Part shown: positions 1-24,978 of the stretch, in pieces
How positions within the stretch are numbered: position 1 is the first letter of the stretch
How the letters are laid out: every line of letters begins with the position of its first letter
IMG/VR virus record: IMGVR_UViG_3300017917_001775
Span: 1 to 24,978 of that record
DNA: 24,978 nt
Source of the DNA: a virus
Direction: 5' to 3' (one strand)
Position numbers and translations under genes: made by a program
The notes under the pieces: generated by a model
The model's input: the letters and a program-made list of their open reading frames with translations, nothing else
Database searches by the model: none
What the model was told of the DNA's origin: nothing

Positions 1-1859
1 CCCGCGATGTTCTCATAGGCTTTTTTGCCGTCATAAGGCCTCGTATAGACCATCACCACGTTTGGGTATCCCACGATTTTTCCAGTCTTGGGATGTCGAA
101 GAATCAGGGGCTTATAGGGCTCAGAAGTCTTAGGGTTCTTTGGATCAACATTAATCGGGGGTACGGTAGCAGCATCCCCCATTTCCAAAGAAAATGCCCG
201 ATCCCGAAGTTGACGAATTGTCAATGGGCCAGCAGGCTTTCCACTAGAAGGGGTCTTTTTTGAAGGCGACTTTCCTTTTTTCCCTTGAGTCGAAACTTGT
301 CCCGTTCCCGAATATGCAGCAGATCCTTGAGTTTTCAGCGTCGAGATACCCTGAATAGCTACGAACTTCTGACGGCGAGCCGTAAGGGTAAGAGTTGTAC
401 TGGCTCGACCACCAAAAGCAATGTTATGCGAGATCCCCTTAACGTACCATACTTGATCTTTCGGAGCTATGTAGACAGGAAACCCTAAACGAAGCTCTGG
501 GCGGATTGGGATATTGACCGTACCCTGATGCCTCCTGGAGTTTAGCCGATCCAAAATGTCCATCCCATGATAGAACATCCTCACGAGATCCCCCATAAAC
601 TCTGAGTTATAGGTATGAGGTCTCCAACCGTACTGACGAAGAAGATGGTAATCTGTCACGCTTGTAAAAGGAGTAATCTCCGGACCAAACCCATAGTCCA
701 CGTTCCCACCGAAAGAACCCTGAATAGTCAATTGAGTGACAACCTCAGCCTCGGACTCAGAAAAATCCCAATCGATGATATCGATATCTTGAATCCAAGA
801 AACGGGCTTATTGCTGAGGATATCAAGGTTGTAGAAAGGTGGCTTAAAAACGATATCTCCAGTCACATCCATGTAAAATTCGAATCCAATAGCCTCCTTA
901 CAAGCATTGGCGATCTCAAGTTTAGTCTGGTACTCAGATTGCCAAAAGTTCACCTCACCAGCCTGAGAAAACTGAGTCCGAAAAGCTGTTACATCAGGGT
1001 CCGTAGGGTCAAAGGCTAACTGAGCGGCCTGAGGTCCCCCATTAGCATTACGAACAGCATTTGCGATATGCGAGACTCCCTTAGTGGGGGTAAACTTTCC
1101 CTGTTCATACCCGTGAGCAATTGAATCCCCTCGAACAGCGATCCCATTCACCCCATATAACATGAGGTTTGATCGAATCCTAGAGAATCGACTCGACCAG
1201 TACCGCATTATATCTCCAAGGGCTTCCTTGAAGGTTGCCTTCTGACCTTCTTCTTTGTAGAGACTTACCAAAGACCCCGTACCCAAGATCACATCGCCAA
1301 AACTCATCTGAGCAAGGGTAAAGATCAGGTCATATGGGTTTGTGCCATAAAGAACGTTACCAAAAATCGATCTCCCCATCGCAGGGGTTGGGCCTGTGAA
1401 GGAGGGGTTGACGTTCATACGACAAATTTCCCACCACTTCAGGATGTCCGCACAACTGATGCTGATAGTATGCTCTCCTCCTGAATAAGAATCCCCAACC
1501 TCAGTGATAAGACCCCAGAAGATTGGATAATACTGAGGCAACCCCTCAAGAAGGTAGAAACCCTTAGCATAGATTTCAACCTCCATCATTGGAGTCAGAA
1601 CAGGGACCCCATCCACGTAAAAGTCATCTATGGAGTGACGCGGAATGCTCAAGTTGATAGTCGCCGAGCCTGGGACACTATCCACATCGAGATTAGTCTG
1701 AATTTGAGTGACATATCGGTTGAAGTCAAAGCGACGCTTACACATCGAGCACCCGATGATGTCCACCTCTCCATTGATGTAAACAATAGCATCAGGGGCC
1801 ATGACCACTGTAGGTCGCGCATTAGGGGTCCAAGTGCCCTGAAAGGGTCCTCGTGCCAT
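1..1859 (-). CDS. Baseplate hub-like protein (C-terminus beyond the window)
   Basis: I translated this frame by hand from the ATG at 1859 and found no stop down to base 1, giving at least 619 residues; the gene continues past the left edge. The start shares bases with the preceding stop (TAATG), so translation is probably coupled. Residues about 50-130 form a beta-rich segment (VPGSATINLSIPR, then a stretch on tail geometry-type residues). Around 465-495 comes YVKGISHNIAFGGRASTTLT, resembling the closing strand pattern of late-control protein D / gp27 / VgrG-type hub domains, where a 'V..V.H......TTL.L' pattern precedes an R-rich end. A lysine/serine-rich linker near 520-540 separates this from a further domain cut by the window edge. 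By family and position it would form the central hub at the tube tip. Hub identity is inference from fold pattern and synteny; a different baseplate protein is possible. Confidence 0.7.
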   Translation of the reverse strand, partial: MARGPFQGTWTPNARPTVVMAPDAIVYINGEVDIIGCSMCKRRFDFNRYVTQIQTNLDVDSVPGSATINLSIPRHSIDDFYVDGVPVLTPMMEVEIYAKGFYLLEGLPQYYPIFWGLITEVGDSYSGGEHTISISCADILKWWEICRMNVNPSFTGPTPAMGRSIFGNVLYGTNPYDLIFTLAQMSFGDVILGTGSLVSLYKEEGQKATFKEALGDIMRYWSSRFSRIRSNLMLYGVNGIAVRGDSIAHGYEQGKFTPTKGVSHIANAVRNANGGPQAAQLAFDPTDPDVTAFRTQFSQAGEVNFWQSEYQTKLEIANACKEAIGFEFYMDVTGDIVFKPPFYNLDILSNKPVSWIQDIDIIDWDFSESEAEVVTQLTIQGSFGGNVDYGFGPEITPFTSVTDYHLLRQYGWRPHTYNSEFMGDLVRMFYHGMDILDRLNSRRHQGTVNIPIRPELRLGFPVYIAPKDQVWYVKGISHNIAFGGRASTTLTLTARRQKFVAIQGISTLKTQGSAAYSGTGQVSTQGKKGKSPSKKTPSSGKPAGPLTIRQLRDRAFSLEMGDAATVPPINVDPKNPKTSEPYKPLILRHPKTGKIVGYPNVVMVYTRPYDGKKAYENIA

Positions 1860-3958
1860 TACTTTTTCCCTTTCCTCTGAGCCTGAGTTGGCTTAGGGAC
1901 AACCTGCCCTTGTGAACTTGGGGGCTTGAGAGCTGCTAAAACAGAAGGATCCAAAGTGATATCACCTGAAGGAGGACGGTTCTTGAAAAAATCAACCGTC
2001 CTAGCAGCTTCATCGGCCTCTCTACCTGACCGCTCAATGTCAGTCTCGGAACTTTCTAGCTCTGCCTGTCTGATCCTAGACTGTTCATCGAAGTTACTCT
2101 GTTCCAGATTAGCAAGAATCTGGTCTGTACTTATACCGGCCACTGGGCGTGACCTCTGAGGCAAAGCTCTGCCACCGTAATCATCGGGTCGATCCAAAAC
2201 AAACGTAGCCCTAACCGTGAATTGAAAATTATACTCCAGAGTATAGGGCTTATCATCAGTCTCAGTGATGTTGAAGTTGTCAAACGACCCGATGTAAAGA
2301 ATCGAGTCGTAGTAGATGTAAATCGAACCAACCAAAGAGAGCCTCGCGAAGAACTTATCCCTATTGGTCTCTTGCTCCAGCGGTGCAGTGAAGCAATACC
2401 CGTTATTCTTGTAGAGAAGAAACAACGAGAGAAAATTCCTATAACTCTCTGAGTAGTTCCTGGCTACACGAGTGAGCCCAGGACTAGATCCATCCCTATA
2501 CTGGGTTTGACTATTTGCATCAATGGCAAAAAACGCCGCAAGAGTCCCAGAGGCATCGATCTTATCCTGCTGGTCTCCCCAATGCTCCACAATGGGCCCA
2601 TTCCGGGTCCAATTACCATCGCTGACAACCTTCTCAGAACTAACCTTAAAGGACTTTGGGTTGACTAGCAAACGAAGGGGCGGAGTAGACCCCATCATGT
2701 CCAAAATGGACTTAGTTAACTTAGCCTCGGCACGCTGCTGACCTTGAAAACGAGCACCTAAAGTAGAGCGGTTTAGATCAGTGTCTACCTTTGCCTCAGA
2801 TTCCCGCTTCGATTGAGCCGCAGAAGTATTTCCTCCGTCAACCCAGCTACCATTTCCGGTATCTTTAGGTGGGGGAGAAGTAGCAGGATCAACAAAATCT
2901 GGAGGCTTACTTGAACCAACCGTGGTCATCGCCCGCTGAATTGAATCCCGAACCCCAGGGCTGGGCCGACCTGCAACGTTCTTATCCAAGATGGAAGGCA
3001 TGATCCTACCCTGTTCATCAACGAGGCCAGGGTTTTGCTTACAAACTTTCTCTTGGTAATCGGGATTCTTAAACTTGGCTCTATCTGCCTCGGGCAAACT
3101 ATTGATATATGCCTTGCTGGCATATATGCTACCATCTGGGTTCGTATAACCTCCAAAGTTGACACGATAAATCTGCCCTGCCTTCTTACCTTTGACATAG
3201 GCACCGCGAAAGTACTTCTCAGACCAGGGCAACTGTTGTTCCGGAGACAGGGTCGCGAAGTTATTCCAAACCTCGTCAGACATTCCAATCTTCTTAGCAG
3301 GTCCCAAAGTTAGCTGATTAAACCCCTGCGCAATTACTCTCCCACCTTGTTTATTCTGTGCCGCTGGACTAAAGTTGCTTTCACACTCCCACACAGCAGC
3401 CATCTCATAGGGGTCTACCTTAAGTCTCTGACACATCTGCACATAACTGACCCAAAAAGAAGGTTCAAGTGCGGCTCCTCTTGGGTAAGCGTTGCTATCG
3501 ACAAGTGTGACACCATTGTCCGAAACTCCGGTAGACTTTGCCCCCTCCCCTCCAACATAATTCCCAGACTGATCCCCATAATCAAGTTGTTGTTCCGGCC
3601 ATCCCGTAACACTTGCAATCGACGCCGACCGATCGAGCATTCTCCCTGTAATTTTGGCCGCCGGAGGGATAATTCCCACCACAAATAGTTTTGGGTTCGC
3701 CTTCGTCTGAGAAACCGGAATGAAGTCCTGATTTGAGTCGAACTGAAACTCACTACTAGAGAAAAAAGTCAGGAGATTGCGATACAGATCCGGCCCATAG
3801 TAATCCGCTGTATTTTCGATTTCATCGATGACACGGTCACCTCGCCGAAGACCGGGAGGGAGCGGATGTGTTGCCGCCTGGCCGCTAGAAACAGGAGAAA
3901 ATACCAACCTCTCATAAGAAGTTGGATCATTCCCAGTAGGGTTCCGTTGGTCAGCCAT
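1859..3958 (-). CDS. Baseplate/tail protein with lytic transglycosylase-like domain
   Basis: 699 residues from ATG at 3958; a GTG one codon upstream (3961) is an alternative. The ATG overlaps the previous stop by one base (TGATG). Residues about 165-310 resemble a lytic transglycosylase (SLT) domain: WECESNFSPAAQN has the typical E-S-x-F-x-P-x-A motif with candidate catalytic Glu193, followed by AQGFNQL near 210-216, matching the usual G-(L/F)-x-Q motif. Residues about 430-590 repeat the fold of the neighbouring 222-residue protein, with shared landmarks VNP (432), HWG (459), NNG (518), YIG (555) and ETDD (566). The C-terminus is charged, then proline/lysine rich. The likely role is a hub-proximal baseplate component that opens cell-wall peptidoglycan during DNA entry. 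The enzyme assignment is by motif only; activity is unproven. Confidence 0.75.
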   Translation of the reverse strand: MADQRNPTGNDPTSYERLVFSPVSSGQAATHPLPPGLRRGDRVIDEIENTADYYGPDLYRNLLTFFSSSEFQFDSNQDFIPVSQTKANPKLFVVGIIPPAAKITGRMLDRSASIASVTGWPEQQLDYGDQSGNYVGGEGAKSTGVSDNGVTLVDSNAYPRGAALEPSFWVSYVQMCQRLKVDPYEMAAVWECESNFSPAAQNKQGGRVIAQGFNQLTLGPAKKIGMSDEVWNNFATLSPEQQLPWSEKYFRGAYVKGKKAGQIYRVNFGGYTNPDGSIYASKAYINSLPEADRAKFKNPDYQEKVCKQNPGLVDEQGRIMPSILDKNVAGRPSPGVRDSIQRAMTTVGSSKPPDFVDPATSPPPKDTGNGSWVDGGNTSAAQSKRESEAKVDTDLNRSTLGARFQGQQRAEAKLTKSILDMMGSTPPLRLLVNPKSFKVSSEKVVSDGNWTRNGPIVEHWGDQQDKIDASGTLAAFFAIDANSQTQYRDGSSPGLTRVARNYSESYRNFLSLFLLYKNNGYCFTAPLEQETNRDKFFARLSLVGSIYIYYDSILYIGSFDNFNITETDDKPYTLEYNFQFTVRATFVLDRPDDYGGRALPQRSRPVAGISTDQILANLEQSNFDEQSRIRQAELESSETDIERSGREADEAARTVDFFKNRPPSGDITLDPSVLAALKPPSSQGQVVPKPTQAQRKGKK

Positions 3959-4626
3959 CACAACCCCGTAGTCACAGGGACAGTTGTTGCACCGAGAGAA
4001 TTTCTAGACTGAAAAGAAGGAACTCCATTATATACAGGGAAAGCGGTAATCGGAATTTGCTGAATCGTATGCTCTACCTTGAAGTTCCATGTCAGCTTGA
4101 AGGCAAAAGGAGAGTCGTCTGTCTCCTCTACTGAAAAGCTTCGAAAGGTACCGATATAAGTGCCACGATCAAACAGGATCATGACCCTACCCTGAAGAAC
4201 GATGTTCCCGTAGGGATCATAAACAGACCCATTATTGCGATACAGGTCATAGAGGTCCCTATACCGATCCCAAGCTATAGTCCGCTGTCTCAAAACCGAT
4301 GAAAGGCCCGTATACAGATTAACAAATGCGCCGGTGCTTTGGTCGGCGGAGATCTCAGTCAGGTCGTCCCCCCAATGTTGCTCTACAAACCCACCCCTAG
4401 TTTGAATCCGCTCGACCTTCTTATTGAAGGTCTCAGCAAAACTCATTGGATTCACATGGGAAATGAGAGCATGTGGCAGTAGCGCCTTCTGGAAGTCATA
4501 AGGGCTCGTGACCTGGAAGGCAAGAGGCACATAATGCCTTCTAGTATCTGCACCATGAAGGTAGACGGGTGCTCCATCCGTAATCGGAGCAAAGTTCGAG
4601 GGGTTTGCCGAGCGAATATAGGCCAT
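3958..4626 (-). CDS. Baseplate-associated structural protein, paralogue of the next gene's C-terminal domain
   Basis: 222 residues. ATG at 4626 overlaps the tape-measure stop (TAATG), and its own TGA overlaps the next start, so three consecutive tail genes are coupled. The body (about 55-190) aligns by eye with residues 430-590 of the following protein: VNP (58), EQHWGDD (82-88), YRNNG (129-133), TYIG (156-159), VEETDD (166-171). The N-terminal 50 residues and the Thr/Val-rich C-terminal 30 residues have no counterpart. Position directly after the tape measure matches where contractile phages carry tube-initiator or hub-connector proteins, some of which carry LysM-like domains; I see no clear LysM motif, so I name only the context. 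A structural role is well supported by synteny, the exact role is not. Confidence 0.65.
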   Translation of the reverse strand: MAYIRSANPSNFAPITDGAPVYLHGADTRRHYVPLAFQVTSPYDFQKALLPHALISHVNPMSFAETFNKKVERIQTRGGFVEQHWGDDLTEISADQSTGAFVNLYTGLSSVLRQRTIAWDRYRDLYDLYRNNGSVYDPYGNIVLQGRVMILFDRGTYIGTFRSFSVEETDDSPFAFKLTWNFKVEHTIQQIPITAFPVYNGVPSFQSRNSLGATTVPVTTGL

Positions 4627-7600
4627 TAGTTGAACTTCTCCCTACGCTTGTACTCGTACACTCCCTGATTTACCTTCTCCCTTATGAGGTTAGCCAGATC
4701 CTGACCCCCAATCCCGTTGACATTCACCGTGATATGAGGAGCCCCTCCACCTTCCCCTCCGGCGGGAACAATACGCTCTCCTTTTCCAATCGAGGTCAAC
4801 CCTTCACCCGGCGCTGGATTAATCTGTGCTAGACCTCCAGAGATACTTGCTACGAAACCGCCCTCAGCTTTTGCGGGCAGGTTAACAAAGCCTTCCTTGT
4901 ACTTCTTTTCGTCGATATACTCCTGTGCTTGCCCTCCCACACTCAAACCAGAATCCTGCATTCTTTGTAGAACCTGATTAGGGTCAGAAGCGGTGTAGAC
5001 GGCGTACTCGAACAAGGCAACACGAACTGCCTCCAAGACTCCCTTCTCTACTGTATCCTTGATCTTCGTTTCGAGCTGGGTTTGGTCCAACTTCACACCT
5101 TTTCGCCGCAAAGCATCCCAAAGATCCTGAAGGTTACTAACCGTCTCTTTCTCGGCAATCTCCTGATTCGAGATTAACTTAGCAGTAGCAGTATCCGGGG
5201 TTGAGGTTTGCATTGGACCATTGACAGGGAACATAGCGGGTTCCGTTTTTGCGGGAGCTACAGGAGCTGCGGGAGCAGCAGAGGCAGTAACAACCCCTGC
5301 CATCCCTGGGGCAGAAGACTTCGCGGTAGACGCAGCTTGACCAGTTGGTGCCGTAGCAGAAGCCTGAGGTGCACCTGACGCGGTTTTGTTAGATAGAAGC
5401 CCCATCTGAGGTAGAGTCTTAGCCAAACTCTCCGGAGACATCGCCCAACCAGCTTTTTTGATAAACTCCGCGTAGTCCTTTTCGTCAAACCCAGCGTCTG
5501 ACATCGCTTTCTGGATAGTAACCTGAGGAAGATTTTTATCCCCTCGATCAATAGCGGCTTGACGAGCCTCCTGCTGTACAATAAGGGAGTCTTGGAACTT
5601 ATCCCTCTTGCTCTTATCAAGGGTGTCCATCATTCCAATAGCCTTAAGACCACCCTTCTCAGTGTTCAGGTCACTATGAGCCGCAATATCCTCAATGGCA
5701 TTTGCGAGAGTCTTATTCTTCCCAAGGACAGAAAGCTTTGAGAATGACTCCTCCGCCTCTTTGGTAAATTCCGTCAACTCGTCCCCGACGAGCGCGTGTC
5801 CGACTATCTTTTCCTTAGCAGCCTTTTTTTCCTCAATGTACTCCTTCTTATCGCGTTCAGAAGATCCAGACAGGGCCTTATCAAGCATAGGACCCACAAC
5901 GTCCATCATCTTGCCCTTCTTCTTCCAAACATCGGTCTCACCAGCACCAGCCTTCAAAATTGCATCTACATTGGCAGCATTACCCTCATCCCTAAAATGC
6001 CTAAGAGCCTCATCCATCTTCTTGGCCTCGGCATCTTTCCGACCGCCAAAAACCGGCGCAACAAGGTCAATGAACTCATTGATGGTTTTTATGATGTCCT
6101 TCAAGGCAACATAAAGGTGGTTGAAGATACCATCAACAACCCGCGCTATCTTGTCCGTGATAGTAGTTGTAGCTTCAAATGTCTTAGCCGCGTAGTCAGT
6201 CTGCTCTGCTGCTGCTGCCAGGTTATCCTGGTCACTCTTTTCCATCGTAGCGATGATGTCCGCATCATCCGCTGCCTTGATAGCCTTCTCATCAGTGAGT
6301 TTCATATTATCCATTCGAGAGAGCATCTGCTTGTCCCCCTCACTCAGATCCTCACCCCTGGCACGTTTTCCAAGCAGCTTGACCATCTCATCCTTCTGGT
6401 CATCGACAGCAGCCTCTAACTTCGCCATCTGACGAAATTGCTCCAATGAGACACCCGCTGATTTCCTAGCAGCAAATGCTTGGATACCAGACATATCCCT
6501 AAGCTTACCACCCCCTCCAAACCGTTGAAGGGCCGCCTTGGTAGCAGTAAGGGCCCCCGCCGCAGAAAGATTCGAGGCTGCTTCCTGAAGGCCCATTATC
6601 CCGCCTTTTTTAATGGCATTCTGGTCCATCTTCACTTCTTGAAGGAATGACTTAAAATGCGCCCTCTGCCCCTCTGGAACCTTCTTGAGCATCTCCTCCA
6701 TCTTTTCCGAAGCCCCTGCTACTCCATTCTGGGCATCCTCAACTACCTTTCGTACCTCTTCAGAGGATACCCCGGCATAAGAAGCCATATCTGCATATGC
6801 GAGCTTAGTTTTTCTCTCTAAATCCTTGGTAACGATATCACGCATCTTCCCTTCCCCAGCAAGAAGGGTCATACGGAGGCGTTCCTCCTCAGACATCTGC
6901 TTCATACCCTGAGTAGCTGTCTGCATGAACTTTTGAGCTTCTCTGGGGTTCATCACTTTCCCGAGAAGCTTAAGCATTGTGGCAGCCTGTCCGATTCTCG
7001 TCGTGTAAAGACCAAGATCCGCCGAGACTCCTCGAAGAATCGCAAAGAACTTGTTCGTCGCGATTCCTGACTCTGCTGCCTCTTTGGTGAGACGGGCGAA
7101 TTCTAACTTCATCCCAGAGATGCTAGTACCCATCTCGGTAAACATCTCTGCCTGAAGGTCAGTTAGCTCATTCACACTGACCCCCATCAGCCGGGCGTAG
7201 GCAAAGCTCATTCTCGCCATATCACCAAAACCCTTAACTTGACTCGCTGCCTCCTCAGACGAATCACCGGCATTCTTAAACGCCTGGGTCATACTTTTAA
7301 GGGTAATCCCCTGTTGAGCCAAGGCATTCGTCGTTCTGATTATATCATCAGGACTAGTTCCCCACTTGATGTTCTCGGCTATATTTGTGGCATCCGACCG
7401 AACCTGATCCATTACCTTATCAAGCTTCTGAAAAGCCCCCCCGGCAGACTTACCACTTTCATACATAAATTCAGCAGACGAAGCGCCTTCCAAAAGGTTT
7501 TTATTCATATCTTTGGCAGCCGCCTCAACATCGAGGACAAGCTTCACAATAGCGGCAAAGATACCAGCCGAGGCAGACAAGATAGGGCCCATCTTGGAAA

Positions 7601-8390
7601 GAGTAGCGATCAATGGGCCGACCCCCTTCATGAGTGCCCCCATAGACTCCATGGCCCCGCCCGTAGCCCCACCCATTTTGGCACCCTTGGCAGCGAATTT
7701 AGCACCCCACTTCATGCTGCCCTTGCCAATGCCCTTCATAATATCGCCGGAGATCTTCAGTCCAGCCTTACTCAATCCAAGAAAGTCCTTGCCTGCAAGT
7801 GAACTAAGAGCATCCTTGAAGCCGTCAGCTACCTCAGCACCAGTATCGTGAGCCTTTAGCTTATCGATACCTTCTTTCCTCTGAGCCGCCTTTTGAGACC
7901 TCTTTTCTATGCTAGCTAATGCCCCAGTCTCATCCATTCGCTTAGCAAGCTTTCCACGTGTTCTCGCGAAGCCTCTTTTAGCACTACTAATTTTAGACTT
8001 TGAAGCCGAAATATATCTACCGATTACTCTCTTCTCTTCCTTTGTCTTGGCCTCCCTAAGTTTTCTCTCAAACTTTTGAACCTTACGACCTTCGACCATA
8101 ACGACCTTCGTGAGCTTTTTTGCGGAAGTTGAGGCCTCCTTAAATTCCTTTGACAGCCTTGCCTGATGCTTAGGAGACATAGACCTTGCCATTTGAGTCA
8201 AGGTAGTACGAGTTCGACCGATCTGTTTTCGAAACTCCTCAACACCCTTCTTGTCAAGACCCTTCAACTCAAGCTTCTGCCGCACCATCCCCTTGAGGGA
8301 TTTGTCGATCTTGGAGATCTCCCCCATCGCCTTGCGAGTTTGAAGCTCGATATTGAACGCCAGTTCAACTTGTTCTCGCTCACTTGCCAT
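4626..8390 (-). CDS. Tail tape measure protein
   Basis: 1254 residues, ATG at 8390 with GGAG eight bases upstream, three bases after the preceding stop. Order of parts: a basic, helical, coiled-coil-like N-terminus (1-185); a Gly/Ala/Met-rich hydrophobic segment (about 235-290) of the kind predicted to insert in membrane; a long helical middle with many Lys/Glu/Ala repeats; an Ala/Pro/Thr-rich linker (about 1002-1058); and a C-terminus with AEGGFVASISGGLAQINPA and HITVNVNGIGG, a pattern common at tape-measure ends. Tape measures set tail length, thread the tube lumen and are ejected with DNA. At the usual roughly 0.15 nm per residue this would imply a tail of about 180-190 nm; that is an estimate from family behaviour. 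It is flanked by probable chaperones upstream and baseplate genes downstream, the classical position. Confidence 0.93.
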   Translation of the reverse strand: MASEREQVELAFNIELQTRKAMGEISKIDKSLKGMVRQKLELKGLDKKGVEEFRKQIGRTRTTLTQMARSMSPKHQARLSKEFKEASTSAKKLTKVVMVEGRKVQKFERKLREAKTKEEKRVIGRYISASKSKISSAKRGFARTRGKLAKRMDETGALASIEKRSQKAAQRKEGIDKLKAHDTGAEVADGFKDALSSLAGKDFLGLSKAGLKISGDIMKGIGKGSMKWGAKFAAKGAKMGGATGGAMESMGALMKGVGPLIATLSKMGPILSASAGIFAAIVKLVLDVEAAAKDMNKNLLEGASSAEFMYESGKSAGGAFQKLDKVMDQVRSDATNIAENIKWGTSPDDIIRTTNALAQQGITLKSMTQAFKNAGDSSEEAASQVKGFGDMARMSFAYARLMGVSVNELTDLQAEMFTEMGTSISGMKLEFARLTKEAAESGIATNKFFAILRGVSADLGLYTTRIGQAATMLKLLGKVMNPREAQKFMQTATQGMKQMSEEERLRMTLLAGEGKMRDIVTKDLERKTKLAYADMASYAGVSSEEVRKVVEDAQNGVAGASEKMEEMLKKVPEGQRAHFKSFLQEVKMDQNAIKKGGIMGLQEAASNLSAAGALTATKAALQRFGGGGKLRDMSGIQAFAARKSAGVSLEQFRQMAKLEAAVDDQKDEMVKLLGKRARGEDLSEGDKQMLSRMDNMKLTDEKAIKAADDADIIATMEKSDQDNLAAAAEQTDYAAKTFEATTTITDKIARVVDGIFNHLYVALKDIIKTINEFIDLVAPVFGGRKDAEAKKMDEALRHFRDEGNAANVDAILKAGAGETDVWKKKGKMMDVVGPMLDKALSGSSERDKKEYIEEKKAAKEKIVGHALVGDELTEFTKEAEESFSKLSVLGKNKTLANAIEDIAAHSDLNTEKGGLKAIGMMDTLDKSKRDKFQDSLIVQQEARQAAIDRGDKNLPQVTIQKAMSDAGFDEKDYAEFIKKAGWAMSPESLAKTLPQMGLLSNKTASGAPQASATAPTGQAASTAKSSAPGMAGVVTASAAPAAPVAPAKTEPAMFPVNGPMQTSTPDTATAKLISNQEIAEKETVSNLQDLWDALRRKGVKLDQTQLETKIKDTVEKGVLEAVRVALFEYAVYTASDPNQVLQRMQDSGLSVGGQAQEYIDEKKYKEGFVNLPAKAEGGFVASISGGLAQINPAPGEGLTSIGKGERIVPAGGEGGGAPHITVNVNGIGGQDLANLIREKVNQGVYEYKRREKFN

Positions 8391-8393
8391 GAA

Positions 8394-9686
8394 TCATCTC
8401 CGAAACGGGGTCGCCCTTGGTCGCTGTGGAGGCAAAGGTGGAACTTCAGTGGGATCACGATCGGTAGACCCCACAGTCAAGCCCTGATAAGTTTCCTCCT
8501 GACCCTCAACATATTTTTGAAGAAACCCATCCATTCTCTCATCCATTAACTCTGGATAAACCATACGTTTAGCAACAGCCTGTGCATCTAGTTGCCGCTT
8601 CCGGGCTACTCTCTGCGCGACTTCTTCCCGTGTGAGGCCCGCAAACTCCGAACTAGCAGAATAGGGTAGAGATTGTCCCTGAGATCTCACAATCTCCTGG
8701 ATCTTCTGCTGACGTTCTTGAAGCTGTGTTCGAAGCTTGGCTTCCTCACGCGCTACAACCTCGTCATGCCAGTCTCTTTCCCCACGAAGATTCTTTTCTA
8801 GCTGATCAGCCAACTCTTCTACTGATCGCGCCACCTGCATTACATACCTAGAACTCTCCTTAGTCTTCTCGGGGTCCTCACGAAGAACAACTTGACGAAT
8901 AAGTTGGTCCCGGCGCTGGACTCGCGCTTCCCTCTCCTTCTGGCGCCGGTCCTTATCCTGATTATAGACTTTCTGAAGGCTCTTCCCTGCAAAGCAAGAC
9001 CCTACAAACTTCGCATTATCCCATTCTCGTTCCGCTTGCTCTCGAAGATCATCGTAGTAGTTAAGTGCCCTCCAGACTAACTGAGCAAAGTTGAGCCCGA
9101 GACGCTCTGTTCCCGGTACTCCTGTTACCGCAGAGGACATTGGGTCAAGACCACGAAACTGCGCCCAACGAAACCTAGAACTATGTTCCATCTGGTAGGC
9201 TTCCGTAAGGGTCACTGCTCCAGCTGCCTTGGCATTAACCTCAGACAAAAACCGAATGATCTTCCCTCGGGCCCCGGCGGGTAAACTAGACAAAGTCTCT
9301 TGAATCTTCGGTACCCACTTCTCTCGTTGAGGCAAAATATTTTCACCCTCAACCATAAAAACGCCATATGCCATAAATGCTGAGTAATACCGGTCAATTG
9401 ACTTACCAGTCATCTCACTATGGGACCCTGATACCCATTGGATATACTCAAATTCTCGATGACTCATTGACTTAAAGATGAATTGGACCCCATTAATTTC
9501 AGCAGGAAGTAACAAAAAACCACGAAAGAGTAAACTCTCCACGTCTCGATAGATCTCTGGATTTACCTCCGGCTCTTTAGGAGCCGAAATTCGGATATTC
9601 TCAGGGTCAACTTCTTCCGAGGCGAGGGCTCCCTCGGCCCCCTCCACGATTTCGTTAATCCGGTCGTTGAGGCTAGGCCGTGGCAT
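8394..9686 (-). CDS. Probable tail assembly protein (chaperone-like), second of a pair
   Basis: 430 residues; ATG at 9686 has GAGGTGA five bases upstream, and the preceding gene's TGA lies within that Shine-Dalgarno stretch. The N-terminal 45 residues are acidic. Residues about 50-240 are the most protein-like part (for example FIFKSMSHREFEYIQW near 68-83 and WRALNYYDDLREQAEREWDN near 205-225). The rest is very rich in Arg, Gln and Glu and likely helical or coiled coil, ending in a proline-rich tail. Lying between another chaperone-like gene and the tape measure, it occupies the slot of the second tail-assembly chaperone in many phages. It is far longer than typical chaperones (about 100-250 residues) and I see no catalytic motif. 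The call rests on position plus a weak resemblance; a minor structural protein is the alternative. Confidence 0.5.
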   Translation of the reverse strand: MPRPSLNDRINEIVEGAEGALASEEVDPENIRISAPKEPEVNPEIYRDVESLLFRGFLLLPAEINGVQFIFKSMSHREFEYIQWVSGSHSEMTGKSIDRYYSAFMAYGVFMVEGENILPQREKWVPKIQETLSSLPAGARGKIIRFLSEVNAKAAGAVTLTEAYQMEHSSRFRWAQFRGLDPMSSAVTGVPGTERLGLNFAQLVWRALNYYDDLREQAEREWDNAKFVGSCFAGKSLQKVYNQDKDRRQKEREARVQRRDQLIRQVVLREDPEKTKESSRYVMQVARSVEELADQLEKNLRGERDWHDEVVAREEAKLRTQLQERQQKIQEIVRSQGQSLPYSASSEFAGLTREEVAQRVARKRQLDAQAVAKRMVYPELMDERMDGFLQKYVEGQEETYQGLTVGSTDRDPTEVPPLPPQRPRATPFRR

Positions 9687-9694
9687 AAGTCACC

Positions 9695-10795
9695 TCATAG
9701 ACGAGGGGGTGCCTTAAATCTAGGATTGATTCCAGCGACTGGGGGTTGCTCAAAGATTCTCTCGGCCGCTTGAGGATTGATCCTCTGAACCTTTTCACTC
9801 AACTCCGGAATCCCATCGACTAAGCGAGTCCCGCCTTGAATCACAGGTGAAAGAGGTTGCTGTCCCATGTCAACCAAAGCAGCCGACTCCATAGCCTCAA
9901 TCTCTTGAGCTCGTTTCAAAGCCGCTGGAGTCGCTGGGATAACGGGCCTAGCTTGCATCGAAAGCGGAGGTTGTGCTGATTGAATCGCCTGTTGTGTCAC
10001 AACTGGCTGAGGTACCGGAGTCGAAGATTGATTTAGTGGCCTCCGACTTCGCATTAGTGCTTCTGGGTCAGATTGTTGGGACTCAGAAGAAAGATTCGGT
10101 CGGGCAGGTCGCGTCACGGGCACTTCAATTTGAGTCGCCGGAGTCAGCTCTGGTTCCACTGTTACTTCAGCAGAAACCTGGGAAAGCTTTTGGTCAACAT
10201 CCTTTAACTCATCCTTAGAAGATTTCGAAATGTAGCCAACTTCGTCCAGGATTCGACCCACCAGCTCAAAAGGAACCTGACCTTCAATCTCTTTTGCCTC
10301 AACCAAGAGCCTACGGTACCTCTCTTCAGGAGTCTCATCTGGAATAGTAAACTCGACTCCCTCCGTAGCAGCCTGCTCAGACTTTGCTACAACATCATTA
10401 AATTTTCGAAACGCAGTATCAACAGCCTCCCGACTCCAGGTAGCTAACACATAATCTGATACAAACTGATGCCTTTCCAAAGAAACAGTTTTGGCAGCAA
10501 GACGACCAGTATTAGGATCAGGCTCCTCTATGTCCACCTCTACAAAGTCATACTCTCTCAGGCTTTCACCGTTGATCTCGCAAATGGATCGAGACAGGTG
10601 TTCTCTCTTGAAGGCATTTATGTACTGTAAGTCCTCAAACTCCTGTGCTGCCTGAGTAGCTGCTTCATACTCTTCAGGCCGGAGACTTCGGACAACGATA
10701 TCACACCCCGTAACCCGGAATGGGATCTCGACTTCGCCAACACGCTGAGCCTTCTTAAGGGCCTCAGTAATTTTTTTTGCTTGCAACTTTGCCAT
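9695..10795 (-). CDS. Probable tail assembly chaperone with long Gln/Pro-rich tail
   Basis: 366 residues from ATG at 10795. AGGTG lies six bases before this ATG; a GTG two codons upstream (10801) would have its Shine-Dalgarno too close, so I prefer the ATG. The N-terminal half (about 20-200) begins with IPFRVTGCDIVVRSLRPEEY, followed by EINGESLREYDF, a pattern seen in small tail chaperones (gpG/XkdN-like), which bind the tape measure during tube assembly. From about residue 205 the protein is low complexity, rich in Pro, Gln, Ser and Val. An A8 run occurs at codons 6-9 (10771-10778). The gene is separated by a long leader from the tube gene and by eight bases from the next gene. The chaperone role is inferred from position and N-terminal pattern. 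Confidence 0.55.
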   Translation of the reverse strand: MAKLQAKKITEALKKAQRVGEVEIPFRVTGCDIVVRSLRPEEYEAATQAAQEFEDLQYINAFKREHLSRSICEINGESLREYDFVEVDIEEPDPNTGRLAAKTVSLERHQFVSDYVLATWSREAVDTAFRKFNDVVAKSEQAATEGVEFTIPDETPEERYRRLLVEAKEIEGQVPFELVGRILDEVGYISKSSKDELKDVDQKLSQVSAEVTVEPELTPATQIEVPVTRPARPNLSSESQQSDPEALMRSRRPLNQSSTPVPQPVVTQQAIQSAQPPLSMQARPVIPATPAALKRAQEIEAMESAALVDMGQQPLSPVIQGGTRLVDGIPELSEKVQRINPQAAERIFEQPPVAGINPRFKAPPRL

Positions 10796-11017
10796 TCTCA
10801 CACCTACCAGTTTGAGGTTACGGTGAGAGAAGGACAGCGGTGGACGTCAAAGAAGGGGTATACATATACATCCCATCTAGTTCGGAGATCCGATCTAGCC
10901 TCCAAAAGGAGTACAGGGGAAATTCAGTCTAGATCTAATCTGGTACTTCTACATCTACATCCGTTGCCGCATGTCCAATCTCATCTATGGCCCCAACAGG
11001 GACCTAAGCTTCAGTCG
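10796..11017 (-). promoter_or_regulatory. Structured leader between tube and chaperone genes
   Basis: This 222-base gap is unusual in such a compact cluster and holds no credible gene. On the minus strand the tube stop is followed by a 6-bp hairpin (10989-10994 with 10999-11004, loop of four, one G-U pair), which lacks a following T-run, so it is not a standard terminator. A second hairpin (10877-10885 with 10890-10898, one T-T mismatch) lies nearer the chaperone gene, followed by a TATATGTATAC stretch near 10857-10872. The likely meaning is a transcription start or processing zone that resets expression of the tape-measure operon. No convincing -35/-10 pair was found. Confidence 0.35.
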
Positions 11018-11740
11018 TTACCCAACAGTAGTGTTCGGCTGGGCTCCCCCAGAGAATCGAAGAGAATATCCACCACCAGCAGTCCCACCACCACCGGGTG
11101 ACAACCCGGTATCGATAAATTCACCGTACGTCGAAAACCCATCGATGACATCTGTAACGGTCACAGAACTGTTCTCTGCCACAATAGCAGCATCACTGGT
11201 AAACGAAGCACTATAGCTATTGAGCCAGCACCCCTCAAAAAATGTGAAGAGTGCCTTAACATCACTCGTATACATATTTGGGGTGCCCTGAGGTTGTTGA
11301 ACAGCTCTCTTGATGTTCTTCGCGTCGATTCCAATGGTATCTTCCTTTGAGGATATCTCAGAAAATACCAGCTCTTGCTTGATGTCAAAAGGCCAACGAT
11401 GGTGCCGTAGACTCCTGACTAAACCCTCAACGCCACCTTTATACCCCAGAACCTGAAACATATTCACGGTGTACAAAAGGGTCCGGTTAACAGTCAGAGC
11501 CATAGGCTCCGTTACGCCAGGAACCAACTCAGCAATAGTGTCTCCGAAGCCGACTCCACGAACCGGGTCAATAGCCCTCGACTCATCGAAGCCAAATTCA
11601 GACAAGACACCAATCTGCTGAAACTTGTTCTTCCCAACCATGTAACCGTAAACCTTGTTCTTTTGGCTCACAGCAACACGGGTGTTTGGGGCCGTCCCCA
11701 TCCGGTAAATGTAAGTATTGAGTTCCCTAGGGTTTCCCAT
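11018..11740 (-). CDS. Tail tube protein
   Basis: 240 residues; ATG at 11740 with AAGGAG eight bases upstream. The sequence is beta-rich, with the segment GVLSEFGFDESRAIDPVRG near 44-62, GDTIAELVPG near 66-75, followed by a VNRTLLY strand. This gp19-like pattern, with residues that match other contractile-phage tube proteins, fits the length usual for them (about 150-250 residues). The C-terminus (about 215-240) is Gly/Ser rich and probably flexible. Tube subunits stack as hexamers inside the sheath. In most contractile phages the tube gene directly follows the sheath gene; here about 8.6 kb of other genes separate them. The tube assignment is from the sequence pattern plus downstream chaperone and tape measure genes. 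Confidence 0.82.
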   Translation of the reverse strand: MGNPRELNTYIYRMGTAPNTRVAVSQKNKVYGYMVGKNKFQQIGVLSEFGFDESRAIDPVRGVGFGDTIAELVPGVTEPMALTVNRTLLYTVNMFQVLGYKGGVEGLVRSLRHHRWPFDIKQELVFSEISSKEDTIGIDAKNIKRAVQQPQGTPNMYTSDVKALFTFFEGCWLNSYSASFTSDAAIVAENSSVTVTDVIDGFSTYGEFIDTGLSPGGGGTAGGGYSLRFSGGAQPNTTVG

Positions 11741-11756
11741 CGGTTAGGCTCCTTGG

Positions 11757-13022
11757 TCAGGCGGCGAAATGAGAGTGAACCTTATCTGCCAATTGTGCTA
11801 GCTTTGCGAATTCTGAACAAATAGAAGGATCGGTGAGGTCAGCTGCCTCAATCAGAGAAGAAAGCTTAATAGAGAGTGTATTCAGGTCCTTTTTGGCAAC
11901 CTGAGTTCCAGGACGCTCACTGGCCTCAACTACCCTAAGGGCACACTCAACCTTCGCCATAACCGAATGTGCAAGAGCTTCGTTGATTGTCAGAGAGGAA
12001 AGTCGAAGAGAGGCTTCCTTGTCTTGCCCTTCTTGATCTTGCTCACCCTTCTCTTGCTCGCCCTGGTCTTGGGCCTGCTTTTCTTGAACCTGATCTTGCT
12101 GACTCTGGCTTTGATCAGAAGCAATCTTCAGGTGATCATACTCACCCTCTTCTATCCGCTTCTTTTCGCTATTGGCGATGTCCTTCGCTAACCCCTCCCG
12201 GAGCTGCTTAGAAAACATGTCCTTAACATCTCCACCAAACTCACGAACATACATCTTTGCACCTTCGTCAACCCAATAAAGCCAAAGCTTTGAGGCCGAA
12301 GAAGGGTCATACTTTCCGTCTTTGACTTTTCGAAGAATGCTCTTGAGGATATCCTGCTTTTGCCTATTAAGCTTGGACTCATTCTCCATGTAGATCCCAA
12401 GCTCCTTCTTCGCATCCTCATCAACGGCCGCTGTTTTTCCAGTCACCGTCTCGCTAAGACTTGCCGCAAGAGCACGTAGAGCCTCTACCTCTTCACGCGA
12501 CGCAAACCCAGTCTTACCAATAGCCTCTAAGCTAGCTTCAATCGAAGCTAGCTTAGAAGTAAGACCTTCTTCAGGCAAGGTAACTAGACGGCACAGGGAA
12601 GCCGTCAATTGTCTTAGACGGGCAGTCTTTTGCTCGTCCTGCTGCCCTTGCTCAGCCTCTTGCTGGAGTGCAGCAACGTGACTTTCAATTTCATCCATGT
12701 GGGTATAGATTGCCTGGACAGGGTTCATTCTGGCGCCTCGAAATTGTTGACGAGAAACAGCCGGGATAAACGGATCACCATGCCCGGCCCATCGTGCTCG
12801 GCGAGGCTGTAACAGCCCCTCCAGAGCTTGTAAGTCTACTCTGAGTGTTGCTGAGCCCTTATTCAGGAAAGCGTCAAGGGCCTTCCGACATTCAACCACA
12901 CTAGAAACCAGATCAGTTACCAGCCTCAGAACCGAAACCGACCCTAGATTGAGCTGACGCCCATCGGGAAGGTCCACATAATTCCGGAATCCATCGGTCG
13001 AAACTGTAATGAGAGTAGCCAT
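11757..13022 (-). CDS. Charged protein of unknown function with Gln/Asp/Glu-rich stretch
   Basis: 421 residues, not recognised. The N-terminus (1-100) looks folded, with a strand-like start (VSTDGFRNYVDLPDGRQLNL) and HGDPFIPAVSRQQFRGARMN near 81-100. Residues 105-200 are helical and Gln/Glu/Ala rich. Residues about 232-300 form another compact-looking segment (KYDPSSASKLWLYWVDEG and following). Residues 303-336 are almost only Gln, Asp, Glu, Lys and Gly, and the last 80 residues are helical. AGGAG sits directly against the ATG with no spacer, and a hairpin covers the start (see 13021-13039); an in-frame TAG two codons upstream rules out a longer N-terminus. It lies 16 bases before the tube gene, so a virion or assembly role is possible but unproven. 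Confidence 0.75.
   Translation of the reverse strand: MATLITVSTDGFRNYVDLPDGRQLNLGSVSVLRLVTDLVSSVVECRKALDAFLNKGSATLRVDLQALEGLLQPRRARWAGHGDPFIPAVSRQQFRGARMNPVQAIYTHMDEIESHVAALQQEAEQGQQDEQKTARLRQLTASLCRLVTLPEEGLTSKLASIEASLEAIGKTGFASREEVEALRALAASLSETVTGKTAAVDEDAKKELGIYMENESKLNRQKQDILKSILRKVKDGKYDPSSASKLWLYWVDEGAKMYVREFGGDVKDMFSKQLREGLAKDIANSEKKRIEEGEYDHLKIASDQSQSQQDQVQEKQAQDQGEQEKGEQDQEGQDKEASLRLSSLTINEALAHSVMAKVECALRVVEASERPGTQVAKKDLNTLSIKLSSLIEAADLTDPSICSEFAKLAQLADKVHSHFAA
12526..12557. repeat. Perfect 14-bp inverted repeat inside the 421-residue gene
   Basis: TCTAAGCTAGCTTC (12526-12539) and its exact reverse complement (12544-12557) are separated by the four bases AATC. In the minus-strand mRNA this would be a very stable stem with a tetraloop, in frame, encoding SKLASIEASLE. 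It may be a translation or mRNA-stability element or a site bound as DNA; a codon-level coincidence is possible because the peptide is itself near-repetitive. Confidence 0.8.
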
Positions 13023-13039
13023 CTCCTAGAACAGGAGAT
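13021..13039 (-). promoter_or_regulatory. Short hairpin over the start of the 421-residue gene
   Basis: ATCTCC (13021-13026) pairs with GGAGAT (13034-13039) across seven bases. On the minus-strand mRNA the 3' arm is GGAGAT, containing the only Shine-Dalgarno and the first bases of the ATG at 13022, so the start would be hidden when the stem forms. The stem is only six pairs and may melt easily. Confidence 0.4.
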
Positions 13040-13054
13040 TTGACAACAAGATTC

Positions 13055-13243
13055 CTAACCCCAATCGTCGTCCCCACCCTCACAAAAAACAGGAGGAGGG
13101 CACGGAATGGTATCCCGCAAAAACCAGGGACTTACAGGAGAAGTAGATGCCCCAAGTACAACTTGAGTCTCCCTGTCTCCTGAAATTGAAGTATCCTCGT
13201 CCAACTTCTCCGGCAGTCCTTCAGAAATAGGAGTATACAACAT
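13055..13243 (-). CDS. Small hypothetical protein (62 residues)
   Basis: ATG at 13243 is preceded by GAGGTGA with a four-base gap, a strong ribosome-binding site, and the gene fits neatly between neighbours (15 bases after the previous stop, 32 bases before the next start), so I regard it as real. The protein is acidic, with Pro-rich and Asp-rich parts and two cysteines (IPCPPPVFCEGGDDDWG at the end). No membrane segment, signal peptide or known motif is visible, and I do not recognise it. Confidence 0.65.
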   Translation of the reverse strand: MLYTPISEGLPEKLDEDTSISGDRETQVVLGASTSPVSPWFLRDTIPCPPPVFCEGGDDDWG

Positions 13244-13258
13244 GATGTCACCTCGCAG

Positions 13259-14110
13259 CTAAACACGCAAAAAAACTTCTAACAAGTAGGAAGGTGTAAT
13301 CGACGTTCCCATCAGTGGACTTCTTATATAGTTTTCGTCAAGGGTCCACTCAGATCCCCCTCCAGAAAGCTTCTCCAAATCATTTAAGAACACAATAGCA
13401 TTCCTCATTCCAGGCCAAGAACGCTCATGTTTTCTCGAAGCCAAAACAACCCGATTCCCCTTATTATCAGGACCAAGCAATATCCCACGTAAGTGGCCCA
13501 TCCGGAATAAAACCTCCCAAGCCTCTACCGACGGAGATTCTGTTTCGGCTAGCACAAAACTATTAGAGCCTATGTCAAGTACTCGGACCTCAGGCAATTT
13601 GTAACCAAGGTCAGGAAGTACTCCATCAACCAGAAACTCTCGAATCCATTGGGCCCCCATTGCGATCCGCTCCCCGCGCTCCCGCTTAGACAAACCGGAG
13701 TGGATAAACTTGTCAAACGAACGAAGAAACGCTGCAAGCCTCGGCTCAACATGAGCAAGCATAGGTGGACCCCACCTATGATAAAGATCCACGCTAGCTA
13801 CAAATCCAGTCGTCGCCGAAATAAGCGGCAACTCGCGATGCATGAATAAAGCTATCGCCAAAAGCGTATCCGGACCCCGAACATCCCGTGTCGCGAACAC
13901 AAGGGGTAAGGAAGTTCCGAGAAGAAGATCCTCGTAAAACCTAGTCAATGCCCCAGGATCACTAACACTGAAGCCGTCCCCGTGATGCTCATATACACCA
14001 GGCCCAAGCTGATCAGGAGAGGCTCCGGTCTCAAAGCAAAGGGCTCCCTCCACTATGGTAGGGAGCCCTGGGTCAAGGAGAACCTGAAACTGAAGCTCCG
14101 ACACTTTCAT
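13259..14110 (-). CDS. Hypothetical protein, weak DHH-phosphoesterase-like features
   Basis: 283 residues; the ATG at 14110 lies 17 bases after the helicase stop, without a clear Shine-Dalgarno. The N-terminal 120 residues contain YEHHGDG (40-46), then FATRDVRGPDTLLAIAL (72-88) and ISATTGFVASVDL (97-109). This resembles the order of a DHH-type motif followed by the Gly/Asp motif of DHH phosphoesterases, which use such residues to bind manganese, but Glu replaces the first Asp and the earlier N-terminal Asp motif is not obvious. The C-terminal 150 residues are not recognised. It could equally be a phage-specific family. Its position suggests membership in the helicase/J-protein block. Confidence 0.7.
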   Translation of the reverse strand: MKVSELQFQVLLDPGLPTIVEGALCFETGASPDQLGPGVYEHHGDGFSVSDPGALTRFYEDLLLGTSLPLVFATRDVRGPDTLLAIALFMHRELPLISATTGFVASVDLYHRWGPPMLAHVEPRLAAFLRSFDKFIHSGLSKRERGERIAMGAQWIREFLVDGVLPDLGYKLPEVRVLDIGSNSFVLAETESPSVEAWEVLFRMGHLRGILLGPDNKGNRVVLASRKHERSWPGMRNAIVFLNDLEKLSGGGSEWTLDENYIRSPLMGTSITPSYLLEVFLRV

Positions 14111-14127
14111 GGTCGGAGTCTACACCG

Positions 14128-17100
14128 CTAACGCCGATAATCGTAATTGCAGGGGCAAGTTACCCCCCCATCAGCCTTACAGCCTTCTCCTTCCTTGCAC
14201 TCACCCTCACAAGCTATACTCTCTTTGCACGCACCCTCACAGTCACACTCCCCGAGGTACTCATCGGATGCCTCTTTTTTGATATCGTATGCAAAAGCAA
14301 TTAGAGTACTGGCAAAAGCCCCAGATCCAGATCGGGCCGTCTTATCAAACTCCGCAAAGGGATCCTCCGGGCTAGATTCCAGTGCAAGCTCCTGTTTCGG
14401 GTCAGCTATAGCCAACTCCTCTTCATTTTTTCCAACAGGTTGCTCGGGACCCTTCTCCCCAACTATCGGAATGCACGCCTCTCCGATAAACCGAGAGACC
14501 GGGGCCGGTTTTCCGAGATAGTTTTTCTGAGGCGCCATTACTGTCACGGATTGCTCCGCACGAGTAATAGCAACATAAGCGAGACGACGTTCTTCGTCGA
14601 ATGCTGTTACATCACCCTCCGCCTCTTTTTCCGCAGTACGGAAGTTGGGGAAAATTCCACCAGACATACAGACATAGCAATGCTTCGCCTGAAGCCCCTT
14701 CCAACCATGAACAGTGCCAACAAGAACAGCAGGCTCTTTCCAATCTTCTTTCTTCTCGGGAGTCTCTTTTTGGGCTTTTTCGTTAGCTGCCTTCATCTTC
14801 TGAACAAAACCCAAAAGATTCCCAGGGTCCTTAAAGTTTTCAGCCATAATCATCAGTGGATTGAGTGGTGCCATAGCAGCATTACGCAGGGCCTCTGCTC
14901 CACCTACACCTTCCTCTTCGACAAGCTCATCCTCGTCCACTAACTTGATCAGGGACTCCTCAAAAGTTCCCTTAATGCCCTTGACACCAAGGATTGCTCG
15001 AATGAGAGAGGGGGAATCCATGCCACCCGAAATTCGAATGGTACGGATTACGTTTGCATACTCCATTACCCGCTTGTTAAGCCAATCAACGCTACCAAAG
15101 TATACCTGGCCCCCGCTCATAATATAGTCAAGGTAGTTCTTTCCACGAGCATTACGGGCAAGGTTCTCTGCAAATCCCTTATTTAGACCGAACCCAGGAG
15201 TCATGTGTGCATCAATGAGCGCCTCATTAATCTCGGAATCGCTCCCACCCACGATAAGGCGCATCCAAGCCGTAAGTGCCCTAACGAGAGGCTTACCAAA
15301 GTACCCACCCGAAGACTTGGTCAAGAGACGATAAGGGATTCCACGGGCCAAGAGAGCCAAGGTATATGCATCGTGCTCCGCATTGTTTCGCACAAGAATT
15401 CCAAAGTCCTTCGGGCTATCACCGGAATCAATTGCGTCCTTGATCTCCTGTGCCACCATGTTCGCGGCATCTTCATGTGTAGCAGCACTCTTGGATCGAA
15501 TTGAGCCCATACCCTTTAGTTCTACATCAGCCTCACAGACCATCGGGATTTGTCGATCACCGTTGTGGGCAATGAGCTTGTTCGCTGCATCCACAATAGC
15601 CTTCCCAGAACGGAAGTTCAAGGTCATCAACTTGGTCTGAAATCCCTCTTTCTTTGACAAGTCCACGTAATTCTTAGGCTTCGCTCCTCTGAAGGCGTAG
15701 ATGCTATTATGACTGAGGATCCCACCTCCGAAAAAGTTAGACGCCTCAGTCACATCAAGATCTAAAAATGTGCCCTCTACCTTTTCCACAGAAATGATAG
15801 CTTCATGTATCAAGTTTGACCCTTCCAGGACTGGCACTTTCATCCCAGGAAACAAAGCCGAGGCAGTAAGGAGATTCAGAGGCCCCTCAGCCGTTGAAAG
15901 GCGACGAGCAAGATTTGCCTTCGTGGCTTCTTGAAGCGCTTCAGCGAAAACGAGACCCTCTCTATAATTCCCGAACCACTTCCGGATCCTCTTTGTACCC
16001 TTTGAGGTATTAGCAACCTTGTAACTCTGAGTAACCTCATCCAAGTCATCTCCCATCCATTCCAAAGTCACCTGTGTTCCGGTAGGACTATGGGCAATCA
16101 TCTGAATGGTGCGACGGATCCTCCCATGCTTGGAGTAAGATCTTGACATCCAATGAGGAAGATTGAACGAAAGGTGCTTGCTCTGAAGGATTTTCAGGCC
16201 GTTCTCGCCAAACTCAGAAAACAAACTTGTAATCCTGCTCTGATTCAGCCCACGATGCTCACCTTCAAAACATGAAGTGGGAACCCCATATTTCAAAGAA
16301 TAAGATTCCTCAGCTAACAAGGCTTCTTCTCGGTCGTTACAGACTTCAAGAACCCAAAGCCTTTCAGCTTTCTCCAAAAAGGCTCGACCACCAAATCGAT
16401 TGAGGTAGTCTTCCTCACCTCCAGACTTGTTAGTTACTCCAACACGGAATCCCATGTCTCGACGGTACATTAGGTACACAATCATCTGATCACCCTCAAG
16501 CTGAAGGTCATCAGCCCAAATCTTGTGATTTGGAGACATAGTTAGAGTTTTTCCACTCTCCGTCGTAATCCTGTAACCCCAAGTCCAAGAGGAAGGGTTT
16601 ATGTGAACTACTTGGGGCCTAAGCTCCCCGTTTCTAAAGGATAAGACCTGATCTCCATCACGGAGAAGAGAAGCTTCTTTCGTCCCATCTGGGGTGGAAA
16701 TAAGAGTGTCACTAGAAACACATTGTTTATCGTCCCCTATAAATGCGAGCAAATCAGCTTTCTCCCCGAGGATCTGAAACATTTCAAATTGTATTTCGTT
16801 GAGATCCTGAGCCTCGTCCACCATAAGGGCTTTGAAGCGGCGCTGCTCAGCAGCACGAGCAGCCGGGTCCTCCTTGAGAATCTGAAGGGCCACTGTGAGC
16901 TGATCGGTATAGTCCATACAAGGGCCAAAGACCTTATCATTTTTCTTCAGCCACTCATAGGCCCCATACAAGGACGAAATACAATCATCTCCACGTTCAG
17001 ATCTCACCTGATCCACGGACTGCCCAGAATTCTTGAAGTTGTCCACCAAGAGGAGAGCTTGCTTCTCACTCAGAGGTTTTCCATTTTCATCAGCAACTGG

Positions 17101-18582
17101 CAAACCGATGTTAAACCATTCCCCAACAGGAGTGGTCCAATACGGACTACCACTGTCTCCTCCAGATGAAACCGAATCATAGGCAGCATCCACTACCATT
17201 CCGGTCTGACCCATAGCAGTACGAACCGCCTGAACCACCGAGGCATCCTCTTCCGCATACCGACGGCGATAATAACCCCCACCACTACGCCAGTTGTCCA
17301 AAACGGATTGCTGCTTCTCGGAAAGTGCCCAACCCCGACTAAGCTGATCGTAAAAGGACTTGAGGATCTTAGTGTCCCTCCATCCCGGAATAGATTCAAT
17401 GCGCTGCATGTTGTCTCGCGACTTGTTCAAACCCTCCTGGTAACCAGAAATGCTCAATGGCACCTGTCGCATCGCCAATTTGAATGCCATCCTAGCCTGT
17501 TTATTTTTGTTCACCGCCTGAACAAGTTGCGGACGATTCTTGATGATGATCTCACGGGCAATCGAATGCGTGGTACCGACCCGTACCCCATGGATCCCCG
17601 CTCTTTCTGTCACACGAGAGTCAAGCTCAGAAGCAGCAGCTCTAGTGAAGGAACAAGCCATAATCTGCCCAGGCTGGTAACCCTTCTCTTCAACTAAATG
17701 TGCAATAGTAGCCACAAGAGTTTGCGTTTTCCCCGAGCCAGCTCCAGCAGCAATAACCACATTCCCCATAGAACGCATCACATCTTCTTGTTCAGGGGTA
17801 AGTCCAAACTTGGCAGAAACTTTAGATTGTGCTGCATAACGACTCGCTGCTGCTGCACCAACCGTCTGGGGATCGTCTGAATCCTCTACTGCTTCATTGA
17901 GGTCAGCAGCTAAGTTGAGCTTCTTATCTTCCAATTCAGCTCGGGCAGGGGACCCCACAGGCTCAACATTAATTCTGCGGTCCGTATCTTTCAACTCCTC
18001 TGCAATCGCCTGAGCAGATTCCACTTGCGCAGATACTGCCTCAACCGTAGGAGCCGGGGCACCCAAAAGCTCAGCACTCTTCCTAACCCACTTAAACATA
18101 GACGAGAGTCCAGAGCTTGTTGGAACCACAGACAACTTCTGTACCCTCGCCTCAACATCAGGCTCCTCGCAAGCTACAGCAACCTTAGACGCATTTGCGT
18201 AGACCCTCCCTGGGAATATATCCCTCATAAGCGAGGTCCTACGTTTGACCCAAACCATGAAGTCCTCTACGAATCGGGCTTTTCTGGTGGGATCTGGCTG
18301 ATCCATGAAACGAAACTTAGACTCAAGAATGCTTGCATCTGGACGCTGAATGATCGACTCAAGGTGCTTTTTTGCCGCTTCCTCAATCGAACTTCGGTGC
18401 ATACGATAAACGGCCAAACCCTTATTAAGGTGCTCAGTATTGTCTCCAGCCAGGGTGTATGCATCGATTGCCAAAACAAGAACCATCAAGTCCAAGAGAC
18501 GGCCAGGAGAGGTTTCCTTGACCTCCTTCGGGTTCGCACCTTCAGCCGCAATGAGAAGCCTCTCGTCAATTTTCAGCGTCAT
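14128..18582 (-). CDS. UvrD/PcrA-like superfamily 1 DNA helicase with intein and Cys-rich tail
   Basis: 1484-residue precursor; ATG at 18582 with GGAG nine bases upstream. Helicase motifs are in order: motif I AAGAGSGKT (278-286), Ia ACSFTRAAASEL (309-320), II MVDEAQD (587-593), III GDDKQ (616-620) continued after the intein by SIYAFRGA (960-967), IV LNFRSG (988-993), V GTVHGWKG (1289-1296) and VI YVAITRAEQ (1336-1344). These fit an ATP-driven 3'-5' DNA helicase of the UvrD/PcrA/Rep group. Residues 621-959 are an intein; spliced protein would be 1145 residues. About 255 residues precede the helicase core and are not recognised. The end carries eight cysteines in 33 residues (1446-1478). Role: DNA repair, replication or recombination of the phage genome; a packaged virion protein is possible. 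Location within tail genes is unusual. Confidence 0.93.
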   Translation of the reverse strand: MTLKIDERLLIAAEGANPKEVKETSPGRLLDLMVLVLAIDAYTLAGDNTEHLNKGLAVYRMHRSSIEEAAKKHLESIIQRPDASILESKFRFMDQPDPTRKARFVEDFMVWVKRRTSLMRDIFPGRVYANASKVAVACEEPDVEARVQKLSVVPTSSGLSSMFKWVRKSAELLGAPAPTVEAVSAQVESAQAIAEELKDTDRRINVEPVGSPARAELEDKKLNLAADLNEAVEDSDDPQTVGAAAASRYAAQSKVSAKFGLTPEQEDVMRSMGNVVIAAGAGSGKTQTLVATIAHLVEEKGYQPGQIMACSFTRAAASELDSRVTERAGIHGVRVGTTHSIAREIIIKNRPQLVQAVNKNKQARMAFKLAMRQVPLSISGYQEGLNKSRDNMQRIESIPGWRDTKILKSFYDQLSRGWALSEKQQSVLDNWRSGGGYYRRRYAEEDASVVQAVRTAMGQTGMVVDAAYDSVSSGGDSGSPYWTTPVGEWFNIGLPVADENGKPLSEKQALLLVDNFKNSGQSVDQVRSERGDDCISSLYGAYEWLKKNDKVFGPCMDYTDQLTVALQILKEDPAARAAEQRRFKALMVDEAQDLNEIQFEMFQILGEKADLLAFIGDDKQCVSSDTLISTPDGTKEASLLRDGDQVLSFRNGELRPQVVHINPSSWTWGYRITTESGKTLTMSPNHKIWADDLQLEGDQMIVYLMYRRDMGFRVGVTNKSGGEEDYLNRFGGRAFLEKAERLWVLEVCNDREEALLAEESYSLKYGVPTSCFEGEHRGLNQSRITSLFSEFGENGLKILQSKHLSFNLPHWMSRSYSKHGRIRRTIQMIAHSPTGTQVTLEWMGDDLDEVTQSYKVANTSKGTKRIRKWFGNYREGLVFAEALQEATKANLARRLSTAEGPLNLLTASALFPGMKVPVLEGSNLIHEAIISVEKVEGTFLDLDVTEASNFFGGGILSHNSIYAFRGAKPKNYVDLSKKEGFQTKLMTLNFRSGKAIVDAANKLIAHNGDRQIPMVCEADVELKGMGSIRSKSAATHEDAANMVAQEIKDAIDSGDSPKDFGILVRNNAEHDAYTLALLARGIPYRLLTKSSGGYFGKPLVRALTAWMRLIVGGSDSEINEALIDAHMTPGFGLNKGFAENLARNARGKNYLDYIMSGGQVYFGSVDWLNKRVMEYANVIRTIRISGGMDSPSLIRAILGVKGIKGTFEESLIKLVDEDELVEEEGVGGAEALRNAAMAPLNPLMIMAENFKDPGNLLGFVQKMKAANEKAQKETPEKKEDWKEPAVLVGTVHGWKGLQAKHCYVCMSGGIFPNFRTAEKEAEGDVTAFDEERRLAYVAITRAEQSVTVMAPQKNYLGKPAPVSRFIGEACIPIVGEKGPEQPVGKNEEELAIADPKQELALESSPEDPFAEFDKTARSGSGAFASTLIAFAYDIKKEASDEYLGECDCEGACKESIACEGECKEGEGCKADGGVTCPCNYDYRR
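15706..16722 (-). mobile_element. Intein in helicase motif III with GIY-YIG-like segment
   Basis: Residues 621-959 of the helicase precursor. The N-terminus is Cys621 (CVSSDTLISTPDG, block A), block B has TMSPNHKIWA with His686, and the C-terminus is FFGGGILSHN, His958-Asn959, followed by Ser960 as the +1 nucleophile. All residues expected for class 1 splicing are present. Insertion splits GDDKQ from SIYAFRGA. The middle has no LAGLIDADG motif; instead IVYLMYRR (701-708), FRVGVTN (712-718), Arg729 or Arg733, and AEESYSLKYGVPT (757-769) resemble the strand, Y-x-G, Arg and Glu landmarks of GIY-YIG nucleases. Splicing should restore the helicase; the nuclease part could drive homing into intein-free helicase genes. 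Splicing is highly likely; the nuclease class is a tentative reading. Confidence 0.93.
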
Positions 18583-18635
18583 TTGTCTGTCTCCAAGTCT
18601 TCACTCATAAGGTCCATCAAAAGAAGTCCAACTGA

Positions 18636-19688
18636 TCAGAGGTTACTTACGAACCTAGAGGCAACACGAAGAGCGATCCCGTCATCAAGGCTCGCATTTT
18701 TGACGGAACCTCGAATCGCTGTTTCAGATAGCTCAAAACTGTCTGGTATATCCCAATTCTTCCAATTAGACGAGAGATCATACTTATTGAGGTCCACTTT
18801 CCTAGCCTTGAGAAGATCAAGCACCTCAGTTACAGCGCTCTCAACCTCCTTCAAAACTCTTGAACCCTCCTTAGGGTCAAATTGGACTAAGTCGTGAACA
18901 TAGGCCCCCAAGTAATCAGAGCCCTCCCTGAAGTACCGGTCCGCCACAGCCTCAGAAATAGACACCGAGTCATCGTAATTAGGACCAAGGCCAGTCACGA
19001 TGAGACCATACACTTGCTTTGATTTCGAAAACAAGTCTCCCATCATCTCTTGAACAAGCTTCCCCTTGGTATACTGCTCCTCAAGATCCGACAGTCTAAT
19101 CTCCTGAGGGTTGGACAATCCTCGGTACTTACTAGCAATCCGGAGAGTGATTCCATCCATCTCCTTAACAAGTGCCAAGATTTTTCTCAGAGCTTTTTCA
19201 TCATCCTTAGACGTTGGACTCTTAAGGCTTTTCTCAGCTTCTTCTTGCACCAAGTCAAGGACATCTGCGAATTGATCCATAAGAAAAGAACGAAACGGCT
19301 CTTTTCCCCGGAATGCAAACGCAAACAGAGAATGACGAGACATAGCTCGAACTGCCTTCTCCGAGGCCTTCCGGATCGTAACAATATCCCCTCTTAGTTT
19401 TTCCTCCGCTCTTTCCCTGTCTTCTTCCTCCTTGGTCCGTTGCACAATGAAATCATTACGAAACTTCCCGTCCAAAACCTCTTTAGCAACATTGACCTCA
19501 ACCATCTTAAGAGGGTCCCCACCACGATCCGGATGGTTCTCCAAAACTTTACGCTTATAGGCCTTGGAAATCTCAGAAGAACTTGGAGTAGAGTTCGCGG
19601 AGAAGCCAAGTATTTTCTTTGCCTCTTCCAAAGACATGGAGAGGAAAAGCCTGGCATGAAGCTTTCGGGCTGTTCGACTAGTGTACAT
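18636..19688 (-). CDS. J-domain (DnaJ-like) co-chaperone protein
   Basis: 350 residues. A J-domain spans about residues 18-75: helix I SLEEAKKILGF, helix II ISKAYKRKVLENHPDRGGD with the key His52-Pro53-Asp54, and helix III VNVAKEVLDG. The HPD triad is what stimulates Hsp70 (DnaK) ATPase. No Gly/Phe or zinc-finger region follows, so this is a class C type J-protein; the remaining 275 residues are mainly helical and unrecognised. A related short motif occurs twice, GITLRIASKYRG (179-190) and GIALRVASRF (337-346), the latter almost at the C-terminus. Start ATG at 19688 has only a weak Shine-Dalgarno; Met18 would also keep the J-domain. A probable job is recruiting host DnaK to a phage protein, perhaps the neighbouring helicase or tail parts. 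Confidence 0.85.
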   Translation of the reverse strand: MYTSRTARKLHARLFLSMSLEEAKKILGFSANSTPSSSEISKAYKRKVLENHPDRGGDPLKMVEVNVAKEVLDGKFRNDFIVQRTKEEEDRERAEEKLRGDIVTIRKASEKAVRAMSRHSLFAFAFRGKEPFRSFLMDQFADVLDLVQEEAEKSLKSPTSKDDEKALRKILALVKEMDGITLRIASKYRGLSNPQEIRLSDLEEQYTKGKLVQEMMGDLFSKSKQVYGLIVTGLGPNYDDSVSISEAVADRYFREGSDYLGAYVHDLVQFDPKEGSRVLKEVESAVTEVLDLLKARKVDLNKYDLSSNWKNWDIPDSFELSETAIRGSVKNASLDDGIALRVASRFVSNL

Positions 19689-20084
19689 GTCACTTGCCCC
19701 ACTTTATAGAAGGATCCTAACCCAAGAATCCCTCATCTACGAGGCGACCACGAAGGTACTGTACCTCTGCATAAGGCTCATTTTCCTGAGACCCCTACAA
19801 AGCCACAGCAAGTGTAAGAGCAACTTCATGTGACTTACCGAAAGAGGGACACTGAATCGTCTTCTTCTGCCCTGCCCCGAGGCTTCTCCGCATGACTTGG
19901 CGATGGCTGCTTTTCGGTTAGCCCTCACATGCCTCAGATCGGATGCGTGCCCCAGGGTACTGCTCCCGATACCTCACTTCCTGGCGCCCTGGCTCGGATC
20001 TCTAGCTCGCCTTCCAGAGATCGGACATAGGCTCCAGCGGCGTAGCCTTGGGGCGCTTTTCTGGACGCTGCAAACTCCCTGAGT
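19689..20084. other. GC-rich stretch without a convincing gene; possible RNA or decayed gene
   Basis: About 396 bases between two genes. GC is roughly 60% from 19861 to 20070, against about half in neighbouring coding DNA. No ORF with a ribosome-binding site fills it. Hairpins on the minus strand include 19997-20003 with 20016-20022 (7 bp), AGGTAC/GTACCT around a single base near 19755, and a long-range ACCGAAAAG with CTTTCGGT pairing. In one frame a 32-codon ORF (19893 down to 19795, TAG) is followed in the same frame by a coding-looking tail to TAG at 19717. It could be a structured RNA, a broken gene or a recoded small gene; no tRNA shape was seen. Confidence 0.4.
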
Positions 20085-20324
20085 TTAAGTCGCTGCGAAC
20101 TTGATGGGGGCCATTCTTACAATTTGTACGGGAATTTCGCGAAAGGATTTGGGGACGAGCTTCGAATCGAGCTTTGAGCCACGCTTTATGTAGACGGTCA
20201 GGCTTGGCCCTGCGCCAACTGCAACAAATTGCACCTCACCAATGCCACGAGCGACAAGATCCGATCGCAACGCTTCCGCGATTTCCGACATATTTTGAAT
20301 GGAGAAGGTGACAGTTTTTTGCAT
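20085..20324 (-). CDS. Small alpha/beta protein (79 residues), unknown function
   Basis: ATG at 20324 has no Shine-Dalgarno; it lies a few bases after a TATAAT box, so a leaderless or nearly leaderless mRNA is likely. The protein starts with a strand (KTVTFSI), a helix (MSEIAEALRSDLVARG), then strand-turn-strand (VQFVAVGAGPSLTVYIKRG) and ends with PVQIVRMAPIKFA. The V-G-x-G-P-S-L-x-V-Y-(I/V)-K pattern resembles a small domain seen beside some trypsin-like proteases, but no protease is present, so I assign no function. A 6-bp inverted repeat (AAACTC/GAGTTT, 20072-20086) overlaps the stop; it lacks a T-run on the minus strand. Confidence 0.7.
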   Translation of the reverse strand: MQKTVTFSIQNMSEIAEALRSDLVARGIGEVQFVAVGAGPSLTVYIKRGSKLDSKLVPKSFREIPVQIVRMAPIKFAAT

Positions 20325-20356
20325 GGTAGTCTGAGATTATACTCAGACTACCATGC
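20321..20356 (-). promoter_or_regulatory. Perfect 15-bp inverted repeat with TATAAT loop at the 79-residue gene's start
   Basis: GCATGGTAGTCTGAG (minus strand, 20356-20342) and its exact reverse complement (20335-20321) flank TATAAT (20341-20336), a perfect sigma-70 -10 box. TTGATA lies 15 bases upstream (20362-20357) as a possible -35 with short spacing. Transcription from here would start near 20331-20327, three to seven bases before the ATG at 20324. The ATG is inside the 3' arm, so it is hidden in any transcript reading through from the sheath gene. There is no T-run after the stem, so it is not a simple terminator. A dimeric repressor site is also possible. Confidence 0.6.
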
Positions 20357-20390
20357 TATCAAGCACCTTTATTACAATGCGCTGTGCCGG

Positions 20391-23300
20391 TCAAATTCTT
20401 GCACGCAGGTTGAATGTCAAAACTAGATACAGTAGGGGGAAAATCGGTTGGTAGTATGCCTCAGCGCGAAGCACTGTTGGATCCTCTGGGTCTATTACCG
20501 CAGAGATACCAGTGAATGCGGCCACAATTTCCTGTTGAATGAGCTGATTGAAGAGGCTGGTCATTGAGACCTCAACCTCATTCGTCCGGCTTGACAGGAA
20601 CTTGGTTCCGACAAAGGCATCCAACACCGAGCGGCTGTTGATCGAAACGTAGTCGGCAATCTGCGTGACAGTCGGGAGCCTAGTGAGGACCGAGGTCATG
20701 TTGGTCGTGAGACCCTGACGGATCCGCACGATCGGGTCCAAGTCTTCCAGAATGGTCACGCCAGCCACAGCCGTCTGGTTAGCTTCTACCGGGTCCAGAA
20801 TGCGCGGGATGCGGGTAAAGCCCTGGATCTTCCTATGCGTGTATGGGGTTGCTACGTCCACTGCTGGGGAACACACAGCCCCAGAAGCAGCAGCCGCAAA
20901 GAAGGTGCCATCTACCAACGTTTCGAAAGTCTCACCTAGTTCATTGGAGAGGGTAATAACCGCCGAATCTGGGTAGAATGCAACCACACGCTGAGAGAAC
21001 AAAGACCTAGCCACCGTTTGAGCATTCGTAGGTGAAGTGCCTGACGCAAAACCAATGAAGCCCATCCGCTCTGACTGATTACGGATGTTACTCATGATCT
21101 CACAATGCTGAGTCAAAAATGAGTAAACTGATGTGTCCGTAGAGAGGGGCACTAGGAGGTCTGGTTTGATATTCCCTGGGAGTGGGGTAGCAAGGTCTGT
21201 GATCGCAGTGATAAACGATTGAGACGATGCCTGGTTTGTATTAGGCACCTTCTGCACCTGCTTGACCCCCACAAGAACAGCGCCATTGATAATCGCCAGG
21301 TAAGCAGCAAGAGTGACTCGATTTTCAGCACTAAGCTTACCGTAGTTTGCCTCAATGGTCTTAAACTGACGGTAAATCCTAGTGGAGTAGTCCTGTTTCA
21401 GGAACCGATAGGACATGAAGTAGAAGTCACCATTTTTCGGCTCCAAGCCACTCGGGTTAAAGGTCTGAACATTAGCGGTGTCGTTCACACCCACGCTAAC
21501 CGTATTAGTGACAAGGGTTTCCAAACCAGGAATGGCATAGTGTGGAACAGACGGATTCACATTGAATGTCGGGGAAACTTCCAAAGTAAAGGAACCACTT
21601 GGGGTATAGGAACCTTCTTGAGCTGGAAGAACCGTAAATCGTAGGCCGGTTCTACTATCCATATAGGTCTGACCTGGAGTTCCCATCCCACTAGAACCGT
21701 ACGCATTTGAAGAGGTAACAGTGAAGTTGTCGGTTGCGTCTTCCCCGTTATCCCCATCTGTCCCTGGAACGATTCCTGTCCCCGTCATGACGTTGAATGC
21801 AGAATTGGATCCAGTAGCAAATCCAATAGACGATGTGGAACCTAGCACTAAGGACTCAACGGTCAGGTAAACTTGGCCGTTTATTACCGAAGGATAAGCC
21901 ACTGCGCCATTCGTGTTCGCAGTCGGAGCAGTACCAGGCACACCAGGGGCCCCCCAAGAGGTTACAGCGAAGTTCACGCTCGCCATGAGACGGTCCACGA
22001 CTTCCTGAACATTGACCCTAGCCTGGCTAGCAAAGTCACCTTCAGTGAAACCAAGGGTTGCATTCGCTGAACCATTGAGGATCACAATTGAGGATTGTTC
22101 GGAGTTCAGGTTGCTCGTAATTCGAATCTTATTGAGATTGTCCAAGGTTCCGACAGTAGCAGAACCTTGAGAAGCAATGACTGTGTTAATGTCACCAGCC
22201 ACCTGAGTCGCTGTCGTTGAACTAGGATTGATCGTAGCTTGGAAATCCACACCGTTGATTCGAAGTTTCAACACATCATTCAAACCAGAGGTGATCACGA
22301 ACGGTCCTGCATTCCCACTCAGTAGTGTTGCAGGCTTATTAATAGCACCCGTAGTGCCATACGCCTCCTGGAAGGTGGTAAACCCAAGAGTGCTTTCGGC
22401 CGTTCCTTGGCGTACTCGAACATAACTCTTATGGTCAAATCCACCAGGTAACGCCCCAGGAACAGAATAACTGCGAATGACGAAGAATGTATGAGTAGTC
22501 CCAGGACCGGGAATAGCAACCGCAAGGAAATTGTTCGCTGTGCCGCTAAACTCTGTCTTGGCATCAATCGCCGTGTTGATATCGTCCACAATCTGTGCCG
22601 GAGTCCTAGTGCCAGCCGTAAGCGTGACATCCACATTCACACCATCGATGGTGATGTTGAGGGTGTCATTAGACCCTGAAGTAATAGTGATGTTTCCCCC
22701 ACCAGAAAGAGCAACCGGCTTACTAACCAGGTAGCCCAATGAGGCGGTATTGAGGTTTGTTGCTAAGGTCAAAGCACCGTTTAGGTCAGTCCTCCAGGTA
22801 GCCGACGAAGGAGTGTAGAAGGAGTATGGCTGGGGGCCCTTATTTGTGAATACCGCGTTCGTAGCGGGCGCTTGACCAAACGTAACGGTGACAGTCTCCC
22901 CAACCGGAGTTCCACCAACATGCAGAGCATCTGGCACTTGCTCGACACCTCGGGGCCACTGGACAGTTTCCACTAGCCCGCCACCCTTAGTGCCAAACCT
23001 CACATGATAAAGGTTTGTGTTAAAGAGGGAGGAAAATACCTCATACTGACCTTGCCCAATCGGACCAGGAGTCTTGCAAGTGATGATGTAGGTATCGTCT
23101 ACCAAACGACTATAGTAGAAAGTCGCGTAAACATTCCAATCTGGTGGAATCGGATCTTTCAGGGTGATTTTACGGTTAAGTCCATCAACAGCGGTAACCT
23201 TTACTGCGGGACGTCCGAGGGCATCCCGAAGAGTTCTACCCACGCGAGCAATTACCAAATCAGGACGATTTGTGACGAGATCCATACGCCCATTAGCAAC

Positions 23301-24710
23301 AGACGAGTAAGTGGTCGCACCAAGAGGTGTATTACGACCGTTTCCGGTCGTTGGAATCGCTGGGAGGACAAAGATCTGAGTACTAGTCCTCGAGGGAACA
23401 ACTGCGGTATCAATGAAAGCGGTACAAGGGACAAGATAGAGCTTGTCGTCCACCATACTTGGTACAACCTGAGATTCATCCAACGGCTCGGCACCGGGGG
23501 TCCGCAAAGTCGAAGAAATCGAGTAACTGGCTCCCCAGTGCACCACCGAAACATCCGGGGAGGGATTACTAACTACGAAATCTTGGCCTTGAATGTAGTC
23601 ACTTCGGTTCGGAGAAATACCCGCCCGAATCACGTTCGTAACAAGAGTGTTTGGTAGGTAGTCAAATGTGTCCTGCCACGTATTGGCCCAGTAGGTAATG
23701 AGTACGCTAGCACCAGGAGGAGGAGCAGAGGGCAAGGTAACAACGCCGTTGGTGCCATCGACCACAGTTGGAATAACCTGCACTCCACTGACCTTAACTA
23801 CAACCTTAGAAGGATCGGTTGTGGTTACCCCACCAGAGGTACCATCTACCACCGGGATATTGAAGACCCGAAAGTCCTGATTTCGAACTGTTTTCTGCCC
23901 ATTGGACAAGGCCAAAACACCATTTGCATTACCCGTCCCAATTTCAATAGATGTTTGGGCAGTGAATTGGAGATGACTCTTTCCGTCATTCCCAACAAAA
24001 ACTGACGTAGTAAGACCAGGAATCAAAGCCGCATCAATCTGAGTCTTCAAGCTAGAAGCTGTAGAAGAGGTACCCGGAAGAAAAGTAACTATGTACTCCA
24101 CACCACCGTCCACACGAATCTTTAGGGTATCGCTAGAGCCAGTCACAATCGAGAAAGGCTCAAACCCTGGAGTGACAATAGTTGCCGGAGTCGCTGTGAC
24201 TTGGTCAGAGACGTCATCCGTAAACGCAGTATCCCCACGATGGAAGAAGTAGGTACACTTTACTATCGAGGTTGCCAAAGGAGGCACCTGAAGAGTGACC
24301 TCACCTGTAGCACCCCTAACAGCTCCAACCGCTACCGGAACATTGTCCACTGTGACAGTGACAGATCTGACGTCATTCGTAGTGCGACCAAATCCCTGAC
24401 CGTCTACGATCGGAAAGTTCCGGACCTTAAAGCGAGTTTCTGTCCCGTCGCTCGTGCCCAAAACAGGGTTCGAAGGATTCGTGTCATTGACGATCCACCG
24501 AAGACTCACATCCTCGTTCACAATTTGCTGGTCTAGTGTGGAAGAAGAACCCCGGACCAACTCAAGATCCAGCTGTTCCAACTCCTCCTGACCAACACCA
24601 ATAACGACAGGAATGCGAAGGCCAGCCACAAGGGCGGCAACATTCGCTTCGGTCAATGTTCGCGAGTAAACGCCAGGGGGTACGTAGGTCGAAAAAGGTC
24701 CAAGAGCCAT
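20391..24710 (-). CDS. Tail sheath protein, very large with repeated inserted domains
   Basis: 1439 residues; ATG at 24710 with GAGGAGA about five bases upstream. The N-terminus (YVPPGVYSRTL, 9-19) and the C-terminal 370 residues, ending with LFNQLIQQEIVAAF and a beta hairpin, match contractile-tail sheath proteins, whose C-terminal arm links subunits and drives contraction. Typical sheaths have about 350-800 residues; the excess lies between about 90 and 1060. Two repeat families are visible. Family A: FKVRNFPIVDG (94-104) and FRVFNIPVVDG (280-290), each followed by a strand-rich 70 residues, with a weaker third near 489-541. Family B: SSDTLKIRVDGG (192-203), SNDTLNITIDGV (680-691) and LNDVLKLRINGV (810-821). 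These would decorate the outer surface of the sheath. Some may bind host surface or stabilise the tail. Confidence 0.9.
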   Translation of the reverse strand: MALGPFSTYVPPGVYSRTLTEANVAALVAGLRIPVVIGVGQEELEQLDLELVRGSSSTLDQQIVNEDVSLRWIVNDTNPSNPVLGTSDGTETRFKVRNFPIVDGQGFGRTTNDVRSVTVTVDNVPVAVGAVRGATGEVTLQVPPLATSIVKCTYFFHRGDTAFTDDVSDQVTATPATIVTPGFEPFSIVTGSSDTLKIRVDGGVEYIVTFLPGTSSTASSLKTQIDAALIPGLTTSVFVGNDGKSHLQFTAQTSIEIGTGNANGVLALSNGQKTVRNQDFRVFNIPVVDGTSGGVTTTDPSKVVVKVSGVQVIPTVVDGTNGVVTLPSAPPPGASVLITYWANTWQDTFDYLPNTLVTNVIRAGISPNRSDYIQGQDFVVSNPSPDVSVVHWGASYSISSTLRTPGAEPLDESQVVPSMVDDKLYLVPCTAFIDTAVVPSRTSTQIFVLPAIPTTGNGRNTPLGATTYSSVANGRMDLVTNRPDLVIARVGRTLRDALGRPAVKVTAVDGLNRKITLKDPIPPDWNVYATFYYSRLVDDTYIITCKTPGPIGQGQYEVFSSLFNTNLYHVRFGTKGGGLVETVQWPRGVEQVPDALHVGGTPVGETVTVTFGQAPATNAVFTNKGPQPYSFYTPSSATWRTDLNGALTLATNLNTASLGYLVSKPVALSGGGNITITSGSNDTLNITIDGVNVDVTLTAGTRTPAQIVDDINTAIDAKTEFSGTANNFLAVAIPGPGTTHTFFVIRSYSVPGALPGGFDHKSYVRVRQGTAESTLGFTTFQEAYGTTGAINKPATLLSGNAGPFVITSGLNDVLKLRINGVDFQATINPSSTTATQVAGDINTVIASQGSATVGTLDNLNKIRITSNLNSEQSSIVILNGSANATLGFTEGDFASQARVNVQEVVDRLMASVNFAVTSWGAPGVPGTAPTANTNGAVAYPSVINGQVYLTVESLVLGSTSSIGFATGSNSAFNVMTGTGIVPGTDGDNGEDATDNFTVTSSNAYGSSGMGTPGQTYMDSRTGLRFTVLPAQEGSYTPSGSFTLEVSPTFNVNPSVPHYAIPGLETLVTNTVSVGVNDTANVQTFNPSGLEPKNGDFYFMSYRFLKQDYSTRIYRQFKTIEANYGKLSAENRVTLAAYLAIINGAVLVGVKQVQKVPNTNQASSQSFITAITDLATPLPGNIKPDLLVPLSTDTSVYSFLTQHCEIMSNIRNQSERMGFIGFASGTSPTNAQTVARSLFSQRVVAFYPDSAVITLSNELGETFETLVDGTFFAAAASGAVCSPAVDVATPYTHRKIQGFTRIPRILDPVEANQTAVAGVTILEDLDPIVRIRQGLTTNMTSVLTRLPTVTQIADYVSINSRSVLDAFVGTKFLSSRTNEVEVSMTSLFNQLIQQEIVAAFTGISAVIDPEDPTVLRAEAYYQPIFPLLYLVLTFNLRARI

Positions 24711-24894
24711 CCGAGTCTCCTCAAATCAGTGCTTAGGTAATGTAATCTAATCTGATCTCCCGAAGAACTGAGCTTCGGTATTCGAATGGTCCAAAATATC
24801 GGACCATCTGAGACGCTCTGATTTGAGATGATCTACATATGGGGTCCGGCTTGAGCACCGGATGGGCCTACTCTAAACGAGTCAAAACAACACT
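24711..24894 (-). promoter_or_regulatory. Structured leader upstream of the sheath gene
   Basis: 184 bases with no gene. A 10-bp inverted repeat (24720-24729 with 24818-24827) closes a region containing two inner stems: 24760-24765 with 24773-24778 (6 bp) and 24786-24792 with 24801-24807 (7 bp, ATGGTCC/GGACCAT). The closing 3' arm overlaps three bases of the sheath Shine-Dalgarno (24716-24722). A fourth short stem lies near 24844-24861. This suggests a 5' leader that folds into a branched RNA. No clear promoter or T-run terminator was found. Confidence 0.4.
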
Positions 24895-24978
24895 TTATTG
24901 TGCGGGCTCCTGTTTTTCGATAGCCACAGCGTAATCCACCAATTTCCCTCTAGCTTGACGCTCCGCCGGAACCATCGC
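24895..24978 (-). CDS. C-terminal end of an upstream gene (N-terminus beyond the window)
   Basis: On the minus strand the frame is open from the right edge to TAA at 24895-24897, giving 27 residues that end with VDYAVAIEKQEPAQ. It is the last part of whichever gene precedes the sheath in this operon. A start at the ATG in codon 2 (a 26-residue protein) is possible but less likely. Too little is visible to name it. Confidence 0.5.
   Translation of the reverse strand, partial: AMVPAERQARGKLVDYAVAIEKQEPAQ

Follow-up and report, generated by a model that had tools for sequence, protein, structure and literature searches.

An intein in a phage UvrD-like helicase gene

The window analysed here comes from an IMG/VR virus record and is 24,978 bases long. 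On its minus strand, positions 14128..18582 encode a UvrD-like superfamily 1 helicase precursor of 1484 aa with an intein inside it; the coding sequence matches Pfam UvrD-helicase (3.6e-44) and UvrD_C (8.9e-25), and phrog_1967, DNA helicase, in PHROGs (1.2e-89). A preliminary description of the sequence had placed this gene in a tail cluster, and its neighbours, an SLT-domain protein, a phrog_985 virion protein and a DUF2460 protein, fit that placement. Directly upstream of the helicase, still within the tail-gene cluster, positions 18636-19688 (minus strand) encode a protein that has a DnaJ domain at its N terminus (Pfam 2.6e-6). Positions 20391-24710, on the same strand, encode a 1439-aa protein with a weak DUF2460 match which, from its size and position, is perhaps a tail sheath with inserted repeats.

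The intein, like all features described below, lies on the minus strand. It spans 339 aa (15706..16722, helicase aa 621-959) and interrupts helicase motif III, with GDDKQ on one side and SIYAFRGA on the other. The boundaries proposed in the preliminary description proved exact, its insertion point was borne out, and the class 1 splicing residues that it listed are all there: Cys1, His66 (helicase 686), His338-Asn339 (958-959) and Ser+1 (960). Residues 1-75 of the intein (16498..16722), with Cys1 (16720-16722) and His66, make up the N-terminal part of its Hint splicing domain, which was recognised through NCBIfam intein_Nterm, a phmmer match to the gp41-1 intein and modelled strands at residues 7-70. 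The C-terminal part (aa 286-339, 15706..15867) ends in His338-Asn339 and was recognised through Pfam Intein_splicing, intein_Cterm below its cut-off, and the model. Taken alone, the window intein scores 3e-6 against Intein_splicing, under that model's cut-off, and 24.0 bits against intein_Nterm, whose cut-off is 24.5; Intein_splicing is matched by all 33 of its aligned relatives. The first C-extein residue, Ser+1, is encoded by AGC (15703..15705), and AGC or AGT is also used in the other Ser+1 phage inteins compared, with the exception of L016 (TCT).

An AlphaFold model of the full intein, built on the alignment of 33 relatives (pLDDT 93.4, pTM 0.90), shows a Hint fold split around an inserted domain. 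A Foldseek search with this model returned Hint matches to the gp41-1, RecA and VMA inteins, and only Hint domains were among the matches listed. The splicing residues, the predicted split Hint fold and the precise absence of the insert from homologous genes all fit, and together they confirm that the insert is a class 1 intein, from which we infer that it splices.

A nested domain with a predicted GIY-YIG core

Between the Hint halves, AlphaFold predicts a strand at residues 80-87, a strand at 91-97, a helix at 110-116, a strand at 121-128 and helices at 131-145 and 161-181, and a second model gave the same order. The predicted core is thus beta-beta-alpha-beta-alpha; its strands and helices follow one another as in the GIY-YIG nucleases, the type that the preliminary description had suspected in this region. 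We therefore describe a GIY-YIG-like nuclease domain with its core at intein aa 80-156 and a following helix at 161-181 (16180..16485), on the basis of the model, profile comparison with hhalign and its neighbours among predicted viral structures in BFVD.

Residue conservation was counted over 65 distinct copies of the nested domain. The equivalent of the GIY tyrosine, Tyr83 (16474..16476), lies on the first strand of the predicted core and is present in 63 of the 63 copies with a residue there. On the second strand, Arg93-Val-Gly95 (16438..16446) corresponds to the YIG half-motif, and Gly95 is invariant (63/63). Because Arg93 is kept in 62 of 63 copies, with a single Lys, arginine takes the place of the YIG tyrosine in the nested domain as a whole. 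Arg113 (16384..16386), equivalent to the central GIY-YIG arginine, is found in 60 of 63 copies, and Glu138 (16309..16311), equivalent to the metal-binding glutamate, in 64 of 65. VYLMYR, FRVGVTN and the arginine that follows them were thus correctly picked out at the outset as GIY-YIG pattern residues; the glutamate then assigned to an E-x3-L-x4-P end was not, since the conserved residue is Glu138 (helicase 758), one position earlier, and position 139 varies.

Searches with single sequences found nothing for the nested domain in Pfam, NCBIfam, PHROGs, PADLOC or the PDB sequences. No single member matched the GIY-YIG models of Pfam, NCBIfam or PHROGs, with none of 33 reaching E<=1 against PF01541, and a profile of the nested domain found no match among PDB sequences. 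Comparison of alignments by hhalign brought the relationship out: over 60 columns, at P 3.5e-6 and with a probability of 88%, a profile of 57 copies aligned in register with 65 domains of Pfam PF01541. The GIY strand is matched by VYLM and the YIG strand by RVG, and the EALLxE helix pairs with its GIY-YIG equivalent. In a column-shuffle control the real score of 32.5 stood against a maximum of 19.1, and none of 200 shuffles reached it. The 65-copy profile gave P 2.8e-6 against Pfam GIY-YIG and the family profile P 5.7e-6 against the UvrC subset of PF01541; the match to the small YhbQ-type subset alone was weak (P 0.013), and a shallower profile stayed in register with GIY-YIG, also weakly (P 0.0016). 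As a yardstick, the same test compares GIY-YIG with MUG113 or T5orf172 at P about 4e-4 to 6e-4, which is weaker than the match between the nested domain and GIY-YIG. MUG113 and T5orf172 are GIY-YIG relatives with 'KIG'; as their profiles aligned with the nested domain over only a few columns, the domain is assigned to neither. The HNH profile failed against the nested-domain profile (P 0.57-0.58), as did that of LAGLIDADG (P 0.14), and the nested region holds neither motif, in line with the preliminary description.

Structure comparison gave weaker signals. A Foldseek search of the PDB with a model of the segment aa 76-285 returned nothing at E<=0.001, with no GIY-YIG structure among the matches listed. 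With a structure aligner, the best clean match of the same model to a solved structure was weak, namely the GIY-YIG domain of UvrC (1yd6; Z 3.7, 3.8 A over 70 residues), the rest of the list being filled by a second module. Searching the predicted structures of BFVD with the segment returned the intein's own family first, followed by GIY-YIG, NUMOD, intron and Seg-like endonucleases (E about 0.01-0.2). Homology and predicted structure thus support the GIY-YIG-like reading of the domain; neither of the two results that the preliminary description had named as counter-evidence, a predicted fold lacking the GIY-YIG core and a clear match to a LAGLIDADG or HNH nuclease, was obtained.

This second module, an alpha/beta unit at intein aa 200-276 (15895..16125) delineated by the alignment and the model, is a candidate target-recognition module. 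The long UvrD inteins contain it, and the short ones of methyltransferases and terminases lack it. No confident match to it was found among solved structures (best Z 5.9). An AP2-like DNA-binding domain was considered, but the structure search gave it no support, returning shell proteins, eIF1, FERM and MutS folds, all at Z<6, and the module is left unassigned.

Presence, absence and transfer of the intein

The GDxxQ/SIY site is empty in L243, L246, L261 and others. L243 is the closest helicase relative of the window (C-extein 62% identical, N-extein 49%), and in the C-extein tree the two group together, with 100% support for the branch that separates them from the rest. The intein most similar to that of the window, at 66%, is found in L244, although the exteins of L244 share only 29% and 38% identity with those of the window. 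AU tests reject the extein tree on the intein alignment (1.6e-7) and, conversely, the intein tree on the extein alignment (2.4e-4).

A closely related pair of alleles shows the polymorphism directly: L262 carries a 1032-bp intein exactly at GDDKQ/SIY and L261 does not, while their flanks are 98.6% and 96.9% identical. The mismatches between them cluster at the junction and include a change from TCG to AGT for Ser+1, the kind of trace to be expected of a short co-conversion tract derived from another donor; the pair reads equally well as gain or as loss of the intein. In L017 and L038 nuclease residues are lost and the splicing residues kept, a pattern of decay that is expected in a homing cycle. 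The intein thus behaves as a mobile element, with presence/absence polymorphism and horizontal transfer both demonstrated.

The wider intein family

A tblastn search with the window intein found 38 phage records at >=80% coverage and about 42% identity or less; the full-length relatives are mostly phi92-like coliphages, at about 41% identity. Scans of viral and genome contigs with single proteins found no relative, and alignments were needed. In UvrD-type helicases the family occupies sites in motif II (DE/CQDLN in L013 and L015, DLNK/CQ in L020), motif III (GDxxQ/SIY, and GDxxQ(x)LY/C or S in L005 and L044) and motif V (GTCH/STKGAEW in L015). Its other hosts are N6/N4 DNA methyltransferases, terminase large subunits and a DNA polymerase processivity factor (sliding clamp). 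Bacterial carriers include streptococci, planctomycetes and alphaproteobacteria, mostly in methyltransferases, with one planctomycete UvrD; a further planctomycete match to the nuclease domain (L134, E 3e-4) was discarded as a chance match that is not an intein.

Several genes carry more than one intein. The helicase gene of L013 has two of the family, and a single UvrD-like helicase gene in L015 (IMGVR_UViG_3300028920_000035) has three, in motifs II, III and V (1699-2889, 3001-4041, and a domain near 5647-5886). In L024, one open frame (2770-3744 onward) holds two consecutive family inteins in a host protein with no Pfam match. The helicase of Klebsiella phage KP13-16 (L002, CDS 2240-5836) combines an intein in Walker A that is LAGLIDADG-like (LGVLIGDGYL, GLMDTDG) with one in motif III that is GIY-YIG-like. 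Variation also touches the splicing residues: a family intein in L048 (2749-3576) has Ala rather than Cys at position 1 (GDDDQ/AGVLGTKI) and may use another splicing route, and one in L281, just upstream of 3501, ends in Ser-Asn rather than His-Asn with its other parts kept.

The phi92-like phages (Justusliebigvirus; for example MZ501084 and MZ501100) carry the same intein end to end, at about 41% identity and at the same site, GDxxQ/(S/C)IY, including the YLMxR...RVGxT...R...E domain. Their helicases are only distantly related to that of the window, and the +1 residue is Cys in these phages and Ser in the window. Two of their GenBank records label the gene 'intein-containing UvrD / Rep family helicase precursor' and do not name the nuclease type.

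Discussion

Our sequence comparisons, coupled with the structural models, make it likely that this class 1 intein is mobile and has its own GIY-YIG-type homing endonuclease, for which both cutting and splicing are putative activities. We propose that the Hint halves would excise the intein and join GDDKQ to SIYAFRGA, as their residues suggest, and that the nested beta-beta-alpha-beta-alpha domain would, by homology, cleave helicase genes that lack the intein, at the motif III codons or close to them; repair from a copy that has it may then spread the element. In the active site, Tyr83 may serve as the general base that activates water, with Arg113 steadying the phosphate and Glu138 holding one metal ion, roles drawn by analogy with studied GIY-YIG enzymes (PMC4081073, PMC10287932). 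Arg93 would replace the second tyrosine, and the accessory module at aa 200-276 could, more speculatively, lengthen the recognised site.

A different reading, which we regard as unlikely, is that the nested domain has a structural, regulatory or DNA-binding function rather than that of a nuclease, and that the intein moves by general recombination or through a nuclease encoded elsewhere. The weakness of the solved-structure match is in keeping with this, and other inteins have been proposed to home in trans (PMC5871332); against it, near-invariance falls on exactly the GIY-YIG catalytic positions, the GIY-YIG profile matches in register, and the copies that lose these residues keep those for splicing, as expected of a decaying nuclease. 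It is also rather improbable that the family is GIY-YIG-derived while the copy in the window is a fixed, non-mobile remnant. Decayed relatives do exist (L017, L038 and L022), and no sister of this particular phage without the intein was found, but the window copy is an open frame that retains Tyr83, Arg93, Gly95, Arg113 and Glu138 as well as every splicing residue, the nearest relative of its helicase has an empty site, and the histories of intein and helicase differ. It is most improbable that the domain represents a homing endonuclease of the LAGLIDADG or HNH type that is too diverged to be recognised, for although these are the usual nucleases of inteins, and LAGLIDADG meganuclease structures occur among the insignificant Foldseek matches, their motifs are absent, their profiles fail where that of GIY-YIG succeeds, and the order of the core and its invariant residues fit GIY-YIG.

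The GIY-YIG superfamily is defined by a domain of some 100 residues that contains the GIY and YIG half-motifs, an Arg at its centre and a Glu towards its C terminus, and that folds into three strands with helices on their flanks (PMC1564403). The window domain shares with its members I-TevI, the UvrC N-domain and R.Hpy188I the strand and helix order, the GIY Tyr, the YIG Gly, the central Arg and the C-terminal Glu. It differs in lying below all library thresholds, in being nested in an intein, in having Arg at the YIG Tyr and in the 17 residues between Gly95 and Arg113. A departure at the second tyrosine is seen in an accepted member of the superfamily, R.Hpy188I, which has Lys at this position (PMC2630997).

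Inteins themselves, GIY-YIG nucleases and the annotation of this intein in relatives are already known. In LAGLIDADG (DOD) inteins such as PI-PfuI and PhoVMA, a Hint fold likewise has an endonuclease between its halves, although of a different nuclease superfamily. Inteins are known to pair with LAGLIDADG and, rarely, HNH nucleases, and GIY-YIG nucleases to accompany group I introns or to be free-standing. The 2006 survey of the GIY-YIG superfamily did not find it in inteins (PMC1564403), and the 55 GIY-YIG genes in a 2025 study of huge gut phages were all stand-alone (PMC12363816). In the split class 3 intein AceL NrdHF a GIY-YIG nuclease is also associated with an intein, but as a separate free-standing ORF between the split halves (PMC7891396), whereas that of the window is a domain of one continuous intein. 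Our literature search, mainly of open-access papers, found none that places a GIY-YIG domain inside a continuous intein.

From this analysis, it seems probable that the window intein belongs to a broad unnamed class in phages, prophages and bacteria, hosted by at least the UvrD helicase at several sites, the N6/N4-methyltransferase, the terminase large subunit and the sliding clamp, in which a nested homing endonuclease of the GIY-YIG superfamily has an Arg-for-Tyr active site; this would add a nuclease superfamily to those reported within continuous inteins. Neither Pfam nor NCBIfam detects the domain, and many such inteins have therefore probably been recorded as nuclease-less or as plain helicases. 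L261 and L262 are natural alleles that closely resemble each other and differ by the intein, and the BASEL coliphages are cultivated hosts, both of which are usable for direct tests of homing. The catalytic variant, in which Arg stands at the position of the YIG Tyr, is relevant to the mechanism of GIY-YIG enzymes, and an intein family that is widespread and has a GIY-YIG-like nuclease would fill a gap among the few pairings of homing nucleases with splicing elements.

Follow-up and report, generated by a model that had tools for sequence, protein, structure and literature searches.

A perfect palindrome with promoter motifs behind a phage tail-sheath gene: a probable promoter and RNA lock from a homing-endonuclease-like gene family

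The palindrome and its surroundings

The DNA analysed, referred to here as the window, is the whole of a 24 978-base virus record, which is probably a fragment. A tail-sheath gene was identified by tblastn, with matches to an uncultured phage (LR745208, 40%) and the annotated tail sheath of Tunturiibacter phage Tunturi_5 (33%), and the C-terminal part also matched Gordonia and Mycobacterium tail sheaths. The leader of this gene (24711–24814, minus strand) and the regions upstream of the sheath starts of relatives contain reiterated units like CAGATCCA or ACCCAGAT, followed by an AGGAGA-like site; of 59 distinct regions upstream of the sheath, 22 contained CAGATCCA and 20 contained ACCCAGAT. 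At the far side of the locus, beyond the nuclease remnant listed below, lie a DnaJ-domain protein (18636–19688, minus strand) and a UvrD-type helicase (14128–18582, minus strand), inside which a match to an intein-splicing domain fell below the Pfam cut-off. The features around the 3′ end of the sheath gene are as follows:

20391–24710, minus strand: tail-sheath gene, 1439 amino acids, whose read-through RNA would enter the palindrome element
20357–20362, minus strand: −35-like hexamer TTGATA, aligned with TTGAC of relatives
20342–20356, minus strand: 5′ arm of the palindrome, GCATGGTAGTCTGAG, which doubles as promoter spacer
20336–20341, minus strand: loop, TATAAT, at a 15-bp spacing from TTGATA
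20334–20339, minus strand: likely −10 box TAATCT, 17-bp spacer, homologous by alignment to TAGCCT (L101) and TAGGCT (L127)
20321–20335, minus strand: 3′ arm, CTCAGACTACCATGC, which holds the start codon
20325–20330, minus strand: RNA 5′ end predicted from promoter spacing, ∼7 nt past the −10 box and within the 3′ arm
20085–20324, minus strand: open reading frame (ORF) of 79 amino acids, with codon use that fits coding
19801–19971, minus strand: nuclease remnant, residues about 32–86, with a stop codon (tblastn with L007, 54.7% over 53 amino acids, E = 1.3e-10)
19711–19788, minus strand: nuclease remnant, C-terminal 25 residues or so (tblastn with L060, 65% over 26 amino acids, E = 1.4e-5)

The palindrome (20321–20356) is perfect, the 15-nt arms at 20321–20335 and 20342–20356 being 100% complementary around a 6-nt loop. 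On the coding (minus) strand the order is the sheath stop (the gene ends at 20391), TTGATA, arm GCATGGTAGTCTGAG, loop, arm CTCAGACTACCATGC and the 79-amino-acid ORF. The ATG of this ORF is at 20324–20322, 66 nt past the sheath stop, and the best match to a Shine-Dalgarno sequence within 18 nt upstream was 2 of 6. A preliminary description of the locus had reported the 15-bp perfect palindrome, the TATAAT loop, the ATG in the 3′ arm and the missing Shine-Dalgarno sequence, all of which were confirmed. The span it assigned to the element (20321–20364) starts correctly; the palindrome ends at 20356 and the extension takes in TTGATA (20362–20357). Promoter motifs are present at the palindrome as it had proposed, but the loop TATAAT is probably not the −10 box, since alignment with relatives favours TAATCT.

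The palindrome is far beyond chance: the expected number of palindromes with 15-bp arms and a loop of 3–10 nt was ∼0.0002 by an independent-base estimate. It is the longest of seven perfect palindromes in the window (arms of at least 9, loop of at most 30). Another perfect palindrome in the window, with 14-bp arms and a 4-nt loop (12526–12557), lies inside a 421-amino-acid ORF. As RNA, the 36-mer folded at −27.1 kcal/mol, and its 111-nt context gave a folding z of −5.98, with 0 of 200 shuffles as good. In folding models the AUG had an unpaired probability of 0.0006 in the read-through RNA and of 0.48–0.77 in RNAs starting anywhere from 20333 to 20324. A further in-frame ATG (20291), situated 33 nt past the first, would not be covered by such a lock and counts against it in the window. 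The hairpin is followed by AAAAAA rather than the T-tract of an intrinsic terminator, and a scan of 19000–21500 against Rfam families (E up to 1) gave no match at 20321–20356.

The preliminary description had also proposed a search for the same palindrome elsewhere in the genome. The record consists of the window alone and the palindrome occurs in it once; the exact sequence gave no match in viral_contigs, and it is the architecture, not the sequence, that recurs in relatives. A consensus promoter scan missed the window site because spacers were limited to 16–18 nt and 9 of 12 matches were demanded, and the pattern TTGACA-15..18-TATAAT was found in none of 25 records. The codon use of the 79-amino-acid ORF resembles that of neighbouring genes, 2.8% of wrong-frame windows scoring as high. 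The protein had no relatives in Pfam, PHROGs, NCBIfam, viral_contigs or phages, and its low-confidence model (pLDDT 62) had no meaningful match in the PDB.

A candidate homing endonuclease family behind the sheath gene

A scan of viral_contigs yielded 78 loci that contain sheath relatives. The contents of the region 3′ of the sheath stop vary among them: some have an intrinsic terminator followed by a different gene, others a promoter-like TTGAC...TAnnnT stretch, a palindrome and a zinc-finger gene. These zinc-finger genes form a family with Ros/MucR zinc fingers (Pfam; Ros structure 2jsp) and a NUMOD3-like motif below the cut-off, which matches homing and HNH endonucleases in PHROG; L134 matched PHROG 9084, homing endonuclease, with E = 8e-9. 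The top Foldseek matches of the C-terminal domain model (pLDDT 83.6) were the Vsr endonucleases 1vsr and 1cw0, with probabilities of 1.00 and 0.99 and E-values of only 0.017 and 0.021. The nuclease domain expected of a homing endonuclease is thus represented by PHROG 9084 and by a Vsr fold, the latter at an E-value of only 0.017.

In a separate scan, all 36 full-family matches (L100–L135; 28 distinct junctions once near-duplicates were removed) lay directly behind a sheath gene. A nuclease gene or remnant was present in 42 of 69 distinct sheath junctions, the window counted, and was not detected in the other 27, among them the window's relatives L002 and L004. Such a patchy distribution at a single insertion site in closely related phages, as is expected of homing endonucleases, fits a mobile element, and the family is therefore called a candidate homing endonuclease, its activity being predicted. 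Weak nuclease matches at the sheath junctions of L011, L015 and L018 look like further remnants.

The window copy of the nuclease consists of two fragments with the middle missing. The promoter region and first codons in the window could be aligned with the promoters and gene starts of intact nucleases (L127/L014 and L101), and TGGTAGTCTGAG in the promoter region is common to the window and L127/L014. From this alignment the 79-amino-acid ORF would occupy the former nuclease start, and its first codons may be derived from the nuclease. Because degraded nuclease pieces lie downstream, the window palindrome was most likely inherited as the switch of the nuclease and now precedes a different ORF. 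The preliminary view of the element as the switch of the 79-residue gene is corrected accordingly: the element belongs to the homing-endonuclease-like family at the sheath 3′ end.

Promoters, hairpins and start codons among the junctions

The recurrence of the arrangement was assessed in 39 distinct junctions (38 and the window). Near-duplicate junctions and L136, for which no reading frame was set, were left out, as were the remnants L011, L015 and L018 from folding; the start codon was taken as the first in-frame ATG, or else GTG or TTG, and was re-set by hand in L106. A palindrome score of at least 11 was reached by 23 of the 39 junctions and by 3 of 234 coding control windows, and a score of at least 9 by 33 junctions and 14 control windows. 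Nineteen junctions had a promoter score of at least 15, compared with 2% of shuffles. The promoters are TTGAC-15..18-TAnnnT-like, with a typical spacer of 17 bp, and usually overlap the palindrome. Among the 22 junctions with a promoter score of at least 14, the RNA start predicted from motif and spacing fell beyond the 5′ arm in 21, so that RNA from these promoters would lack that arm. In 14 it was no more than 3 nt from the start codon, a position that suggests leaderless messages. Inspection of L111, L115, L135, L107 and L112 revealed a leader instead, and within or next to the 3′ arm a stretch resembling a Shine-Dalgarno sequence. In L102, L109, L123, L031 and L026 the predicted RNA start comes only after most or all of the palindrome, which counts against the lock.

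Folding of the read-through RNA hid the start codon more than all 40 shuffles of the upstream part did in 12 of the 39 junctions (chance ∼7e-11), namely the window, L079, L105, L108, L115, L118, L119, L120, L121, L122, L124 and L134. In these folds the start codon is sequestered in read-through RNA as in a T4-type lock. The other 27 junctions were not counted as locks: 26 missed 0 of 40, and L127, which reached it with an assumed start that is probably wrong, was dropped. The mean unpaired probability of the start codon was 0.29 in read-through RNA, 0.39 with the upstream part shuffled and 0.65 in RNA starting at the codon. The effect is bimodal, with many junctions showing none, and hiding against shuffles was marginal over all 39 (Wilcoxon p = 0.046).

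The intact nuclease L101 has TTGACA-17-TAGCCT and arms GTAGTTGAGGC and GCCTCAACTAC, with the ATG directly at the arm end; its promoter is homologous to that of the window, and its arms are different yet perfectly paired. L127/L014 retain the homologous promoter and have lost the arm pairing. Relatives thus bear out the preliminary description in having promoter motifs between or over the arms, a predicted RNA 5′ end at or just before the start, and a start codon buried in read-through RNA; in them compensatory changes maintain the pairing. Its proposal that the ATG is hidden in read-through RNA and free in RNA from its own promoter is partly supported, by this comparison and by folding.

Across all sequence the excess of promoter-hairpin motifs was weak (12 compared with 7 control motifs), so that the architecture is not a general one. 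Seven related records, 1.68 Mb in all, contained only 10 short-leader promoters 5–15 nt before an ORF start, four of them at nuclease-like genes; two of the 10 hid the start below all 30 shuffles, and both were sheath-junction nucleases. One of the four (L086:3394-4875, from the same record as L079) is a further zinc-finger gene with DUF7487, situated away from the sheath. Its promoter (TTGACT-16-TACGAT) overlaps a hairpin with the start in the loop, and folding did not hide its AUG, values as low or lower being reached by 28 of 30 shuffles. A 312-amino-acid ORF with a helix-turn-helix-like start (L211:8262, minus strand) stands directly behind TTGACA-17-TAGGCT, is apparently leaderless and had no similarity to the nuclease set.

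Arm sequences differ between phages while pairing persists with compensatory changes. Seven junctions share a register (the window, L105, L118, L120, L121, L124 and L134), in which the triplet two bases past the −35 core, CAT in six of the seven, pairs with the ATG. Changes on both sides occurred in 6 of 13 pairs, and 90% of cells pair, a percentage biased because the junctions were selected for pairing; the double changes are the stronger sign. Covariation was 0.513, compared with 0.227 when shuffled (0 of 500 shuffles reached 0.513) and at most 0.17 when slid. The 36 hairpins contain 27 G.U pairs and 9 A.C mismatches (p = 0.013 allowing for composition); for the 16 hairpins with the start codon within the 3′ arm the figures were 14 and 5 (p = 0.086 allowing for composition). 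Covariation and G.U excess favour a structure in coding-strand RNA, with a DNA operator as the possible alternative weighed below.

Interpretation and comparison with known systems

On balance, the palindrome is probably a combined promoter and RNA lock from a homing-endonuclease-like gene just behind the sheath, and this gene has decayed in the window. RNA reading through from the sheath gene would carry both arms, form the hairpin and bury the start codon. RNA from the TTGATA-17-TAATCT promoter would begin at about 20325–20330 and would lack the 5′ arm, leaving a leader of a few nucleotides and a free AUG for what would be leaderless translation, so that the downstream gene would be made solely from its own promoter. 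The proteins downstream would be active homing nucleases, and in the window the lock may still serve the 79-amino-acid ORF.

The palindrome might instead be a DNA operator, at which a repressor dimer, possibly of the zinc-finger nuclease, binds over the promoter much as I-TevI represses its own late promoter (documented in PMC2988022). The Ros/MucR-type fingers of the nucleases suit this explanation, as does the overlap or flanking of the −35 and −10 motifs by the palindrome even where the start codon is outside (L102, L109 and L123). Arm sequences that vary between phages while double changes keep their pairing argue against it, as do the 27:9 excess of G.U pairs over A.C mismatches, the arm length of up to 15–17 bp and the variable loops, and we consider an operator rather unlikely. 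A hairpin at the 3′ end of the sheath message (a terminator, an RNase III site or an exonuclease block), packed together with the promoter of the next gene, appears quite unlikely. Such hairpins are common at junctions without the nuclease, 9 of 27 having a strict T-tract, and two nuclease junctions (L012 and L034) have a terminator-like hairpin. However, only 2 of 42 nuclease junctions satisfy the strict criterion for a terminator, the window hairpin runs into A residues, L119 has a separate upstream hairpin besides the one that hides the start, and 16 of the 36 hairpins have the start codon inside the 3′ arm.

It is also conceivable, and we judge it unlikely, that a switch which served the nuclease is now dead in the window, the palindrome idle and the 79-amino-acid ORF fortuitous. 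The nuclease is indeed reduced to two fragments with a stop, and the small protein lacks relatives in the databases named above and gave the low-confidence model (pLDDT 62). Against this, the palindrome is still perfect over 15 pairs although little of the nuclease remains, and the codon use of the ORF is closer to neighbouring genes than that of more than 97% of wrong-frame windows.

The combined promoter and RNA lock, as preferred here, has close precedents. In T4 gene e the initiation region is masked by folding in RNAs that begin further upstream; the late promoter is part of the DNA that specifies the hairpin 5′ strand, and RNA made from it, being without this strand, is translated (PMC3014915). 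Initiation sites of gene e, soc, 49, I-TevI and the stand-alone mobE and segB are described as hidden in longer RNAs (PMC3014915 and PMC2988022). The logic of the lock, and the joining of promoter and lock in one element, are therefore already known, and the novelty that the preliminary description had attached to the latter does not hold. The burial in read-through RNA and the release by promoter-started RNA, as predicted here, are the same as in gene e. The gene e lock has the late promoter TATAAATA and a leader with a Shine-Dalgarno sequence, whereas the junctions here have TTGAC/TAnnnT motifs and mostly no leader. As the promoters are TTGAC-15..18-TAnnnT-like and TATAAATA was not found at the junctions, the element is classed as working like a T4 late-gene lock and not as one. 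The T4 read-through RNA is early, and here it comes from the tail-sheath gene, whose operon is presumably late, so that with promoters like host sigma70 sites the T4 timing would presumably be inverted. A more far-reaching proposal, which we put forward tentatively and hold to be doubtful, is a portable leaderless lock opposite to that of T4, in which a sigma70-like, presumably early promoter sits in the hairpin. A selfish nuclease gene would then be read early, and no nuclease would be translated from the strong late sheath message; in the window this switch would have survived the loss of its nuclease and come to serve a small gene of unrelated origin.

I-TevI, I-TevII, I-TevIII, segB and mobE are homing endonuclease genes inside other transcription units, hairpin-sequestered and with their own promoter, according to PMC2988022. 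The design of a gene within a unit, with hairpin and own promoter, is shared; those enzymes are described there as GIY-YIG or HNH, with Shine-Dalgarno sites, in T4-like phages, whereas the present family, which occurs next to the sheath gene in other large phages, combines a Ros/MucR finger with a Vsr-like fold. The abstract of PMC6083498 counts EDxHD among the homing endonuclease families, and the likeness of the present family to Vsr-like/EDxHD enzymes is one of fold by Foldseek, with E-values of only 0.017 and 0.021. For the hidden HNH endonuclease of ShiLan, in mycobacteriophages, leaderless translation has been proposed; it is likewise a proposed leaderless homing endonuclease, but is encoded within a methylase gene in a different frame, and no promoter or RNA lock is described in the passages on it in PMC11855218.

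Searches of an open-licence library returned no paper that combines a sheath-adjacent nuclease with a leaderless promoter-hairpin lock, and otherwise only papers on T4, ShiLan and unrelated subjects. New in comparison with the T4 locks are the mostly leaderless starts, the sigma70-like promoter, the setting of sheath gene and Vsr-like nuclease, and possibly the reversed timing. These data suggest that the hiding of a homing endonuclease from the read-through RNA of its host gene arose again in other large uncultured phages, where the nuclease class and the promoter type differ from those of T4-like phages and the starts are leaderless. The diversity of arm sequences offers natural material on which the mechanism can be tested, and in the window the lock may have been reused by a new gene.
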